Source: Brevibacillus laterosporus DSM 25 (GTDB lineage Bacteria; Bacillota; Bacilli; Brevibacillales; Brevibacillaceae). Taken from it: a stretch of 64,000 bases of DNA. The notes beneath the pieces are model-generated. The model searched no databases. It was given only the letters and a program-made list of their open reading frames with translations, and was not told the origin of the DNA. Where the stretch lies: assembly GCF_002706795.1 (NCBI RefSeq), contig NZ_CP017705.1:2823001-2887000 (forward strand), in the 5' to 3' direction. Position numbers and translations under genes: made by a program. Shown piece after piece: positions 1 through 64,000 of this stretch (its first letter is position 1; every line of letters begins with the position of its first letter).

Positions 1-470
1 CTGACGAAGGAACCCCCAACATCTCTGCAATTACAATGACAGGTAGCGGGTATGAGAAATCCTGTACTAGATCAAATTCTTGTTTATCTTGTACGTTTTC
101 CAGAAGCTCCTTCGTGATTTCTTCAATACGTGGGGCCCAGGATTTCATCATTTTTGGAGTAAAAGAATGCATAACAATGGAACGAATATCTGTGTGCATA
201 GGCTGATCCATGCCAATCACACTTCGATTAAATGGAGATGCTCTTTTTGGAGGCAATACACTAGAAAAATAATTTTTATCTTCCATTACACGCTTGACAT
301 CTTGGTATAAAAAAACGTTCCACATGTCTGCTCTTTCATTATAATAAACGGGAGTTTGGTGCCTCATTTTTTCGTACCACTGAAAAGGGTGATAAGGATC
401 TAGTTGAACTTCTTCATCTCTAAAATAATTGCTAGGAATCATAATAAAAGATTGTTTAAAGTCATTCATG
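1..470 (-). CDS. Cytochrome P450, N-terminal part (runs off the window)
   Basis: Reverse-strand reading frame of 156 codons from the ATG at 470, open to the window edge. A clear RBS (AAAGGAGG) lies about 10 bases upstream. The N-terminus (MNDFKQSFIMIPSNYF) is followed by a stretch matching the P450 C-helix signature: GMDQPMHTDIRSIVMHSFTP corresponds to the usual DPPEHTRLR..v..aFTP. The next segment, ending FSYPLPVIVIAEMLGVP, is the typical I/E-helix approach of bacterial soluble P450s (CypA/YjiB type). The heme-binding Cys lies outside the window, so catalytic competence cannot be judged. It is divergent from the TetR gene at 714, with a large palindrome between them, so control by that regulator is likely (inference). 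Substrate unknown. Confidence 0.88.
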
Positions 471-506
471 ATACTATTTCCTCCTTTAAAAATGTTGAAA
501 ATAATT

Positions 507-541
507 AAACTGAATATCATTCACTGAATGTAATTCAGTTT
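507..541. promoter_or_regulatory. Palindromic TetR-type operator
   Basis: A 35-base inverted repeat centred on base 524. The outer arms AAACTGAAT / ATTCAGTTT are perfect 9-mers and the inner arms CATTCA / TGAATG are also perfect; only two base pairs mismatch. It sits between the divergent P450 and TetR genes, 37 bases before the P450 start codon, so it is well placed to control the P450 promoter. Binding by the adjacent TetR protein is inferred. Confidence 0.75.
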
Positions 542-713
542 ATAAAACAAGTATAAATGATGGAAGATAAAATGTAAATTTTTTACTTCCGGAGATTGTA
601 TGCTGTATATTGGAAAAATTGATACAATATTTTCTAGGGAATGGCAAATGCTTTCGCAAAATGTGGTTTTTGCTGTCTTCCAATACGTACATGTTACTAG
701 GAGAATAAATACT

Positions 714-1301
714 ATGCAGGAAAGAAAATTAACCAAGCGACAAGAAAAAGCAATAGAAACAAAGCGCACTATTTATCATGTAGCTCTGGATTTGATAAAA
801 GAAAAAAATTTTGAAAGCATCTCTATCGAGGAAATTAGTAAGAAAGCAAATGTATCAGTGGGAACATTTTATTACTACTTTAGCTCCAAGGAAGAAATTT
901 ATCTTTGTTTATTTCAGGAAATAGATAAACGCTTTGCTCTTGATATACAAGCTGACGAAAAGCAAGAGCCAACAAAAGATCAGCTCTTACATTTTTTTGT
1001 TCAATTGGCAAAGCATACGTCTGAATTGGGGTTGCACATTAATAAGCAGCTTTATCATGGAAATAATCGACTGTTTACTTTAAAAAATTCCTCTACATGG
1101 ACAAAACTTCAGGAAATTATTAATCGGGGGCAAGCTAGACAGGAATTAACGACTGATTTAAAAGAGGGCGAAATACTTGAATATTTAATTATGCTCTCTA
1201 GAGGAATTATTTTTGATTGGTGTATCCATAATGGGAAGTATCCACTGGTTGAGGCTATGCACAAGTATATGAAGAAGACAATTTCATCTATATGTAAGTA
1301 A
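714..1301 (+). CDS. TetR/AcrR family transcriptional regulator
   Basis: 195 aa. The N-terminal TetR helix-turn-helix is clear: residues about 15-60 include SIEEISKKANVSVGTFYYYF and the following SSKEEIY. The rest is an all-helical ligand/dimerisation domain with no assignable ligand. I chose ATG 714, not the longer frame from 600, because TAGGAG lies 10 bases upstream and because the residues before it are not TetR-like. It is divergent from a cytochrome P450 and separated from it by a 35-bp palindrome, which suggests a local repressor of the P450 and probably of itself. Family certain; ligand and targets inferred. Confidence 0.92.
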   Translation: MQERKLTKRQEKAIETKRTIYHVALDLIKEKNFESISIEEISKKANVSVGTFYYYFSSKEEIYLCLFQEIDKRFALDIQADEKQEPTKDQLLHFFVQLAKHTSELGLHINKQLYHGNNRLFTLKNSSTWTKLQEIINRGQARQELTTDLKEGEILEYLIMLSRGIIFDWCIHNGKYPLVEAMHKYMKKTISSICK

Positions 1302-1469
1302 ATAAGAATGGTGGAAAGCAAAGGAGCCTATGGTTTGGAATCTGTCATATTTTCCAGAAGCCTCGTTCTTAGATATATCAAATTGGTTACACACGGGGAT
1401 AAAGCAGATTTTTCTTCCTGAGATATGATAAGATGTTTTATAGCAAAAAACCAAAGGAGGAACTTTAGC

Positions 1470-2540
1470 TTGCAAGCGAAACCGATTCATAAGCCTTGGC
1501 AATTACTTTTTCGCGTCTATCGCTACATTTTGCCCTTGCTTGAGCAAGAGTTCGCTTATTGGTACGAACGAGCGAAAGAAATCCCAGATAGGGAACTTCG
1601 AAAACAAGCCATAGCCAGCATGGATTCCAAGAAATTTCATTGTCAGGGTGGCTCTGTTTATGCTTCTCAAGTTATTTCTTATAAAGAAACGCTGGTCAAG
1701 CTAATCGTAGCTTATCAGACTATCAGTGATTATCTAGATAATTTGTGTGATCGCAGTACATCACTTGATCCAATTGACTTTCGCCAGCTGCATTATTCCA
1801 TGCAGGATGCACTAACTCCTGATGCACCGCTAAGAGACTACTATGAGTTTCGTGAGGAAAAGGACGACGGGGGCTTTTTGACTGGATTGGTTTTGCGATG
1901 TCAAGAGATGATTCAAAAGCTACCTTCTTATAAAGATGTTCAGCAACATATTCTGAATTTATCTACGCTCTATAGCGATTTGCAAGTATATAAACATATC
2001 GCCCAAGAGAAGCGGGAAGAAGCTTTATTAACATGGTGGGACCAGCATAAGGAAAGCTATCCTGAGATAGAATGGCAAGAGTTTGCCGCAGCGACTGGTT
2101 CAACAGTTGGTATTTTTGCGTTGTTTTGTTTGGCAACAGAGCCTGTGGTTGATCAGAAGGAAATCGAAGCATTACATCATGCCTATTTTCCTTGGATAGG
2201 TGGAGTACATATTTTGTTAGATTATCTGATCGATTTGGAAGAGGATCGGGAAGGTGGAGATTTGAACTTTGTCAGCTATTATCAATCTGACGAAGAAGCG
2301 TATGAGCGGCTGCAATACTTTATTGAACGTGCCAAACGAAGCATTGATCAATTGCCTCATCCTGCGTTTCATCGCATGATCGTTGACGGGCTACTTGCTT
2401 TTTATTTGGCCGATCAGAAAGTAAATCGGGAACAGCCGCAAATTTATACGATTTCCAAGCGTTTATTAAAAAAGGCAAGTAGTTTCACTTCTTTTTTATT
2501 TTACGTTAACAGCCTGTTTATTCGCCGGAAAGAAACATGA
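1470..2540 (+). CDS. ytpB: Tetraprenyl-beta-curcumene synthase (YtpB, DUF2600)
   Basis: 356 aa from a TTG start with AAAGGAGG 9 bases upstream; the longer ATG frame from 1425 has no good RBS. The family is a class I terpene cyclase that converts linear C35 tetraprenyl diphosphate to tetraprenyl-beta-curcumene, the precursor of sesquarterpenes in Bacillus spores and membranes. Two acidic helices that would bind Mg-diphosphate are visible: DYLDNLCD at residues 87-94, and DYLIDLEEDREGGD at 251-264 with the family's following LNFVSYY. Length is normal. No prenyltransferase gene is adjacent. It ends two bases before the convergent gene at 2542. Confidence 0.88.
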   Translation: MQAKPIHKPWQLLFRVYRYILPLLEQEFAYWYERAKEIPDRELRKQAIASMDSKKFHCQGGSVYASQVISYKETLVKLIVAYQTISDYLDNLCDRSTSLDPIDFRQLHYSMQDALTPDAPLRDYYEFREEKDDGGFLTGLVLRCQEMIQKLPSYKDVQQHILNLSTLYSDLQVYKHIAQEKREEALLTWWDQHKESYPEIEWQEFAAATGSTVGIFALFCLATEPVVDQKEIEALHHAYFPWIGGVHILLDYLIDLEEDREGGDLNFVSYYQSDEEAYERLQYFIERAKRSIDQLPHPAFHRMIVDGLLAFYLADQKVNREQPQIYTISKRLLKKASSFTSFLFYVNSLFIRRKET

Positions 2541-2541
2541 T

Positions 2542-2718
2542 TTATGGACGAAGATGCTTCTTTTTGTAAGAGAATCCAAATCCCATCAAACAGGTTGCCA
2601 ATACTAAGCAGCCAATGATGCCCAGTGCGCTTTTCAGCCCAATAAAGATACCTACTCCTACCAAGCAGAAGGCAACTAATACTGCAAGGCAAAAAGTCAC
2701 CAATTTATATTGATTCAT
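2542..2718 (-). CDS. Small two-helix membrane protein, DUF5325 (YlaF-like)
   Basis: 58 aa, starting at ATG 2718 with GGAGG 9 bases upstream. It contains two hydrophobic segments (about residues 7-28 and 32-49) separated by a short Lys/Ser turn, and ends in a basic tail YKKKHLRP. Size, topology and the GVGIFIG...GIIG...MGFGF pattern resemble the DUF5325/YlaF family of Bacilli, whose function is unknown. It converges on ytpB with almost no spacer and no obvious terminator between them. Family assignment is from memory of the pattern and is moderate; that it is a gene is well supported. Confidence 0.7.
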   Translation of the reverse strand: MNQYKLVTFCLAVLVAFCLVGVGIFIGLKSALGIIGCLVLATCLMGFGFSYKKKHLRP

Positions 2719-2840
2719 CAGGGAATACCTCCTTTGTTGACGGTGTTCCTATTATACCTTATTTTTTCGGTTTGTTTTACATTTTCTGAATATGGAAGTG
2801 CCGTTAAAAATAGTATTTCCTCGACACGTCCTATCTTCAT

Positions 2841-2880
2841 AAGCCTTTGCCAATCTTATTAGGTTGGTGAAGGCTTTTTT
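2841..2880 (+). terminator. Rho-independent terminator
   Basis: Stem AAGCCTT..CCAA / TTGG..AAGGCTT with an 10-base loop, followed by TTTTTT. It is oriented to stop rightward transcription (ytpB read-through) before the GntR/ABC operon. Confidence 0.75.
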
Positions 2881-2927
2881 AATGCAGAAATAGGAAGTGT
2901 AATTTCTCAATATACTTGTGGAAGGTA

Positions 2928-2984
2928 TTGACACCAATAAAAAAAAGAAGTAGTGTATTAAGTGTACTAGATGATATAGTACAC
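2928..2984 (+). promoter_or_regulatory. Promoter and operator of the GntR/ABC operon
   Basis: A perfect -35 TTGACA (2928-2933) is followed after 17 bases by a weak -10 TAGTGT (2951-2956). Just downstream is a perfect inverted repeat GTGTACTA / TAGTACAC (2962-2969 and 2977-2984, 7-base spacer), in the position of a repressor site near the transcription start. It resembles the AGTGTA/TACACT type of site used by YtrA-class GntR repressors; autoregulation is inferred. Confidence 0.7.
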
Positions 2985-3012
2985 ACCGAACGGTAAGAGG
3001 TGGTTGATTATT

Positions 3013-3402
3013 ATGATCCTGATTAATGAACGAAGTCCTTCGCCCATTTATGAGCAGATCATTCAGCAAATAAAAGAGTTGATTCTAAAAGGGATACTAC
3101 AGGAGGGAGAAAAATTGCCATCGGTACGAGAGCTGTCTGGCATGATTGTCGTAAATCCAAATACAGTGAGTAAGGCATATCAGGAATTGGAGAGACAAGG
3201 AATAATCGAGACATTGCGTGGAAAAGGAACTTTCGTTGCCAAGCAGCAGGTTCCTCGGATGGAAATAGAACGTTTGGATAAATTTCAGGAATCGTTAAAA
3301 CAAATCGTTATTGAAGCAAGTTACCTAGGGATTAGCACACAGCAAGTACAAGAATGGGTTGAGAAGTACATGTTAGAATTACGAGGTGATTCAGATGCTT
3401 AG
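3013..3402 (+). CDS. GntR family regulator, YtrA subfamily
   Basis: 129 aa. The N-terminal winged helix (residues about 1-75) carries the GntR signature: PSPIYEQIIQQIKELI, then LPSVRELSGMIVVNPNTVSKAYQELERQGIIETLRGKGTFV. The short C-terminal tail of about 50 residues is the two-helix dimerisation piece of the YtrA class, which lacks an effector domain. ATG 3013 is chosen because AAGAGGTGG lies just upstream. It overlaps the ABC ATPase gene by 8 bases, so the two are translationally coupled, and a palindrome upstream suits an autorepressor. In relatives the signal is cell-wall-active antibiotics; that is inference here. Confidence 0.92.
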   Translation: MILINERSPSPIYEQIIQQIKELILKGILQEGEKLPSVRELSGMIVVNPNTVSKAYQELERQGIIETLRGKGTFVAKQQVPRMEIERLDKFQESLKQIVIEASYLGISTQQVQEWVEKYMLELRGDSDA

Positions 3403-4279
3403 TTTATATAATGTAAATAAAGTAATAGATGAAGAAGAAATATTACATAACATTAGCTTTGAAATACCTAAGGGTGTAATTGTCGGTCTTGTTGGTCGTA
3501 ATGGATCGGGTAAAACAACATTATTGCGTACAATCATGGGAATTTTGGATACGGATGGGGGGAGTGTGGAGTTAAATGGTCGCTCCATACACCAACACCC
3601 AGAATGTAAAAGAGACATGCTTTTTGTTCCCGATTCTCCTGAAGCGCTCCATTTTTATACACCGGATGAATGCGCCAAGCTGTACAAAGCTATGTATCCT
3701 AACTTTGATCATGATCACTATGTAACGTTGATGGAGCGTTTTAAGCTTCCGAGACGCAAAAGAATTCGTCAGTTCTCTAAAGGAATGAAAGCACTGGCAT
3801 CACTGATCCTAGCGTTCTCCTCAAAGGTATCCGTAATTATACTAGACGAACCAACAAACGGAATTGATCCGATAGTCAAAAAACAGGTACTAGGCATGAT
3901 TGTTGAAGAAGTTGCCGAACGTGAAGTAAGCTTTATCATTTCTTCGCACCAACTAGAAGAGTTAGAAAGAATATCTGACATGATTATCATGATAAAAAAA
4001 GGAAGTGTTGAGGCAACGACCTCACAATCAGATACAGAGGAGAGGTTTAAAAAGTTTCAAGTGGTTTTTAAAGGAGATGCTCCACAGACACTGCTTGACT
4101 TGCCACAGGTCTATCTTCTCCATCAGGTAGGGCGTGTACATACATTACTACTGGAGGACCCAACAGGATCAGCATTAGCCAGATTACAAGAAGAGCAACC
4201 GTTATTATTAGAAAAATTACCAGTTGATTTAGAAGATTTATTTATTACCAAGCTAGGTGGTGACGATTATGTTTCATAA
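3395..4279 (+). CDS. ABC transporter ATP-binding protein (YtrB-like)
   Basis: 294 aa cytoplasmic nucleotide-binding subunit. Walker A GRNGSGKTT is near residue 38, an atypical signature FSKGMKALASL near 127, Walker B VSVIILDEPTNG near 150, and the switch His in SSHQLEELE near 180. The C-terminal 80 residues form a divergent accessory domain. Start ATG 3395 has GAGGTGAT just upstream inside the regulator gene. It overlaps the next gene by 11 bases. With one regulator and one permease this makes a minimal GntR-ABC exporter module of the kind induced by wall antibiotics. Substrate unknown. Confidence 0.9.
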   Translation: MLSLYNVNKVIDEEEILHNISFEIPKGVIVGLVGRNGSGKTTLLRTIMGILDTDGGSVELNGRSIHQHPECKRDMLFVPDSPEALHFYTPDECAKLYKAMYPNFDHDHYVTLMERFKLPRRKRIRQFSKGMKALASLILAFSSKVSVIILDEPTNGIDPIVKKQVLGMIVEEVAEREVSFIISSHQLEELERISDMIIMIKKGSVEATTSQSDTEERFKKFQVVFKGDAPQTLLDLPQVYLLHQVGRVHTLLLEDPTGSALARLQEEQPLLLEKLPVDLEDLFITKLGGDDYVS

Positions 4280-5258
4280 AGCATTATGGCTAAAGGAATG
4301 GAAACAGAGTAAATCAATGATATGGTTATTACCATTTATCACCTTTATATGTATGGGCTTCTCACGTATGCAGAATACCTTATTTCTAACTGAAAACCAG
4401 GTCATTATGAACGTAGCTCAATTTAAAAAAGAAGGGGCAGAATTTTTTTATCTCGTTTCCAATAATTCAAATTATCTACTTGCTAGCTTCCCCCTACTTT
4501 TATTACTTGCTTTGACTTTGATGGGATCAGAGAGAAGAAGTTTAGTAAATGACTTTACTTTCTCTATGCCTTTTTCACGCAGAGATATTTATTTGACCAA
4601 ATGGATGCTGGGAGCATCAGCGATTGTTATTAGTTTGATGTTGAATACTATGATTGATATGACAGTTATTTTGGTATCTCCCTTTAGAGAGTTTTTCATT
4701 TTGAAAGAACATCTTTATCCATTGCTCCAGTCATCATTAGGTCTAATCGCATTTTATAGCTTCGTACTGATGATTGGAACCCTATCGGGTGGAACGATGG
4801 TTCAAGCCATGCTGTCCATAATCTTTAGTATCTTTCCTGTTGGAATTGCCTTCTTAATTAATGGATTTTTACAAATGAACTTTGGTATCCAATTGAATTT
4901 TGACCTATTTCCGATAAATCTCATTTTGTTGACAAGTCCAGTAGTATTGGTAAACCTGTTTGGAAAGCTATCGTCACCTTTATTAATTCCGTTTATTCAT
5001 TTGCTTGTTACATTAGGACTCGGTATCTTCTTATATCAACGTAATCGATTAGAGAATAATGGCAAGGTTATTATGTTTCCAGCGATAGAGCCTGTTTTTT
5101 ATGGGGGAGCTATTCTGTGTTTTGCCTTGCTTGGTGGGCTTTTTTCCTCAACAGTCATTGAGAAGGATTTATTCACATATTACGCCGGATTTATCTCTCT
5201 AGGGGTTTTAGCAGCGATCGGATCTTACTTTTTACGTAATGCTCGGATTCGTATGTAA
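4269..5258 (+). CDS. ABC transporter permease (ABC-2 type)
   Basis: 329 aa integral membrane protein. The N-terminus FHKALWLKEWKQSKSMIWLL is the classic amphipathic start of ABC-2 permeases. About eight hydrophobic segments follow, at roughly residues 17-33, 71-90, 115-135, 155-180, 185-205, 225-245, 275-300 and 300-322. ATG 4269 follows the RBS AGGTGGTGA and overlaps the ATPase stop codon, so the pair should be made in fixed ratio. It is the last gene of the operon and is followed by a strong terminator. Function is as membrane partner of the ATPase at 3395. Confidence 0.88.
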   Translation: MFHKALWLKEWKQSKSMIWLLPFITFICMGFSRMQNTLFLTENQVIMNVAQFKKEGAEFFYLVSNNSNYLLASFPLLLLLALTLMGSERRSLVNDFTFSMPFSRRDIYLTKWMLGASAIVISLMLNTMIDMTVILVSPFREFFILKEHLYPLLQSSLGLIAFYSFVLMIGTLSGGTMVQAMLSIIFSIFPVGIAFLINGFLQMNFGIQLNFDLFPINLILLTSPVVLVNLFGKLSSPLLIPFIHLLVTLGLGIFLYQRNRLENNGKVIMFPAIEPVFYGGAILCFALLGGLFSSTVIEKDLFTYYAGFISLGVLAAIGSYFLRNARIRM

Positions 5259-5275
5259 TTCACATGTAAATGGAT

Positions 5276-5342
5276 AGCCTTGTTGTCAATGCTAGATGGA
5301 GTGGGCGTACCACTATCTGGCTTTGCAACAAGGTTATTTTTT
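5276..5342 (+). terminator. Long-stem terminator of the GntR/ABC operon
   Basis: Arms AGCCTTGTTG / CAACAAGGTT enclose a second paired region (GCTAGAT..GAGTGG / CCACT.TCTGGC) and are followed by ATTTTTT. Very stable hairpin directly after the permease gene. Confidence 0.8.
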
Positions 5343-5463
5343 CAAAACGGCTAGTAATAAGGGCTTGGTTTAGCACATTTTCTTTTATGACAAGAGGGGA
5401 TCGGCAAAGTACAACTTATTGATTATAATAAATGAAACATTCTGTCTATCAGGAGTTGATTGC

Positions 5464-6600
5464 TTGCTGTTCCATGATGATGCTTTTACAGTAGAAATCT
5501 TGTCTGACTCTATCTCATTTTTACCAAAAGAATATGCTCTTCTGCAATTTTTATTTCAAAACCAGAATCAAAGCCTTTCGCGCGAACAACTATTAGATCA
5601 CGTCTGGCCTCAAGAAGCGCCTATAGACCGAACAGTAGATGATCATATTTATCGCTTGAGAAAAAAGCTAGGGAAGTATATTCACTTATATGAAATAGAA
5701 ACGATTCGCGGCAGAGGCTATCGTTTCTATGTAAAGGATAAGCATGGAGAGATTACTTCATTTGCTAAAAATACATTGCTTCAACAAAAAACCAGAGAGC
5801 TTTTACATACGTATCACTTTCTAGGTCTAGGAGAACAGCTAGTTACTATGCTGAGTCATCAACAAAAATGGGGGTTGCCTGTTGATGAAGATTTCAAGTG
5901 TCTCTCTTATTTCTCTAAAATAGATGTACAGCGATTGTTAGAGTCAAATGATCATTCTTTTCAGCACCGCGCCTATTTTTTGTTACTTTTTTATATAGGC
6001 TTTTCAAAGAATACAACGAAAGCCTTACATTTCTGTGAACAGGCACTTCAATCAGGCTGTCTTCCTTCATATAGTCAAACTGAACTACCGATAAATCTAA
6101 TCTCTTTTTACGTGCAAACGAACCAATTTGAACAGGCTGCGCAAATTTTGAAGAGTAACTGGATAATGGCAAGAGAGCAGGGGAATGAGTGGCTTCATTT
6201 CTTACTCATGACGGAAGAGGTCATTTTTTATACAGCCCAATCTGAATGGGGACGTGCAGAACAAACCTTGAAAGAGCTAGAGGATTTGTTACCTTACTTC
6301 CCAGGATTACGGGAGAGTGGACTGTGGCAAATTCATAAGGGATTGCTTACTTCTATTAAAGGTAATGAACATGAAGGGGTACTTGATTGGACAAAAGGGA
6401 TAGAGGATCTACAACGTTCTCAATTCTTGCCTACCCTTTTGATGGCTTTGCAATACACGCGATATCTGGGGAATAAACAAGCAGCCTTAAAGATCATTAG
6501 TAAATTGGCAGAACAACAGTGGAATCAACTACAGCATAAGTTAGGCTGGGAGAAATATCTCGATCGACTAGAAGCCCAGTTGGAACAACACTTTTCTTAA
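5464..6600 (+). CDS. Winged-helix regulator with TPR-like C-terminal half
   Basis: 378 aa from TTG 5464, which has AGGAG 8 bases upstream (a TTG at 5419 in the same frame lacks an RBS). Residues about 15-90 form an OmpR/PhoB-type DNA-binding domain: LPKEYALLQFLFQNQNQSLSREQLLDHVW, then VDDHIYRLRKKLG and the IRGRGYRF wing. There is no receiver domain. The remaining 280 residues are helical with repeated paired-helix units (for example FEQAAQILKSNW and WGRAEQTLKELEDL), like TPR-containing SARP/BTAD-type regulators. It lies 72 bases ahead of an MFS gene and probably controls it (inference). The signal is unknown. Confidence 0.8.
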   Translation: MLFHDDAFTVEILSDSISFLPKEYALLQFLFQNQNQSLSREQLLDHVWPQEAPIDRTVDDHIYRLRKKLGKYIHLYEIETIRGRGYRFYVKDKHGEITSFAKNTLLQQKTRELLHTYHFLGLGEQLVTMLSHQQKWGLPVDEDFKCLSYFSKIDVQRLLESNDHSFQHRAYFLLLFYIGFSKNTTKALHFCEQALQSGCLPSYSQTELPINLISFYVQTNQFEQAAQILKSNWIMAREQGNEWLHFLLMTEEVIFYTAQSEWGRAEQTLKELEDLLPYFPGLRESGLWQIHKGLLTSIKGNEHEGVLDWTKGIEDLQRSQFLPTLLMALQYTRYLGNKQAALKIISKLAEQQWNQLQHKLGWEKYLDRLEAQLEQHFS

Positions 6601-6672
6601 AAAAATGTTCTTTCTGATACTCCTCTGACATACCAACGGTAACATGTTGAAAGGAAGAGGAGGGTGGTATTT

Positions 6673-7974
6673 TTGGAAATTACACAGAGAGAATCAGGTT
6701 CGGTGTCGGTGTGGAAGAATCACACCTTTCGTAAGCTTTTTTCGGCATATGGAATATCCAGCTTTGGTGGATGGTTTGACTATATTGCAATTATGGCCAT
6801 CGTGACATTTGAATGGAAATCTTCTCCGCTTTTAATTGCTTTGTTGCCGATTAGTTATGCTCTGCCAGGGATTTTATTGGGGCAAGTAGCAGGTGTATTA
6901 GCTGATCGCTGGGATAAACGAAAGGTAATGCTTGCAAGCAATCTATTGAGGGCCCTGTTCACCTTCAGTCTACTGTTTGCTTCGGGGGTATGGATTCTAT
7001 ATGGCATCTTGCTAATGCGAGCTACCTTGGAAGTAATTAATTTACCAGCAGAACAGGCTATGACTCGTCAGATTGTTAGTGATGATCAGCTATTGCAAGC
7101 CACAAGTCTTAATACACTCATTTTTCAATTAGCCAAAATTATAGGCCCACTTTTAGGAGCTTCTTTATTATCGGTCACCTCAAGTCAAATTTGTTTAGTT
7201 GTAAATGGAAGCTGTCTGTTGCTTGCTTGTTGTTTGCTAGGTTGGATAAGGCCAACGGAGAAGGAGAGTACGTGTGGCGCAACCTCTCAAGATGTCCATG
7301 TAGAAAAGAGTTCGGACTCAAACAAGCAGCCATTCATTTATGCTTGGAAGGATGGATGGAGCATCGTATTAAGAAACAAAGTACTTCTAGTAAGTCTTTT
7401 CTTTATGTTGCTTGTTTCCATGACGATTCAGTTTGTTGATTCGCAAATGTCTGTGCTAGTAAGGGATATAGCTCCTCTGCATCCTGAGTGGATGGGCTGG
7501 GGCATAGCGTTGTTTGGTTTAGGTGCAATTACGATGATAGGTTTTCTTCAACGTCGGAGTGTAATGACAGGATATGGGATTGCAATTGGAATAAGTGCCA
7601 CGTTAATAGGCGGGTGCTTTATTTGGCTGGGGAGTATGGGAGCAGGTGTAGATTTCGTATTCATGATCCTTCCCTGCTTGATTGGAGGAGCTGGTACTGG
7701 ACTTTGGTCGGTAACATCAAATTATTTGTTTATGAATGAAGCACCAAAAGAGGCAGTGGGAAGAGTTATGGGGATTGTGCAGTCTATGAGTAGCATGGTT
7801 TGGGTAATTGCCCCGCTCTTAGGAGGAGGCTTGGTAACCTTGGTGGGACCAAGCCTCGCTTTCCAGATCTGTGGTATCATGCTAGCTCTTTTAGGGATAG
7901 GTGCTATGATGCTACAGCGGTACCTTTGGCCGCAAAGAAAGCAGAATGTGACAAGAGACATAAATGTCTCTTAA
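6673..7974 (+). CDS. MFS transporter, probable drug efflux
   Basis: 433 aa with about 12 hydrophobic segments. The MFS motif between helices 2 and 3 reads GVLADRWDKRKVMLASNLLRA (about residues 79-99). A short hydrophilic loop of about 30 residues (near 195-225) divides the halves. It belongs to the MFS_3/macrolide-efflux-like group by overall pattern; substrate unknown. TTG 6673 is chosen, with GGAGGG 8 bases upstream; GTG 6664 lies inside that RBS. The gene follows a winged-helix/TPR regulator and converges on the sigma-54 activator at 7988. Confidence 0.87.
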   Translation: MEITQRESGSVSVWKNHTFRKLFSAYGISSFGGWFDYIAIMAIVTFEWKSSPLLIALLPISYALPGILLGQVAGVLADRWDKRKVMLASNLLRALFTFSLLFASGVWILYGILLMRATLEVINLPAEQAMTRQIVSDDQLLQATSLNTLIFQLAKIIGPLLGASLLSVTSSQICLVVNGSCLLLACCLLGWIRPTEKESTCGATSQDVHVEKSSDSNKQPFIYAWKDGWSIVLRNKVLLVSLFFMLLVSMTIQFVDSQMSVLVRDIAPLHPEWMGWGIALFGLGAITMIGFLQRRSVMTGYGIAIGISATLIGGCFIWLGSMGAGVDFVFMILPCLIGGAGTGLWSVTSNYLFMNEAPKEAVGRVMGIVQSMSSMVWVIAPLLGGGLVTLVGPSLAFQICGIMLALLGIGAMMLQRYLWPQRKQNVTRDINVS

Positions 7975-7987
7975 AGGAAAGGGGATA

Positions 7988-9784
7988 TTAGCGTTTACTT
8001 GATTCCTCTACAAGTCCATATCTTTTCATTTTGTTATAAAGTGTGCCGCGTGACATTCCTAATAATTGCGCGGCCGCTTTTTTATTTCCATATGTGCGTT
8101 CCAATGCCTGTAATATTTTTGTTTTTTCCTTATCACCTTCTCTTCCGAACCGAGCTGGTACATATTCGTTGTGTACGCCATACGTGTCGGATCTTGTCTG
8201 GTTACCATTAGAAGGAGATACAGTGGATACTGTATAGGTGGAAGACAGCTCTGTTGATGATAAGCTACCCGAATGAGTTTGATTATCTGAATTACGTTCA
8301 TGAGCGGTTTTTAATGCGGCAGGAAGATGTTCCCATGTAATGACTCCGTTCTCTTGTAAAATTGATAAACGCTCAATGATGTTACGGAGCTGACGAATGT
8401 TTCCAGGCCAATGATAATCAAGGAGTGCTTGCATTACATCTGGCATAATGCGAGGTACTGCGTGATCGTTAGCAAGAGAATATTCATGCAAGAAAATGGG
8501 GACTAATTCTAAAATATCCTCTAAACGTTCCCGTAACGATGGTAGCTCTAAAGAAAAAACATTTAATCGATAATATAAATCCTCACGAAAACGCCCCTCT
8601 GCCACCATTCTTTCTAGATTTTTATTTGTAGCCGCAATGATTCGTGTATTCACATAAATCGGTTCTGTTCCACCTACTCGATAGAATTGTCGCTCCTGTA
8701 GGGCGCGCAATAACTTCGCTTGTAATTCTAGTGGGAGTTCCCCGATTTCGTCTAAAAAGAGGGTACCTTCATGAGCCAGCTCGATTTTGCCAGGTTTACC
8801 TTTTCGCTCAGCTCCCGTAAAAGCCCCCCCTTGATAACCAAAAAGCTCGCTCTCAAATAGGGCGGCTGGAATGGCTGCACAGTTGATGGCTACAAAAGAT
8901 TTTTTACTGCGTTTACTTACTTGGTGAATAGCCTGAGCAAATAGTTCCTTACCCACTCCGCTCTCTCCATATATGAGGACAGTAGCATCGGTTACTGCAA
9001 CCTTCCGAGCTGTTTGCATAGCTGTTTGTAAAGCAGGCGAATGCCCCTTTATAGGGAAAAATGGATCGGTAGAGGCTTGGTAGCGAGTCATTTCTTGTTG
9101 CAAATTGTGTAAATGCTCGGTTGTATTAGTTAATTCCTCATGTAGCTTGACTAATTCGGTAATGTCCTGCTCAATCGAGATGGCTCCAATAATCTCTGAT
9201 GATTGAGTGATTGGGGCAGAGTTAATAAGAACGTGTTGATTAGGGCGTGGGATATGGTATAACCTTTGAACGGCTGACCCCTCTGATAAAGCAATTTTTA
9301 AACGAATGGATTCGCTAGCGAAATGGTTATCCAACGGAGTACCCACAACATCTTCTTTTTTTATTTGATACAGCTTTTCTGCTGCCGGATTCCAATAAAC
9401 AACCTGATTAGAAGAGTCTACAATGGTAGTCGCCTCACTCATAGTAGCTAATAAAGTATGAAGGAGAGCTTCTTGATTGTTAGCGACTGTGCCAATGGTT
9501 TCAAATAATTGTTCAAAGGGGAGATACCCAATAGGCTGTCCATCTGGGGAATCCAACACGAGTAGCTTTGTGCGAAAAGCTGAAATTTCTGATTGAGAAA
9601 GAAAGCTAGATACACAGAGAAAGGCTTGCCATAGCGTATGTGAACTAGGAATGGCGCAATATTCAGGCAAGTAAGAATGCATTACATTCCCAGTAAATCT
9701 CGCTTGGCTTGGAAAAAGCTCAGAGTTTGAAAGCGGTAACATGAATGCTGTTACCTTCATTTGCAAAGAGAAGAAGGATTTCAT
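7988..9784 (-). CDS. Sigma-54-dependent activator with PAS domain
   Basis: 598 aa from ATG 9784 (RBS AGGTGAT); an in-frame start at 9847 would add 21 residues but has no RBS. Order: an N-terminal sensory region of about 95 residues, a PAS domain (about 105-215; TIVDSSNQVVYWNPAAEKLY), an AAA+ domain (about 245-475) with Walker A GESGVGKE, the sigma-54-contacting loop GAFTGA and Walker B GTLFLDEIGE, then a C-terminal Fis-type HTH (KKAAAQLLGMSRGTLYNKMKRYGL). It is divergent from proline dehydrogenase, which has a -24/-12 promoter, so it most likely activates proline catabolism. The cue is probably sensed by the N-terminal/PAS part (inference). Confidence 0.93.
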   Translation of the reverse strand: MKSFFSLQMKVTAFMLPLSNSELFPSQARFTGNVMHSYLPEYCAIPSSHTLWQAFLCVSSFLSQSEISAFRTKLLVLDSPDGQPIGYLPFEQLFETIGTVANNQEALLHTLLATMSEATTIVDSSNQVVYWNPAAEKLYQIKKEDVVGTPLDNHFASESIRLKIALSEGSAVQRLYHIPRPNQHVLINSAPITQSSEIIGAISIEQDITELVKLHEELTNTTEHLHNLQQEMTRYQASTDPFFPIKGHSPALQTAMQTARKVAVTDATVLIYGESGVGKELFAQAIHQVSKRSKKSFVAINCAAIPAALFESELFGYQGGAFTGAERKGKPGKIELAHEGTLFLDEIGELPLELQAKLLRALQERQFYRVGGTEPIYVNTRIIAATNKNLERMVAEGRFREDLYYRLNVFSLELPSLRERLEDILELVPIFLHEYSLANDHAVPRIMPDVMQALLDYHWPGNIRQLRNIIERLSILQENGVITWEHLPAALKTAHERNSDNQTHSGSLSSTELSSTYTVSTVSPSNGNQTRSDTYGVHNEYVPARFGREGDKEKTKILQALERTYGNKKAAAQLLGMSRGTLYNKMKRYGLVEESSKR

Positions 9785-9848
9785 AGGATCACCTGTGCTG
9801 TTTGACATTATGAATGTTAACTTCACAAAAAAGACACTCTTAATCATT

Positions 9849-9879
9849 AGTGTACATGATTTTGAACAAAAGTGTACAT
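9849..9879. promoter_or_regulatory. Tandem activator sites (candidate UAS)
   Basis: The 9-mer AGTGTACAT occurs twice (9849-9857 and 9871-9879), exactly 22 bases apart, about two helical turns. Each copy has the palindromic core TGTACA. The pair lies about 95-125 bases upstream of the -24 element at 9972, the usual distance for enhancer-binding activators. Use by the protein at 7988 is inferred. Confidence 0.65.
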
Positions 9880-9971
9880 AAATGTCAAAATACTATGTGT
9901 TTTCACACGATGGAACATCTGAAAGGGTAGAAATTGACGATTTCATGAGATTTTTCCTGAATTTGATAAGT

Positions 9972-9987
9972 TGGCATGATGCTTGCT
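9972..9987 (+). promoter_or_regulatory. Sigma-54 (-24/-12) promoter
   Basis: TTGGCATGATGCTTGCT: the GG at 9973-9974 and GC at 9985-9986 have the invariant 10 bases between them and match TGGCAC-N5-TTGCW with one mismatch. It lies 55 bases before the proline dehydrogenase start codon. Confidence 0.85.
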
Positions 9988-10041
9988 TGGTATATAAAGC
10001 AGAAAGTAAATGTACAGGTAAAGCAGCTTGAGGGGGATGTA

Positions 10042-10965
10042 ATGATGGAACAAATCTTAAAGAACTTTTTCTTATTCCTTTCTAAAAACCAAGGATTAAA
10101 TAAAGCGGCCAAAAAATGGGGGCTTCGATTTGGAGCCAGGCGTGTAGTGGCGGGAGAAACTATCGCAGAAGCCATTCGCGGTGTCCACGAGCTGAATCAA
10201 AAAGGGCTAGTTTGCACGCTAGATCATCTTGGGGAATTTGTATTTAGCGTAGAAGAGGCCAATGAATCCGCTGATTATTGTATGAAAACGATTGAAGCAA
10301 TCTATGAGTCTAAAGTGGATTGTAATCTTTCGCTTAAAATGACACAGTTAGGATTGGATATTAGTCGCGACCTATGTGTAAGCAACATGCGTCGAATTCT
10401 AGATACAGCTAAGCAATGTGGGAATATTTTTGTTCGTATTGATATGGAGGATTACGCTCATAACCAAGTGACCTTGGAAATTCTGCATGAATTGTTACAG
10501 GATTATGATAATGTTGGTACGGTTATTCAAGCTTACCTCTATAAATCAGAGAATGATGTGGAGGCTGTGAAAGATAAACAAGTTAACCTGCGTTTGGTAA
10601 AAGGTGCTTATAAAGAATCACCAGAGGTGGCTTATCCAGCGAAAACAGATGTCGATGAAAATTATAAGAAGATTATTAAGCAACATCTCCAAAACGGTAA
10701 TTATGCAGCGATTGCAACACATGATGATTCCATCATTGCATATGTGAAGCAGTTAGAGAAGGAGATAGGTATTTCTCGAGATCAATTTGAATTCCAAATG
10801 CTGTATGGTATTCGTCCCCAATCTCAACTAGACTTGGCAAAAGAGGGCTATAAAATGCGTGTGTATGTTCCATATGGTAACGATTGGTATGGTTATTTCA
10901 TGCGTCGTTTAGCGGAGCGTCCAGCCAATGTAGCATTTGTAATCAAAGGCTTGTTTAGCCGTTAA
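10042..10965 (+). CDS. Proline dehydrogenase (monofunctional)
   Basis: 307 aa. FAD enzyme that oxidises L-proline to pyrroline-5-carboxylate, the first step of proline use as carbon and nitrogen source. ProDH-barrel signatures are seen: LSLKMTQLG, then NIFVRIDMEDYAH, VIQAYLY, NLRLVKGAYKESPEVAYP, IATHDD, and the substrate/FAD motif FQMLYGIRP followed near the end by YVPYG..WYGYFMRRLAERP. Length is normal for the Firmicute single-domain form. ATG 10042 (or the next codon) follows AGGGGGAT. No P5C dehydrogenase gene is adjacent. Transcription is from the sigma-54 promoter at 9972. Confidence 0.95.
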   Translation: MMEQILKNFFLFLSKNQGLNKAAKKWGLRFGARRVVAGETIAEAIRGVHELNQKGLVCTLDHLGEFVFSVEEANESADYCMKTIEAIYESKVDCNLSLKMTQLGLDISRDLCVSNMRRILDTAKQCGNIFVRIDMEDYAHNQVTLEILHELLQDYDNVGTVIQAYLYKSENDVEAVKDKQVNLRLVKGAYKESPEVAYPAKTDVDENYKKIIKQHLQNGNYAAIATHDDSIIAYVKQLEKEIGISRDQFEFQMLYGIRPQSQLDLAKEGYKMRVYVPYGNDWYGYFMRRLAERPANVAFVIKGLFSR

Positions 10966-11011
10966 TTTGTTAGCAAGACATGATAGATATTGGGATGTAA
11001 AATGATAAGAA

Positions 11012-11088
11012 GCCGAGTTTCTTGCATAGAGCTGAAAACGGGTACAATTCACCGGTGTCTATGCTAGAAACTTGGTTTATTTTATTTT
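11012..11088 (+). terminator. Terminator after proline dehydrogenase
   Basis: Long stem: GCCGAGTTTCTTGCATAGA pairs with TCTATGCTAGAAACTTGGT across a partly paired loop and is followed by a T-rich run. Confidence 0.75.
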
Positions 11089-11132
11089 CATGTGATGCTG
11101 AAGATAAAGGATTAGATTACCTGAATGATTGA

Positions 11133-11351
11133 ATGGTACAAACATCTTCCAGTAGATGGAACATGAAGTCAGTTATCAATTCTGGTATGCTTATATTATG
11201 TATGGTAGAAGATAATTGGGAGCTATTAACAAATCCTAATGGAGTGCGATATAATAAAATTGGTCGCCCACAGTGGATGGCATTTGAGCTACGTACGGGG
11301 ATGAAAGCTTACATAGAGAGTGAAAATTCAGTCACTATTGTTTACCTATAA
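11133..11351 (+). CDS. Small hypothetical protein, start uncertain
   Basis: 72 aa; I recognise no family. The conserved-looking part begins around MKSVINSGMLILCMVEDNWELL (ATG at 11163) and ends SENSVTIVYL. No RBS supports ATG 11133. A different frame starts at ATG 11125 after AAAGGAT, reads MIEWYKHLPVDGT and stops at 11166; that peptide looks like a natural N-terminus for the downstream frame, so the gene may carry a frameshift near 11160. It lies between two terminators, alone. Function unknown. Confidence 0.4.
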   Translation: MVQTSSSRWNMKSVINSGMLILCMVEDNWELLTNPNGVRYNKIGRPQWMAFELRTGMKAYIESENSVTIVYL

Positions 11352-11492
11352 TTTATAAGCTTGTGGGGTAAAACGATCCGAAGATACATAATTAAATTTT
11401 TTTTATAAGAAAATTGAAGTTTTTTAAAGCAGGAAAAATGGGGTATAAATGTAGTATAATTATAATTATTCTAGTTGTGGGGAGAGAACGAA

Positions 11493-11693
11493 ATGGAGCT
11501 TACTGGTCAACGCTTGTTCGTATTATGGAGAACCTTTTCTCAACTTGATTTTCTACGTCAAATTAGAGGACGTGACATCCCGGATCAGTCTGTGAATGAA
11601 TTAATTAACAAGGTAAAAAATTTGGATGAAGTGGAAGTATTACCGATTGATACAGAACAATTACGTGAAACGGTAATCAAACTTCGTAAATAG
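11493..11693 (+). CDS. Small hypothetical protein (66 aa)
   Basis: 66 aa from ATG 11493, preceded by GGGGAGA at 8 bases; the GTG at 11475 overlaps that RBS. It is soluble, Leu/Arg-rich and probably helical (WRTFSQLDFLRQIRGRDI, then SVNELINKVKNLDEVEVLP and QLRETVIKLRK). A T/A-rich promoter-like stretch with TATAAT lies about 30 bases upstream, and a terminator follows, so it is a single-gene unit. I do not recognise the family. Confidence 0.65.
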   Translation: MELTGQRLFVLWRTFSQLDFLRQIRGRDIPDQSVNELINKVKNLDEVEVLPIDTEQLRETVIKLRK

Positions 11694-11748
11694 ATAAAAG
11701 TAAGGATGCTCCGCTGCATTCTTTCTATTTCGATGAAAAAATAGATGA

Positions 11749-11788
11749 AAAACCGACTTTTCCTCAATAAGGATAAGTCGGTTTTTTT
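11749..11788 (+). terminator. Terminator after the 66-aa gene
   Basis: AAACCGACTT / AAGTCGGTTT with a loop of about 14 bases, followed by seven T residues. Confidence 0.85.
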
Positions 11789-11888
11789 ATTTCTCATACA
11801 GCAAAGACAGGGAACCCGAATCCTTAACAGGTCAGGGAGTCAGGTAGAGCATTTTCAAAACGGGAATGTTTCATGTTATAGCCCCTTC

Positions 11889-12395
11889 TTATAAGAATTT
11901 TGCCATACATAAGATCGGTTGCGTCAGTTTCCCTACAGAGGCAGTCACCTGTCGATACTGTTCGAAACCTAATTTTCCCCAAAAATCTAAGGCAGATTGA
12001 TTGGAGGCAATGACACCAATATGTATGGTCGTTTTATCCAATGAACGAACATACTCTTCTAGCATTAGATATGCTTTTTTTCCGTAACCCTTACCTTGAT
12101 AGCTGGAATCCACTAGTAATAAACCAATCCAAGGTTTTTGGTCGTTTGGATTTTCCAACAGTAAATGTGAGATTCCAATTATTTTATCCTCGTGCCGAAT
12201 GGCAAGCCAATGACCGGATGGATATTTGTTCATGTCCGCATATTCTTGGTTTAGTTCAGCTAGAGTTAATGTAGGCTCTCCGTTTGTTATTACATTATAG
12301 TTTGGATTGCTGTTATATATTTCAACTGCACGAGGAAGCTCCTGTTGTTCTAATGGAGTGATGAGTACATCGTCTTGAAGGAAGGATAGCTTCAT
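11889..12395 (-). CDS. GNAT family N-acetyltransferase
   Basis: 168 aa from ATG 12395, which immediately follows the stop of the DinB-like gene (TAATATG), so it is probably translationally coupled; a longer TTG frame overlaps that gene. GNAT core: WLAIRHEDKIIGISHLLLE (strands 2-3), then IGLLLVDSSYQGKGYGKKAYLMLEEYV, the acetyl-CoA pyrophosphate loop (QGKGYGK), and IASNQSALDFWGKLGFE near the end. Acetyl acceptor unknown. No sign of damage. Confidence 0.85.
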   Translation of the reverse strand: MKLSFLQDDVLITPLEQQELPRAVEIYNSNPNYNVITNGEPTLTLAELNQEYADMNKYPSGHWLAIRHEDKIIGISHLLLENPNDQKPWIGLLLVDSSYQGKGYGKKAYLMLEEYVRSLDKTTIHIGVIASNQSALDFWGKLGFEQYRQVTASVGKLTQPILCMAKFL

Positions 12396-12396
12396 A

Positions 12397-12855
12397 TTAG
12401 GCTTGGGCTCCGTATTTTTTGATCCAGCCAATTTGACCAGCGTGATACCTTTTATGATAAATTAATAGACCAAAGGCATCCCGTGGGGTCATCATACCAA
12501 TACGAGATTCGACTGGTTGGTCCCAGCTTTCCTCGGGCAATAATTCCATTGATTGTAAGAAGAATTGACTAGCACGTTCGGTGTAATCCATCAGATCGTT
12601 TCCATTTGTCCAAATTCCTGTGTCTGTGACTTTTCCCAAGGTAAAGCTGCCTTCTTCCTTAGCAGGTATTTGGTTAAAAAACATCTGAGAAAAAGCATAT
12701 TCTACTTCAGCGATGTGCCTGATAAGAAAACCGATTGAATTAGTGGCAGGAGCAATTTTCCATGATAGCTGTTCTTCACTGATTCCTTGCAATAAAGCTA
12801 GATAACGCTTCTGATGAGCTGCATGGTATTGCGGTAATAATTCTTGAACAATCAT
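12397..12855 (-). CDS. DinB/YfiT-like metal-binding four-helix protein
   Basis: 152 aa from ATG 12855 with AAGGAAGGGTG upstream. Four-helix DinB fold: HAAHQKRYLALLQGISEEQLSWK, then FLIRHIAEVEYAFSQM, and near the end LLIYHKRYHAGQIGWI. The three His residues of the usual metal triad can be placed in IRHIAEVE and YHKRYHAG. Members act as bacillithiol-dependent S-transferases or are uncharacterised; the substrate here is unknown. It forms a two-gene unit with the GNAT gene downstream. Confidence 0.8.
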   Translation of the reverse strand: MIVQELLPQYHAAHQKRYLALLQGISEEQLSWKIAPATNSIGFLIRHIAEVEYAFSQMFFNQIPAKEEGSFTLGKVTDTGIWTNGNDLMDYTERASQFFLQSMELLPEESWDQPVESRIGMMTPRDAFGLLIYHKRYHAGQIGWIKKYGAQA

Positions 12856-13007
12856 GGGACACACCCTTCCTTAACGTATAATAGATAACCTTGTCATTTA
12901 TTATATGGGATAATTTTTGAAATTTCACGCAAGCAAAAAAGAAAAATGTTCAAGCTCTACAAGAATCGTATATAATCAAAAAAAGGGAAAATAAGGAGGC
13001 TACAGAC

Positions 13008-13427
13008 ATGGCACATACCTTTGCTTTTACGGTTCGTTCTACAGAAGTTGATTTCATTGGTCATGTGAACAACGCCAAATATTTGGAATATATGGAATGG
13101 GCTCGCTTTGACTGGTTAATCGCTGAAGGATATACTATAGAAGAGCTACAGAAACGGCATATTTTCCCGGTAGTTGTGAATATGAATGTCAATTATCGAA
13201 GTGAGCTAGTCATGGGTGATGAGATTACTATTCAAACTACCTTGGTTAACGTAGGAAAACGAAGCTTTGTGATCAAGCACGAATTGCATCATGAGAAGAA
13301 GGGCTTGGTCGCTGATGGCTTGGTTACGATGGTTATGATTGATCAGACACAACGGCGTGCTGTTGAATTGCCTAACGAGTTGAAAGAGTTATTTCTTTCT
13401 TTACAAAAAGGAGAACTGATACCTTAA
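13008..13427 (+). CDS. Acyl-CoA thioesterase, YbgC/FadM-type hotdog fold
   Basis: 139 aa, ATG 13008 with AAGGAGG upstream. A 4HBT hotdog domain fills the protein. The signature TEVDFIGHVNNAKYLEYMEWARFDWL near residues 12-37 carries the catalytic-type Asp (DFIGHVNN) and the start of the long central helix. The family hydrolyses acyl-CoA or acyl-ACP thioesters in the cytoplasm. Substrate chain length cannot be told. Single-gene unit closed by a terminator. Confidence 0.85.
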   Translation: MAHTFAFTVRSTEVDFIGHVNNAKYLEYMEWARFDWLIAEGYTIEELQKRHIFPVVVNMNVNYRSELVMGDEITIQTTLVNVGKRSFVIKHELHHEKKGLVADGLVTMVMIDQTQRRAVELPNELKELFLSLQKGELIP

Positions 13428-13483
13428 GTAGTTACTATTGGGAAAATATGAGTCCTTTTGGGGAAGAATAATTGTAGGCTGTC

Positions 13484-13513
13484 TACCCTCCGCTAGCGGG
13501 GGGTTATTTCTTT
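13484..13513 (+). terminator. Terminator after the thioesterase gene
   Basis: GC-rich hairpin ACCCTCCGC / GCGGGGGGT with a very short loop, followed by a T-rich stretch. Confidence 0.65.
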
Positions 13514-13637
13514 TCATAAGGGAATGAAGGGGGGAAGGGATAGGAAGAAACGATTGACAATTGTTCTTTTGTGAAACATAATCAACTATTATGTATAGAA
13601 AATAGTAATTTAAGTAGGAAGAAGAAGGTGTACGAGC

Positions 13638-15011
13638 ATGGTACGTTCTAAAAGAAGCATCCTGACTGCTTTGATGGTAACGACATTTCTAACAGCCATT
13701 GATACGACCGTAGTCACAACAGCAATGCCTGCCATAGCAAATGATTTGGGACAAACGACACTCATTTCATGGGTATTCTCCATTTATTTGTTAACAACGG
13801 CTGTTACAACACCTATTTATGGGAAGTTAGCTGACTTGTTTGGACGAAAAAAAATCTTCTTATTTGGTGCGACCGTTTTTTTAACAGGTTCATTTTTATG
13901 CGGCTTATCTAGCTCCATGACGCAGCTCATGCTATACCGAGGTATTCAGGGCTTGGGAGCGGGGGCTGTTCAACCGATCACCATGACTATCATTGGGGAT
14001 TTGTTCACACAGGAAGAGCGCGCTAAATTGATGGGGTTATTTAGTGCGGTATGGGGAGTCGCGGCAATTGTAGGGCCTGTAATCGGTGGTTTTTTTGTAG
14101 ATTATGTGGCTTGGGAATGGATTTTTTATATTAATATTCCAATTGGACTTGTTAGTATCTTTATGATTTCGAAATATTTCCATGAAGAACTTACTCCCAA
14201 AACAGTGCACATTGATTATTGGGGAGCTTTATTCTTTACTGGTAGCTTGGTTTCATTCCTGTACACACTCTTAGCAGAGGGTGAAGGACAAGGGATTACT
14301 TTTAATTCTACAACGATATCCTTACTTATTGTCAGTTTCGTTTTATTTTGCATCTTTATTGCTATTGAAAGGCGAACACCTGAACCGATGCTTCCATTAT
14401 CCTTATTTAAGCGTCGTCTGATTGCAACTTCGCAAGTTATTTCTGCATTACATGGGGCTTTATTAATTGGTATATCGGTTTATATGCCAAACTGGCTTAT
14501 CAATATTGTTGGATTATCTGCAACGCTTGCGGGGATCGTCGTCCTGCCGTTATCTCTTGGCTGGCCATTAGCTGCCTCTGTAGGTGGACGTTACTACAGT
14601 CGTTTGGGATATAAATGGTTGGTTGCAATCGGTGGAGTTTTCTTTTTGATTGGTCAACTTCTCCTATCATTCCTCACGCCAACCACATCTGTTTTCTACA
14701 TTGGTTTCTTAATGTTTATTCTGGGTCTGGGCTTCGGTCTTACGATGACTGCTATCACGATTGCTGTACAAAGTAGCGTCGTCTGGCGTCAACGTGGTGT
14801 CGCAACCAGTTCCGTACAATTCATGAGAACGATGGGACAAACAGTAGGGATTACTATGTTTGGTGCTGTATTTAATATGTATCTATTGCAAGGCCATATG
14901 GAAACAGGGCTAGTAAAGGTTTTCCATGCTTTATTTGTAACGGCGATTATTGGGATGTTTGTAACGATTTTTTTGCCGAAAAAAGCAGAGCAAGTAGAAG
15001 AAGAGCACTAA
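13638..15011 (+). CDS. MFS drug transporter, DHA2 (EmrB/QacA) family
   Basis: 457 aa with about 14 hydrophobic segments, as expected for the DHA2 class of proton-driven exporters. Family motifs: motif D1 LTAIDTTVVTTAMPAIANDL near residue 17, motif A GKLADLFGRKK near 62, and motif C GAVWGVAAIVGPVIGGFFVD-like sequence near 140. Start ATG 13638 follows AAGAAGGTG. A single-gene unit ending in a terminator. No regulator is adjacent. Substrate not predictable. Confidence 0.92.
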   Translation: MVRSKRSILTALMVTTFLTAIDTTVVTTAMPAIANDLGQTTLISWVFSIYLLTTAVTTPIYGKLADLFGRKKIFLFGATVFLTGSFLCGLSSSMTQLMLYRGIQGLGAGAVQPITMTIIGDLFTQEERAKLMGLFSAVWGVAAIVGPVIGGFFVDYVAWEWIFYINIPIGLVSIFMISKYFHEELTPKTVHIDYWGALFFTGSLVSFLYTLLAEGEGQGITFNSTTISLLIVSFVLFCIFIAIERRTPEPMLPLSLFKRRLIATSQVISALHGALLIGISVYMPNWLINIVGLSATLAGIVVLPLSLGWPLAASVGGRYYSRLGYKWLVAIGGVFFLIGQLLLSFLTPTTSVFYIGFLMFILGLGFGLTMTAITIAVQSSVVWRQRGVATSSVQFMRTMGQTVGITMFGAVFNMYLLQGHMETGLVKVFHALFVTAIIGMFVTIFLPKKAEQVEEEH

Positions 15012-15019
15012 GCTAATAA

Positions 15020-15071
15020 AGCAAGATCGATTAAGACGTGATTTCCTGCCTTTAGCGATCTTGCTTTTTTC
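15020..15071 (+). terminator. Terminator after the DHA2 pump
   Basis: AGCAAGATCG / CGATCTTGCT separated by about 26 bases and followed by TTTTTT. Confidence 0.8.
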
Positions 15072-15199
15072 TATGTGAATATACATGGCTTCATATTGTT
15101 TGTGCTCGTGTGTTGTATCCAATTTATCTTGATACTCTCATTAACTTCATGATACGATTGTCAAAATCTATCAGAAACATGTAAGAAGGAGGATACAGC

Positions 15200-15922
15200 A
15201 TGAAAACAATCGGACTGTTAGGCGGTATGAGCTGGGAATCTACTACTGAGTACTACAAACATATCAATCAGATGGTGAATCAACGAGTCGGGGCTCTTGC
15301 ATCAGCTAGATGTGTTGTATACTCCGTTAATTTTGAAGAGATTGTCCAGTGTCAAAAGGAAGGGCGTTGGGATGATGCTGCAGCTATATTGGGCGGGGCA
15401 GCACAACGTATCGAGAAGGCTGGCGCAGATTGTCTTCTAGTTTGTACCAATACCATGCATAAGATTGCCGAGCAAATCTCTGCCCACATCACAATACCCT
15501 TTTTACATATTGCAGATGCAGCAGCAGAAAAGATTCAGGAACGAAAGCTACGAAAAGTAGGATTGCTAGGTACTAAGTTTACGATGGAGCAAGACTTTTT
15601 TATTGAAAAAATGAAAAACCATGGTATTGAAATTATTGTACCAGCGGAAAAAGAGCGAGATATTGTTCATCAGGTGATTTTTGATGAGCTTTGTAAAGGG
15701 ATTATTACCAACACATCTCGACAGGCTTATCGGAACATTATGGATGAGTTAGTGAAGGCGGGAGCGGAAGGTATTATCCTTGGTTGTACGGAAATTACCT
15801 TGTTAGTGTCCCCAGAGGACGCGACTGTTCCACTGTTTGACACAACGCGGATACACGCGGAAAAAGCGGTTGATTTTGCGTTATTGCTAGTGGAGAATTG
15901 CGAGATTTACCACCAGAAATAG
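15200..15922 (+). CDS. Aspartate/glutamate racemase family protein
   Basis: 240 aa, ATG 15200 after AAGGAGG. Cofactor-independent two-domain racemase fold: N-terminal IGLLGGMSWESTTEYY, first catalytic Cys in LLVCTNTMH (about residue 84) and second in IILGCTEI (about residue 196), the two cysteines that act as acid/base pair. Closest to aspartate/YgeA-type racemases making D-amino acids; exact amino acid not certain. Stands alone. Confidence 0.92.
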   Translation: MKTIGLLGGMSWESTTEYYKHINQMVNQRVGALASARCVVYSVNFEEIVQCQKEGRWDDAAAILGGAAQRIEKAGADCLLVCTNTMHKIAEQISAHITIPFLHIADAAAEKIQERKLRKVGLLGTKFTMEQDFFIEKMKNHGIEIIVPAEKERDIVHQVIFDELCKGIITNTSRQAYRNIMDELVKAGAEGIILGCTEITLLVSPEDATVPLFDTTRIHAEKAVDFALLLVENCEIYHQK

Positions 15923-16082
15923 TGGTGCGGGTATTAGTTTCAAGCGTAGCAAGCATTTTGTTATGTAAGAATACGATTGATCCTGAAGAGTATCGCTTGA
16001 TAGTGATGAAGAGCATATAAGGTATACCTTGGATATTTTGTTGTATGGTTTGCTTCCACATTAATCGTACGTAACAAGGTTA

Positions 16083-16126
16083 AAAACAGACCTCCCTTTT
16101 TGTTACGATAGGGGAGGTCTGTTTTT
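16083..16126. terminator. Terminator between convergent genes
   Basis: AAAACAGACCTCCC / GGGGAGGTCTGTTTT with about 14 bases between. T-run on the plus strand and A-run upstream, so it can work in both directions for the racemase and DMT genes. Confidence 0.85.
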
Positions 16127-16167
16127 GCATAAGCACGTGATTACTTCATGCGATACATAAAATCTAT

Positions 16168-17085
16168 CTATGAATTATCTTTCAGATTTGAAAGCTTTTT
16201 TTCAAAAGGCAAGGAGATATTACGAAGGCGTGTGAACGAAAAACACCCCAGAATGACAATCAGACTCCCGTATACCTGAGTCCAGGTCATCTGTTCATCT
16301 AACAACAATAAAGCTAAGATTGCCGTAAAAATGGGATTAAAGTTAAGAAACATTCCTGCCGCGGTACCACCAAGCTGCTTAACCCCCATGTTCCATAGCA
16401 CCATGCTAATAACAGTTGCAAACACACTGATATACAATATGCCCCAAATAAACTCAGCATTAAAATCAGTAATCGTAAAGCTACTTAAATTGAAGGGCAA
16501 CAGCATTAAGACCCCGAAGAATCCAGAATACAAAGTGGACATCAGTGCAGAAACGTCACGCATGGCCCATCTCCCCGCTACAGAATAGAGTCCCCAGGTA
16601 GCAACAGCTGCTAGCATCAAAAGGTCACCGGAATTAAAGCGAAGTGACAACAAGGCATGCCAATCTCCTTTAGATAGTACTAATAGAACCCCCGTAAAAC
16701 ACAGAATCATTGATCCTATCTGCAAAAATTTGATTTTCTCACGCAATAATAGAAAAGAAAAGATCGCAATTGAGATAGGATTAAGTGTAGAGAGTAAGCC
16801 GACATTTGTTGCAGCTGTACGTTCTAGAGCCCAAAACATAAATAAATTAAATAAGACCACGCCAGTAGCTCCCATCAGGATGAGCGGCAAGATAGCTCTC
16901 CGGGGTGGTAGTAGGCGCTTTTCAGCTAGGTAGACTACAGGAATTAATACAACAACGGCAATCATATAGCGTAAATTGGTTAAGGTCATGGAGGATGCAT
17001 GATTCACCAAGAATTTACCCACTACAAAATTGCCACTCCATAGGAAGCTTGTGAAAAGTAACAGAGCGACATACATCGGTTTCAT
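16168..17085 (-). CDS. DMT superfamily transporter (EamA)
   Basis: 305 aa, ATG 17085 with AAGGAGAT upstream. Ten hydrophobic helices in two EamA repeats; first repeat starts LLLFTSFLWSGNFVVGKF and carries VGLLSTLNPISIAIFSFLLLREKI, second ends LNFNPIFTAILALLLLDEQMTW, the paired family signatures. Metabolite/drug exporter family (RhaT/YdcZ-like); substrate unknown. Normal length. Confidence 0.9.
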   Translation of the reverse strand: MKPMYVALLLFTSFLWSGNFVVGKFLVNHASSMTLTNLRYMIAVVVLIPVVYLAEKRLLPPRRAILPLILMGATGVVLFNLFMFWALERTAATNVGLLSTLNPISIAIFSFLLLREKIKFLQIGSMILCFTGVLLVLSKGDWHALLSLRFNSGDLLMLAAVATWGLYSVAGRWAMRDVSALMSTLYSGFFGVLMLLPFNLSSFTITDFNAEFIWGILYISVFATVISMVLWNMGVKQLGGTAAGMFLNFNPIFTAILALLLLDEQMTWTQVYGSLIVILGCFSFTRLRNISLPFEKKLSNLKDNS

Positions 17086-17155
17086 CTGCGTGATCTCCTT
17101 TTTATCTATACTCCTATCTTAGTGTAGGTCTTTATGATAACACAGCTTGTTATTG

Positions 17156-17424
17156 GACACAGAAGAAACCTTTTTTATAACAGGAAATGAGACAGCACTA
17201 AAAACAGACGGTATGAAAAGTACGAAACTAACCGATGAACAGGATAATTTAACAAACAACCACAATGTGAAAAAAGTAAGAAACAAAAAGTGTCTCCTAT
17301 GAAAAATGAGCCAGATGCAGATCCAGTCATAGCTATTGATCCCGGTCATGGTGGAAAAGACCTAGGATCAATAGGAAGCGACGGAACGGATGAGGCTGAT
17401 TTGAATCTTAAGATTGCAAAAAAA
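17156..17424 (+). pseudogene. Truncated, frameshifted N-acetylmuramoyl-L-alanine amidase
   Basis: Two overlapping pieces of one gene. Frame 2 from 17156 reads DTEETFFITGNETALKTDG and continues to about 17285, a linker typical of secreted amidases without its signal peptide. The frame then shifts, and frame 1 continues KVSPMKNEPDADPVIAIDPG plus HGGKDLGSIG, the Amidase_3 start with the first zinc His. Homology ends abruptly at LNLKIAKK (17424), five bases before the end of the oppositely oriented gene at 17430. The catalytic remainder is absent. This marks the left edge of an insertion or rearrangement. Confidence 0.75.
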
Positions 17425-17429
17425 CCATG

Positions 17430-18035
17430 CTATATTTTTCCATGTGCTAGCCAAGGAAAAAAGCCATCAAAGAAACGTTCAGTGGCTGGCATAAAATATG
17501 AGCCAAAGTGATAGTCAGGATCAAGTGTTGTAATAATCCAAGTTCCATTAGTGCTTATCTTATCTACATACATAACTGCACCTCCATCTTCTGTTGTGAT
17601 TAGTTTTTTCGTACCTTCTATTGGCCAAAACACGCCATGCTGATGCCAAGTTGCATCAGATAAAGTAATGTAATTAAAAAGGTCGTATTCAGATGCAGAC
17701 AATACTAGACCACTTTGGGCTCCTTTTTCTAACCACCACCAAAAATTCGTTTCTCGGTCCTCCCATTTTTGGTTTGGTAACCACTCCCAGGGTTGTGGGC
17801 CAAATGAAACCACAATTCCTCCTCGTTGTGCAAAAGCATGAATTTTCTCTTTAGATTCTAGAAGTAATTTTTGGTTCAGTTGAGACGGAACTATTAATAC
17901 ATCAAAACTTTCTAGAGGGGTATCTAAAAATTCGGGAAAGTATATGAGTTCTTTCATATATTGTCGGTATTTAGGTTCATTAAATGTGCGATGATGCGGA
18001 GCGTTTCCACTATAAATTACAGCGATTTTTCTCAT
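17430..18035 (-). CDS. Glutamine-amidotransferase-fold protein B of Fur-linked pair
   Basis: 201 aa, unknown function. It begins MRKIAVIYSGNAPHH and has a Rossmann/GATase-like layout: FDVLIVPSQLNQ, then AQRGGIVVSFGPQPWEWLP, a Trp-rich patch FWWWL, and GGAVMYVDKISTNGTWIITT near the end. The motifs align with the upstream gene (IHDLIDQ, GGKIVIFSGQLCKEWLP, VTYIDRHTTKGTI), so the two are paralogs. No Cys lies at the nucleophile-elbow position, so amidotransferase activity is unlikely. Its ATG overlaps the stop of the upstream gene (TAATG). The pair is divergent from an iron-type ABC importer, so an iron or siderophore role is inferred. Confidence 0.7.
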   Translation of the reverse strand: MRKIAVIYSGNAPHHRTFNEPKYRQYMKELIYFPEFLDTPLESFDVLIVPSQLNQKLLLESKEKIHAFAQRGGIVVSFGPQPWEWLPNQKWEDRETNFWWWLEKGAQSGLVLSASEYDLFNYITLSDATWHQHGVFWPIEGTKKLITTEDGGAVMYVDKISTNGTWIITTLDPDYHFGSYFMPATERFFDGFFPWLAHGKI

Positions 18036-18673
18036 TATTTCCCTCCCGAATTTTGTATTGTTTCGTATTCATCGTGAATCCATTGAAGTAACTGCGCACT
18101 AATACGATCTGTTGATTTATTTTGCATACGATGGGCAAAAATGTCTCGCCCCGCGTGAGCTAAAATTGTCCCTTTCGTTGTATGCCGATCAATATATGTT
18201 ACCGGCAAATCATCAGAAAGTGTAAGCAATACTTCAGCTTTGGCTGGAACAGGTGAATATGTGCCGCGAGCGAAAAAACCAGCCACTCCTTTGTTATAAG
18301 TCATATCGTTTGGATTAACACCTTCAAATATTGGATTTGATGTTGCTATAGAAATCTCATAATCTTTGTATGAATTTATCTGTTTAGGCATAAATATTGG
18401 ACAACCAGGTAACCATTCTTTACATAACTGTCCAGAAAAAATAACAATTTTACCTCCATCTAAAAACGAAGAAATTTTTTCCTTATGTTTAAACATATAT
18501 TCCTGATCAATTAAATCATGGATGACAATACATTTGAATGACATTAGATTTATCTCAGCAAAGTCATACTGATCAATTTGTGTAAAGTTTTCTACGATAA
18601 ATGGACTTGTACGATTCTCTAGACCAAATGCATGACCTGGATCTAACCATAAAATTTCTTTAAACTGAGCCAA
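18035..18673 (-). CDS. Glutamine-amidotransferase-fold protein A of Fur-linked pair
   Basis: 212 aa from TTG 18673 with GGAGG upstream. No named family recognised. The start FKEILWLDPGHAFGL is followed by FKCIVIHDLIDQEYMF, then FLDGGKIVIFSGQLCKEWLPGCP, VAGFFARGTYSPVPAKAEVL and a C-terminal GTILAHAGRDIFAHRM. The GG-I/V-V-I/V-F/S pattern is that of class I glutamine amidotransferase (ThuA/flavodoxin-like) folds. One Cys follows GQL but is not conserved in the paralog. It starts the operon facing the Fur box at 18830. Base composition is AT-richer than the flanks, which suggests transfer. Confidence 0.7.
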   Translation of the reverse strand: MAQFKEILWLDPGHAFGLENRTSPFIVENFTQIDQYDFAEINLMSFKCIVIHDLIDQEYMFKHKEKISSFLDGGKIVIFSGQLCKEWLPGCPIFMPKQINSYKDYEISIATSNPIFEGVNPNDMTYNKGVAGFFARGTYSPVPAKAEVLLTLSDDLPVTYIDRHTTKGTILAHAGRDIFAHRMQNKSTDRISAQLLQWIHDEYETIQNSGGK

Positions 18674-18729
18674 AAAAAATCCTCCAATCGAATTGGGTTT
18701 AAATAGGTCCTGTTACATATGTCTATTTA

Positions 18730-18803
18730 ACGGTGAACACCGTCACCATATTCAAAAATTAAAATATATTATTATCTTAATATTAAAATTTTGAAATTAA
18801 GAT
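18730..18803. promoter_or_regulatory. Divergent control region with two inverted repeats
   Basis: Between the amidotransferase-fold pair and the iron importer are a perfect repeat ACGGTG-AA-CACCGT (18730-18743) and ATCTTAAT / ATTAAGAT (18774-18781 and 18796-18803). Either may be an operator or part of the leftward promoter. I cannot assign a regulator. Confidence 0.35.
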
Positions 18804-18852
18804 TGACCAAAGAATAGTATTGCGGTAAATTGATAATGAAAATCGTTATCAA
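18803..18852 (+). promoter_or_regulatory. Promoter with overlapping Fur box
   Basis: -35 TTGACC (18803-18808), 17-base spacer, -10 TAAATT (18826-18831). Overlapping the -10 is TTGATAATG..CGTTATCAA (18830-18852), a near-perfect 23-base palindrome matching the Bacillus Fur consensus TGATAATNATTATCA. It supports iron-repressed transcription of the importer and perhaps of the divergent pair. Confidence 0.8.
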
Positions 18853-18881
18853 TAAAAATAATATCAGAATGAGGTAAAAGA

Positions 18882-19994
18882 ATGAAGTGTAAATTTATTT
18901 TATCGGCTATTACTCTACTATTGTTTCTTGCTGGATGTGGTAATACAGAAGAGACTTCTACGAGTAAAGAACTTAAGCCAACTCAAGAAACAAAACTAAT
19001 TGTTGACGAATTAAATCGAAAGGTGGAAATTCCAGCAAAAATTAATCGTGTAGTAATGGGAAGTATTCTTCCATACTTCTCGACATGGTATATTGCAACC
19101 AATTCAACGGATGAAATTGTAGGGATTCATCCGAATTCATATAATGCAGCATCACATTCGATTTTAAAAGACATTTCTCCATCTATTCTAAAAGCGAAAA
19201 CAAATTTTATTAAAAATGGTGAAGTAAACATCGAAGAATTATTATCGTTAAATCCTCAAGTGTATTTTGAAATCGCTAACCAACAAAAGACTGTAAAAAA
19301 GCTTGAAGAAGCAGGTATTACAACAGTTGCTTTAGATACAAAAACAACTTCTTTAAACCCACTTGATACATTAAATCGGTGGTTGTCTTTAACAGGGGAA
19401 ATTACAGGTACGGTAGATCGACAAAAAGAAATTATTGAAGAGGGTGAAGCAAATCAGAAAATGATTAGTGAAGTACTTTCAGGAGTGAAAGAAGCTAAAC
19501 CTCGTGTAATGATCCTTCAATATCATAGTAATGGGGAAATTTCGACAGCCGGAGTCGGTATGCATGGAAATCGTTGGTTAAACGCAACGGGAGGTATTGA
19601 TGTTGCTGCTGAAAAAATAAAAGGTATTAAAGCAATTAATATGGAGCAAATTTATGAATGGAATCCGGACATCATTTACATTACAAATTTCACGGAAACA
19701 CAACCAGAAGACTTATATAAGAACGTATTTGATGGACAAGACTGGAGCCAAGTAAAGGCAGTGCAAAATAAGAAAGTTTATAAAATGCCTCTTGGAATAT
19801 ATCGTTGGTATCCACCAAGTGGAGATGCTCCTCTAATGCTGAAATGGATGGCACAGAAAAACTATCCAGAACTTTTCACATACGACATGAATAAAGAAAT
19901 TAAGGATTACTATAAGCGTTTCTATGATTATGAATTAACAGATAAGCAAGTACAAGAAATCTTAAATCCCCCATCAGAGGCAGCAAAATATTAG
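18882..19994 (+). CDS. Iron/siderophore-type ABC substrate-binding lipoprotein
   Basis: 370 aa, ATG 18882 after GAGGTAAAAG. Signal peptide with lipobox LAGC (Cys19). Two TroA/Fhu-type lobes: N-terminal KLIVDELNRKVEIPAKINRVVM with INRVV start of family, then EELLSLNPQVYFE, and a C-terminal YRWYPPSGDAPLMLKWMAQK..PELF segment shared with FecB/BtuF-like proteins. Captures a ferric or metal complex outside the membrane for the permease and ATPase encoded next. The ligand cannot be determined. Controlled by the overlapping Fur box. Confidence 0.88.
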   Translation: MKCKFILSAITLLLFLAGCGNTEETSTSKELKPTQETKLIVDELNRKVEIPAKINRVVMGSILPYFSTWYIATNSTDEIVGIHPNSYNAASHSILKDISPSILKAKTNFIKNGEVNIEELLSLNPQVYFEIANQQKTVKKLEEAGITTVALDTKTTSLNPLDTLNRWLSLTGEITGTVDRQKEIIEEGEANQKMISEVLSGVKEAKPRVMILQYHSNGEISTAGVGMHGNRWLNATGGIDVAAEKIKGIKAINMEQIYEWNPDIIYITNFTETQPEDLYKNVFDGQDWSQVKAVQNKKVYKMPLGIYRWYPPSGDAPLMLKWMAQKNYPELFTYDMNKEIKDYYKRFYDYELTDKQVQEILNPPSEAAKY

Positions 19995-20012
19995 TTTAAA
20001 GGTGGCTTTCAA

Positions 20013-21017
20013 ATGAAATCTAGATTCATAAAATCATTACTTTGGATGCTACCGCTGATATTTGGACTTATATCAATTGGCATTGGACGTTATCACGTAG
20101 ATTTTATTGTACAAACTAAAATATTACTTTCACAAATAGTCCCTATAGAAAAGACGTGGACAAATATGGATGAAACGGTTGTAATGAATATCCGTCTTCC
20201 CCGTATTTTACTTGCAATGCTCATCGGCGGCGGTCTATCCATCGCCGGTGCTGCATTCCAAGGAATGTTTGCGAATCCTTTAGTCAGTCCTGACATTTTA
20301 GGTGTTTCTGCCGGTGCTGGATTCGGTGCGTCTATTGGAATATTACTCTTTGGTAATGGTTTTACAATGCAAATTTTCTCACTACTGATGGGAATGTTAG
20401 CCATTGGATTCGCATTTCTTATCGGTGGTTCCAAACGAGATATGCCTATTTTTATGCTAGTGTTAGCAGGGGTTGTAACAAGCGCCTTATTTCAAGCTCT
20501 TATTTCACTAGTGAAGTTTCTAGCTGATCCAGAAGAAAAGCTGCCCTCCATTACCTATTGGCTGATGGGCAGCCTCGGAACAGCAAGCTATTCAGATTTA
20601 TTAATTGGTGGTCCACTCATATTAATAGGAATCATCATTTTATATATCTTACGTTGGCGTTTAAATATTTTATCGCTTTCTGAAGATGAAGCAAAATCGC
20701 TTGGGATATCGGTAGCGAAGATGAAATGGCTTGTAATTTTAGGGGCAACGTTAATTACATCTTCTGCAGTCGCAATAGCAGGAATCATAGGCTGGGTTGG
20801 TTTAATTATCCCACATATTGCCCGAATGCTTGTTGGTAGTAATAATCAGTATGTATTGCCTGCATCCATCTCAATTGGTGCGATGTATTTGTTAATTATT
20901 GATAATTTAGCGAGAAGTTTAACCGCAGCAGAAATACCATTATCGATCTTAACAGCAATTGTCGGGGCACCTTTTTTTGCGTATTTATTACGAAAAACAG
21001 GAGGTGGCTGGAGTTGA
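20013..21017 (+). CDS. FecCD-family ABC permease
   Basis: 334 aa, about nine to ten hydrophobic helices. Family signatures: RLPRILLAMLIGGGLSIAGAAFQGMFANPLVSPDILGVSAGAG (start near residue 60) and the coupling segment SLGISVAKMKWLVILGATLITSSAVAIAGIIGWVGLIIPHIAR near 225-270. It transports the iron complex delivered by the lipoprotein at 18882. Its end overlaps the ATPase start by 4 bases (TTGA). One homodimeric permease is expected because there is no second permease gene. Confidence 0.93.
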   Translation: MKSRFIKSLLWMLPLIFGLISIGIGRYHVDFIVQTKILLSQIVPIEKTWTNMDETVVMNIRLPRILLAMLIGGGLSIAGAAFQGMFANPLVSPDILGVSAGAGFGASIGILLFGNGFTMQIFSLLMGMLAIGFAFLIGGSKRDMPIFMLVLAGVVTSALFQALISLVKFLADPEEKLPSITYWLMGSLGTASYSDLLIGGPLILIGIIILYILRWRLNILSLSEDEAKSLGISVAKMKWLVILGATLITSSAVAIAGIIGWVGLIIPHIARMLVGSNNQYVLPASISIGAMYLLIIDNLARSLTAAEIPLSILTAIVGAPFFAYLLRKTGGGWS

Positions 21018-21841
21018 TTTTACAAATAAAAGATGGCAACTATTTTTATAAAAAATCAAATCATGGCAATGAACAAAAGTATTTATACCATAACGATATC
21101 AACTTTGAACTACAGCCTGGGGAAATTATGTCCATTCTCGGCCCAAACGGTGCGGGAAAAACGACAATGCTAAAGTGTATAATGGGGTTGTTGAGATGGA
21201 AAAAGGGAGAAACTTTATTAGGTGGGAAACCTCTTTCTAGCTATAGTCGAAAGGAAGTATGGCAAACTATTGGTTATGTACCACAAGCATCTAAAATGAC
21301 ATTTGGCTATTCTATTTTAGATTTAGTAATAATGGGGCGTGCATTGTTACTTCATACTTACGCACAACCATCTGAAGTCGATAGAAAAGCTGCACTAGAT
21401 GCACTCGATATGGTAGGTATTCAACACCTAGCAGAACAGCCGTGCACAGCTGTTAGTGGTGGGGAACTACAACTTGCATTGATTGCTCGTACATTGGTAT
21501 CAGAACCTAAAATTTTAGTATTGGATGAGCCAGAATCGCATCTAGATATTCATAAGCAGAAAATTATATTACAAACGATTAAAAAGCTTGTGAAAGAACG
21601 TGGGCTAGCATGTGTTATCAATACACATTACGCAAATCATGCATTTTATTTTGGAGATAAAGTGCTCATGGTTGCTAAAGACCAACCAATTATTACAGGT
21701 CCAGTATCTGAGTTGATGACAGAAGAAAACATATTAAATTACTTCCATATCGAAGTGACTAAGCTACTTCATAAGGTTGATGGACATGTATACGAAACAA
21801 TAATACCAAAATATTTCGGTATAGATTACGATATTAATTGA
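21014..21841 (+). CDS. FecE-type ABC ATP-binding protein
   Basis: 275 aa from TTG 21014 with GGAGGTGG upstream. Walker A GPNGAGKTT near residue 43, Q-loop VPQASKMTFGY, signature VSGGELQLALIARTL near 147 (ABC motif SGGE), Walker B ILVLDEPESHLD, switch His in NTHYANHAFYF. Energises the permease at 20013. Last gene of the three-gene iron operon and followed by a terminator. Confidence 0.93.
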   Translation: MILQIKDGNYFYKKSNHGNEQKYLYHNDINFELQPGEIMSILGPNGAGKTTMLKCIMGLLRWKKGETLLGGKPLSSYSRKEVWQTIGYVPQASKMTFGYSILDLVIMGRALLLHTYAQPSEVDRKAALDALDMVGIQHLAEQPCTAVSGGELQLALIARTLVSEPKILVLDEPESHLDIHKQKIILQTIKKLVKERGLACVINTHYANHAFYFGDKVLMVAKDQPIITGPVSELMTEENILNYFHIEVTKLLHKVDGHVYETIIPKYFGIDYDIN

Positions 21842-21854
21842 TGATATTGGTAAA

Positions 21855-21895
21855 GCAGATGTTCTGACAACCAATTCAGCACATCTGCATTTTTA
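21855..21895 (+). terminator. Terminator of the iron-uptake operon
   Basis: GCAGATGT / ACATCTGC with an 18-base loop, followed by ATTTTTATT. Confidence 0.75.
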
Positions 21896-22086
21896 TTATA
21901 AACCAAATAGAAAATGTTCGCCTTTTTGAACAACAATATCCAGGAATTAATCAGCTACACAGTTTCTTTTCAATCCGAGTACAAATTTAAAATTCACTTT
22001 CCTCACTTCTCAGATTTCTTATATTTACAAAGAATGCATTGCAGTGGGGATAGGGATAAAAGCAGCCCTGCTAGTAAGATGTGAAG

Positions 22087-22166
22087 TGACCCAGTAAATT
22101 GAGACAAGGAAAAAGCACCTCCTGAATCGTATTTCCAATATGATTCGAAGGGGGTGCTTCTTTATG
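22087..22166 (+). mobile_element. Possible IS3-like terminus with hairpin
   Basis: TGACCCAGTAAATTGAGACA at 22087 looks like an IS3-family inverted-repeat end. A large imperfect hairpin follows (AAGCACC / GGTGCTT outside, GAATCGTAT / ATATGATTC inside, 22113-22159), then a short ATG frame as in an OrfA start. Only this tip would remain. No matching far end was found here. The hairpin may equally be a terminator. Confidence 0.35.
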
Positions 22167-22355
22167 GGCACAGGCATTTTTGAAGAAACTTCTGTAAACG
22201 AGCTAGGAACAATGCAAGGTGGTATCCTCTCTCCACTGCTCGCCAATGAGTACCTGGATATCTTTGACCAATGGGTGGCTTACCAGTGGATAGAAAAACC
22301 AACAAAATACATCTATACAAGGCAGAGCAACAAACTAGCTTCACTCAGACGAACA
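22167..22355 (+). pseudogene. Fragment of group II intron reverse transcriptase/maturase
   Basis: The translated block FEETSVNELGTMQGGILSPLL followed by ANEYLDIFDQWVAYQW matches the RT domain 4 motif (GTPQGGILSPLLANIYL) of LtrA-type proteins and the insert that normally precedes YADD. The sequence stops being LtrA-like at about RRTK, before the catalytic YADD. The same frame runs on to 22601 as unrelated sequence (TGVVEDCITFLRRHPTEIL and a hydrophobic tail). No intron domain V/VI was seen. A remnant, part of the scar to the right of the iron cassette. Confidence 0.7.
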
Positions 22356-22742
22356 AAAATCCTTAAAAACAAGATTTCGGCTACAGCAAACTTGTATAGG
22401 TCAGATATCCTCATTGGGGAGACTGGTGTTGTTGAGGACTGTATCACGTTTCTTAGACGTCACCCCACAGAAATATTACCTGGCTTAGTAGTAAAGGGGA
22501 TTTCTAAAGTCATGATAGAGGCTATATTGATCGGAAGTTCTATCCTATTAATTGGTGTGTTGACAGGGCAACACACATTATCAAGACGTATGAAACAATA
22601 AAAATAATAATAAATTGAGGAAATAGACTTATTCCGTAAGGTTTGTCAATTTTCTATATTCAATTTTGTATCTCTATTAAAAAAATGGTCGGATCAGTTG
22701 CTATTTAGCTTCTATTTTTTCTAGATAAGTGAGAGTGACGAA

Positions 22743-22842
22743 TTGACCGGTCAAAATAAGTCACTATCTATTACAAATAAGGTTGGGGGAAAGCAAAATG
22801 GCAAGAAAAACGTTTAACAGGGATCTTAATCTCCATCGTTAA
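22743..22842 (+). pseudogene. Operator and first codons of a lost regulator gene
   Basis: The perfect 12-base palindrome TTGACCGGTCAA (22743-22754) is typical of TetR sites. It is followed by GGTTGGGGGAAAGC and ATG 22798, reading MARKTFNRD before losing sense and stopping at 22842. MARKTF is a common TetR start, so the body of a regulator gene seems to have been deleted and replaced by the LRR fragment on the other strand. Low to moderate confidence. Confidence 0.4.
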
Positions 22843-23314
22843 TATAATTTGCATCTTCTGCTACGTTTACTTTTTTATCGAGAATATTTACATCTTTTAG
22901 CTTTTGGGGATTCGCTAATAAAATGGTAAGTTTTTTAAGTTCAGATAAAGGTTTGACTGATGTCACATTCGTCCCTCGAATATCTAAAAATCTAAGTTTT
23001 GAAAGAGAGCTTAATACATTAATATCCATTACGGCTGTGTTCATAAGTTGTAATCGTTCCAAGTTAGAAAACTGTTTTACTGGATCAATTGATTGAAGGG
23101 GATTATTGGATACATCTAGGAAAATAAGGTTACGTAGTGATTGTATAGAAGATAAATCCTTAATTTTATTTTTTCCCACAGTAATATACTGTAGAGATTC
23201 AAGATTTTTAAGGATGCTCAAGTCAGATAAATCGCCTTCTTCTAACGTGAGATTTGTAATTTTTGAGGATAACGAAGGGAGTTGTGAGGAGGAATTAATT
23301 ACCTTTTCTTCCAA
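22826..23314 (-). CDS. Leucine-rich-repeat protein, probably N-terminally truncated
   Basis: 162 aa from a TTG at 23314 without a clear RBS; the frame is open a few codons further up but has no start. Five to six internalin-like 22-residue LRRs are visible: LSILKNLESLQYITVGKNKI, then KDLSSIQSLRNLIFLDVSNN, PVKQFSNLERLQLMNTAV, VLSSLSKLRFLDIRGTNV and PLSELKKLTILLA. No signal peptide, anchor or partner domain is seen. The lack of a start signal and the scrambled neighbourhood suggest a remnant of a larger LRR protein. Confidence 0.6.
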   Translation of the reverse strand: MEEKVINSSSQLPSLSSKITNLTLEEGDLSDLSILKNLESLQYITVGKNKIKDLSSIQSLRNLIFLDVSNNPLQSIDPVKQFSNLERLQLMNTAVMDINVLSSLSKLRFLDIRGTNVTSVKPLSELKKLTILLANPQKLKDVNILDKKVNVAEDANYINDGD

Positions 23315-23389
23315 AAATACGAAACTTTTATTGCTGCTTACTCGTCAAAGAAAAGGATGAACCGAATTTTGATTGGGAGGTGTACGTAA

Positions 23390-23941
23390 ATGAAAAAATT
23401 TTTTCTCTCGTTAGTTTTGATTGGAATATTAAGTGGATGTACAGTTCCTACTCAAGGTGAGATACATCAGGGAGGGGCACAATCTGAGGAAAAACAAACA
23501 GATAAATCTACCATTGAAAAACTTGTTATACAAAGAGGACATGACATTTTTGAGTTCAAAAAGCCCTCACAAAATATGGGGATTTTAGTAAATGCTATGG
23601 ATTTATTTCGCCTAACATATCGAAAAAGTGATGAGAATATAGTAGTGAAAAACGAACGAGAATTAGGATTCCTTCAAGAAAGCCAAGAAGAAGGAACCAG
23701 TCAGAACGACTATACGTATGTTAGAGTCATACAGACTCCCTTTATTCCAGAAGAGGGTGTAAATGCATTTCCTAGAAAAGATATTGTACTTTATATTAAT
23801 CAACAGTCTCAAAACGATGTTTTTATTGGTGTACAAAACCCAAATAAACTGGATGAATGGGAGGTTTATATAGTGAAGGGCTATGGTACTTGGCTAAAAA
23901 AAGAAATTGATTTATATATATCCCTATACAAGGGACTTTAA
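23390..23941 (+). CDS. Hypothetical lipoprotein
   Basis: 183 aa, ATG 23390 with GGGAGGTG upstream. Clear lipoprotein signal: MKKFFLSLVLIGILSGC, Cys17. A Gln/Glu-rich linker follows, then a mixed domain (FEFKKPSQNMGILVNAMDLF, then YTYVRVIQTPFIPEEGVNAFPRK) with no family I recognise. Extracellular, membrane-anchored. Followed directly by a strong terminator; no operon partners. Confidence 0.75.
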   Translation: MKKFFLSLVLIGILSGCTVPTQGEIHQGGAQSEEKQTDKSTIEKLVIQRGHDIFEFKKPSQNMGILVNAMDLFRLTYRKSDENIVVKNERELGFLQESQEEGTSQNDYTYVRVIQTPFIPEEGVNAFPRKDIVLYINQQSQNDVFIGVQNPNKLDEWEVYIVKGYGTWLKKEIDLYISLYKGL

Positions 23942-23980
23942 AAAGAAAGGAAGCACCCTTTGGTGCTTCCTTTCTTTTTT
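23942..23980 (+). terminator. Terminator after the lipoprotein gene
   Basis: AAAGAAAGGAAGCACC / GGTGCTTCCTTTCTTT, a perfect 16-bp stem with a 4-base loop, then a T run. Confidence 0.9.
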
Positions 23981-24157
23981 ATATATCACTTCGTCTACGT
24001 AGTGTATCAAGATAGTCTATTACTTCATCATAGTATTGATCGCCGCCACCACCATATCCAGCATCTGAAATGAATCGAATACATTTTTCTGAATTAGGTT
24101 GGTCTGTATTTTTCAGATAATTAATCAACTTAGAATAGCGTGCATTATTTTGAAAGA
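23979..24157 (-). pseudogene. C-terminal remnant of a hydrolase-like protein
   Basis: Open reverse frame without a start (preceded by a stop at about 24158). It reads KFFQNNARYSKLINYLKNTD, then CIRFISDAGYGGGGDQYYDE and VIDYLDTL. The ARYSK...SDAGY..D..Y...V...I pattern resembles the C-terminal end of glucosaminidase (FlgJ/endolysin) domains. Nothing upstream continues it, so it is a fragment. Family assignment is tentative. Confidence 0.4.
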
Positions 24158-24366
24158 ACTTTTACTTTAAGGGGTGCACTTCATGGATTAGAATGGCTTT
24201 TTAATTTAACCAGCAAAGAAAGTCAGTAACAAGGAATAGTTCAACTCCTATCATGCATGATATAATTTTCTTGTTATACATATTTTTATGAAAATAAAGA
24301 ATAATTGTATAGTATTTTTGGTAAATCATAGATCGAATTCATATCTCGAAAGAAGGAGAGGGAAAC

Positions 24367-24656
24367 ATGAAACGTGAACCTAAACTTACTGACATTGAAA
24401 AAGAGTTACTTCAGGAAAATGGCATAGATGAACAAAGTGGAGCATTACTAAAGGATATTGTCAGAACCAATTTGTTTCAACTTACCCATCATCCCGTAGA
24501 GGAGAGGGTCAAAGGAATTCGATTAATACCTATGATTTGATAGCTGATATGAGAGGTTCTGATCAATACGATATCATTAAGACAATGGGCACCAATGGTA
24601 TTAACTTTGATAATTTTTATGGTGGGACTAATTTCTATGTTTATTTACAATCTTGA
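24367..24656 (+). pseudogene. Frameshifted gene of unknown function
   Basis: ATG 24367 follows AAGGAGAGG and reads MKREPKLTDIEKELLQENGI, continuing to LFQLTHH before running to a stop at 24540. From about 24495 the next frame continues as RRGEGQRNSINTYDLIADMR, then GSDQYDIIKTMGTNGINFDN and FYGGTNFYVYLQS, stopping at 24656. The two parts together make one about 95-aa soluble protein, so a one-base loss near 24493 is likely. I do not recognise the family. Confidence 0.6.
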
Positions 24657-24683
24657 CATCTTATCATGAATGGAGTGCTATAC

Positions 24684-25274
24684 TTGTCTATTGCTGTAGT
24701 AACGGGATTTATAGCCGTTTTTATTGTACTAATTTGCTTACTTGTTTTTTTGATTATGAGACAAAATCAATTACATAAGGTATCAAAGAAAAATGTACTG
24801 ACTACCTGTAAGGTTTGCCAAAAACAGATTGCAGTAAAGGCTGAGATTTGCCCACACTGTGGAAAACGACTTAAAATTTCGCCAGTGATGGGCTGTCTGA
24901 TTTTCCTTCTTATTTTGGGATTAATAGGGGGAGTAGGTATTACTGTTGTTAATTTTACAGTACCTAAAAATGTTACTAGTAAACCAGCTAGTGTGGGTCG
25001 ATTATTTTGGGATGAATCAATAGCCATATACAATATGCTAGATAGAAAAATAAGCTATAATACGGGCACAAACTCTGAGGAATCACAATTTATTTTTGAC
25101 TATATAGGCAGATACGGCATCAATAATTTAACAACTGATGAACTTACCATATACTCTTATGTTTTGGATGTAATCAAGACACATCAAGATCAGCAGGAGG
25201 GAGACACAAATGTTGTAAACTCGCAAAAATTTGTAGAAGCGAAGTCGAAGTTACAAGATATTTTCGGAAAGTAA
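24684..25274 (+). CDS. Membrane protein with zinc ribbon
   Basis: 196 aa from TTG 24684 (GGAG 8 bases upstream); an ATG at 24666 has no RBS. A hydrophobic helix at about 1-25, then a cytoplasmic zinc ribbon with two CxxC knuckles (CKVCQKQIAVKAEICPHCGK), a second helix (MGCLIFLLILGLIGGVGITV), then a 100-residue hydrophilic tail. Such zinc-ribbon membrane proteins are common and mostly uncharacterised. It overlaps nothing and ends before a terminator. Confidence 0.7.
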   Translation: MSIAVVTGFIAVFIVLICLLVFLIMRQNQLHKVSKKNVLTTCKVCQKQIAVKAEICPHCGKRLKISPVMGCLIFLLILGLIGGVGITVVNFTVPKNVTSKPASVGRLFWDESIAIYNMLDRKISYNTGTNSEESQFIFDYIGRYGINNLTTDELTIYSYVLDVIKTHQDQQEGDTNVVNSQKFVEAKSKLQDIFGK

Positions 25275-25321
25275 CTGTATTTTATCGGTATCAGCTTAAC
25301 TCTCCTTGATTCTTATAAATT

Positions 25322-25383
25322 CCCCCTTCAAGTAAACAGGAAAAGATATTCTTATTACCGTCTACTCAAAGGGGGTTTTTTAT
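25322..25383. terminator. Terminator between convergent genes
   Basis: CCCCCTT...AAGGGGG with a partly paired loop (AGTAAAC.. / ..GTCTACT), followed by TTTTTT. Serves the plus-strand gene; the A-poor reverse side is weaker for fhs. Confidence 0.6.
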
Positions 25384-25390
25384 CAAATAC

Positions 25391-27022
25391 CTACATTAGT
25401 CCCGTTACTTGTCCATTCTTATCTAGATGAATATGCTGAGCGGCAGGTACTTTTGGCAAACCTGGCATGGTCAATACATTGCCTGTAAGAACAACGATAA
25501 ATCCAGCTCCGGCGGAAAGACGAATTTCGCTTACATTCACTACGAAATCCGTAGGAGCTCCTAATAAGTTCGCTTGATCTGAGAAAGAATAAGGAGTTTT
25601 AGCCATGCAAACAGGCAAGTCCGACAACCCTAACTCTTCAATTTTACGTAACGTCTTTATAGCTGCTGGTGAGAAAGAAACATCAGAGCCACGATAGATT
25701 TCTCCCACAATCGTCTTGATTTTATCTGTTATGGGTTTGTTTAATTCATACAATGGCTTATATTCAGAAGGTATTCCCTCCAGTACGCTGACTAGCTTCT
25801 CAGCAAGTTCCACACCGCCAGCACCACCATCTGCCCACACATTTGATACTGCCGCTTCTATACCGAGAGTCTGACATTTCTCTTTGACAAAAGCGACCTC
25901 TTCAGAAAAATCTGTCGCAAAATGATTAATCGCAACCACCACAGGTACACCAAATTTTTTCAAGTTCTCGATGTGACGCTGTACGTTAGAAAAACCAGCT
26001 TCCAAAGCAGGCAGGTTGGCCTTTTGCAACTCGTCTTTTTTTACACCGCCGTTATATTTAAGTGCTTTTACAGTAACGACTAATACAGCGGCTTGAGGCG
26101 TGAGACCTGCTTTTCTACATTTGATATCAAAGAATTTTTCAGCGCCAAGATCAGCACCAAATCCAGCTTCCGTCACTACATAATCGGCTAGCTTTAGAGC
26201 TAGTTTTGTACCAATTACACTGCTACAACCATGAGCGATATTGGCAAAAGGCCCCCCATGCACAATGACAGGAGTTCCTTCGATGGTTTGTACCAAATTA
26301 GGCTTAATTGCTTCTTTTAAGAGTACAGTCATAGCCTCGATCGCTTCTAATTGCTTAGCTGTGACTGGCTGATCATCCAAGTCATAACCGATAATGATTC
26401 GACCTAGACGCTCTTTTAAATCTTCCAAACTTTCGCTTAAACAAAGGATCGCCATAATCTCTGATGCTGTGGTGATCATGAAGCCATCCTCACGAACTAC
26501 GCCATTCGCATCACCTAATCCAACTACAATATGTCGAAGTGAACGATCGTTCATGTCGAGTGCTCGTTTCCAGACGATTTTACTTGGGTTAAGGCGAAGG
26601 GAATTATGTTGAAAAAGATGATTATCAATAAGAGCAGATAATAGATTATGCGCTGCTGTAATGGCATGAATATCGCCTGTAAAATGTAGATTGATATCTT
26701 CTGCTGGCATTATTTGAGCATTACCACTGCCTGTAGCTCCGCCTTTCATACCCATGCATGGACCTAGTGAAGGCTCACGTAAGGCAGCTATCGTTTTTTT
26801 ACCAATATGATTTAATGCTTGAGAAAGTCCAATGGTTGTTAGTGTTTTACCTTCTCCAGCTGGTGTAGGATTCATGGCAGTCACCAACACTAATTTACCA
26901 TCTGGTTGATCCTTTCGTTTTTCCCATGCGTCTAATGAAAGCTTAGCTTTATATTTCCCATAAAGCTCTAGATCATCTTCTGTAATACCTAGGTGATTTG
27001 CAACTTCCACAATCGGCTTCAT
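25391..27022 (-). CDS. fhs: Formate-tetrahydrofolate ligase
   Basis: 543 aa, ATG 27022 with GAGGAGG upstream. Joins formate to tetrahydrofolate using ATP to give 10-formyl-THF for one-carbon metabolism and purine synthesis. The P-loop TPAGEGKTLTTIGLSQAL is near residue 53, followed by ALREPSLGPCMGMKGGATGSG, INLHFTGDIHAITAAHNLL and VHGGPFANIAHGCSS, all signature segments of the family. Length slightly short of the usual 555-560. Cytoplasmic, monocistronic. Confidence 0.97.
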   Translation of the reverse strand: MKPIVEVANHLGITEDDLELYGKYKAKLSLDAWEKRKDQPDGKLVLVTAMNPTPAGEGKTLTTIGLSQALNHIGKKTIAALREPSLGPCMGMKGGATGSGNAQIMPAEDINLHFTGDIHAITAAHNLLSALIDNHLFQHNSLRLNPSKIVWKRALDMNDRSLRHIVVGLGDANGVVREDGFMITTASEIMAILCLSESLEDLKERLGRIIIGYDLDDQPVTAKQLEAIEAMTVLLKEAIKPNLVQTIEGTPVIVHGGPFANIAHGCSSVIGTKLALKLADYVVTEAGFGADLGAEKFFDIKCRKAGLTPQAAVLVVTVKALKYNGGVKKDELQKANLPALEAGFSNVQRHIENLKKFGVPVVVAINHFATDFSEEVAFVKEKCQTLGIEAAVSNVWADGGAGGVELAEKLVSVLEGIPSEYKPLYELNKPITDKIKTIVGEIYRGSDVSFSPAAIKTLRKIEELGLSDLPVCMAKTPYSFSDQANLLGAPTDFVVNVSEIRLSAGAGFIVVLTGNVLTMPGLPKVPAAQHIHLDKNGQVTGLM

Positions 27023-27366
27023 ATGCTACCTCCTCTTACGTTAGGTGATATTCTGTCCATCCATACCATTATATCTTTACTACAGGTAAGGAGAAAATGA
27101 AAATTACCCTTGGAAAGAGAAGCAAAGTGTTTTTTTCTTCCACTACTTTCGATCTGACAGCTGGTCAACCTGTTATGAAAACATAAGCTGATGAAAAAGA
27201 CGAAAGGGAATCATAATAAAAATAAGGAAGTTAAAATCACTACTTACATTTAACTGTAGACAAAAACATCTATTGTCTATTATTATATAAACAAATAAAA
27301 ATAACGTTTGATTTGCAACTAGATCATCTCTGGAAGCCATATCTTACAGTAGAAAGGAAAATCATT
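27023..27366. other. Intergenic gap without recognisable features
   Basis: About 340 bases between the divergent fhs and GIY-YIG genes. AT-rich. I see no RNA gene, palindrome or convincing promoter pair beyond ordinary -10-like hexamers. Confidence 0.5.
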
Positions 27367-27726
27367 ATGTCCACAAGCAGAAAAGCGGAATTAAAACGCC
27401 AATACAAAGAAACAAAGCCAATAGGAGGAGTGTATCAAATTAAAAACATTCAAAACCAAAAGATATTTGTAGGAAGTACTCCCAATTTAAAGATGATGAA
27501 TGGTCGATTATTTCAATTAAAAGCAGGCTCTCATCCAAATAAGCAGCTACAACAGGAATGGAATGAATATGGAGAGGAGGCTTTTATTTTTGAAGTTTTG
27601 GAAGAGCTAAAGGAAAAAACGGAGGGATATTTTGATCCTGCTGATGAACTAAACAAGATGTACGAAAAATGGTTGGTAAAACTACAACCGTATGGGGAAG
27701 CCGGGTATCATAATGTAGCTCAGTAA
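27367..27726 (+). CDS. Small GIY-YIG-like protein
   Basis: 119 aa from ATG 27367 (GAAAGGA upstream); the ORF extends back to 27313 without RBS. Begins MSTSRKAELKRQYKETKPIGG, then GVYQIKNIQNQKIFVGSTPN, a degenerate GIY...YIG core in which GIY is GVY and YIG is FVG. Later WNEYGEEAFIFEVLEEL matches the conserved end of the domain. The usual catalytic Arg position is not clear, so nuclease activity is uncertain. Stand-alone members of this type are widespread in Bacilli and uncharacterised. Confidence 0.75.
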   Translation: MSTSRKAELKRQYKETKPIGGVYQIKNIQNQKIFVGSTPNLKMMNGRLFQLKAGSHPNKQLQQEWNEYGEEAFIFEVLEELKEKTEGYFDPADELNKMYEKWLVKLQPYGEAGYHNVAQ

Positions 27727-27936
27727 GTGATGAAACAAAGAGCAAGTTTTTCGCCAATTGGAGATACCCCTGAGGAAAATGTAATACGATACATCTTTCA
27801 CGTGAAGTTTTTTCATAGGAGAAACCATTCTTTAGTTATACCACCAGCTTTTTAAGAATAAAAATTTTCAACAGGGGATACATAGGGATAGCAAACCTGT
27901 GACTATCTCTTTTTTCTTTCAAAAATAGGGGGAAAC

Positions 27937-29208
27937 ATGGTGGAAACAATAAAACAACCGCATATTTTTTCACATACGTTTATTCGCGTTATTCTTTTAT
28001 CAGGTATTTTTCTCCAGATTGGTACGTGGGTGCGTAATTTTGCTGTACTTCTCTATGTCATGGAGATTACAAATAATGACCCGTATGTTGTCTCTTTGAT
28101 ATCAGTGGCGGAGTTTGCCCCCATCTTTATCTTTTCATTTATTGGTGGAACATTTGCCGATCGTTGGAGACCCAAGAGAACAATGGTATGGTGCGACATC
28201 TTAAGTGCTATTTCTGTTTTTTGTGTATTAGGAACGCTTATGTTTGGATCATGGAAGGTTATCTTCTTTGTTACATTGTTCTCAGCGATCTTGTCGCAAT
28301 TCTCACAGCCGTCCGCAATGAAACTGTTTAAACAGCATGTACCAGCTGAACAAATGCAAGCGGGAATGGCTATGTTTCAAACTCTAGTAGCGATCTTTAT
28401 GATTCTTGGTCCAGCGATTGGAACAATGGTATATCAAAGCTTTGGTATTACAATATCGATTGGTGTAACAGGGGTTGCCTTTTTATTATCAGCAGCCGTC
28501 CTGTATCAATTACCAAAAGATCATCAACCTGAACAGAACTCTAATCAAACAAGCTTACTGCAAGAAATGGGAGACGGCTTACGTTACGTATGGTCTAAAT
28601 TTGTCTTACGCCGGTTAAGCATTTGTTTCATAGCAGTGGGTCTGGCAGTAGGTCTTATCCAGCCATTAGGTATTTTTGTAGTTGTAGAACAATTAGGTTT
28701 ACCCAAAGAGAATTTACAATGGTTATTTACAACGACTGGAGTAGCTATGTTACTTGGCGGGGCATTGGTAATGACTCTCTCGAAAAAAATCTCACCGCAA
28801 AAACTGCTAGCACTGGGACTTTTGAGCAGTGCGTTTTCCGTATTTGGTATTAGTTTTACGCAGAGCTTCTGGGTTGTGTTGATCTTCCAATTTGTAAATG
28901 GACTGTTTTTCCCCTGTATTCAAATTGGAATTAATACCATGATTTTGTTTTCCTCTGAACAAAAATTTGTTGGGAGGGTAAACGGGGTTCTTAGTCCCTT
29001 ATTTTCAGGAATGATGGTCGTAACGATGAGTTTAGCTGGGGTGGTGAAAGAATCAGTTTCTCTACAAGCAAGCTATCAAATTGCTGGATTATTATTTGTA
29101 ACTGCGGTTTGTGTAGTGATTCCCTTATTTAAAATGCAATTGCAAAAACAAACGGATACGAGAGAGTCATTGGCAGAGCAAGAAGAGATAGTGGACAGCC
29201 AACCCTAA
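27937..29208 (+). CDS. MFS transporter, macrolide-efflux-like
   Basis: 423 aa, ATG 27937 after AGGGGGAAA. Twelve hydrophobic segments; start IFSHTFIRVILLSGIFLQIGTWVRNFAVLLYV and motif A GGTFADRWRPKRTMVWCDIL at about 70-90 are those of MFS_3 (MefA/YkuC) proteins. C-terminal tail is acidic. Substrate unknown; it lies next to an ABC-F resistance-type gene on the other strand, which strengthens an antibiotic-defence reading (inference). Confidence 0.88.
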   Translation: MVETIKQPHIFSHTFIRVILLSGIFLQIGTWVRNFAVLLYVMEITNNDPYVVSLISVAEFAPIFIFSFIGGTFADRWRPKRTMVWCDILSAISVFCVLGTLMFGSWKVIFFVTLFSAILSQFSQPSAMKLFKQHVPAEQMQAGMAMFQTLVAIFMILGPAIGTMVYQSFGITISIGVTGVAFLLSAAVLYQLPKDHQPEQNSNQTSLLQEMGDGLRYVWSKFVLRRLSICFIAVGLAVGLIQPLGIFVVVEQLGLPKENLQWLFTTTGVAMLLGGALVMTLSKKISPQKLLALGLLSSAFSVFGISFTQSFWVVLIFQFVNGLFFPCIQIGINTMILFSSEQKFVGRVNGVLSPLFSGMMVVTMSLAGVVKESVSLQASYQIAGLLFVTAVCVVIPLFKMQLQKQTDTRESLAEQEEIVDSQP

Positions 29209-29320
29209 CGAGAAGCACCAGACGAGCGTAAAGATTCATGAGATTTATCAGTGCATAAAAGCTCTGCATAATGACTCAAGTTCAATAATATCAAATAATT
29301 GGTAATTTTCTAACTTAAAT

Positions 29321-29358
29321 AAAAAGGTTTCAACGGAGCGCAAACTCCAGTTGAAACC
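29321..29358 (-). terminator. Terminator of the ABC-F gene
   Basis: On the minus strand AGGTTTCAACTGGAG / CTCCGTTGAAACCT closes over the short loop TTTGCG and is followed by TTTTTATTT. Confidence 0.85.
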
Positions 29359-29368
29359 TCTTCCTTTA

Positions 29369-30904
29369 TTATTGGCACCATTCCTGTACTTGCCACACTT
29401 GCGTTATCCATTCTTCATAGAACGCAGGTTCATGAGAAACAAGTAATATTGTTCCCCTATATTGCTTGAGTGCTTCTTTAAAAGCATCTTTTGAGCCAGC
29501 ATCCAAATGATTCGTCGGTTCATCTAACACGAGTACGTTGCTGTTTGTTAGCATGAGCTCGCATAACCTGACCTTTGCTTGTTCCCCACCGCTCAATGAG
29601 CAGAGTCTTTGGCGAATATGTTGTTCAGTAAGACCAGATCTAGCTAGCTCCTGCCTAATTTCTTTTTGGGTTAAATCAGGTCGCAATGACCAGACTTGCT
29701 CAAGTGGTGTTTGATTCGAAGACAACCCTTCTTGTGAAAAATAAGCTGGTTTTACTCGTTCTCCGATTAGTACATTGCCACTTAATGGTTGCAAATATCC
29801 TAATAGTGTTCGAAGCATGGTAGATTTACCTATACCGTTGTAGCCCACAATCGCTATTTTTTCACCGCGGTTTACTCGTAAATCAATTGGCCCCAATAAT
29901 GGTTCTGTATATCCGATTTGTAAATTCTGTGCTTCTAAAATCTGGCTTACTGGCTCCGATTGAATATGAAAAATAAAGCGTGGTTGTGTCGTTGAGGTTG
30001 GTTTCCCAACGCGAGCCATTCTTTCTAATGCTTTCTCACGGCTCTTTGCTTGTTTGGCTTTGCGAACACGATTTTTTTCAATAAAATTCTCTAGCCTGGT
30101 TATTTCCTTTTGTTGCCTTTCATATGCATTTTGTAGCTGTAGTTTACTTTGTGCATAGCTTGTTACGAAATAATCATAGTTCCCTGTGTATCGTTTGATC
30201 GTCTGATGTTCTAAATGATAATTGGTAGTTGTAATTTCATTGAGAAATCTTTCATCATGCGAGACCACAAAATAGGCATGCTTATAGCTTTTTAAATAAT
30301 TGGTAAGCCAAGCTATATGCACGTCGTCAAGATAGTTTGTTGGCTCATCGAGTAACAAAGCATGAGGCTCTTCTAATAAAAGCTTTCCTAACAATAACTT
30401 TGTTCGCTGACCACCGCTTAGCTTTTCAACATCACGATCCATACCGAGTTCAGTAATTCCTAATCCAGAAGCGATTTCTTCAATTTTGGCTTCTATATGA
30501 TAAAAGTCAGAGTGATCAAGAATACTTTGCAACTCACCATAGCGAGCTAGCAGTTGTTCAAGGTTATTACTGGGGATAGCCATTTCCTCTGTTAATGCTA
30601 GCATCATTTTCTCTATCTCATACAGATGGGTAAAAGCACCTTGTAAATACTGCAAAATAGTTGTACCAGCTTGTAAATGAATATGCTGCTGTAGGTAACC
30701 AATCTTGAGATGAGAAAGCCACTCAACTTTCCCTGAATCAGGGAGTAGTTCGCCTGCTAAAATTCGAAGCAGTGTTGATTTTCCCGCTCCGTTGCTTCCA
30801 ACAAGACCAGCATGTTCCCCTTGAAGTAATCGAAAGCTTATATTTTGAAAGATAATGTTATCACCATACATCTGTGTAACATTTTGAACTGTTAACATAC
30901 TCAT
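29369..30904 (-). CDS. ABC-F ATP-binding protein, probable ribosome protection
   Basis: 511 aa, ATG 30904 with AAGGAGAG upstream. Two ABC domains and no membrane part. Walker A motifs GSNGAGKST (about 37) and GYNGIGKST (about 348), signatures LSGGQRTKLLLGKLLL and LSGGEQAKVRLCELML, both followed by LDEPTNYLDD / LDEPTNHLDA. A charged interdomain linker (about 240-300) is the P-site tRNA-reaching arm of ABC-F proteins. No EttA toe insertion, and the two-domain size fits antibiotic-resistance types (Vga/Lsa/VmlR). The attenuated leader supports drug-inducible expression. Confidence 0.88.
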   Translation of the reverse strand: MSMLTVQNVTQMYGDNIIFQNISFRLLQGEHAGLVGSNGAGKSTLLRILAGELLPDSGKVEWLSHLKIGYLQQHIHLQAGTTILQYLQGAFTHLYEIEKMMLALTEEMAIPSNNLEQLLARYGELQSILDHSDFYHIEAKIEEIASGLGITELGMDRDVEKLSGGQRTKLLLGKLLLEEPHALLLDEPTNYLDDVHIAWLTNYLKSYKHAYFVVSHDERFLNEITTTNYHLEHQTIKRYTGNYDYFVTSYAQSKLQLQNAYERQQKEITRLENFIEKNRVRKAKQAKSREKALERMARVGKPTSTTQPRFIFHIQSEPVSQILEAQNLQIGYTEPLLGPIDLRVNRGEKIAIVGYNGIGKSTMLRTLLGYLQPLSGNVLIGERVKPAYFSQEGLSSNQTPLEQVWSLRPDLTQKEIRQELARSGLTEQHIRQRLCSLSGGEQAKVRLCELMLTNSNVLVLDEPTNHLDAGSKDAFKEALKQYRGTILLVSHEPAFYEEWITQVWQVQEWCQ

Positions 30905-30986
30905 TAGACATTCTCTCCTTCTTGTTTCACATGGAAAGCCAACGAGAGAACAGTATGATAAAAATAATATTCAATTAGCTGAACAT

Positions 30987-31018
30987 AAAAAATGGGTAAG
31001 GCGAATATACCTTACCCA
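30987..31018 (-). terminator. Attenuator hairpin in the ABC-F leader
   Basis: On the minus strand TGGGTAAGG / CCTTACCCA (perfect 9-bp stem, 8-base loop) is followed by TTTTTT. It lies downstream of the promoter at 31197 and 83 bases before the ABC-F start, so transcripts from that promoter must pass it. It can only serve as an attenuator for ABC-F (also stopping read-through from 31254). Confidence 0.8.
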
Positions 31019-31113
31019 CTACCAAATAATGTTAGTAAGAAAGGAATACGATTCTTTATCTACTGTCCTCGGATTGGCTAACGAAAAATGGGCAGACTTC
31101 TCCCGTAGTAAGC

Positions 31114-31149
31114 CTAATCTCTTAGAAGAACAGTCGATAAAATCATCAT
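31114..31149 (-). CDS. Leader peptide of the ABC-F gene (11 aa)
   Basis: ATG 31149 (or 31146) with GAGGTG and AAAGGA just upstream encodes MMILSTVLLRD, then a TAG stop. It starts about 40 bases after the predicted transcription start and about 95 bases before the attenuator. Small leader ORFs at this position are known to sense stalled ribosomes in ABC-F, erm and msr leaders. Function here is inferred. Confidence 0.6.
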   Translation of the reverse strand: MMILSTVLLRD

Positions 31150-31196
31150 ATCCTTTTCTACACCTCATTATCATTTCATATTTGTTATACACTTAC

Positions 31197-31226
31197 AGTA
31201 TATGTAAATGTTTGTTGTCATGTCAA
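31197..31226 (-). promoter_or_regulatory. Sigma-A promoter of the ABC-F leader
   Basis: On the minus strand a perfect -35 TTGACA (31226-31221), 18-base spacer, and -10 TATACT (31202-31197). It begins 28 bases after the end of the RluA-family gene, so the ABC-F transcription unit is separate. Confidence 0.8.
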
Positions 31227-31253
31227 GATAATAGAACGGTTATTGCATTGCTT

Positions 31254-32210
31254 TTATTGCTGGGCTTCCTTCTTAAATGGATGAAAAAAAGTCTTAGGAA
31301 TATCTGTTTCAAAACGCAGCAGTTCTCCTGTACTAGGGTGTACAAAAGCTAAGACTCGTGCGTGTAGCCCTAATCGACCGATTGGTTTTGATTTAGCGCC
31401 GTATTTCTTATCACCTACAATAGGATGTCCTATATCTTCCATATGGACACGGATTTGATTTTTGCGGCCTGTCTCTAGTTGAACTTCTAGCAAGGAGAAA
31501 TTCCGATCAGACTGAAGCAATTTGTAGTGAGTAACAGCATGCTGTCCATCATTTGGATAATGACTGGAATACATTTTTAATGTACTACTTTCTTTTAGCC
31601 ATGATGAAATAGTTCCGGCCTGTTTCTTAACGTTTCCTTCAACAAGAGCAACATACAGACGTTCTTTGACACTGTCTTTCCAAGAGTTTTGAAGTGCCTG
31701 TTGAACATGTTCATTTTTAGCGAACATCATAACACCAGACGTGTCTCGATCTAGGCGGTGCACCACAAAAATTCTATTTTTAGGATTCTCAACACGAACA
31801 TAGGTCATTAATTGACGATAGACGGTTAATTCTTTCTCTTGTGGAGAAGCAATAGATAGCAAGCCAGCCTCTTTTTGGATAACAATGACATCATCATCTT
31901 CAAATAAAATTTTAATTCCAATCATAGGTGGTGTTTCAGAAACCTTTTTATTCTGTAGGGAGACCGTTTGTCCAGGATGCAATACATGATTATGAGTCGT
32001 CACCACTCGGTCGTTTACTAATACCTGACCGCGTGTTAACAGGGATTTAATAGAGTTCCGGCTGAGATGTGTAATATGCTGTAATAAAAACGGTAGTAAT
32101 TCAGATGGTTCTTTGACCGTATATTGTTTGGCTGGGGCCTGACTTTTACTGGTAAATTTGCTGTTGTTTTTAGTTACGTGTTTTTTGGGATGGTTCCTTC
32201 TATTATTCAT
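31254..32210 (-). CDS. RluA-family pseudouridine synthase
   Basis: 318 aa, ATG 32210. A Lys/Asn-rich N-terminal tail of about 30 residues, an S4-like RNA-binding domain (about 45-95; LSRNSIKSLLTRGQVLVND) and the catalytic domain with motif HRLDRDTSGVMMFAKN, whose Asp is the nucleophile. Converts specific uridines of rRNA (RluD/RluB-like sites) to pseudouridine. Which position is modified cannot be read from the sequence. Closest Bacillus relatives are the YlyB/YjbO/YhcT group. Confidence 0.92.
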   Translation of the reverse strand: MNNRRNHPKKHVTKNNSKFTSKSQAPAKQYTVKEPSELLPFLLQHITHLSRNSIKSLLTRGQVLVNDRVVTTHNHVLHPGQTVSLQNKKVSETPPMIGIKILFEDDDVIVIQKEAGLLSIASPQEKELTVYRQLMTYVRVENPKNRIFVVHRLDRDTSGVMMFAKNEHVQQALQNSWKDSVKERLYVALVEGNVKKQAGTISSWLKESSTLKMYSSHYPNDGQHAVTHYKLLQSDRNFSLLEVQLETGRKNQIRVHMEDIGHPIVGDKKYGAKSKPIGRLGLHARVLAFVHPSTGELLRFETDIPKTFFHPFKKEAQQ

Positions 32211-32509
32211 GAGATAAACCTCTTTCTTAGAAACTACAATATAAGCTACACGAATTGTAACCGATAGTCTCTATACTAACAAATAAAAAACGATCCACCA
32301 AGCAAAACGGGTTTTTACTATGAGAAATGAAAGGCCCTGTGAAGCAGAATGCTAGTGGCAACTAGGATATACCTGAAAAAGATTCTCTTCCTATAAGTGT
32401 CTGCTTAGAAATAATTACTACTTAGCAATATTCAAGCTTTTTTCTTTCCCTGTCTTCTTCATTTTTGTTATAATGGTGCTTAAGCCAATTAAGGGAGTGT
32501 TACGAAAAG

Positions 32510-32851
32510 ATGGATGCATTGTTTGACCAATTGAAAGAATATCTAAACATGGATACAGAAATCTCTTTCCTTGAATTTGATAAGTATTATAAAGATGTAT
32601 TGGTATTTTTAGATACTGAATGGACAAACTTGAACGAAGAGGATACCATGCGTATGATCTTCATTCTTGATAACTTAAAAGCGAACAGCGAAGAGCGTTC
32701 TAAGCGTAAAGGGAAAGAATCCAAGAAATTCGCTAAAATTGCTGAACGCACAAATATTTGGGCGCAAGTAATGATTAAACGTATGAAAGAATTCGGTTTA
32801 AACGACGAAGAGATCGGCAAGCGTTACGAGGCAATTTACGAAGCTGTGTAG
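32510..32851 (+). CDS. Conserved hypothetical helical protein (113 aa)
   Basis: 113 aa, ATG 32510; RBS AAGGGAG upstream and a -10-like TATAAT near 32471. Acidic and Lys-rich, all-helical by composition (FDQLKEYLNMDTEISFLEFD, a positively charged middle SEERSKRKGKESKKFAKIAE and IGKRYEAIYEAV end). No motif or membrane segment. I do not recognise a named family. Single-gene unit with its own terminator. Confidence 0.75.
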   Translation: MDALFDQLKEYLNMDTEISFLEFDKYYKDVLVFLDTEWTNLNEEDTMRMIFILDNLKANSEERSKRKGKESKKFAKIAERTNIWAQVMIKRMKEFGLNDEEIGKRYEAIYEAV

Positions 32852-32898
32852 GTATGCGTACTTACCAGAGCTTACTTACTTGTTAAGGTTATTTGAGG

Positions 32899-32929
32899 TC
32901 TGATTCCTTATGGGAGTCAGGCTTTTTTC
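32899..32929 (+). terminator. Terminator after the 113-aa gene
   Basis: CTGATTCC / GGGAGTCAG stem with a TTAT loop, then GCTTTTTT. Confidence 0.75.
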
Positions 32930-33099
32930 TGTTATGGGGCCAGCTTATGAACAAGAAACCTTACAAAAATTTAAGGTTTCTGTAAGACTTTTCAATAGGT
33001 CATGGTAAGGATTTTGGACTACAATTAGGTTACAACGAGGAAAAAGTCGAAACATGTCAAAGAAAATAACGTCCTATAAGAAGAAAGGAGGCAGCAATC

Positions 33100-33930
33100 A
33101 TGAATCATGTCTTACAAGGAACTGCACAACCGTTAAAACAGAGCAAGCCTAAAACCTGGCGTACCAGAGTACCAAAGTGGTTAGTGATACTGTTGATTGC
33201 TGCGCTTTTCTTACAGATTATTGCATATTCTATTGTAACCATAGCAGGTACTTATTTAATTGACCAACAGATCTTAACCAAGACGGTAGGTAGTAGTTTA
33301 GGAGGCCAGGGCACGTATGTTGCTACAGATGAAATGCCTGCCTATCTGAAGGATGCTTTTATCGCAATTGAAGACCATCGCTACTATTACCATAAAGGAA
33401 TTGATTACATTGCATTTGGACGTGCCTTATGGATTAACACGATGTCAGAGAGTAAGCGGCAGGGTGGTAGCACGATCAGCATGCAACTAGCTAGAAATTT
33501 ATTTTTAACAAATGAGAAAACCTATACACGTAAGGTAAAAGAAGCCTTAATCGCGATGAATTTAGAACGTCAATTTTCTAAAGATGAAATAGTAGAGATG
33601 TATTTAAACAATATTTATTTTGGTCATGGAAAATACGGAATTGAAGCAGCAGCTCAACATTATTTTGGAAAGACGGTACGTCTACATGATCCAAAGCTAA
33701 AAACAATTAATGAGAGTGAAGCAGCTATGTTAGCAGCTTTACCAAAAGCACCAGAAAATTATTCGCCAATCAAATATCCTGATAAAGCAATGACCCGGCA
33801 ACATGTGGTATTAAGTCGAATGAAAAAGCTTGGTTATATCACAGATAAGCAGGAACAGGATTTTTTGAAACAAAAAATAATTTTACCCACAACAGGCAAT
33901 GAGCTATCCAGAGCCGCCTCGCAGTCATAA
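33100..33930 (+). CDS. Monofunctional peptidoglycan glycosyltransferase (GT51)
   Basis: 276 aa, ATG 33100 with AAAGGAGG. One N-terminal membrane helix (about 26-50), then a GT51 domain that polymerises lipid II outside the membrane. Motif 1 FIAIEDHRYYYHKGID carries the catalytic Glu, motif 2 is RQGGSTISMQLARNLFL, motif 3 RKVKEALIAMNLERQFSKDEIVEMYLNNIYFG carries the second Glu, followed by AAAQHYFGK. No transpeptidase domain follows, so it is of the MtgA/SgtB type. The stop codon lies inside the terminator hairpin. Confidence 0.95.
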   Translation: MNHVLQGTAQPLKQSKPKTWRTRVPKWLVILLIAALFLQIIAYSIVTIAGTYLIDQQILTKTVGSSLGGQGTYVATDEMPAYLKDAFIAIEDHRYYYHKGIDYIAFGRALWINTMSESKRQGGSTISMQLARNLFLTNEKTYTRKVKEALIAMNLERQFSKDEIVEMYLNNIYFGHGKYGIEAAAQHYFGKTVRLHDPKLKTINESEAAMLAALPKAPENYSPIKYPDKAMTRQHVVLSRMKKLGYITDKQEQDFLKQKIILPTTGNELSRAASQS

Positions 33931-33944
33931 CTGCGAGGTTTTTC
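33917..33944 (+). terminator. Terminator overlapping the GT51 stop codon
   Basis: CCTCGCAGT / ACTGCGAGG, perfect 9-bp stem, CATA loop, TTTTT tail. The TAA stop is in the loop/arm. Confidence 0.85.
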
Positions 33945-34021
33945 AGTATAAAGAGGGGCAACATGTAATAGAGGCTTCCTTTCAAGGAATACGGTTTTCT
34001 TTTTACTCTATAAGATGTAGG

Positions 34022-34336
34022 TTAAGAGACTGCTTTTAGTCCAGTCACACCGACGACAATGATGATGAGACTGATGATACGTCCTATGCTTTTTGACTCG
34101 TTGAAAAAAATCATATTTACTAGTACCGCACCGGCTGTTCCAATACCAATCCAAACGGCATAGGCTACACTTAACTGAAGATAATTAAGAGATGCGTAGA
34201 GGAGGGCAAAAGATGTACCGAACCCTCCAAAGAAAAGAACTGTATTTATTAAAGATTTATTTATACTAAACTTTTTTAAGCCTATTACACCAATCAATTC
34301 AAATATTGCCGCTAGAAATACAAATAACCAACCCAT
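34022..34336 (-). CDS. SMR family efflux subunit (second of pair)
   Basis: 104 aa with four hydrophobic helices. The conserved membrane Glu is in FLAAIFELIGVIGLKKF (Glu13), and AYAVWIGIGTAGAVLV is the helix-3 signature. Resembles the YkkD-type half of paired SMR exporters, which pump cationic compounds or guanidinium by proton exchange. It starts 3 bases after the stop of the first subunit gene, so the two are co-translated. Confidence 0.92.
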   Translation of the reverse strand: MGWLFVFLAAIFELIGVIGLKKFSINKSLINTVLFFGGFGTSFALLYASLNYLQLSVAYAVWIGIGTAGAVLVNMIFFNESKSIGRIISLIIIVVGVTGLKAVS

Positions 34337-34338
34337 AA

Positions 34339-34686
34339 TTAAGCAACTCCTTTCCCTTGTGCGTCTTCGCCTTTATTGTCTGCAAGTTTTAATGAAATTA
34401 CGCCGATGACTAGAAGACCCATAAATAGACCTTTTGCTAGACTGAATAACCCTTCAAAGATAAAAATGTCCATTAGGGCTGTACCTACTGTACCTGCTGC
34501 TGCGAAAATAGCATAAACTGTACCCGTTGGTAATGTTTCGCATGCCTTAGAGAGAAGGTAAAAATCTGCAATAATAATGACACCTACGATAGCCCAGTGC
34601 CACCATGTTGTTGCCACGTTAAATGCATAAACCCAAAACAATTCGAATAAACAAGTTAAAATGACATAAATCCAAGCTTTATTCAT
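34339..34686 (-). CDS. SMR family efflux subunit (first of pair)
   Basis: 115 aa from ATG 34686 with AAAGGA upstream (a TTG two codons earlier is less likely). Four helices; conserved Glu in CLFELFWVYAF (Glu14), helix 3 GTVYAIFAAAGTVGTALMD. A hydrophilic tail of about 12 residues (NKGEDAQGKGVA) marks it as the YkkC-like longer partner. Works as a heterodimer with the next gene. No guanidine riboswitch is seen upstream; instead the operon has a TetR-type operator and a duplicated gene end. Confidence 0.92.
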   Translation of the reverse strand: MNKAWIYVILTCLFELFWVYAFNVATTWWHWAIVGVIIIADFYLLSKACETLPTGTVYAIFAAAGTVGTALMDIFIFEGLFSLAKGLFMGLLVIGVISLKLADNKGEDAQGKGVA

Positions 34687-34754
34687 AAACAACCATTCCT
34701 TTTTTTAAAATGTTACATCACAAATTCAAATATGGACGGTAAAAATACAAAGAA

Positions 34755-34868
34755 TCATTTAAGTAAGCAACTTCTTTTCCTTGTACGTCTTCGCTTTTAT
34801 TGTCTGTAAGCTTTAATGAAATTAGACCAATAACTAGAAGATTCATAAATAGTCCCTTTTCATATGAA
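34755..34868 (-). pseudogene. Duplicated 3-prime end of the SMR gene
   Basis: On the minus strand this reads GLFMNLLVIGLISLKLTDNK, then SEDVQGKEVA, close to the end of the intact first SMR subunit (GLFMGLLVIGVISLKLADNK, GEDAQGKGVA). The nucleotide similarity continues past the stop position, which has been lost. It is the relic of a tandem duplication of the SMR gene, lying between the regulator and the intact genes. Confidence 0.8.
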
Positions 34869-34923
34869 TGAATGTCAGTCATTTTTATTTTAAAAAAATA
34901 TTGGACGTACCCAATAACTTTAT

Positions 34924-35513
34924 TTATTTTTTTAACAGTGATCTTTTGATGAAGCTATAGGTCTCCGCCTTAACGATATCCACAGTATCATCCTGATCGC
35001 GCCCTATATAAAATCGTTCAGCCGCATTTTCAACAAGGTTGATAATCATTTTTGCCATTCGTTCCACATTAATGTCATTGATGATCTCGTTATCGTTTAT
35101 GGCTTTATTTAATATAACTTCAAACCAATGATAATAGGGACGGTATATCGCTTCCCATTTTTCCATTGAATAATCTATGGCAAGACCGGAATAACAAAGG
35201 ACAATAATCTCTTTATATGAATCTGTTATGTTAAAGGTTTCGTCAATCACAATTTCTAAGGCGTCCCAAAAGTTTTCTTTCCCTTGGATCTTTTCCTTAA
35301 TTCTTTCTAAAGTAGTTGTGAGAAGATTATCTGCAATGGCTGGTATTAAAGCCTTTTTAGATGAAAAATATAAATAAAAAGTTCCTTGGGCAATTCCTGC
35401 TTTTTTTACGATATCTGAAATGGAAGTCTTATCAAGTCCTTTTTCTGAAATGACGTCAATGGCAGCTTCTAAAATTTTATTGTATTTTCCGTCAGAAATG
35501 CTAGCTATATCAT
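34924..35513 (-). pseudogene. TetR repressor of the SMR operon, frameshifted at codon 2
   Basis: A full TetR sequence of about 190 aa is readable: ASISDGKYNKILEAAIDVIS, then GLDKTSISDIVKKAGIAQGT and FYLYFSSKKALIPAIAD, ending FIKRSLLKK. The only ATG with an RBS (AGGAGG, ATG 35513) is followed by ATA TAG, in another frame. Removing two bases of the ATAT just after the ATG would give MIASISDGKYNK and restore the gene. No other ATG, GTG or TTG lies in frame before the HTH. So the repressor is probably inactive, unless an ATT start or a sequencing error is involved. Confidence 0.75.
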
Positions 35514-35529
35514 TTACCTCCTCTTTTTA

Positions 35530-35576
35530 AATGAATGACTATCATTCATTATAAAGCAACACTAATATAATGTCAA
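35530..35576 (-). promoter_or_regulatory. Consensus promoter with TetR operator (tetR-SMR operon)
   Basis: On the minus strand TTGACA (35576-35571), exactly 17 bases, TATAAT (35553-35548): a perfect sigma-A promoter. Overlapping the end of the -10 is AATGAATGA-CTA-TCATTCATT (35530-35550), a perfect 9-bp inverted repeat. A repressor here would block transcription of the regulator and the SMR genes. Confidence 0.85.
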
Positions 35577-35956
35577 AAAATCAATTGTATCTAAGATAAT
35601 AACCATTACGTAATGAAAGGAGGAGTGGGCAAGATAAAGATGTCTTTACATGTAGTACTACAATTAAAAATTTACGAATAGTAAGGTTGTTGTGGATTGT
35701 TCCTTTCCTTGTAGCGGGGTAGCTTGTTTCCCCAGTCATTTTCACTACTGGATATTATTTCTTGTATTATAACAGCGAAATTTAGTAAAAATAGTATTAA
35801 TACAGAGAAAGAAAGAGTATTCGAGAGATAGGATAACTAAATAACGGATAATCGCTGTAAAATGTGCTATAACAAGATTTTTATTTTATTGCTGTTGTAG
35901 TACAATAAAGTCAACAAATCACACATTGAGCAAGAAAACATACGGAGGCGATTAAC
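35577..35956. other. Gap with no supported gene
   Basis: About 380 AT-rich bases. A short frame near 35646 (MSLHVVLQLKIYE) lies 17 bases after an AAAGGAGGAG sequence; I do not consider it convincing. No RNA or repeat recognised. Confidence 0.45.
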
Positions 35957-36100
35957 ATGGAGAAAATGACTCATTTCTTTGCTACATTGGGACCAAAACA
36001 ATGTGAATGCTGTGGTCAACCGATTACAGAACAAGCAGAATCCTATATGTCCGAATGCTTGGATTGCTCCGAAAAGAAGTACATCATCGTAGAAGTTTAA
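35957..36100 (+). CDS. YhfH-family zinc-finger small protein
   Basis: 47 aa, ATG 35957 with CGGAGGCG upstream. Five Cys: a CECC cluster (residues 16-19) in PKQCECCGQPI and a CLDC pair (34-37), giving a four-Cys zinc site. Matches the YhfH family (FF..LPPK.C..CG..I.EQ.ESY...C..C), small proteins of unknown function in Bacilli. Stands alone with a terminator. Confidence 0.8.
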   Translation: MEKMTHFFATLGPKQCECCGQPITEQAESYMSECLDCSEKKYIIVEV

Positions 36101-36163
36101 TCAATATGCTATAAATTACCTTTTTTGGAACCCTTTCTTTACTCCATATACACACCCTTTATT

Positions 36164-36200
36164 AAGCCATTCTGCCAGTCAAGCAGAATGGCTTCTTTTT
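36164..36200 (+). terminator. Terminator after the YhfH-like gene
   Basis: AAGCCATTCTGC / GCAGAATGGCTT, perfect 12-bp stem, 7-base loop, T-rich tail. Confidence 0.9.
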
Positions 36201-36339
36201 GTATATGTATAAATTGTTTTGTGCTCCTATCGCTACTAATGCAAAGAAGCACTGAAGGCATTTTTTTTCTTTACGTTTTACTTGCACCAGTAAAAAAAAC
36301 AGGGCATTCTAAGAACAGAATATGGAGAGGAGCTTTTTG

Positions 36340-36897
36340 ATGTTTCATCCAATTATTTATGACAATATAAAAGTTGTATTAGAAGGCGCTGTTTATGACC
36401 ATGATTTGGATGGCGATATTTTGGTTATAAATCGAGTAGATGCTGTTGATTTAGCCAAATTTGGACGCTATTTTCATATTCAATTTCACTTATTGTCTTC
36501 TAAAGAGGACACAAACAAGCATCAGGTAACTGCTGAAATTCAGCTTTCAACGGAACTATCTGATATCGCAAGTGAGCAGTTAGAACAAACGCTCGCCGTA
36601 CCGATGGGCTGTCGGATCTGTATTCATTTCGATCTATCCATGAGAGATGTGCCCTACGAATCTGAGCAAGTGATACATTTGTTAAATGATATTTGGGGAC
36701 ATCGGCCACATATTACACAGCAGGTAATGTTTACAGTAGATGAGCATCAGGAATTTAGATGGCCACCTGAACAATTCCAGGTACGAATAAAATTAGATTT
36801 TCATCGTAAGATCGACGAAGGTAACATTCCTGATTTGAATGAAATTGTAGAGTATTGTATTGAATCATTACGATTATTAGAGCAACGAGAGGCGTAA
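36340..36897 (+). CDS. Conserved hypothetical protein (185 aa)
   Basis: 185 aa, ATG 36340 after GGAGAGGAG. Soluble, acidic. Begins MFHPIIYDNIKVVLEGAVYD, with DGDILVINRVDAVDLAKFGR following, and ends EIVEYCIESLRLLEQREA. The beta-rich N-terminal half and long C-terminal helix suggest a compact globular domain, but I recognise no family, catalytic motif or membrane segment. Single-gene unit. Confidence 0.75.
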   Translation: MFHPIIYDNIKVVLEGAVYDHDLDGDILVINRVDAVDLAKFGRYFHIQFHLLSSKEDTNKHQVTAEIQLSTELSDIASEQLEQTLAVPMGCRICIHFDLSMRDVPYESEQVIHLLNDIWGHRPHITQQVMFTVDEHQEFRWPPEQFQVRIKLDFHRKIDEGNIPDLNEIVEYCIESLRLLEQREA

Positions 36898-36957
36898 TCT
36901 GAGGTTTCAGGCTGTATCGTAGTATAGAAACGAGAATAAGGTAATGAATAAAACAAC

Positions 36958-36997
36958 AAATACCGCATCCGAGTTACTAGCTCTGATGCGGTATTTT
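36958..36997. terminator. Bidirectional terminator
   Basis: AAATACCGCATC / GATGCGGTATTTT with a 15-base loop. Between the convergent 185-aa gene and the histidine kinase gene. Confidence 0.8.
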
Positions 36998-37050
36998 ATA
37001 TCTACTACGTTCTTAGTTGACTATCCTTTAGGAAAAACGGGTTGGTTCTC

Positions 37051-38430
37051 CTAATCCTGTGGTAACGGCTTATCAGGAGGTGTTTTTTTCTGTTTAAGAG
37101 GTATGGTTACTGTAAAGGCACTGCCTATACCTAACTGGCTACTCACAGTAATTTTTCCAGCATGACGTTCGACAAGTCGCTGGCAGATTGTTAATCCTAG
37201 TCCTGTACCACCACTGTTGCGATTACGTGATTTTTCAGCCCGATAGAATTTGGTGAAGATCTTAGATAAATCTTCTTCCGCGATTCCATCCCCTTTATCA
37301 ATGACAGAGAAGCTCACTTCATTGTTTCCCATATCACAGGTAAACAGGATACTTCCATCAGGTTTATTATAATGTATGGCGTTATTTAATAGATTTTCTA
37401 AAACACGTCGTAGTTTTTGTTCATCCGCTTCCATATGTAATGAATCAGAAACACGGAATTTACTAGAGAAGCTGATGGGACTTTGTTCCAGACGGGTGGC
37501 GTATTCCTCAGCGATGTTGCTAGCAAACGTTCGAATATGAATGCGAGTTAGATTGAGTGGAAAGCGACCCATCCATTGATTATGGTCCTGCAACTCATCT
37601 AATAAATTTTCCAAATCAAGTGCCTTTTCTTCTATCTTGGCCATTTGCTTCTGTATGCGCTCAAGATCGGTAACACGACCTGAGGCAATATAAGATGCAT
37701 ATCCTTTAATCGTGGTTAAAGGTGTACGGAAATCATGGGCAATAGCGGCCATCAATTCTTGTTGTCGTTCTTCAACAAAAGTGAGTTCTTCTACCATGTC
37801 GTCGAAGTAGCGGAATAGTTGCCCAAATTCATCAGTAGATTGATAAGAAAAGGCAACATCACGTTTACCCATCTTAATTTCCTGGGTAACACGAGAAAGT
37901 TCATTAACAGGACGTAGTATCCAACGAATGACCACAATAAATAGAATAATACCTATGAAAATTAAGCTAACATAAATATACACAATGATCATGGTAACCC
38001 CTTTTGAAGCAAGGATATCATAATCATCTGTATAGAAACGAACAACAGTCCTACCTTCTACAGGAGCACTACGATCAATGGAATACTCTGCTATTACCTT
38101 TTTCGATCCTTTGCCTTTAGCATTATAGGCTTCTGAGGTTTTCGTGGTAATGGCATTGCCACTTTCATCTTCCACTACAATCGTGTACATCAAGTCTTCA
38201 GGCAACTGTTTAGTTAATTCTTTTAATTCATTGGGATCTTTAAACAAGGAACGACGAATCACTTCATTAAAGCTGACTCGCTCGGCCACTTCTTTTCCCA
38301 GCAAAAACTGCTCGTGGCGATCTGTTTTAAGCTGATCCACAATAATGTTTTGAAAGACAAAGCGGTACGCCAAAATATGAATCATGATGACAGCTAAAAA
38401 GGCGAGCAGTATTTTATTGCTGATTTTCAC
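37051..38430 (-). CDS. Sensor histidine kinase
   Basis: 459 aa, ATG 38430. Two membrane helices (about 5-24 and 147-169) flank an extracellular sensor of about 120 residues. Then HAMP (about 170-225), HisKA with AHDFRTPLTTIKGYASYI (phospho-His near 239), and HATPase_c with N box LENLLNNAIHY, G1 VIDKGDGIAEED and G2 GGTGLGLTICQRLV. Phosphorylates the OmpR-type partner encoded just upstream. The gene starts 3 bases after the regulator stop. Signal unknown. Confidence 0.93.
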   Translation of the reverse strand: MKISNKILLAFLAVIMIHILAYRFVFQNIIVDQLKTDRHEQFLLGKEVAERVSFNEVIRRSLFKDPNELKELTKQLPEDLMYTIVVEDESGNAITTKTSEAYNAKGKGSKKVIAEYSIDRSAPVEGRTVVRFYTDDYDILASKGVTMIIVYIYVSLIFIGIILFIVVIRWILRPVNELSRVTQEIKMGKRDVAFSYQSTDEFGQLFRYFDDMVEELTFVEERQQELMAAIAHDFRTPLTTIKGYASYIASGRVTDLERIQKQMAKIEEKALDLENLLDELQDHNQWMGRFPLNLTRIHIRTFASNIAEEYATRLEQSPISFSSKFRVSDSLHMEADEQKLRRVLENLLNNAIHYNKPDGSILFTCDMGNNEVSFSVIDKGDGIAEEDLSKIFTKFYRAEKSRNRNSGGTGLGLTICQRLVERHAGKITVSSQLGIGSAFTVTIPLKQKKTPPDKPLPQD

Positions 38431-38433
38431 GAA

Positions 38434-39159
38434 TTAGATACGCTCCCCGATAAAGACGTAACCAGTTCCCCATTGTGTTTTAATAAATGTACGTTCTATT
38501 TCTAGTTTTTCACGTAGGTTCTTAATATGTACCGTAACAGTATTAAGTGAGCCATACCCATAGCCCCATACGCGATCATAGATTTGTTCTCGGGTAAAAA
38601 CAATACCTGGATTCTCTGCTAAGAAGGTTAGCAATTGAAATTCTTTTGTAGACAAATCAATTTTATTTTCTCCTACATAGACAGAGTAGGTTTCCTTATG
38701 AATTTCTAGCCCTTTAAATTTTAAGATGGTGAGAGCTGAATTTCCTGCTTCCTTATCTAGTTGTTCATTTTGAGCAGTTAATTTTCTCAAACGGTCATAG
38801 CGACGAAGGTGAGCACGAATGCGAGCCAGCAATTCTTCTGTATCAAAAGGCTTGGTGATATAGTCATCAGCACCAATTTCTAGTCCAACTACTTTATCTA
38901 CTGGTTTACCTTTTGCACTTAAGAAAATGATTGGCATTTCCCGTTCACGACGAATTTGCGCGCACAGTTCATACCCGCTCATTTGTGGCATCATAATATC
39001 AAGCAAAATGAGATTGGGAGTTAACCCACTATCTAGCTTTGCAAGTGCTTCTTCTCCACTATTTGCATGAGAAACGTCAAAACCTTCATTCTCAAGGATG
39101 TCTTGGAGCAGATCGACAATCTCTTGGTTATCGTCCACAACAAAAATATGATCTTTCAA
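38434..39159 (-). CDS. OmpR/PhoB-family response regulator
   Basis: 241 aa from TTG 39159 with GGAGGG upstream. Receiver domain with acidic pocket VDDNQE, phospho-Asp in LILLDIMMPQ, conserved Thr/Ser FLSAKG and Lys ITKPF. C-terminal winged helix (about 150-238; LSTKEFQLLTFLAENPGIVF.TREQIYDRVWGYGYGSLNTVTVHIKNLREKL pattern). Forms a two-gene operon with the kinase. Targets unknown. Confidence 0.93.
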   Translation of the reverse strand: MKDHIFVVDDNQEIVDLLQDILENEGFDVSHANSGEEALAKLDSGLTPNLILLDIMMPQMSGYELCAQIRREREMPIIFLSAKGKPVDKVVGLEIGADDYITKPFDTEELLARIRAHLRRYDRLRKLTAQNEQLDKEAGNSALTILKFKGLEIHKETYSVYVGENKIDLSTKEFQLLTFLAENPGIVFTREQIYDRVWGYGYGSLNTVTVHIKNLREKLEIERTFIKTQWGTGYVFIGERI

Positions 39160-39284
39160 GGGAGACCCTCCTAGTTTCTACGAAATGCAATTAATTTCAT
39201 CATATCATGGATAAGGGCGTCTGGCACAATTAAATATAAGGAAACATATAGTCTTATCATGTGAGCTGGTACTAATTGTAGTCA

Positions 39285-39317
39285 GAAAAAGCCAGAGACT
39301 CATGTCCCTGGCTTTTG
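39285..39317 (-). terminator. Terminator of the NlpC/P60 gene
   Basis: Minus-strand stem AAAGCCAGG / CTGGCTTTT around ACATGAGTCT, T-rich tail. Confidence 0.75.
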
Positions 39318-39362
39318 TATTAAAAGGTCGTACTTCTTTTTCAGCTTCATGGAAAAAGATTT

Positions 39363-39815
39363 TTAGTCTTCCAATTCTGGAATTGCTACACGTTTAGCAC
39401 CTACGTATTTCTTACTCCAATAGTAGGGATCATCAAGGCTTGTCTTCGTTACTCCAATTCCTGTTTCAGAGTGAGCAAACATATTGTTTCCAATATAGAT
39501 GCCTACGTGTGAGATGTTTCTGCCATTCGTGTTAAAAAACACTAAATCTCCCGGCTTTAGGTCTTCTCGATCTACTGACTCTCCCACATCGAATTGGGAA
39601 GAAGAAGAAGCTGGAAGTTTTGCACCTAAAGCCCCAAACACGTACCCGGTAAAACCGGAACAATCAAAACCTGAAGTAGATTTACCGGCTGCTTTGTAAG
39701 GTACGCCATACAAAGGATTGATGGTTTGGTCTAATGAGTCGGAAGATGCGAATACAGAACCTCCACCCACGGCTAGTAATGCAGTCATTAGTATGGAACA
39801 CACAAACTTACGCAA
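39363..39815 (-). CDS. Secreted NlpC/P60 (C40) cell-wall endopeptidase
   Basis: 150 aa from TTG 39815 (AAGGAAGGGG upstream). Signal peptide MRKFVCSILMTALLAVGGGSVFA, then an NlpC/P60 domain alone: catalytic Cys in TSGFDCSGFTGYVF (about residue 51), LKPGDLVFFN, catalytic His in SHVGIYIGNNMFAH (about 103) with the third polar residue following. Cuts peptide stems (gamma-DGlu-mDAP type) in peptidoglycan. No LysM or SH3 wall-binding domain. Expression is under the c-di-AMP riboswitch upstream. Confidence 0.93.
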   Translation of the reverse strand: MRKFVCSILMTALLAVGGGSVFASSDSLDQTINPLYGVPYKAAGKSTSGFDCSGFTGYVFGALGAKLPASSSSQFDVGESVDREDLKPGDLVFFNTNGRNISHVGIYIGNNMFAHSETGIGVTKTSLDDPYYWSKKYVGAKRVAIPELED

Positions 39816-39835
39816 CGAAAGAGCCCCTTCCTTTT

Positions 39836-39958
39836 AAGCCTCCGAGGTTAGCTGATGGGTTCGGTCGAAAGGTTTCCCTAAGCTGTTTGTAATAACAGCT
39901 ATTCACCCCAAAGTATGGTTCCCCCGTTTCCATTGTCTGGAATTCGGCTAATTTTCGA
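39836..39958 (-). promoter_or_regulatory. c-di-AMP riboswitch (ydaO/yuaA class)
   Basis: On the minus strand, in order: AGCCGAATTC, ACGGGGGAACCA, TTTGGGGTGAATAGC, a variable stem (GCTGTTATTACAAACAGC), AGGGAAACCTTTCGACCGAA, then CCCATCAGCTAACCTCGGAGGC. These are the conserved blocks of the ydaO-yuaA aptamer, ending 21 bases before the NlpC/P60 start codon and near its RBS. The class is an OFF switch for wall hydrolases and osmolyte transport. No separate terminator is obvious, so control may be at the RBS. Confidence 0.9.
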
Positions 39959-40326
39959 TTTTTTTTTACAGAGAGATTAAATTCTACTTTCGTCGTTATT
40001 CTCCTTTTTTTTTATTAAAGTTCACTTTTTCGACATATTTTTAAGTAATCTTTTTAGAGAATACCCGTCTTATCTGATTCTGATAAGAGTGTCACTTCCA
40101 TTACATTCTTATAGGTAGAAACAAAGTGAAACTTCCTGTCGTTTCCTGTTGATTTAGCTGATTTCTTCTCACTACCAGCTGAAATCTATCTTTCCTTTCA
40201 CGGATGGACATTCTCTCCGACTCAGGGCTGAGGCGAAAACCATCCGCTCGCCCGTTATAGATTTTTTCAGGGTCGACTACAATAAGGTCATGAACAACAA
40301 GCGAATGAAAAAAGGAGGGAAAACAC
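39959..40326. promoter_or_regulatory. Divergent promoter region, candidate LiaR site
   Basis: Between the riboswitch and the lia operon. The inverted repeat CTCAG-GG-CTGAG (40221-40232), in the context CGACTCAGGGCTGAGGCG, recalls the CGACTCCGGTCT element upstream of B. subtilis liaI; similarity is suggestive only. TACAAT near 40279 could be the -10. Nothing else recognised. Confidence 0.35.
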
Positions 40327-40758
40327 TTGCAAGGGCAATCCGGAAAAATATTTCTGGGGCTTACGCTGATTGTCGTAGGGGTACTGGTATTGCTTGACAA
40401 ACTAGGGCTAGGAATCGACAGGTTAATCCCCATGTTTATCGCAGGACTGTTAATGGTCTATGGTTGCAAAAAGGTGTTAAGCGCTGGCTCAACAGGAAAT
40501 AAAGGATGGGGAATATTTGTTTTCCTCTTCGGGCTATTAATGCTCTTAAATAAATTGAGCTTGCTATTTGGTTGCATGTTAGCAATTGCGATCATCTACT
40601 GTGGATTTAAAGTAATGAAAAGCCAACGACATACTTCCCAGCATGAATCAACTCCATCGATGTGGGAGAGAGAGTGGGCACAGAGTGTGTTACGAGAAGA
40701 TAAGCTAGATCGTTGGGAATACGAGGTAAAGAAACGTCAACATAAGGATTTGTTTTGA
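40327..40758 (+). CDS. LiaI-like membrane protein
   Basis: 143 aa from TTG 40327 with AAAGGAGGG upstream. Four hydrophobic helices in two LiaF-TM repeats (KIFLGLTLIVVGVLVLLDKLGLG and KGWGIFVFLFGLLMLLNKL), then a charged tail (WEREWAQSVLREDKLDRWEYEVKKRQHKDLF). Lies directly before the PspA/LiaH gene, the position of LiaI, the membrane anchor for LiaH in envelope stress. Longer than B. subtilis LiaI. Confidence 0.75.
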   Translation: MQGQSGKIFLGLTLIVVGVLVLLDKLGLGIDRLIPMFIAGLLMVYGCKKVLSAGSTGNKGWGIFVFLFGLLMLLNKLSLLFGCMLAIAIIYCGFKVMKSQRHTSQHESTPSMWEREWAQSVLREDKLDRWEYEVKKRQHKDLF

Positions 40759-40801
40759 TTACAAAAACCAAAAAATGATAAACTCTAAGGAGGAATTCTA
40801 A

Positions 40802-41506
40802 ATGAGTATTTTTAAAAGACTGCGTGATGTAACGGTGGCTTCCGTAAATAATGCGATTGATTCCATAGAAGATCCGGTTGTTATGCTTACACAATACATG
40901 CGCGATATGGAAGCAGAGATTGGTCGAGTAGAAGTAGCGGTAGCTCGCCAGGTGGCACAGGAGAAGAAGTTCCGCCAACAATATGAAGAGGCGAATACCT
41001 TAGCAGGTAAACGTGAGCGTCAAGTGATGCTAGCTCTTACTGAAGGCGAAGACGAATTGGCTAGACGCGCTCTATTGGATCAAAAAACTTATGAATCACG
41101 TGCACTTGAATTAAAAGAACTATTAGATTCGTCTAGTAATGCTGCTCAGCAAATGCGTGAAAAATTGGCTGAACTAAAAGAAGAATTCTATAAAATGCGT
41201 GCTAAAAAATATATGTTAATGTCCAGAGCTCAAGTAGCTCGTACACAAAAACAAGTAAATTCTTATGTAACAGGCATGGGTGTTGAAAACGCGGCTCGCG
41301 GTTTCCATCGCATGGAAGAAAAAGTGATGCAGATGGAAGCAGAAGCTAGCATGAGCGGTATGTATGAGGACACAGAATACCATCGTTCATTGAAAAAGCT
41401 GGACAAAAAAGATGAATTAGATTATGAATTAGCAAAATTAAAAGAGAAGCTGGCAGGAAAATCCGTTGAAAATAGGGAAGAAGTAGAGTCAGCAACAAAG
41501 AACTAG
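40802..41506 (+). CDS. liaH: PspA/IM30 family protein (LiaH)
   Basis: 234 aa, ATG 40802 with AAGGAGG. Starts FKRLRDVTVASVNNAIDSIEDPVVMLTQYMRDMEAEI, the PspA signature with amphipathic N-helix, then long coiled-coil helices (about 25-220) rich in Glu/Lys/Gln. Forms ring or rod assemblies on stressed membranes. Second gene of the lia operon and followed by a hairpin that may reduce read-through. Confidence 0.93.
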   Translation: MSIFKRLRDVTVASVNNAIDSIEDPVVMLTQYMRDMEAEIGRVEVAVARQVAQEKKFRQQYEEANTLAGKRERQVMLALTEGEDELARRALLDQKTYESRALELKELLDSSSNAAQQMREKLAELKEEFYKMRAKKYMLMSRAQVARTQKQVNSYVTGMGVENAARGFHRMEEKVMQMEAEASMSGMYEDTEYHRSLKKLDKKDELDYELAKLKEKLAGKSVENREEVESATKN

Positions 41507-41520
41507 ATATTATTAAACAC

Positions 41521-41549
41521 AGCAGCCCTGATTAGGGGCTGCTTTTCCC
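41521..41549 (+). terminator. Hairpin between liaH and the methyltransferase
   Basis: AGCAGCCC / GGGGCTGCT stem with a short loop and TTTT. A partial terminator could set liaIH above the downstream regulators. Confidence 0.55.
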
Positions 41550-41566
41550 CTAGGAGGGTTTACCAG

Positions 41567-42118
41567 ATGTCAGATTTGCTTGTGTTTCTGAGACGCTTTG
41601 TCTCACGGCCGGGACAAGTAGGGAGCGTTATCCCCAGTTCGCGTTATTTAAGTAGTCTAATGATGAAAAATGTTCCATGGGAGCAAGTAGGACATATTGC
41701 CGAATTGGGGCCAGGAACCGGTGTGTTTACACGTGCTATTCTTACACAGATGAAGAAAGATGCACGGTTTTTTATCGTGGAGCGTGATCCACAATTTCAA
41801 CAAATGCTACATCATCGTTTTCCTCAGGTACCAATTTGCTCGGAAGCGGTAAGATTATCAGAGTATATGAATGAATTAAATATTCCCTCACTAGACGCCA
41901 TTGTGTCTGGACTACCATTTGCTGTTTTCCCAGAAAAATTGCGTAGTGACATTTTGGATTGTGTGGTCGAGTCTCTTGAACCGGGTGGGGTGTTTGTTAC
42001 CTTTCAGTACTCCTTGCAACTGAAGAATGAGCTTGAATTGCGATTTTCAAAGGTTGATATTAAATTTACCCCATTTAATATCCCGCCAGCTTTTGTATAT
42101 GTATGTAAGAAAAGATAA
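41567..42118 (+). CDS. SAM-dependent methyltransferase (phospholipid/rRNA-like)
   Basis: 183 aa, ATG 41567 after AGGAGGG. Class I methyltransferase: SAM motif I HIAELGPGTGVFTRAIL near residue 45, acidic loop VERDP, motif IV-like VSGLPFAVFP, and a C-terminal FVTFQYSL. It resembles the small phospholipid N-methyltransferase (PmtA) / KsgA-related group; the SGLPF motif fits phospholipid enzymes better than rRNA ones. Its place between liaH and liaF suggests a role in membrane-lipid change under stress (inference). Confidence 0.8.
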   Translation: MSDLLVFLRRFVSRPGQVGSVIPSSRYLSSLMMKNVPWEQVGHIAELGPGTGVFTRAILTQMKKDARFFIVERDPQFQQMLHHRFPQVPICSEAVRLSEYMNELNIPSLDAIVSGLPFAVFPEKLRSDILDCVVESLEPGGVFVTFQYSLQLKNELELRFSKVDIKFTPFNIPPAFVYVCKKR

Positions 42119-42147
42119 AAATCAGTTGAGAGAGGAGTAGGCTCCGT

Positions 42148-43254
42148 TTGAAATTTTCTCGCGTAGAAAAAATGGTAGCTGGTACCATTATCATCTTTGT
42201 TGGTTTAGGTCTCTTCCTCAATAATTTAGGGCTGATTTTTTTTAGCATTTTTTCCTTATGGCCTCTGCTATTAATTTTTTGGGGGTATCGATTTTGGAAA
42301 AGAGGAAGAAAAATTACTGGTGGTATCTTATTAACCATTGGTATTCTTAATATTTTTCAGGAATGGTTTGGCATTGCCATCCACAATTTGTTTGGCTTTA
42401 TTTTTTCCCTGTTCTTTATCTACTATGGCATTCGATTAATACGTCGTAAAGGTCGAAATAAGAATGAATTTGGCCCAGACTTCACTTATACAGAAGAGAA
42501 GATACAAGAAACATCCTCTAATTCACAATCAACATCGACACCTAAGCAGGATGAGTTAGATCTTGCAATGGATGCGTTACTAAAGGAGAGACAACGGCAA
42601 AAGGCACAAGTAAACATGCAGGATGGTATTCAGTCTGAGCCGACGAGTCAAAGTTCCTTTACAAGTGAACAGAATAATCAAAAGGCAAAGAAGGAGCCGT
42701 ATTCACAGGCTGGGCCTAGGATTGAAGGTGAATGCTATTCTGGCTCTTATTATTCTGATACAGGGCCTGATGAACCTATTTTTTCAAAGGACGGTGCTCA
42801 AAAAGAACAGCGTAAATCGAGCGATAAAACCTTTCATAAAAGCTTTGATAAAACGTTCTATGATCATGTTCACATTCATAATCCTCAAGATACACGCAGT
42901 TCGTTGATTGGTGATTATCGATTGATTTCAGGCCGCTTTGAGCTAAAAAATATGCGGATTTGGCAAGGGATCGGCGATGTGGTAATTGATCTTTCTCGTG
43001 CTGTGATTCCTGAAAAAGAAGGAACGCTAGTCGTCAACGGCTGGATTGGAGATGTCACGATCTATGTTCCGATCGATATGCCGGTACAGGTGATGGCAGA
43101 AGTAACTATCGGAGAATTGGAAGTACTAGGCCATCGTCAAAATGGAATTACGCGTAAAGTGATGTTGTCCACTCATAACTACGCTGAAGCTACTGAAAAA
43201 GTAAAAATCATCATTTCGCTCTGGGTGGGCGATATTGATGTCAAGTACATCTGA
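42148..43254 (+). CDS. liaF: LiaF-like repressor of the Lia response
   Basis: 368 aa from TTG 42148 (GAGAGGAG upstream). N-terminal membrane part with about four helices (KMVAGTIIIFVGLGLFLNNLGLIFF repeats), a long Ser/Gln/Lys-rich linker (about 105-240), and a C-terminal DUF2154 beta domain: LIGDYRLISGRFELKNMRIWQGIGDVVIDLSRAVIPEKEG then VNGWIGDVTIYVP. That domain is the LiaF signature. The linker is longer than in B. subtilis LiaF. In relatives LiaF holds LiaS inactive. Confidence 0.9.
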   Translation: MKFSRVEKMVAGTIIIFVGLGLFLNNLGLIFFSIFSLWPLLLIFWGYRFWKRGRKITGGILLTIGILNIFQEWFGIAIHNLFGFIFSLFFIYYGIRLIRRKGRNKNEFGPDFTYTEEKIQETSSNSQSTSTPKQDELDLAMDALLKERQRQKAQVNMQDGIQSEPTSQSSFTSEQNNQKAKKEPYSQAGPRIEGECYSGSYYSDTGPDEPIFSKDGAQKEQRKSSDKTFHKSFDKTFYDHVHIHNPQDTRSSLIGDYRLISGRFELKNMRIWQGIGDVVIDLSRAVIPEKEGTLVVNGWIGDVTIYVPIDMPVQVMAEVTIGELEVLGHRQNGITRKVMLSTHNYAEATEKVKIIISLWVGDIDVKYI

Positions 43255-43273
43255 TGAGAGGGTGTACTGACGT

Positions 43274-44425
43274 ATGAAACAATCATATTCGACATTAAAA
43301 AGCATTCAATGGCAGGCGGTTCAACAAGCGCTGTTCTGGACAAACAGCACGGTGTTGACGATGTTCGGTATTTTCTTATGGATCGGTCATTTTAGTAAGG
43401 ATCGACCAGAAGTTAATGAGTGGTTGGCCAAATATCTACACGTATCTGTGAACGTTGATTTTAGCTGGCGTATCTTCTTTTTCCAATTAGTTGTGGGATT
43501 ATTAGTGGCTACTGTTGTTGGGTTAGTCAGTGGTTATATCGCTGGTAATCTGTTAAAAAAGCGTCTTTATTCTTTATGGGAAGCGACGATGAATTTAGAA
43601 CGCGGTATGTTATCATATCGGGTACCTGAATTAGGATCAGACGAGATTGGCGAATTGGGATGGCAGTTGAATCGTCTTGCAGCTAAATGGGAAGGTCAGG
43701 TAGCATCATTACAACGACTCTCCACGCATAATGCAGAATTGCATGATCAGGTTAAAGTTGCCGCGGTGACAGAGGAACGCCAACGACTTGCACGTGAATT
43801 GCATGATGCAGTCAGTCAGCAATTGTTTGCTATCGCGATGACCACTGCTGCCATTAAGCGATTGATTGATAAAAATCCAAGTCGAGCAGCACAACAGATT
43901 GAATTGGTAGAGGAAATGGCAGCAGGAGCACAGGCAGAGATGAGAGCATTACTGTTACATTTGCGTCCTGCTACATTACAAAATAAATCGTTAGGTGAAG
44001 CGGTTGAGGAGCTGTTAGAAGAGTTAAAGATCAAGCATACATTGGATATTAATTGGGAAATCAGTAATATTGCCAACATCCCAAATGGCATTGAGGATCA
44101 GTTGTTTCGGATTTTGCAGGAAGCGTTATCTAACTCCTTGCGTCATTCCAGAGCACATAGCATTACAATAAAATTATTCACGCTACAAGGGCATGTACGT
44201 TTACGCATTGCGGATGATGGAATTGGCTTTGATCCAGATGGAGAAAAAATGACCTCATATGGGTTGGTGTCCATGCGTGAGAGGGTTGATGAAATCGGCG
44301 GTGCAATGGAGATTTACTCATCACCAGGCAATGGCACACAGATCGAAATACGCGTCCCGTTACTGCTGGACGTACACCCAAAAGGAGTAGATGGAGAGAA
44401 TGATCCGGGTATTATTAGTAGATGA
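43274..44425 (+). CDS. liaS: LiaS sensor kinase (NarL class)
   Basis: 383 aa, ATG 43274. Two membrane helices (about 25-42 and 72-95), a HAMP domain (about 97-150), a HisKA_3 domain with ERQRLARELHDAVSQQLFAIAM (phospho-His near 177) and a HATPase with DDGIGFDPDG and SYGLVSMRERV. Intramembrane-sensing type with a very short extracellular loop. Phosphorylates LiaR; its end overlaps the liaR start. Confidence 0.93.
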   Translation: MKQSYSTLKSIQWQAVQQALFWTNSTVLTMFGIFLWIGHFSKDRPEVNEWLAKYLHVSVNVDFSWRIFFFQLVVGLLVATVVGLVSGYIAGNLLKKRLYSLWEATMNLERGMLSYRVPELGSDEIGELGWQLNRLAAKWEGQVASLQRLSTHNAELHDQVKVAAVTEERQRLARELHDAVSQQLFAIAMTTAAIKRLIDKNPSRAAQQIELVEEMAAGAQAEMRALLLHLRPATLQNKSLGEAVEELLEELKIKHTLDINWEISNIANIPNGIEDQLFRILQEALSNSLRHSRAHSITIKLFTLQGHVRLRIADDGIGFDPDGEKMTSYGLVSMRERVDEIGGAMEIYSSPGNGTQIEIRVPLLLDVHPKGVDGENDPGIISR

Positions 44426-45029
44426 TCATGAGATGGTACGTATGGGACTCGCTTCTTATTTATCCACAGAGGATGATATAGAAGTAGTAGGAGAGGCTTC
44501 AAGTGGGGAAGAGGGTGTACGTCTGGTAGAGGAAATGCAACCAGATGTCGTACTCATGGATTTAGTCATGGAGGGCATGGGAGGTATCGAGGCAACTAGG
44601 AAAGTTCGGGAAGTGTTGCCTCAGACGAAGGTTATTGTACTTACCAGCTTTATTGACGATGAAAAAGTGTATCCGGTTATTGAGGCAGGAGCATTTAGTT
44701 ATCTGTTAAAAACCTCCCGTGCCTCCGAAATTGTAAAAGCTATTCGTGCAGCGGTAGATGGTGAGCCTGTACTGGAGTCACGAGTAGCGAGCAAGATCAT
44801 GGCACGTTTTCGTACAGGTGCGCAGACGCCAGCGCACCAGCAATTGACACCGCGTGAATTGGAGGTACTGTTGCTGATCGGGCAGGGAAAATCGAATCAA
44901 GAGATCGCAGATGAATTAATAATTGGAATTAAAACGGTTAAGACGCATGTAAGTAATGTTTTATCAAAACTAGGTGTAGAAGATCGGACACAAGCGGCTA
45001 TTTATGTACATAAACATCAATTACATTAA
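44400..45029 (+). CDS. liaR: LiaR response regulator
   Basis: 209 aa. Receiver with VDDHEMVRMG, phospho-Asp in VVLMDLVMEGMGG, T/S-K pair VLTSF and LLKTS, then a LuxR/NarL HTH (about 145-205; LTPRELEVLLLIGQGKSNQEIADEL.. KTVKTHVSNVLSKL). ATG 44400 gives the usual start MIRVLLVDDHE; ATG 44391 is also possible. Starts within the liaS end. Expected to activate the liaIH promoter upstream of 40327. Confidence 0.93.
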   Translation: MIRVLLVDDHEMVRMGLASYLSTEDDIEVVGEASSGEEGVRLVEEMQPDVVLMDLVMEGMGGIEATRKVREVLPQTKVIVLTSFIDDEKVYPVIEAGAFSYLLKTSRASEIVKAIRAAVDGEPVLESRVASKIMARFRTGAQTPAHQQLTPRELEVLLLIGQGKSNQEIADELIIGIKTVKTHVSNVLSKLGVEDRTQAAIYVHKHQLH

Positions 45030-45046
45030 TAAATAAGCAACCCCAC

Positions 45047-45078
45047 AAAATCCGGAGAGTGTCTTCGGGTTTTTCTTT
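45047..45078 (+). terminator. Terminator of the lia operon
   Basis: ATCCGGAGA / TCTTCGGGT stem with a short loop and TTTTTCTTT tail. Confidence 0.7.
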
Positions 45079-45147
45079 CTATTACTTATCAAATAGGACT
45101 ACTTAGGGTAATACTATAAGAATATGGAATATAGTGGAGTTGGTCGC

Positions 45148-45978
45148 ATGAAAAAGTTTATGCCGAAGCGATCCAAATTCTTCACAGCAAATAGTGGAGT
45201 AGATGTCATCGGAGATATACATGGTTGCTATGAAGAATTTATTGAACTGTTGTCGGTGCTCGGCTACACGTTCGATGCAAAGGATCAGCTATATAAACAT
45301 CCTATGGGAAGAAAGATATTGTCACTGGGAGATATTACGAGTAGGGGGCCTGAATCACTTAAGCTGCTTGATTTTTTTATCAGGCATATAAAAGAGGGGC
45401 TAGCTGAGATGGTAGACAGCAATCATGGCTGGAAAATTGCACGTTGGCTAGATGGAAGACGTGTCATGCTAGCGCATGGTGATGAGTTAGTGGAACAACA
45501 ATTTGAACGTTACGAAACGGAACACGGGGCACGACGCACTGCTCAATTTCGTTATGCCAGTTTGCAATTGCTCATGTCAGCACCTTCGCATATTATTGTG
45601 AAGTATCGAGGTAAAAAAGCCTTGGTTGCAGTGCATGCTGGGATTAAGGACAGTTATATTGGGGAGGATTCACCGACCATCCAAAACTTTTGTCGATATG
45701 GAGATGTTGCAGGTTTGGGTCCAGATGGAAGGCCTATCCGCAAAGATTGGACGGTAGAGCATTTATCCGATATGTTAATCATTTGGGGACATGATCCTCG
45801 CCCAGAACCAGAACGCAGTGAGAGGCAGAACGCGATTAATATTGACCAGGGATGTGTGTTTGGGGGGAAGTTAACTGCTTATCGGTTCCCAGAAGATGAG
45901 CTTGTCAGCGTTGTGGCTAAAACCAATTATTCCGGTTTGGATGATACTCCACTCACACGTTATGTGAAAAAGAAATAG
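45148..45978 (+). CDS. Metallophosphoesterase, PrpE/bis-nucleosyl tetraphosphatase-like
   Basis: 276 aa from ATG 45148 (GGAG 9 bases upstream). Calcineurin-type fold: first metal motif DVIGDIHGCYEEF near residue 20, then LSLGDITSRGPES where the usual GDxxDRGP has Thr-Ser for the Val-Asp pair, SNHGWKIARWL where GNHD is expected, VAVHAGI and IIWGHDP. The ligand Asp of DIH and the His of HAG and GHDP are kept. Similar to PrpE and the PNKP phosphatase module. The changed second motif means activity may be altered. Confidence 0.8.
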   Translation: MKKFMPKRSKFFTANSGVDVIGDIHGCYEEFIELLSVLGYTFDAKDQLYKHPMGRKILSLGDITSRGPESLKLLDFFIRHIKEGLAEMVDSNHGWKIARWLDGRRVMLAHGDELVEQQFERYETEHGARRTAQFRYASLQLLMSAPSHIIVKYRGKKALVAVHAGIKDSYIGEDSPTIQNFCRYGDVAGLGPDGRPIRKDWTVEHLSDMLIIWGHDPRPEPERSERQNAINIDQGCVFGGKLTAYRFPEDELVSVVAKTNYSGLDDTPLTRYVKKK

Positions 45979-45986
45979 CTGTATCT

Positions 45987-46018
45987 AAAAGCGAGCCGGT
46001 CAACTTTGGCTCGCTTTT
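45987..46018. terminator. Bidirectional terminator
   Basis: AAAAGCGAGCC / GGCTCGCTTTT, 11-bp perfect stem, 10-base loop, between convergent genes; the last bases overlap the stop codon of the minus-strand gene. Confidence 0.9.
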
Positions 46019-46658
46019 AGACATAGTCTTCGTAGGAAGATTTTTTATCAGAGGAATCATTAGATGATTGAGTAGGTTCTTCAAAAGGTGCTTCACTGGA
46101 TGGTTTGAAGGTAGTAGGGGGCAGGTTCTCTGGACCGGAATGGGGGATAGAAGAAGGGGTGGTAGTGGAGTGTAGGGGTTGATTCAATGCAGTTTCTATT
46201 GATGACTGCTGTGGTGAACTAGGATTTTCTATTGGGGTCTGTGTTTGTAATGATGAAACCTGTGAATGGGATTGATTGAAGGGCTGCACAGAAGATTGAT
46301 CAACAACTTGATCTTGAGAAGAGAAAACAAGCGTTGTGGGATCAATATCATTGGTCAACTTATTAGTATTTGGTTCGTTATTGATCGTTTCATTTTTTAG
46401 TGAGCGCACATGTTGGTGGGTATTTTTCGTGGTGGAGTAAATTCCTACGGCTGCTAGACCAGCCGTAATTCCATGCATGAGTGAATCCTTCCAGATAAAT
46501 GGTACAGGACCATATAACCAATCGTAGCCCAGCTTTAGTAGCAAAATAAATCCCAATGTTGTCCAGGCTCTTAACTTCACAGGAATACCTAACCAGGTAG
46601 ATAGAGTAGAGGTTGCCGCCATAGCGATGGCTACAATAGCACCAATGTCTAAGCTCAT
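46017..46658 (-). CDS. Holin-like membrane protein with disordered tail
   Basis: 213 aa, ATG 46658 with GGAGACG upstream. Three short hydrophobic segments in the first 80 residues (IGAIVAIAMAATSTLSTWLG, AWTTLGFILLLKLGYDWLYG, LMHGITAGLAAVGIYS), then a 130-residue low-complexity tail of Ser/Gln/Thr/Pro/Asn ending YEDYV. It starts 38 bases after the amidase gene. Small multi-helix protein after an amidase is the arrangement of a lysis cassette, so a holin role is inferred; the long tail is unusual for a holin. Confidence 0.6.
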   Translation of the reverse strand: MSLDIGAIVAIAMAATSTLSTWLGIPVKLRAWTTLGFILLLKLGYDWLYGPVPFIWKDSLMHGITAGLAAVGIYSTTKNTHQHVRSLKNETINNEPNTNKLTNDIDPTTLVFSSQDQVVDQSSVQPFNQSHSQVSSLQTQTPIENPSSPQQSSIETALNQPLHSTTTPSSIPHSGPENLPPTTFKPSSEAPFEEPTQSSNDSSDKKSSYEDYV

Positions 46659-46696
46659 GGGAACGTCTCCTTTTGTTTGGTCATGTCTTCATATAA

Positions 46697-47434
46697 TCAT
46701 TTTTTCATTATTTTTTCGTATAAACGACGCAACACGATGGCTTCTGCCCATAACGGCAAAGGTTTATCAATATTTTGTCGCCAATCCTCATTCGTTAAAA
46801 TACCTTCTTGGTAAAGCCAGTTAACAGCTTCTTCTTTCCAATCATTAGGTGGTTCAGGCTTTGGTGAAGTACTCGATGGGGGAGTATAAGGTAGATTGGC
46901 AAACTCAGCAAAGCCACGAACAACGGCTTCCGCTAAATCCTTCCACTTCGTATTTAAGAACTGGGCATCTGCTGGGTTATCTGCAAATCCATATTCGATT
47001 ATGACCGTTTCTACATTTCCTGTGTCTCGATGCATAAAATAGTAATCAAGTTGGGGATTATTGGGAAGAGTACGCGTATAGATCCGTCTCACAGGCATAC
47101 CAGCTGTCTCGATTTCCTCAAAAAGAGAACGAGCCATGGCTGAGGAGGCGTGAATGGAATAGATTCCTTCTGCCCCGGAACCGCCACCTGAGTTAACATG
47201 ATTACATAGGCAATAACGTGCTCCGCTATTACGAACTAATGATGTACGCTGGTCGCTTCCAAGCGTCATATCTGCGGAACGAGTAAGCATAGCTGGAATA
47301 TTTAAGTCTAAAAAGCGTTGATGCTGATAAAGGGAAATCTTTAATACGAGGTCTTTTTCTTTAAACAAGCTGTTGGTTCCCCCTCCTGGATCAATGCCAC
47401 CATGTCCAGGGTCGATCATGACGAAAGTAGTCAT
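46697..47434 (-). CDS. N-acetylmuramoyl-L-alanine amidase (Amidase_3)
   Basis: 245 aa, ATG 47434. Catalytic Amidase_3 domain from residue 4: FVMIDPGHGGIDPGGGTNSL (first zinc His), KDLVLKISLYQ (zinc Glu), CNHVNSGG (second His), then VIIEYGFADNPADAQFL (catalytic Glu). A Pro/Ser linker and a C-terminal helical module (WKEEAVNWLYQEGILTNEDW) follow. No signal peptide, as in phage-type endolysins, so export would depend on the holin-like partner. Cuts the MurNAc-L-Ala bond. Confidence 0.9.
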   Translation of the reverse strand: MTTFVMIDPGHGGIDPGGGTNSLFKEKDLVLKISLYQHQRFLDLNIPAMLTRSADMTLGSDQRTSLVRNSGARYCLCNHVNSGGGSGAEGIYSIHASSAMARSLFEEIETAGMPVRRIYTRTLPNNPQLDYYFMHRDTGNVETVIIEYGFADNPADAQFLNTKWKDLAEAVVRGFAEFANLPYTPPSSTSPKPEPPNDWKEEAVNWLYQEGILTNEDWRQNIDKPLPLWAEAIVLRRLYEKIMKK

Positions 47435-47581
47435 TTTTCTTCACCTCGGCACAGTATATGCAGGTCCTATTATAAAAAGTTAGCCTCATTTCATACTGTA
47501 CGACACAAATCTACATGGACAGGGAAGCTTCTTATGGTAAAATGGACGGGATAAGATATTAAAAAAGGATGGTAATGGAAC

Positions 47582-47824
47582 ATGTGGTACAACTGGGTTA
47601 TTCCAATTGTTACGCTACTCGCAGGTTTAGCTGGTGGGTTCTATGGTGGAGTTCACTATCTTAAAAAGCAAGTAGCCAACATGCAAATGGATGAAAAACA
47701 AATTCAAACCATGGCACGTTCTATGGGTATGAATTTAAATCAAAAGCAGCTAAAACAAATGAGCCGCAACATGAAAAACATGAAAATGCCGAACACAAAA
47801 TTCCCTAAACCTAAGTCAAAATAG
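47582..47824 (+). CDS. UPF0154 (YneF-like) membrane protein
   Basis: 80 aa, ATG 47582 after AAGGATGG. N-terminal single membrane helix WVIPIVTLLAGLAGGFYGGVH, then a basic tail with the family pattern IQTMARSMGMNLNQKQLKQM, compare MRMMMAQMGMKPSQKKINQMM of YneF. Unknown function, conserved in Bacilli. Starts a two-gene unit with the 58-aa gene 12 bases on. Confidence 0.75.
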   Translation: MWYNWVIPIVTLLAGLAGGFYGGVHYLKKQVANMQMDEKQIQTMARSMGMNLNQKQLKQMSRNMKNMKMPNTKFPKPKSK

Positions 47825-47836
47825 GAGGGAAGCAAC

Positions 47837-48013
47837 TTGGGCTCCTCGCGTATTCGCTTTATGATGTTAGGCTTTATCATTGGAGTCATACTGTTTTTTC
47901 TTAAAGATTTACCAACAGGATTTCGAATGGCAGCGCCCTTTTATGGTGCAGGTATTGGCCTATTAGCGGACGGAATCATTGCCCGTATAAAGCAACATAG
48001 GGATGGCAAATAA
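47837..48013 (+). CDS. Small membrane protein (58 aa)
   Basis: TTG 47837 with a strong AGGAGGG 7 bases upstream encodes MGSSRIRFMMLGFIIGVILF, then FLKDLPTGFRMAAPFYGAGI and GLLADGIIARIKQHRDGK. Two hydrophobic helices separated by a short loop, basic ends. It directly follows the YneF-like gene and shares its transcript. I recognise no named family. Confidence 0.75.
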   Translation: MGSSRIRFMMLGFIIGVILFFLKDLPTGFRMAAPFYGAGIGLLADGIIARIKQHRDGK

Positions 48014-48091
48014 CGGGGAGAACTGGTGCCCATTAGCGAAACAGGTTTCATTGATCAAACAGGAGAAAGTCACCTGTTATAGTAAAAAATT

Positions 48092-48126
48092 ACGGCGTGC
48101 AACCACTGGGTGGTGCACGCCGTTTT
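48092..48126. terminator. Bidirectional terminator
   Basis: ACGGCGTGC..ACCAC / ..GTGG.GCACGCCGT, then TTTT on the plus strand, between convergent genes. Confidence 0.85.
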
Positions 48127-48135
48127 GCTTTACTC

Positions 48136-48903
48136 TTATTTGATTAATAGTTCATATACCATTTTTGTAATGAGAGAGACTGACACGATAAGAAACAACG
48201 GGCGCACATAGCGAACACCAGTCATAACTGCCACACGGGCACCAAGAGTTGCGCCTAAAATCATGGCCAATCCCATAACTAAGCCAATAGAAAAGAGAAC
48301 TTTACCATTCCAGATGAATACAGCAAGTGATGAGATATTGCTGGCTAGATTCAGGATACGACCATTACCAGCAGCGATTACAAAATCATAGCCGAATAGT
48401 AGCACCATGAGGAATACAAAGAAGGAGCCTGTGCCAGGACCGAAAAAACCGTCGTAGAAACCGATCAAAAAGGCAAATAAAATGCCCCAGCTAACTGTAA
48501 AGGTTGTGTACCCTTTAAAATTTGCTTCATGGCCAAACTTTTTGTTTAGAAGAGTATAAACAAAGATAAGACCCATCATAATAATAACTAGCGTGTTAAG
48601 AAAGCCTTGAGGAACATCTAAAACCGTCAGGGCACCTATCCATGCACCGATAAATGAAACAGGAGCGAGGATTAACATTAGCTTCTTATCGTATTTCCCC
48701 ATACTAATGAAGGTGATCGAACTGGTTAGGGACGAAAGAGTACCTGCCAGTTTATTGGTTCCCAATGCAAGGTGAGGGGGAAGGCCTAAACCAAGCAAAG
48801 CAGGAAGAGAAATTAGACCTCCCCCGCCAACACAGCTATCAATGAACGCAGCTAAAAATCCGATTAAAGCAAGTAAAATAATGGTTGATATATCTAGTTC
48901 CAT
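48136..48903 (-). CDS. TSUP (TauE/SafE) family anion exporter
   Basis: 255 aa, ATG 48903. About eight hydrophobic helices. Family signatures: FLAAFIDSCVGGGGLISLPALLGLGLPPHLALGTNKLAGTLSSLTSSITF at the start and ILFAFLIGFYDGFFGPGTGSFFVFLMVLLFGYDFVIAAGNGRILNLASN in the second half, the duplicated GxGGG/GPGTG motifs. Exports sulfite, sulfoacetate or similar anions; substrate not resolvable. Confidence 0.92.
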   Translation of the reverse strand: MELDISTIILLALIGFLAAFIDSCVGGGGLISLPALLGLGLPPHLALGTNKLAGTLSSLTSSITFISMGKYDKKLMLILAPVSFIGAWIGALTVLDVPQGFLNTLVIIMMGLIFVYTLLNKKFGHEANFKGYTTFTVSWGILFAFLIGFYDGFFGPGTGSFFVFLMVLLFGYDFVIAAGNGRILNLASNISSLAVFIWNGKVLFSIGLVMGLAMILGATLGARVAVMTGVRYVRPLFLIVSVSLITKMVYELLIK

Positions 48904-49037
48904 TTAGAGTCAGACTCCTTTATTCAATTGTGAAATATTTGATAATGTACAGTTTATCATGAGAGATCGGGTTTGCAAGGGTTCAGCCTTCAGTAATGTA
49001 GAATGAAATACCTTACTATACTTTCAATACATTTTAG

Positions 49038-49067
49038 TTGCATTAATCCAGTCATTTACGCTATAAT
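49038..49067 (+). promoter_or_regulatory. Probable sodA promoter
   Basis: -35 TTGCAT (49038-49043), 18-base spacer, perfect -10 TATAAT (49062-49067); start codon 58 bases downstream. Confidence 0.65.
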
Positions 49068-49124
49068 TAAATAGTAAAGCAAGAGTTAAGGATTTTTTAC
49101 TTACATAAAGGAGGAGTTTTTGTA

Positions 49125-49733
49125 ATGGCACATCAACTACCTGCACTACCATATGCAAACAATGCATTGGAACCACATTTTGATGCACTAACAATGGAAA
49201 TCCACCATGATCGTCATCATGCTACTTACGTTAACAATTTAAATGCCGCTTTAGAAGGTCATGCTGATCTTCAAGGAAAAAGCGTAGAAGAATTAATTTC
49301 TAATCTGGATGCACTTCCAGAAGGTATCCGCACAGCTGTACGTAACAATGGTGGTGGACATGCGAACCACAGCTTATTCTGGGAAATTCTAAGTCCAAAT
49401 GGCGGCGGAAACCCAACAGGTGCTATTGCTGACGCAATCAATGCTGCATTCGGTAGCTATGATAACTTTAAAGCTGAATTTACAAAAGCAGCTACAGGCC
49501 GTTTCGGTTCTGGCTGGGCTTGGCTAATTGTAGACGGTGATAAAGTAGCGATCACATCCACACCTAACCAAGATAGCCCAGTAATGGAAGGTAAAAAGCC
49601 TGTTCTTGGTCTAGACGTTTGGGAGCATGCTTATTACCTGAATTACCAAAACAAACGCCCAGACTACATCGGTGCTTTCTGGAACTTGATTAACTGGGAA
49701 GAAGTAAACAAACGCTTCGAAGCAGCTCGCTAA
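49125..49733 (+). CDS. sodA: Manganese superoxide dismutase
   Basis: 202 aa, ATG 49125 after AAGGAGG. Fe/Mn SOD fold: first metal His in [16 protein letters not shown] (His27), second in [14 protein letters not shown], then Asp and His in [22 protein letters not shown]. Surrounding residues (Gly-Gly-His-Ala-Asn-His, GSGWAWL) match the Mn type. Cytoplasmic superoxide removal. Own promoter and terminator. Confidence 0.97.
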
Positions 49734-49750
49734 TACATGGAATAAATACA

Positions 49751-49801
49751 AAGGGTAAGCCTCCTATTAGATGGATCTAATAGGTATGCTTACCCTTTTT
49801 T
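49751..49801 (+). terminator. Terminator of sodA
   Basis: AAGGGTAAGC / GCTTACCCTT outside and CCTATTAGAT / ATCTAATAGG inside, loop GG-like, followed by TTTTTT. Confidence 0.95.
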
Positions 49802-49803
49802 AT

Positions 49804-50271
49804 TGTAATGCTATAAGATAAATGTCGACCACAGCCATTGGCTATGATGCACGTTAGGGCTCATCAATTAATGACTTAAAAATTTCCACATAAACCCACT
49901 AATTTCTGCTGTTCTACTCACATTTTTCTCGTCTCCAAGATATAAATAAATCTAGAGGTTGGGTTTTATTTCCTCGTCCTAGTATGAATTTTTTATTTGA
50001 TCCGACAACAACTTTTAAGAAGCATAACATCCTAAAAAGGAATTAGCATACAAATTTAAAAAAGGAACTGTCTAAAACGCTTTCCAAAAAATAAGTGCTT
50101 CACTTTCCTACAAGCCCAATAGTATCTAGCTTTATAAAGGGTTTCCTCCATGCAAATCTGTTTCCTTATAGATGCAATCCTGCCTTTTTGCAAAAACGTT
50201 TCTCTGGACTAACACGGTTTTGGATCGTTACCATTAAACATAGAAAGTTCGGTATGAGGAGGAAATCTACT
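49804..50271. other. Intergenic gap upstream of the CDF gene
   Basis: About 470 AT-rich bases without a convincing gene, palindrome or metal-responsive riboswitch. The transporter frame is open back to 50095, but the residues before 50272 do not look like protein and lack an RBS. Confidence 0.5.
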
Positions 50272-51186
50272 GTGGAAAGTATAGAAGGGAGCACGAAGCT
50301 CCTGAAATACAAAAAGGGAAGCAGAGCCATTAAGATTAGCATCTTCCTTTATTTGATCCTGTCTGTTAGTAAGATTCTGGTTGGGATGTTTGCTCAATCT
50401 GAGGCATTGACAGCAGATGGATGGAATAACGTATCAGATGTGTTGGCGTCTATTGCCCTGATGATTGGTATGTATATTTCCCAAAAACCAGCTGATCACA
50501 ATCATCGATATGGACATTTTCGTGCAGAAACGACAGCAGCCCTATTAGCGGCTTTTATGATGGCAGTGGTAGGAATAGATGTTTTAAAGGGTGCTTTCAT
50601 GAAATTATGGAGACCAGAAGCGCAAGTAATAGCTCCTGATCCTTTATCTATGTATGTAGCTTTTGGTGGTGCTCTCATTCTATATCTCTTATCTCGTTAC
50701 AATATGGCTATTGGCAAAGAAACAGATAATCTGGCAGTTATGGCTGCTGCTTATGATAATCGAAGTGACGCGATTATAAGTATTGGAACATTAATTGGTA
50801 TTGGTACAGCCCGACTAGGCTGGCTATGGGCAGATGCCCTAGTGGCACTTATCGTTGGCTTACTCATTATTAAGACGGCATATGTGGTAGGAAAACAGGC
50901 AGTTGACAGCCTGATGGATGCCTTTGAAGAAGATAAATGGCAAGAGATTCACGATCGTATTATGGAAGTGAATGGTGTTAGCCGAGTGACTGATTTACGG
51001 GCTCGTTATCATGGAAGCGCTGTTCATGTTGATTGTATTATTGAAGTACCATCATCCTTAACTGTAGCAGAAAGTCATGATGTTACGGATAGGATTGAAG
51101 AATATCTGAAAGGCTTTAATGGGATTGAACGAATGCTGATTCATGTAGAGCCAGCTTCCCGTAGACCAAATAAATCTCGAACATAG
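50272..51186 (+). CDS. Cation diffusion facilitator transporter
   Basis: 304 aa from GTG 50272 with GAGGAGGA upstream. Six helices; the first zinc-site helix reads SEALTADGWNNVSDVLASIALMIG (HxxxD-type site, here DGWNNVSD), loop motif PADHNHRYGHFRAET, second site MAAAYDNRSDAIISIGTLIG. C-terminal cytoplasmic domain VDSLMDAFEEDKWQEI..HVDCIIEVP. Exports Mn, Fe or Zn by proton exchange (MneP/YdfM type, because the sites are Asp/Asn rather than His). Position after sodA is suggestive of manganese. Confidence 0.9.
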   Translation: MESIEGSTKLLKYKKGSRAIKISIFLYLILSVSKILVGMFAQSEALTADGWNNVSDVLASIALMIGMYISQKPADHNHRYGHFRAETTAALLAAFMMAVVGIDVLKGAFMKLWRPEAQVIAPDPLSMYVAFGGALILYLLSRYNMAIGKETDNLAVMAAAYDNRSDAIISIGTLIGIGTARLGWLWADALVALIVGLLIIKTAYVVGKQAVDSLMDAFEEDKWQEIHDRIMEVNGVSRVTDLRARYHGSAVHVDCIIEVPSSLTVAESHDVTDRIEEYLKGFNGIERMLIHVEPASRRPNKSRT

Positions 51187-51201
51187 AATGTGTCAAATAG
51201 C

Positions 51202-51236
51202 AAAAGCTCCTCACTAGGAAGGAGCTTTTGCTTTTC
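51202..51236. terminator. Bidirectional terminator
   Basis: AAAAGCTCCT / AGGAGCTTTT, 10-bp stem, 8-base loop, between the convergent CDF and yfhP-like genes. Confidence 0.85.
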
Positions 51237-52243
51237 TAATTAACCTGAATCTCTTTTTGGGGATTTAATTTTTTGGTTAACTGGTCTTCGCTGTGGTGAA
51301 TCCAGCCTACGAATGAATCGCGAATTTGTTTATCTTGATCTAGATAGACGACAGCTACCAGCATGTAATGCGATTTACCCATATGCTTAGCACGATAACG
51401 CAAATCTTTCCATTTTACTTCATAGCCAAAAGAACGTTGTATCACTTCTGCATGAACATGGTGGGTAAAGGAAAGAAAGGCCTGCACTTTTTTATCCTGT
51501 CTCGTAAGGGTAATAAGCTCTGGCTCAGTTTTTGGAATTGGGAAAATATCAAGCACTAATGGCTCTGAGCCTTGATGTATCTCTCCTACATACCATTGCT
51601 GAGGCGTTTTTACGACGAACGTCCACTGACTCCATGAATAAGTAGGGATTAGCGTATATTCTCCTTTTAGTCCCAAAGAAGATTGAAGATAGGCTAGCTC
51701 ACGTGCATGTACCCGATACCTTTTTACATAATAAAGGGCAATAAATACGTAAATAACAAGGAACAGCTTACCAGGCTCAGCACCAGCCGCCCACAATAAT
51801 AGTCCGATGATATGCAAGGCAAAGATTAGAGGATCAAAGATAAACATGGTACAAAGGGCAACCCATTTTCGACTAAAGGGTCGTAGTGCCTGTGTCCCAT
51901 AGGCGTTAAATATATCGACAAAAACATGTAAAAAGACAGCAAAGAATGTCCAACCGAGTAAATGCCCCCAGTGTTCTTGCGGAATGAAGTATTGGATAAG
52001 TCCAAAAATGGAGAGTGTCCAGATGAAAATAGCAGGGATCGAATGAGAGGCTCCCCGATGGTTGCGGATATATGTTGCATTACCGAGTAGACGAGTAAAT
52101 CCATCAAAATCGGGTGCTTGTTGACCGATGACTGTTCCAATCATTACCGCTTCAGCTAAACCCGGATTGTTTGCTACAACAGGATCTAGATGAGCAAGGG
52201 CGGCTAAACCAAAACCGATGGCAAAATGCGTGGCAGTATCCAT
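51236..52243 (-). CDS. yfhP: YfhP/YdjM-type membrane metal-dependent hydrolase (DUF457)
   Basis: 335 aa from ATG 52243 with AAAGGAGA upstream (the ORF extends back without RBS). Signature MDTATHFAIGFGLAALAHLDP (metal His5-6 region), GQQAPDFDGF, NHRGASHSIPAIFIW and AVFLHVFVDIFNAYG, the four polar clusters of the family embedded in about five helices. A soluble beta-rich C-terminal domain of about 140 residues follows. In B. subtilis yfhP lies next to mutY, as here. Substrate unknown. Confidence 0.85.
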   Translation of the reverse strand: MDTATHFAIGFGLAALAHLDPVVANNPGLAEAVMIGTVIGQQAPDFDGFTRLLGNATYIRNHRGASHSIPAIFIWTLSIFGLIQYFIPQEHWGHLLGWTFFAVFLHVFVDIFNAYGTQALRPFSRKWVALCTMFIFDPLIFALHIIGLLLWAAGAEPGKLFLVIYVFIALYYVKRYRVHARELAYLQSSLGLKGEYTLIPTYSWSQWTFVVKTPQQWYVGEIHQGSEPLVLDIFPIPKTEPELITLTRQDKKVQAFLSFTHHVHAEVIQRSFGYEVKWKDLRYRAKHMGKSHYMLVAVVYLDQDKQIRDSFVGWIHHSEDQLTKKLNPQKEIQVN

Positions 52244-52527
52244 TAGAAGATTTCTCCTTTCGCACGGGGATGGTGGAAAAATTATGGCACAACTAACGTA
52301 ATTCTTCAATCCTTTCTAGAAAAAAGTATTCAATTCACAGACAGTGACTTCGTTGTGTATCATTCTCTCTACATCTAACAAAAACAATACATCAGTATGG
52401 CAAATGTAGGAGGGCGCTTGTTCAAACCAGTTTTTTTTGGCAAGATGGAAGTAGATGATCTCTGCACTATTGCAATATAAAAAATGGATGTAACCTGAAA
52501 AGTACAAAGGGGAAACAAAGAAAAAGC

Positions 52528-53640
52528 ATGACAAGAAAAAAACAACCAACTATTTATACACTGCCCGATGAATTTCAAGCGTTTGATTTTGCTCAAGATC
52601 TCTTGTATTGGTATGATGCCCAAAAGCGAGATTTACCATGGCGAATAAATCGAGACCCTTATCGTGTCTGGGTTTCAGAAATTATGCTACAACAGACACG
52701 TGTAGAAACCGTGAAACCCTACTATCAAAATTTTATGCAAAAATTCCCTACAGTGGAAGCGCTGGCTGCCGCTCCTGAGGAACAGGTTCTAAAAGCATGG
52801 GAAGGACTAGGTTATTATTCCCGAGCACGTAACTTACAAGCCGCAGCTCGTGAGGTTACAGTTTCGTATGGTGGAGTGGTTCCTGACACACCTGAAGAAA
52901 TTTCTAAGCTAAAGGGTGTAGGCCCATATACAGCCGGTGCCATTTTAAGTATAGCTTATGAAGTTCCTGTACCAGCGGTGGACGGTAATGTAATGCGTGT
53001 GTTTTCCAGACTTTTACTGATGGATGATGATATTGCTAAACCAGCTACACGGACCAAAATGGAACAGCTAGTTAAACAAACAATTCCAATCGGACGAGCG
53101 GGTGACTTTAACCAAGCGATTATGGAATTAGGGGCACTTGTTTGTCTGCCTAAAAATCCGCAATGCCTTACCTGTCCCGTCTTTGATTACTGTTTAGCTC
53201 GAAAAGAAGGCGTGCAGGATACATTGCCCGTCAAAGGGAAGGCAAAGCCACCGCGTCCCGTTCAATTACTAACAGCGGTAGTAAAACGTGACTCCCAATT
53301 CCTTATTCAAAAGCGTCCTGAACAGGGATTATTAGCAGGATTATGGGAATTTCCTATGATAGAGCATGCGGGGACAAAGGATGACGAGGAACAATTGCTA
53401 CGTTTCTTGGAAAAAGAGTATGGACTAGAGGTAGATTTGGGAGATTATCTGATGAATGTACAACATACCTTCTCACATTTGCATTGGAATGTAGATGTGT
53501 ATGTAATGGAGCACATTTCAGGTGAGCCGCTAAAAGAGAATGCTGTGTTTGTTACCTCAGAGGAAATGGCACAATATGCATTCCCCGTATTACACAATAA
53601 GATCATTGCCGAAATATTAGCGAAGGAAGAAAATTGTTAA
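52528..53640 (+). CDS. mutY: A/G-specific adenine glycosylase MutY
   Basis: 370 aa, ATG 52528. Base-excision repair: removes A mispaired with 8-oxoG. HhH-GPD domain with catalytic Glu in VSEIMLQQTRVETV (about residue 52), HhH LKGVGPYTAGAILSIAY and catalytic Asp in VPAVDGNVMRVFSR (about 152). [4Fe-4S] cysteines CLPKNPQCLTCPVFDYC (C-X6-C-X2-C-X5-C). A C-terminal NUDIX-like 8-oxoG domain (about 245-365) completes it. Normal length. Confidence 0.96.
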   Translation: MTRKKQPTIYTLPDEFQAFDFAQDLLYWYDAQKRDLPWRINRDPYRVWVSEIMLQQTRVETVKPYYQNFMQKFPTVEALAAAPEEQVLKAWEGLGYYSRARNLQAAAREVTVSYGGVVPDTPEEISKLKGVGPYTAGAILSIAYEVPVPAVDGNVMRVFSRLLLMDDDIAKPATRTKMEQLVKQTIPIGRAGDFNQAIMELGALVCLPKNPQCLTCPVFDYCLARKEGVQDTLPVKGKAKPPRPVQLLTAVVKRDSQFLIQKRPEQGLLAGLWEFPMIEHAGTKDDEEQLLRFLEKEYGLEVDLGDYLMNVQHTFSHLHWNVDVYVMEHISGEPLKENAVFVTSEEMAQYAFPVLHNKIIAEILAKEENC

Positions 53641-53645
53641 CGGAG

Positions 53646-53673
53646 AAAGCCCCTTCACAAGAGGGGCTTTTTA
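53646..53673. terminator. Terminator shared by mutY and the small-gene cluster
   Basis: AAAGCCCCT / AGGGGCTTT, 9-bp stem with a TTCACAAG-type loop, then TT. Lies just after mutY and 19 bases beyond the end of the leftward small-gene operon. Confidence 0.85.
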
Positions 53674-53691
53674 CAGGCTTATTCCGATTTT

Positions 53692-53853
53692 TTAGAATCG
53701 ATTCATTAAATAATGGTGCTCAATACATCGTTGTTGGTTTTCTTCACGGATTTTTTCAATACGTTTATGTTGGATATAATCTCGGTATGTTTTCTCCGGT
53801 GATTTCTTTTTACGTTCAATAATAATGGTAAAAAAGATCATTGGAATATGCAC
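53692..53853 (-). CDS. YrzI-family small protein (copy 1)
   Basis: 53 aa from GTG 53853 with AAAGGAGG 9 bases upstream; an in-frame ATG three codons earlier overlaps the RBS. Reads MHIPMIFFTIIIERKKKSPE, then KTYRDYIQHKRIEKIREENQ. A short hydrophobic N-terminal stretch with FFTI followed by Lys/Glu-rich helix is the hallmark of the YrzI family, small proteins of unknown (sporulation-associated) function. Last gene of a four-ORF leftward unit. Confidence 0.75.
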   Translation of the reverse strand: MHIPMIFFTIIIERKKKSPEKTYRDYIQHKRIEKIREENQQRCIEHHYLMNRF

Positions 53854-53888
53854 AGTGCACATCCTCCTTTTATTTTTTGTTCATCCAG

Positions 53889-53954
53889 TCAGGTCCCATC
53901 TAGCGCCTTTACACCTACATACTTCATACGTTGTTTACGTTTAACATTTCTCAT
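53889..53954 (-). CDS. Very small basic ORF (21 aa)
   Basis: ATG 53954 with GGGAGGA 9 bases upstream encodes MRNVKRKQRMKYVGVKALDG plus one residue. Highly basic. It lies between two YrzI-like genes in the same direction with regular spacing, which supports translation. No family known; could be a remnant or regulatory peptide. Confidence 0.5.
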   Translation of the reverse strand: MRNVKRKQRMKYVGVKALDGT

Positions 53955-53986
53955 CTCAACATTCCTCCCATTCAAAGTAAGAATAC

Positions 53987-54139
53987 TTACATAATATACG
54001 GCGTTTGGGCGTCTAACATGTACCGTTTTTCATCGCGTTCTTTAATCCATTGTTCCTGGAAGTAAAGTTCTGTTTGCCTTTCAACAGGCGGCTTGTTGCG
54101 TTTAATCTGAACAGAAAACATAAAAAAATGAAATACCAT
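53987..54139 (-). CDS. YrzI-family small protein (copy 2)
   Basis: 50 aa, ATG 54139 with AAAGGGGGTG upstream. Reads MVFHFFMFSVQIKRNKPPVE, then RQTELYFQEQWIKERDEKRY. Same design as copy 1 (hydrophobic FF.F..., then I-K/E-R-x-K, then amphipathic charged helix). Located 43 bases downstream of the intrinsic terminator of the leader, so its expression probably depends on read-through. Confidence 0.75.
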   Translation of the reverse strand: MVFHFFMFSVQIKRNKPPVERQTELYFQEQWIKERDEKRYMLDAQTPYIM

Positions 54140-54185
54140 GACTTGTGTCACCCCCTTTCAATTTCTATGAAAAAAGAACATAAAA

Positions 54186-54252
54186 AGACCGTAAGATATG
54201 GGTATCTCACGGTCTGAGCGTGTAAAAGTAAATATGCACCGCAAGAGATACC
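54186..54252 (-). terminator. Leader terminator with competing antiterminator
   Basis: Minus-strand stem AGACCGTGAGATA / TATCTTACGGTCT (13 bp, CCCA loop, 54215-54186) followed by TTTTTA. Upstream, GGTATCTC (54252-54245) is perfectly complementary to GAGATACC (54208-54201), which covers half of the terminator 5-prime arm. The two structures exclude each other, the layout of a transcription attenuator. Confidence 0.65.
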
Positions 54253-54287
54253 TCTCCTACGATCTACTTATCAGGCATAAAGAATGG

Positions 54288-54392
54288 CTAAACAACCATC
54301 ACCTGTCTGGAAGCGAGGAGAGAAGATGTTATGAAATTATGCATAGCACTATTGTTGCCAACTAATTGTGTAAAGATTCCCATAAACATCAT
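54288..54392 (-). CDS. Small leader ORF of the YrzI cluster (34 aa)
   Basis: ATG 54392 (second ATG at 54389) with AAAGGAGG 8-9 bases upstream. Begins MMFMGIFTQLVGNNSAMHNF and ends LLASRQVMVV. The RBS is strong and the ORF is 25-30 bases behind a promoter. Its stop is 36 bases before the antiterminator segment. It may be a functional small protein, a leader peptide, or both. No family recognised. Confidence 0.6.
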   Translation of the reverse strand: MMFMGIFTQLVGNNSAMHNFITSSLLASRQVMVV

Positions 54393-54432
54393 TTTCTGAA
54401 CCTCCTTTCCATATGACTGGTATTATTCCTTA

Positions 54433-54461
54433 ATAGTATGGCATTATTTTCAATTTGTAAA
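54433..54461 (-). promoter_or_regulatory. Promoter of the small-gene cluster
   Basis: On the minus strand -35 TTTACA (54461-54456), 17-base spacer, -10 TACTAT (54438-54433); first small ORF begins about 41 bases after the -10. Confidence 0.65.
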
Positions 54462-54657
54462 GCATAATATTAATCATTTGTAAAAAAAAATAAAAACATT
54501 GAAGGCTTATTAATTAGATGGCAATAATTAGGTAATGAGGGCTACACCTTATCCACATTTTCACGTAGCGATGCGATGATATAGCTTGTATAATATAGAA
54601 GTCAATTAGTACCAGATGTTAATAGCTGGTAGATGAAATGTTTTTTTAACATTTTAG

Positions 54658-55434
<777 letters not shown>

Positions 55435-55537
55435 TTCCTGTTAGAAAACTGCTACAATGTTAGTTGTGTTTAAGGGGACAAACTTTCCCTAGTAGTGTAC
55501 AATAGAAAAATGAAGCCGTCTAAGGGAGGCGCCTATT

Positions 55538-55951
55538 ATGATTATTCGGACGTTTCGTCTGGGCGATTATGCGGCAATTACTCGTATTTGGCAAGAAACA
55601 GAATTAGATCGAACTGATACCGAAACGATGGATTCTCTTGCTAAACAATTAGCTTGGGACAGCGACTTGGTTATGGTTGCTGAGGAAGATGGAGAAGTCG
55701 TAGGCGTTATTGTCGGCACGATAGATGGGACTCGTGCTTATTTTTATCGTTTAGCCGTTTCGCTTTCTTCCCAAGGAATGGGCATAGGCCGTAAGTTAGT
55801 GGAAGCTCTAGAGAATCGTTTTCACCAACGTGGAGTCAATCAAATTCTTATCATGGTAAATCAGGCGAATGAACGGGTGCTACCTTTTTACCAAACCATG
55901 GGATATGAGTTGCAACAGTATATTACGCTTTCTAAAAGGATTTCCTCCTAA
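55538..55951 (+). CDS. GNAT family N-acetyltransferase (YpeA-like)
   Basis: 137 aa, ATG 55538 with AAGGGAGG. GNAT core: MIIRTFRLGDYAAITRIWQE, GEVVGVIVGT, then FYRLAVSLSSQGMGIGRKLVEALE, with acetyl-CoA loop QGMGIG, and VNQANERVLPFYQTMGYE. Resembles YpeA/RimI-like small acetyltransferases; acceptor unknown. Spacing suggests co-transcription with the ntdP-like gene 47 bases on. Confidence 0.87.
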   Translation: MIIRTFRLGDYAAITRIWQETELDRTDTETMDSLAKQLAWDSDLVMVAEEDGEVVGVIVGTIDGTRAYFYRLAVSLSSQGMGIGRKLVEALENRFHQRGVNQILIMVNQANERVLPFYQTMGYELQQYITLSKRISS

Positions 55952-55998
55952 AGGAAATATTTCTTTGAAAGATGCAGAATTGAAGAAAGGAGAGAGTC

Positions 55999-56541
55999 AT
56001 GTCGTCGCAAGTACCAGGTTCCATTATACGCATTGAAAGTTTTAAACATAATCAGTCCTTACACCGTACTTGGGATCGCACTACGCTTATTCATACAAGC
56101 GATGCAGTGGTGATAGCCGGTAATGATCGTGTCAAAGTCACAGAGTCTGATGGGCGTGAATGGCGTACAAGAGAGCCTGCAATCTGTACATTTGGACGGG
56201 GACAATGGTTTAATATACTCGCCATGATCCGTGATGACGGGATTTACTATTATTGTAACATCGGTTCTCCTTTCAGTTTAAAAGGAAATTTACTTAGCTA
56301 CATTGACTATGATCTGGATGTGAAGGTCTATCCAGATATGACGTATACGGTATTAGATGAAGAAGAATATGCACTACATAGCGCACAAATGAATTACCCT
56401 CCATATGTAAAAGAACGGGTTCACTTGGCGTTGGATGAGGTTTTGGAGTGGATCAAAGCGAGACGTGGGCCTTTCCAGAGTGGGTTTGTTCAAAGATGGT
56501 ATGAACGTTATCAACTGTTAAAACACAATGATGAAGAGTAG
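55999..56541 (+). CDS. ntdP: Nucleoside tri-/diphosphatase, DUF402 (YgaC/NtdP)
   Basis: 180 aa, ATG 55999 after AAAGGAGAG. DUF402 fold: HNQSLHRTWDRTTLIH, ARREPAICTFGRGQWFNI-like region (TREPAICTFGRGQWFNILAM), then DDGIYYYCNIGSPF and the acidic metal site SYIDYDLDVKVYPDMTYTVLDEEEYALHS. Family hydrolyses nucleoside tri- and diphosphates. The order fabL-x-ygaC-ygaD matches B. subtilis. Confidence 0.9.
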   Translation: MSSQVPGSIIRIESFKHNQSLHRTWDRTTLIHTSDAVVIAGNDRVKVTESDGREWRTREPAICTFGRGQWFNILAMIRDDGIYYYCNIGSPFSLKGNLLSYIDYDLDVKVYPDMTYTVLDEEEYALHSAQMNYPPYVKERVHLALDEVLEWIKARRGPFQSGFVQRWYERYQLLKHNDEE

Positions 56542-56564
56542 TCAATTATATGTCATGGACACAC

Positions 56565-56616
56565 ACCCCTGTTATCGGTCAAGCGCAAATTTGCCAACGA
56601 TAACAGGGGTATTTTT
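56565..56616 (+). terminator. Terminator after ntdP
   Basis: ACCCCTGTTATCG / CGATAACAGGGGT, perfect 13-bp stem, then ATTTTT. Confidence 0.9.
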
Positions 56617-56826
56617 AAATCCCATACGCTTGCAATAGTTAGAAAACAGAGAAAACCGGCTAAAAAGAAAAAGAAACGTGAATTTATTGGAGGTAAATGG
56701 GCTGTTACCATATACTTGACAACAAGACATAACCGTCTATCTGGTGTAAAATCGGTTCACAGAGACTTAGCTTCGGAGGATTAAAGCGGCGCATCCATCT
56801 TTCATACTAACAGCAGGAGGGGTGCT

Positions 56827-58620
56827 ATGAGTAGCATACGCAGATATTTACGTTATGTGGGACCTTACAAAGTGAAAATTATTTTAACCATTGGTATCGG
56901 TATTGTAAAATTTGGGATTCCATTATTAATGCCATTAATTCTCAAGTATGTGATAGATACCTTGGTTACCGGTACAATGCCTAAGGAAGATAAGCTATAT
57001 CAATTGTTTTGGTTAATGTGTGCTGCTTTTTTTCTGTTTACAATCGTGCGAGCTCCTGTAGAGTACTATCGCCAATATTACGCCCAATGGATATCCAGTC
57101 GTGTTCTATTCGACATTCGTAATCAATTATTTAGCCACCTACAGAAATTATCTATGCGATTTTACAACAATCATAAGGTAGGTGAAATTATTTCACGAGT
57201 TGTGAATGATGTAGAACAGACGAAAAGCTTTATTGAAACAGGTCTTATGAATATTTGGCTGGATTTGGTGACCATTGTGATTACGCTTTCCATTATGTTA
57301 TTTATGGATGTAAAACTAACTTTGATTGCTATTGTTGTGTTTCCTTTATACGGATTCTCGATTAAGTATTTTTATAAGAGATTGCGCCAATTAATGAGGG
57401 ACCGGTCCCAGAAGCTAGCTGAATTACAAGGGCATCTACATGAGAGAGTTAATGGAATTTCTGTTACTCGTAGTTTTGCTTTGGAAGAGTATGAAGCTAA
57501 ACAATTTGAAAAGAAAAATCAAAGATTCCTAAATAAAGCTTTAGAGCAAACTAGTTGGAATGCCTATACGTTTTCTGTGGTTAATACGATTACTGATATT
57601 GCGCCGCTGTTAGTTATTGGCTTTGCCGGTTATCAAGTTATCCAAGGTATGTTAACGATTGGAACACTCATGGCCTTTTACGCTTATTTGGAGCGATTAT
57701 ATACACCACTTAGACGGGTTGTTAATTCATCGACTACATTGACGCAGGCGATTGCTTCTATGGATCGTATGTTTGAATTTATTGATGAGCAATATGATAT
57801 CGTGGATCGGCCTGAAGCTTGTACGTTGCCCGTGAATCCTGAAACAAAAAGGATTAGCGGGCGTGTAGAGTTTGAAAAGGTTACATTTGCTTATAACAAA
57901 GGAGATGAACCTGTTCTACATGACGTACATTTACGGATTGAGCCTGGTGAAACGGTAGCATTAGTCGGTATGTCAGGAGGTGGAAAGTCTTCTCTTATTA
58001 GTTTAATTCCGCGATTTTGGGATGTGACGGGTGGACGAATCCTTATTGATGGCATCGATGTACGGGACGTTACTCAAAACAGCTTACGTGAGCAAATTGG
58101 AATTGTTATGCAGGATAACATTTTGTTTAGCGAGTCAGCCAGAATGAATATTACAATGGGGAATCCGCAAGCGACAGAAGAAGAGATGTTAGCAGCAGCC
58201 AAAGCCGCGAATGCACATGACTTTATTTGCGAGTTACCAGAGGGCTACGATACTGAATTGGGTGAGAGAGGAGTCAAGCTCTCAGGGGGTCAGAAGCAAC
58301 GAATTGCTATTGCTCGCGTCTTTTTAAAGGACCCTGCTATTTTAATTTTAGATGAAGCCACTTCCGCATTAGATTTGGAATCTGAGCACATGATTCAAGA
58401 ATCCTTAGCTCATTTGGCAAAGGGCAGAACGACTATTATTGTGGCTCATCGTCTGTCTACCATTACGCATGCAGACAAGATAGTTGTGTTAAAGGATGGA
58501 CGAATTGTGGAGATGGGGAAACATGAAGAACTTCTTCAACAGCAAGGAGTTTATCATGCTTTGTGGAACGTACAGGATTTTGGCAACGTAGATCAAGAAG
58601 CTATTTCCACGATGGGATGA
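56827..58620 (+). CDS. ygaD: ABC exporter, fused permease-ATPase (YgaD-like)
   Basis: 597 aa, ATG 56827 after AGGAGGGG. N-terminal type IV exporter membrane domain with six helices (about 1-310; [20 protein letters not shown] start, [52 protein letters not shown]). ATPase domain: Walker [12 protein letters not shown] loop, signature [14 protein letters not shown], Walker [13 protein letters not shown], His in VAHRLST. Works as a homodimer, exporting lipids or drugs. Syntenic with B. subtilis ygaD. Confidence 0.93.
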
Positions 58621-58688
58621 GCAGGTAACATCCAACTTAGAAAAACAGCCTCTGACTTTTTCACTGGCTTAAAATAAGGAGTGAGGGT

Positions 58689-59894
58689 ATGGAGACCTGG
58701 AAACGCAATTTGTTTGTTCTCTGTGGTGCTTTGTTTATCGTTATGGTAGGAATGAGTATGGTGATGCCATTTCTCCCGCTCTTTATTCAAGAAGAATTAC
58801 ATATCACGAACACTCATGACGCAACGTTGTGGTCTGGGATCATATTTGGAGCTAACTTTTTAACGGCTGGATTAGTTTCTCCTATTTGGGGGAATTTGGC
58901 AGACAAATATGGGCGTAAAATTATGATACTCCGCTCTGGTTTTTTAATGTCAATTACGATTGGGCTAACCGGACTGGCAGGAAATGTATGGCATTTATTA
59001 TTGCTGCGTTTATTAAACGGAACGATTAGTGGAATCATTCCTGCCAGCAATGCTTTAGTAGCCTCCAGCGTGCCTAAGGAGCGTTCGGGATGGGCTTTGG
59101 GTATTTTGCAATCCTGTGTTGTATCTGGTTCGATTATGGGGCCTTTCTTTGGAGGCTTGCTTGCTGATCTAGTTGGGTACCGTGCTGTGTTTATGGTAAC
59201 GGGTAGTTTATTATTTATAGCAACTCTCATCATCACGTTTACCGTCAAGGAAGACTTTACACCTTTGCCAAAAACAGAACAGACAAGTTTGCGGGATGAT
59301 TTTAAAATGGTGTTTGCAAGCAAAACGTTACCGGTTCTGTTTGGCGTGACCGTAATTGTTCAATTTGCGTTAAATGGGATTGTTCCAATCTTACCGATCT
59401 TTGTTAAAGAGCTAATTGGAAGTGGCGAGAGAGTAGCCTTTTTTGCAGGATTGGTTACAGCTATGACAGGGATAGCTAATGTTCTAGCTTCTCCTCAATT
59501 AGGAAAATTGGGGGATAGAATTGGTTCGCATAAAGTATTGCTTGGCTGTTTACTTGCCTCTGCTATTGTCTATATTCCAACGGCGATGGTGCAAACGCTT
59601 TGGCAGCTACTTATTTTGCGTTTCATGGCGGGATTATGTGTAGGCGGACTATTACCGGCTGTTAATTCATTGTTACGAAAAGCTACTCCAAGTCATATGG
59701 TTAGTCGAGTATTTGGCTATAATAATAGCTTTCTATGTCTTGGCAATATGCTTGGACCGATGACAGGTGGATTTCTAGCTGGATATGTAGGATTAAACGG
59801 TGTATTCTTAATGACGAGCATCCTCCTCTTTATAAATTTTTTATGGTTCTTGTATGTGGTTCGACATGGTTTTCAAGCAGTGTCGAGTGAATAG
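58689..59894 (+). CDS. MFS multidrug efflux transporter
   Basis: 401 aa, ATG 58689 with AAGGAGTGAGG. Twelve hydrophobic segments; motif A GNLADKYGRKIMILRSG (about 75), motif C GILQSCVVSGSIMGPFFGGLLAD (about 138), second-half GKLGDRIGSHKVLLG. DHA1 class like MdtG/NorA/YitG. 68 bases behind the ABC exporter gene and may share its transcript. Substrates not predictable. Confidence 0.92.
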   Translation: METWKRNLFVLCGALFIVMVGMSMVMPFLPLFIQEELHITNTHDATLWSGIIFGANFLTAGLVSPIWGNLADKYGRKIMILRSGFLMSITIGLTGLAGNVWHLLLLRLLNGTISGIIPASNALVASSVPKERSGWALGILQSCVVSGSIMGPFFGGLLADLVGYRAVFMVTGSLLFIATLIITFTVKEDFTPLPKTEQTSLRDDFKMVFASKTLPVLFGVTVIVQFALNGIVPILPIFVKELIGSGERVAFFAGLVTAMTGIANVLASPQLGKLGDRIGSHKVLLGCLLASAIVYIPTAMVQTLWQLLILRFMAGLCVGGLLPAVNSLLRKATPSHMVSRVFGYNNSFLCLGNMLGPMTGGFLAGYVGLNGVFLMTSILLFINFLWFLYVVRHGFQAVSSE

Positions 59895-59946
59895 GCGTAA
59901 CGTGCCACTACGTTTTGTCGTCATACTGAAAAAGGAGTGAAACAAT

Positions 59947-60561
59947 ATGAAAAAATGGACAGGCTTTCTGCTTTTATCAGCTTTGGTTGTAGCATTGGCA
60001 GGTTGTACCGGCAATCAGCCAGACCAGAAGCCTACAACTCCAACGACAGAAACTGCTCAACCAGCTACTGAAATTACAAAACCAGCTGGAAGTAAGCATA
60101 TCAATATGGATGAAAAGGAAGCTGTCGCTTTGGCCGCAGAGGGAGCAGACGCTTATGCGTATGTATTGAACGGTGGAAAAATAGAGCCAGATAAAAGTAA
60201 GAGCTTCACTCATGAGGGTAAAGACTATCGCTTTGTAGGAAGCGATATAGATACAAAAGAAAAGCTGATGAAATATCTGGAGAATGTCTATACAAAAACA
60301 GCAAGCGATAAAGTAGTGAACAATCTCAAGCTGATTGAAAAAGATGGAAAGCTGGCTCAACCAAGCATTGATAAAAGTAGTGTGCTTCAATGGGGTAGTG
60401 GACAGGCAGAAATGATTACAGAAAACCAAAATGGCAGAGAGTATGAGATTAAAGTTCCTATCGGAGAAGGCGATCAAGTTGATTTTAAAGTCTATTCTGT
60501 ACGTATTAAACAAGAGGATGGCGTATGGAAGCTTGATACAATTCCCGGTGTGAAGGAGTAA
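59947..60561 (+). CDS. IseA-like DL-endopeptidase inhibitor lipoprotein
   Basis: 204 aa, ATG 59947 with AAGGAGTG. Lipoprotein signal with LAGC (Cys20), a Thr/Pro/Glu linker (22-50), then an IseA-type domain: EKEAVALAAEGADAYAYVLNGGKI, FTHEGKDYRFVGSDIDTKEKLMKYLENVYT and GSGQAEMITENQNGREYEIKVPIGEG. IseA (YoeB) blocks NlpC/P60 DL-endopeptidases in B. subtilis. Here it is membrane-anchored, not free. Relevant because a C40 hydrolase is encoded at 39363. Assignment moderately confident. Confidence 0.72.
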   Translation: MKKWTGFLLLSALVVALAGCTGNQPDQKPTTPTTETAQPATEITKPAGSKHINMDEKEAVALAAEGADAYAYVLNGGKIEPDKSKSFTHEGKDYRFVGSDIDTKEKLMKYLENVYTKTASDKVVNNLKLIEKDGKLAQPSIDKSSVLQWGSGQAEMITENQNGREYEIKVPIGEGDQVDFKVYSVRIKQEDGVWKLDTIPGVKE

Positions 60562-60580
60562 TTTGCATCAAAAACAAATG

Positions 60581-60608
60581 AAAGGCGCCCCTGATGGGAC
60601 GCCTTTTT
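60581..60608. terminator. Bidirectional terminator
   Basis: AAAGGCG.CCC / GGG.CGCCTTT, short TGAT loop, then a T run; between convergent genes. Confidence 0.85.
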
Positions 60609-60627
60609 TTGTGAATGGAAGTAAAAG

Positions 60628-61311
60628 TTAGTCGTCACTATCTCGTTTAAACAACCAGATATACTCTAGCAACTGTAGCACAGACATGAGAGCTGCCGCT
60701 ACATAAGTAAGAGCTGCGGCACCAAGTACGGCCTTAACTTCACGCTCTTCTGAATTGCGGATATAGCCCATTTTAATCATTAAATCTTTAGCGCGGCTAC
60801 TAGCATTAAATTCGACTGGCAATGTGATGACTTGAAATAGAACGGCTACGCTAAAAGCAATGATCCCAAGTAGGAAGAGACCACTAATTTTAAGGAAGAG
60901 ACCACCTAACAACAAGAAAGGGGCTATCCCAGAGGTAAGGTTAACTAATGGGAAAATGCGATGTCTAGCAACTAACATTGGATAATCAACCTTGTGCTGA
61001 ATCGCGTGACCTACCTCATGACAGGCTACAGATACCGCTGAGATGGAATCGCTAAAATACACAGGATCTGATAAGCGAACAGTTTTAGACATCGGGTCGT
61101 AGTGGTCGGTAAGAGTACCTGGTATATGTTCGACTGGAACATGCGATAAACCGTTAGAATCCAGTAAATGTCTAGCTGCTTCAGCTCCGGTCATTCCAGA
61201 GGAGACAGGTACCTCCGAGTATTTGCTAAACGTTCCCTTAACACGGAACTGTGCCCACATTGTTAGACCGAATGCCGCGAAAATTAACAGCGTCCATGGG
61301 GTAAAAAACAT
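60628..61311 (-). CDS. YugP-like neutral zinc metallopeptidase
   Basis: 227 aa, ATG 61311 after TAGGAGTGA. Membrane-bound M48-like (Zn_peptidase_2) protein: N-terminal helix, catalytic site VACHEVGHAIQHK (His-Glu-x-x-His, about residue 96), third ligand side RLPVEFNASSRAKDLM-like LPVEFNASSRAK, and further helices (about 128-165 and 200-218). No substrate known. Size is normal for YugP. Confidence 0.88.
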   Translation of the reverse strand: MFFTPWTLLIFAAFGLTMWAQFRVKGTFSKYSEVPVSSGMTGAEAARHLLDSNGLSHVPVEHIPGTLTDHYDPMSKTVRLSDPVYFSDSISAVSVACHEVGHAIQHKVDYPMLVARHRIFPLVNLTSGIAPFLLLGGLFLKISGLFLLGIIAFSVAVLFQVITLPVEFNASSRAKDLMIKMGYIRNSEEREVKAVLGAAALTYVAAALMSVLQLLEYIWLFKRDSDD

Positions 61312-61523
61312 ATAATATCACTCCTATCTATGATGATTATTCTTGTCCTTTTCTCATCCTATGCTCATTGTGCACTAAAAATGGTGAGAAGACACAAAAA
61401 TACATCTTTACATGAAAAGAAATAGATTGTAGCTCGTTAGCATAGTCTTGCCAGTTAATTTAGATACGAATTAAATTAAAAAAAGTTTCATTTATTTTGA
61501 TAGTACCACAAAAAGAGATCAAA

Positions 61524-61550
61524 GAAAAAACAAGCCCACGACGGGGCCTG
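61524..61550 (-). terminator. Terminator of the glutamate synthase gene
   Basis: Minus-strand CAGGCCC / GGGCTTG around CGTCGT, followed by TTTTTTC. Confidence 0.75.
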
Positions 61551-61564
61551 CTTCACTTCTTTTG

Positions 61565-64000
61565 TTATTCAGTTGATACAGATGGATCAGCTTGCTCTTT
61601 TTTAGGAGTAATTTGTACAAAGTGTGCTTCTGGATGTTCCAATAATTTTTGAATGAGCCCTGCTTCCTCATATTGTTCAGTAGCCGATAGCTCTTCTTTA
61701 TATTTTCCTAGTAGCTCAGATACATCAGAGATGCCTTTGGAATCAAGCTTGTAAATAAATACTTTGGCTCCTTTGGCGATACGACGTTTCAAGGCATCTT
61801 CATCAAAGCCTAGTTCTGGTTGTAGTCGAACATATACGGTACCACCTGTCATTCCGGCACAAATCCATGGACCTGGATCACCCAATACGATTGCCCGACC
61901 ATTTGTCATGTATTCAAAAGCGAAACCTTTTAGATTGGCGCGGGCACCCAAACCTCCTAATTGATCCTGAAGAGGTTCTGTAATACCACCGCCAAATACA
62001 ACGTCCGCACCGGAAAGTCGGATACAGGCACGAGAATCAGCATTCCCTTGCACGATAAATAGCCCTTTTTGTGCCCCATAGCAAAAGCTTTTACCAACAG
62101 ACCCATTTATATATTGCCCGTGTGCTCCTTTAGATTTGAGTATGGAGACGACGCCTCCAAAGCTTGTTTTACCTACACCATCTTGTGCCCCGCCTTGTAC
62201 TCGTATTCTCACACCCTCCGCATTGTAAGCTGCAAGACCATTTCCTGGAACACTGCCGTGATCAAGGTGCAAAGAGACTTCTGGAAAGGACACATAGCTT
62301 CCGTCCAAATAAGGTTTCACACGTGCCCCTGACCAACGACTTCCCAATACTCGTTCTCCTGATAAAATGGCTGAGAAATTTTGCTGAATGGGTTGATCTT
62401 GGCTGAAATAGTGATCTTTTTCATGAATTTGTTCTGTTTTTTCTGTTATTCCTGCTGCTACCAATACCTTAGCCGCTGTGGATTCATAAATAGCTTCACG
62501 ATATTGTTTGGTAGTAAACAATGGATGTACAGAAAGCAGTGAATCCAAATCCATTTGGTTAAAACCACGTGCTTGCACTAACAAATCGGATCGACCAACT
62601 AAGTCCTGCGAATGGGTCAATCCAAGTGTAGCAGTAATTCGTTGTAATTCCTGACCAAATTGAGTGAACAGATTAGTAAGACCAGCTACCGCTAAATCAA
62701 ATTGACGTGGGACAAAACGGCGTAAGCCTTTTTCATGTGCCTCCTCCATATTGTCAATTTGAGTGGCTATCCCAACGTGACAGGTATCTAAATGACAGCC
62801 ACGGCAGGTGGTACACCCGACAGCAATCATAGCTAATGTAGCAAAGCCAATGCGATTAGCCCCTAGCATCATTAATTTAGCTACATCCAGTGCGCTTTTG
62901 ACGCCACCATCTGCCCATAGCTCCACCTGATTGCGTAGGCCAGCCTCCAGTAAGGCATTATGAGCTGCCTTTACACCAATCTCAGCAGGAAGTCCAACGT
63001 GTTGTAGGGCATGCACACGGGCAGCTCCTGTACCTCCATCAAACCCTGACAACGTAATGTAATCAGCACCAGCTTTGGCTATTCCAACAGCAATGGTCCC
63101 GATATTTGGTACGATAGGCACCTTTACGCATACTTTTGCTTGATGATTGGCTGTTTTTAATTCTGTAATCATCTGAGCCAAGTCTTCAATGGAGTAAATG
63201 TCATGGTTGTTGGAAGGTGAGATTAGATCGGAACCTACGGTAGCATTACGGGCAGCAGCAATTTTTTCTGTAACTTTAGAGCCGGGTAAATGCCCACCTT
63301 CACCTGGTTTGGCCCCTTGACCAATCTTGATTTCCAATAAGTTTGAAGAATTAGCTAATTCAACGTTTACGCCAAATCGTCCTGATGCAATCTGTTGACC
63401 GCGGGTGCGTGGGTATTTACCCAGCATATCTTTAATCTCTCCACCTTCACCGTTCATGGAAATCATATTTAGTCGATCAGCTGCTTCTGCATAGGCACGG
63501 AAGGCTGTTTCATTCTGTGAACCAAATGACATAGAAGAAATCATAAACGGTAATGAATGCTCCCCTACGCTGTTGTCTACTTGATCGGGTTCGATTTGAG
63601 CGTCCTCTTGCTGATTGCTACTTTTTTCATAAGCAATATCAGTTAAGTGACGGATGGAAATCGGATTTGCCTGTTCGTTTTCTTCTAATTTTAATGCGTA
63701 ATCTGCATAAGGTATTTCAGCACTGGCAATTTGCCCTATTGCTTTCCATAAACGTGGAAATAGATGGAAGGTTCGTGCTTCACGAGATTTTTCATCTCTA
63801 TATAATTCGTAGCGTTGACGGCTTTCTGCTTCTAACTGGTCAAGTGACAAGCCAGCTTTATCTGAGCCACAGAAGGTTGGGATTTGGAGGATACTAGCCA
63901 CTTCTGTACTGATACCTATTGCAGAAAAGAGGCGTCCATAGCCACGTAGTTCGTGAATACCGATCGTTGATGTTACTTTTTCTAAGCCTTTCGTTAAAGC
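61565..64000 (-). CDS. gltB: Glutamate synthase large subunit, C-terminal part
   Basis: Open from the stop at 61565 to the window edge (811 codons), so the N-terminal amidotransferase part is outside. Visible: central/linker region IGIHELRGYGRLFSAIGIST, FMN-binding synthase domain (GEGGEIKDMLGKYPRTRGQQIASGRFGV, KPGEGGHLPGSKVTEKIAAAR, SGFDGGTGAARV), the [3Fe-4S] site VGCTTCRGCHLDTCHVGIATQ, and the C-terminal GXGXG beta-helix repeats (VQGNADSRACIRLSGADVVFGG). Makes glutamate from glutamine and 2-oxoglutarate. Which electron donor subunit it uses is not shown here. Confidence 0.95.
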   Translation of the reverse strand, partial: ALTKGLEKVTSTIGIHELRGYGRLFSAIGISTEVASILQIPTFCGSDKAGLSLDQLEAESRQRYELYRDEKSREARTFHLFPRLWKAIGQIASAEIPYADYALKLEENEQANPISIRHLTDIAYEKSSNQQEDAQIEPDQVDNSVGEHSLPFMISSMSFGSQNETAFRAYAEAADRLNMISMNGEGGEIKDMLGKYPRTRGQQIASGRFGVNVELANSSNLLEIKIGQGAKPGEGGHLPGSKVTEKIAAARNATVGSDLISPSNNHDIYSIEDLAQMITELKTANHQAKVCVKVPIVPNIGTIAVGIAKAGADYITLSGFDGGTGAARVHALQHVGLPAEIGVKAAHNALLEAGLRNQVELWADGGVKSALDVAKLMMLGANRIGFATLAMIAVGCTTCRGCHLDTCHVGIATQIDNMEEAHEKGLRRFVPRQFDLAVAGLTNLFTQFGQELQRITATLGLTHSQDLVGRSDLLVQARGFNQMDLDSLLSVHPLFTTKQYREAIYESTAAKVLVAAGITEKTEQIHEKDHYFSQDQPIQQNFSAILSGERVLGSRWSGARVKPYLDGSYVSFPEVSLHLDHGSVPGNGLAAYNAEGVRIRVQGGAQDGVGKTSFGGVVSILKSKGAHGQYINGSVGKSFCYGAQKGLFIVQGNADSRACIRLSGADVVFGGGITEPLQDQLGGLGARANLKGFAFEYMTNGRAIVLGDPGPWICAGMTGGTVYVRLQPELGFDEDALKRRIAKGAKVFIYKLDSKGISDVSELLGKYKEELSATEQYEEAGLIQKLLEHPEAHFVQITPKKEQADPSVSTE

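Follow-up and report, generated by a model that had tools for sequence, protein, structure and literature searches.

A predicted ribosome-mediated attenuator precedes the genes of YrzI-like small proteins in Brevibacillus laterosporus and its relatives

The bmrBCD operon of Bacillus subtilis is induced by ribosome-targeting antibiotics and needs translation of its leader (PMC4191407). It combines a short translated leader with a predicted anti-antiterminator, antiterminator and terminator, but all three are contained within the 53 codons of bmrB, no definite role was given to the anti-antiterminator in the passages on these structures, and the cargo is an ABC exporter (PMC4191407). In vmlR of the same species, a ribosome stalled on an upstream ORF (uORF) prevents the anti-antiterminator, and the antiterminator blocks an intrinsic terminator; this uORF has three codons and lies within the anti-antiterminator, the Shine-Dalgarno (SD) sequence is single-stranded, the response is drug-selective and the cargo is a resistance gene (PMC9226507). 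A leader peptide, an intrinsic terminator and an SD-sequestering structure decided by the stalled ribosome were reported for B. subtilis tlrB (yxjB), where the peptide is of the tylosin-specific RXR type, the SD is mainly that of the resistance gene and, in the parts of the report that deal with the leader, no overlapping antiterminator was identified (PMC6851288). In Escherichia coli toiL-topAI, a uORF senses several translation stresses through stalls at various positions (PMC12121999). The B. subtilis yrzI operon (S1024, S1025, S1026 and yrzI) shares the YrzI family with the locus described here.

We analysed a stretch of 64,000 nucleotides of the B. laterosporus DSM 25 genome (NZ_CP017705.1, positions 2,823,001 to 2,887,000), which we call the window; the genome itself (G000) has 5.4 Mb. 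Between the convergent mutY (52528-53640) and the divergent fabL (54676 on), gene names being those of the initial annotation, the minus strand carries a leader ORF of 34 codons (54392-54288), the YrzI-like protein A of 50 amino acids (54139-53987) and a 21-amino-acid peptide gene, ORF3 (53954-53889), followed by the YrzI-like protein B of 53 amino acids with a GTG start (53853-53692). The initial annotation had described four such ORFs of 34, 50, 21 and 53 codons, each with an SD, and all were found as claimed. The single promoter and single terminator that it gave them were recovered as well. The promoter-like pair is of the sigma-A type (TTTACA-17-TACTAT, 54461-54433, minus strand, motif scan). 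The end terminator hairpin of the cluster (53670-53646, minus strand) stands before mutY; the scan listed it on the plus strand only, and the surrounding 61 nt fold at -17.5 kcal/mol (z -3.0). In the stretch scanned, terminator-like sites numbered 4 against 1.6 expected and promoter-like sites 9 against 5.9 expected. TTTACA-17-TAnnnT also stands upstream of the leaders in G003, G016, G033, G017, L075 and L078, in a promoter scan that was permissive, with some match in 44 of 45 loci, none in G006 and other hexamers in G002 and G007.

The leader RNA holds a chain of five competing helices, SD:Z, Z:1, 1:2, 2:3 and 3:4, with all segments on the minus strand. The leader SD AAAGGAGG (54408-54401) is a partner of segment Z (54323-54308), which lies inside the last codons of the leader ORF and pairs with the SD stretch. 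A part of Z, CTCTCCT (54322-54316), pairs with AGGAGAG (54258-54252) of segment 1 (54263-54253), the 5' arm of the anti-antiterminator. Segment 2 (54252-54238) provides the 3' arm of 1:2 with 54248-54238, and its GGTATCTC (54252-54245) together with GCGG (54242-54239) can pair with segment 3. Segment 3 (54215-54201; antiterminator partner 54212-54201) is the 5' arm of the 13-bp leader terminator (54215-54186, terminator scan), and segment 4 (54198-54186) is its 3' arm, followed by a T run. No second copy of this terminator was present in the window's own genome with up to 3 mismatches.

The 8-base complementarity between GGTATCTC and GAGATACC (54208-54201), which opposes the 13-bp terminator, is as the initial annotation had it. 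The terminator and its competitor 2:3 had thus been seen, while the rest of the anatomy had been missed: the 1:2 stem of up to 11 pairs (54263-54253 with 54248-54238), which begins 24 nt past the leader stop, and the pairings by which codons of the leader engage both its own SD and the 1:2 stem. At least two helices, 1:2 and SD:Z, are thus added here, with Z:1 as the switch. For the leader RNA (54426-54180) the folding energy is -73.2 kcal/mol (z -4.0, 0 of 200 shuffles as good). The minimum-energy fold contains a hairpin between part of the SD and later codons of the leader, a small one that spans the leader stop, the 1:2 hairpin and the terminator. GAGG (54404-54401) is predicted to pair with CCUC (54318-54315) and UGGAA (54411-54407) with UUCCA (54312-54308), so that in the window's predicted fold the leader SD is only partly paired. 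A TTG-started frame of 28 codons (54244-54158, minus strand) begins within segment 2, and AGGAGAGG of segment 1, which precedes it by about 6 nt, could serve as its SD; the frame is also open in G003 and G004 and may be due to chance.

We consider it about 75% probable that this RNA is a ribosome-mediated transcription attenuator which switches on the YrzI operon in response to ribosomes stalled in the early part of the leader ORF. With no translation, the leader SD would pair with Z, segment 1 with segment 2, and 3:4 would terminate transcription. Under normal translation, the ribosome would reach the end of the leader and cover Z; 1:2 would re-form and 3:4 would again terminate. When the ribosome stalls or slows within about the first 20 of the 34 codons, the SD would be covered and Z free to take segment 1, which would release segment 2 for pairing with segment 3, and the polymerase would read through into YrzI-A, the 21-amino-acid peptide and YrzI-B. 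The ORF3 message would then be cut by Rae1, ending the response. Leader termination would be expected to occur in vivo, and the natural signal would be stalling caused by drugs or poor tRNA supply. The locus has the translatable leader ORF upstream of an intrinsic terminator that defines the class, translation of the leader being predicted. Judged by anatomy and prediction, the device would work like the ribosome-mediated attenuators of bmrBCD and vmlR with a leader-SD element added. Unlike those of bmrBCD, the YrzI hairpins lie past the leader stop. Z, a partner of the leader SD as well, would tie them to the position of the ribosome.

The locus was compared in 39 genomes of the Brevibacillaceae, in all of which a MutY search led to the same place, and at loci from other families of the class. 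The leader ORF is present in 39 of 39 family genomes (36 from ORF lists; G005, G008 and G014 by eye) and is followed by two hairpins in 38, G001 having one. For this count, the hairpins were set by script in 32 genomes (one in G011 was replaced by hand), by hand in G010, G015 and G024, and by eye in G005, G008 and G014. ORF3 was likewise found in 39 of 39, ORF A in 37 (36 by script and G008 by eye; absent in G005 and G014) and ORF B in 38, being absent, by pattern, in G006. Thus the conservation that the initial annotation had made its test holds for the ORFs, while the peptide sequence of the leader is not conserved.

Outside the family we followed the YrzI family PF09501, which was found in 16 of the 121 genomes of the class sample (5 of the 16 being family members) and in 119 of the 249 genomes of the order sample, where the 29 newly returned loci were examined. 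In many families of the class, clusters of related genes appear to be preceded by similar switches; no leader was seen in L077, L098 and L121, and L082 is without one hairpin. YrzI genes are often in tandem, with up to five PF09501 matches in one genome (G378), and L101, L119 and L120 have one leader and then two YrzI genes. A conserved ORF of 73-75 amino acids (start M[YF][IV]GRE[FL]SEL) stands upstream of the leader in L037, L039, L040, L054 and L070 (G006, G007, G013, G033 and G014); for the window, the ORF list has no such frame from the leader to fabL. In thirteen relatives the distance of ORF B from mutY exceeds that in the window by over 400 bases (L038, L047, L049, L056, L057, L061-L065 and L067-L069, that is, G009, G061, G008, G010, G024, G029, G031, G020, G026, G022, G018, G028 and G023), so that something stands between the two genes there.

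Complementarity within loci was measured with a swap test, which compares duplex energies of cognate and non-cognate segments over 20000 permutations. For the first sample, the leader was set by reading in 47 loci (36 of the family and 11 others), and the 45 with two hairpins were used, giving 21 non-redundant representatives in which G003 stands for the window's group. The hairpins of G010, G011, G015 and G024 had been set by hand beforehand; the rows dropped were G001 and L082, which did not have both hairpins, L077, where a leader was missing, the weak match L091, and L089, which is the same locus as G009. Cognate duplexes were stronger on average for SD:leader (-17.7 vs -13.7 kcal/mol, z -6.4), Z:1 (-16.6 vs -13.0 kcal/mol, z -5.7) and 2:3 (-17.5 vs -12.2 kcal/mol, z -7.3), each with 0 of 20000 permutations as extreme, and the controls SD:1 and Z:3 both gave z -0.5. 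In single loci, the cognate partner ranked first in 7, 6 and 6 of the 21, respectively. The second sample, taken from the order sample and passed by an automatic filter on ORF and hairpins only, kept 23 of 29 loci and 11 representatives. SD:leader gave z -4.1 (1 of 20000), Z:1 z -4.4 and 2:3 z -4.6 (both 0 of 20000), and the controls SD:1 z -2.6 (208 of 20000) and Z:3 0.0. The loci that failed the filter were L098, L108, L115, L116, L117 and L121, with a leader ORF visible in L108, L115 and L117.

The Z:1 pairing is clade-specific, being CTCTCCT/AGGAGAG in the window's group, CAGCGCA/TGCGCTG in G006 and GCACCT/AGGTGC in G007. Native leaders paired better than their synonymous recodings in most loci: for the pairing with the SD, 17 of 21 loci of the first sample and 10 of 11 of the second had z below -1, and for Z:1 17 of 21 and 8 of 11 did. 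Covariation was counted on an alignment of 29 of 35 family sequences, from which G006 and G011 (long spacer), G004 (near copy) and G023, G024 and G062 (identical stretches) were left out. Two-sided changes were found in 12 of 23 pairs of 1:2 and 3:4 together, against 3.6 in shuffles, and in 4 of 11 pairs of 2:3, against 1.4 (8 of 500 shuffles as high). These counts are lowered since part of the hairpin of G000, G003 and G002 sits two columns off, and versions of the alignment slid by 1 to 3 columns paired far worse. By swap test and covariation, the antiterminator and the anti-antiterminator are mutually exclusive and conserved. Both alternative stems of the initial annotation are therefore kept with two-sided changes, and the conserved helices support its view of the first ORF as a leader with attenuator-like RNA ahead of YrzI-like genes.

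The same two hairpins could be tandem terminators without regulation, serving as insurance against readthrough, their likeness making 2 and 3 complementary by accident. The 1:2 hairpin often has a T run of its own, and the arms of 1:2 and 3:4 look alike. However, this would leave SD:Z and Z:1 unexplained, the cognate 2:3 duplexes are stronger than the swapped ones, and the promoter, the leader ORF and the genes just downstream favour regulation. We regard it as very unlikely.

To model the effect of ribosome position, the RNA downstream of the ribosome was folded with the polymerase at the loop of 3:4, a fixed footprint and no kinetics. For the window (G000), the probability of 2:3 was 0.14 with no ribosome; with the P site at codons 1-19 it was 1.0, and it fell to 0.8 at codon 20 and to 0.1-0.2 beyond. 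In its close relative G003, high values were confined to about codons 12-19. Of 68 loci, 35 had at least one stall site within the first 70% of the leader at which the value exceeded that without a ribosome by more than 0.3. Over 32 representatives, median predicted antitermination rose from 0.25 in the absence of a ribosome to 0.90-0.99 when one stood at 10-50% of the leader, and was 0.11-0.17 at 70-90%, whereas 96 controls with swapped leaders were nearly flat, with medians of 0.14-0.29 (Mann-Whitney p 4e-8). The early-minus-late gain averaged 0.38 and exceeded 0.3 in 15 of 32, against 0.05 and 10 of 96 for swapped leaders; for early minus none, 12 of 32 representatives and 11 of 96 controls exceeded 0.3. 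A switch that depends on ribosome position is thus predicted in about half of the representatives. The other 17 of 32 representatives had no early-minus-late gain above 0.3. G015, L080, L087, L103 and L105 were predicted to be antiterminated at every ribosome position and G007, L102 and L106 at nearly every one, and L081 partly runs the wrong way. These cases count against the attenuator reading, as do the narrow codon range of G003, the SD:1 control of the second sample, the loci that lack a leader or one hairpin, and the partly paired SD of the window.

We had also considered that Z:1 might displace 1:2 ahead of the synthesis of segment 3, but the equilibrium calculation did not bear this out: with segment 3 still absent, 1:2 rarely gave way to Z:1 (drop of more than 0.3 in 2 of 33). 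Since 1:2 nearly always wins at this earlier polymerase position, Z:1 would have to arise while segment 2 is yet to be transcribed, or else 2:3 would have to hold it. In terms of the model, the switch must act as Z:1 plus 2:3 jointly, or kinetically.

To see how the leader is constrained, we counted pairwise differences at codon positions 1/2/3, skipping pairs of unequal length (8 of 36 and 28 of 36 leader pairs in the two larger groups; 14 of 36 pairs for A and 8 of 36 for B in the third group). In nine close genomes (the g7 group), A gave 30/34/172, ORF3 gave 0/0/36 and B gave 40/16/174, against 98/55/55 in the leader. In G000, G003 and G004 they were 5/5/6, 6/2/29 and 4/0/18 for the leader, A and B, and in a third, more diverse group 68/73/69, 187/73/491 and 209/179/621. 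Thus A and B show third-position bias and the leader shows none in the three groups; ORF3 has none in the third group either (62/91/84). The leader peptide is unconstrained by this measure, and no conservation of it beyond clades was found. It seems, from these sequence comparisons, that the leader is kept as something translated and not for its peptide. Two classes of leader peptide, NFIRQRIL and SASWTDEL, were dropped as candidates; both motifs encode the segment complementary to the SD stretch. There is no run of one amino acid in the leaders by eye, apart from Met runs at the start. With no single-residue run and no peptide conserved beyond clades, slow or stalled translation in general is therefore the likeliest signal.

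These observations weigh on two other kinds of leader. A drug-specific one, in which a given nascent peptide stalls with a given antibiotic as in the ErmC or MsrD leaders, would fit a 34-codon leader with a strong SD whose start, MMFMGIF, resembles what we take to be the N-terminus of the ErmC leader. We hold it unlikely: the leader peptides vary between clades without third-position bias, the recurrent motifs SASW, RQRIL and HST/YST coincide with RNA complementary to the SD stretch, and the readthrough predicted for G000 is equal for any stall in codons 1-19 (not so for G002 and G003). A leader that senses an amino acid, or that binds a metabolite or a protein, would share the overall architecture of trp- or his-type leaders. 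It has the smallest probability that we assign to any reading, given the absence by eye of a single-residue run other than the Met starts, a leader ORF in all 39 family genomes, and the lack of any relevant hit when the window stretch and 8 related loci were scanned with Rfam. In the window stretch, searched with E up to 1, Rfam returned two weak matches, MS2 and bxd_1, well below gathering scores; the 8 related loci gave no match at gathering.

The cargo resembles YrzI, as the initial annotation had it, but A (14.5 bits) and B (15.7 bits) of the window fall below the cut-off of 23 of PF09501, and the window proteins reach 10.5 and 14.7 bits in TIGR02413 against a cut-off of 47.05. Because they are under the curated cut-offs, we call them YrzI-like. 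PF09501 matches at the coordinates of ORF B in G001, G010 and G015 score 24.1, 24.0 and 23.0 bits and reach the Pfam cut-off. The AlphaFold2 model of YrzI-B (21 sequences; mean pLDDT 76.8, pTM 0.41) shows a hydrophobic start to which no structure is assigned and, after it, a single long helix (19-52). A proposed link with sporulation found no support beyond the name of the Pfam family, and the evidence points to translation stress.

Behind YrzI-A in the window, ORF3 has 21 codons and ends in VKALDGT. A peptide of 17 to 19 codons stands behind yrzI in L074, L104, L108 and L079 and ends in EKDQV, with the codons GAG AAG; the ending around K and D that it has in common with ORF3 is a loose pattern by eye. 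The cut site of Rae1 in S1025 is, as we take it, GAG/AAG. By its position, ORF3 may be the counterpart of S1025, that is, the target ORF of Rae1, whose family (PF05991) is found in 39 of 39 family genomes. L104 and L108 lie between a formate/nitrite transporter gene and a methyltransferase gene, and yrhG presumably codes for a formate/nitrite transporter. In B. subtilis, yrhG adjoins yrzI (PMC3574147). From this neighbourhood, L104 and L108 are probably yrzI orthologues; in them the ORF behind yrzI has 17 codons with GAG AAG near its end, and they have one YrzI where most Brevibacillaceae have two.

S1024, S1025, S1026, yrzI, bmrC, bmrD and bglC were picked as Rae1 candidates in B. subtilis (PMC10632193), and S1025 has been called the first characterised Rae1 substrate (PMC11780869). 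It could be, then, that the switch is real and that Rae1 cutting within ORF3 mainly sets the level of the operon, the attenuator mattering little. S1024-S1026 and yrzI rise in a B. subtilis Rae1 mutant (PMC10632193), and the presence of the Rae1 family in every family genome would agree with this. Such cutting is nevertheless compatible with an attenuator, the conserved helices suggest a fitness effect, and we find a minor role of the attenuator improbable.

The attenuator reading can be set beside published transcript data. In B. subtilis, yrzI and bmrCD mRNAs are reported to rise when tRNA maturation fails on depletion of RNase P or Z, for which the authors discuss ribosome stalling and mRNA stability, not readthrough, in the passages concerned (PMC10100781). 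The yrzI of B. licheniformis has a 5' untranslated region of 301 nt (PMC3871023), and an Hfq-associated small RNA of 234 nt, ncr60/ncr2184, lies between yrzI and yrhG in B. subtilis (PMC3574147). By a rough count, the spacing from promoter to terminators in L104 and L108 is about 200-260 nt, close to these 234 nt. No yrzI attenuator was found among the matches listed from the open-licence literature, a prior description elsewhere being possible, and none is mentioned in the yrzI passages of PMC10100781, PMC10632193, PMC3498285, PMC3574147 and PMC3871023.

Taken further, and tentatively, since we put its chances clearly below even, YrzI operons may form a translation-stress pulse circuit of Bacilli, which the six-segment attenuator would turn on and Rae1, acting at an S1025-like ORF, would turn off, with YrzI acting on stalled translation. 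The attenuator would then be an AND-gate on ribosome position, responding to a leader begun but unfinished, and the leader-SD element would make absent and healthy translation both read as off.

The predicted ribosome-mediated attenuator gives a candidate regulator and a candidate signal for a widespread small-protein family whose Pfam label is only 'probable sporulation protein', and it describes a layout in which the leader's own ribosome-binding site would be part of the switch. It offers a reading of ncr60/ncr2184 (PMC3574147) as terminated leader RNA. If the two RNA targets reported for Rae1 are taken as yrzI and bmrCD (PMC10632193), it may also suggest why both would be switched by stalling.
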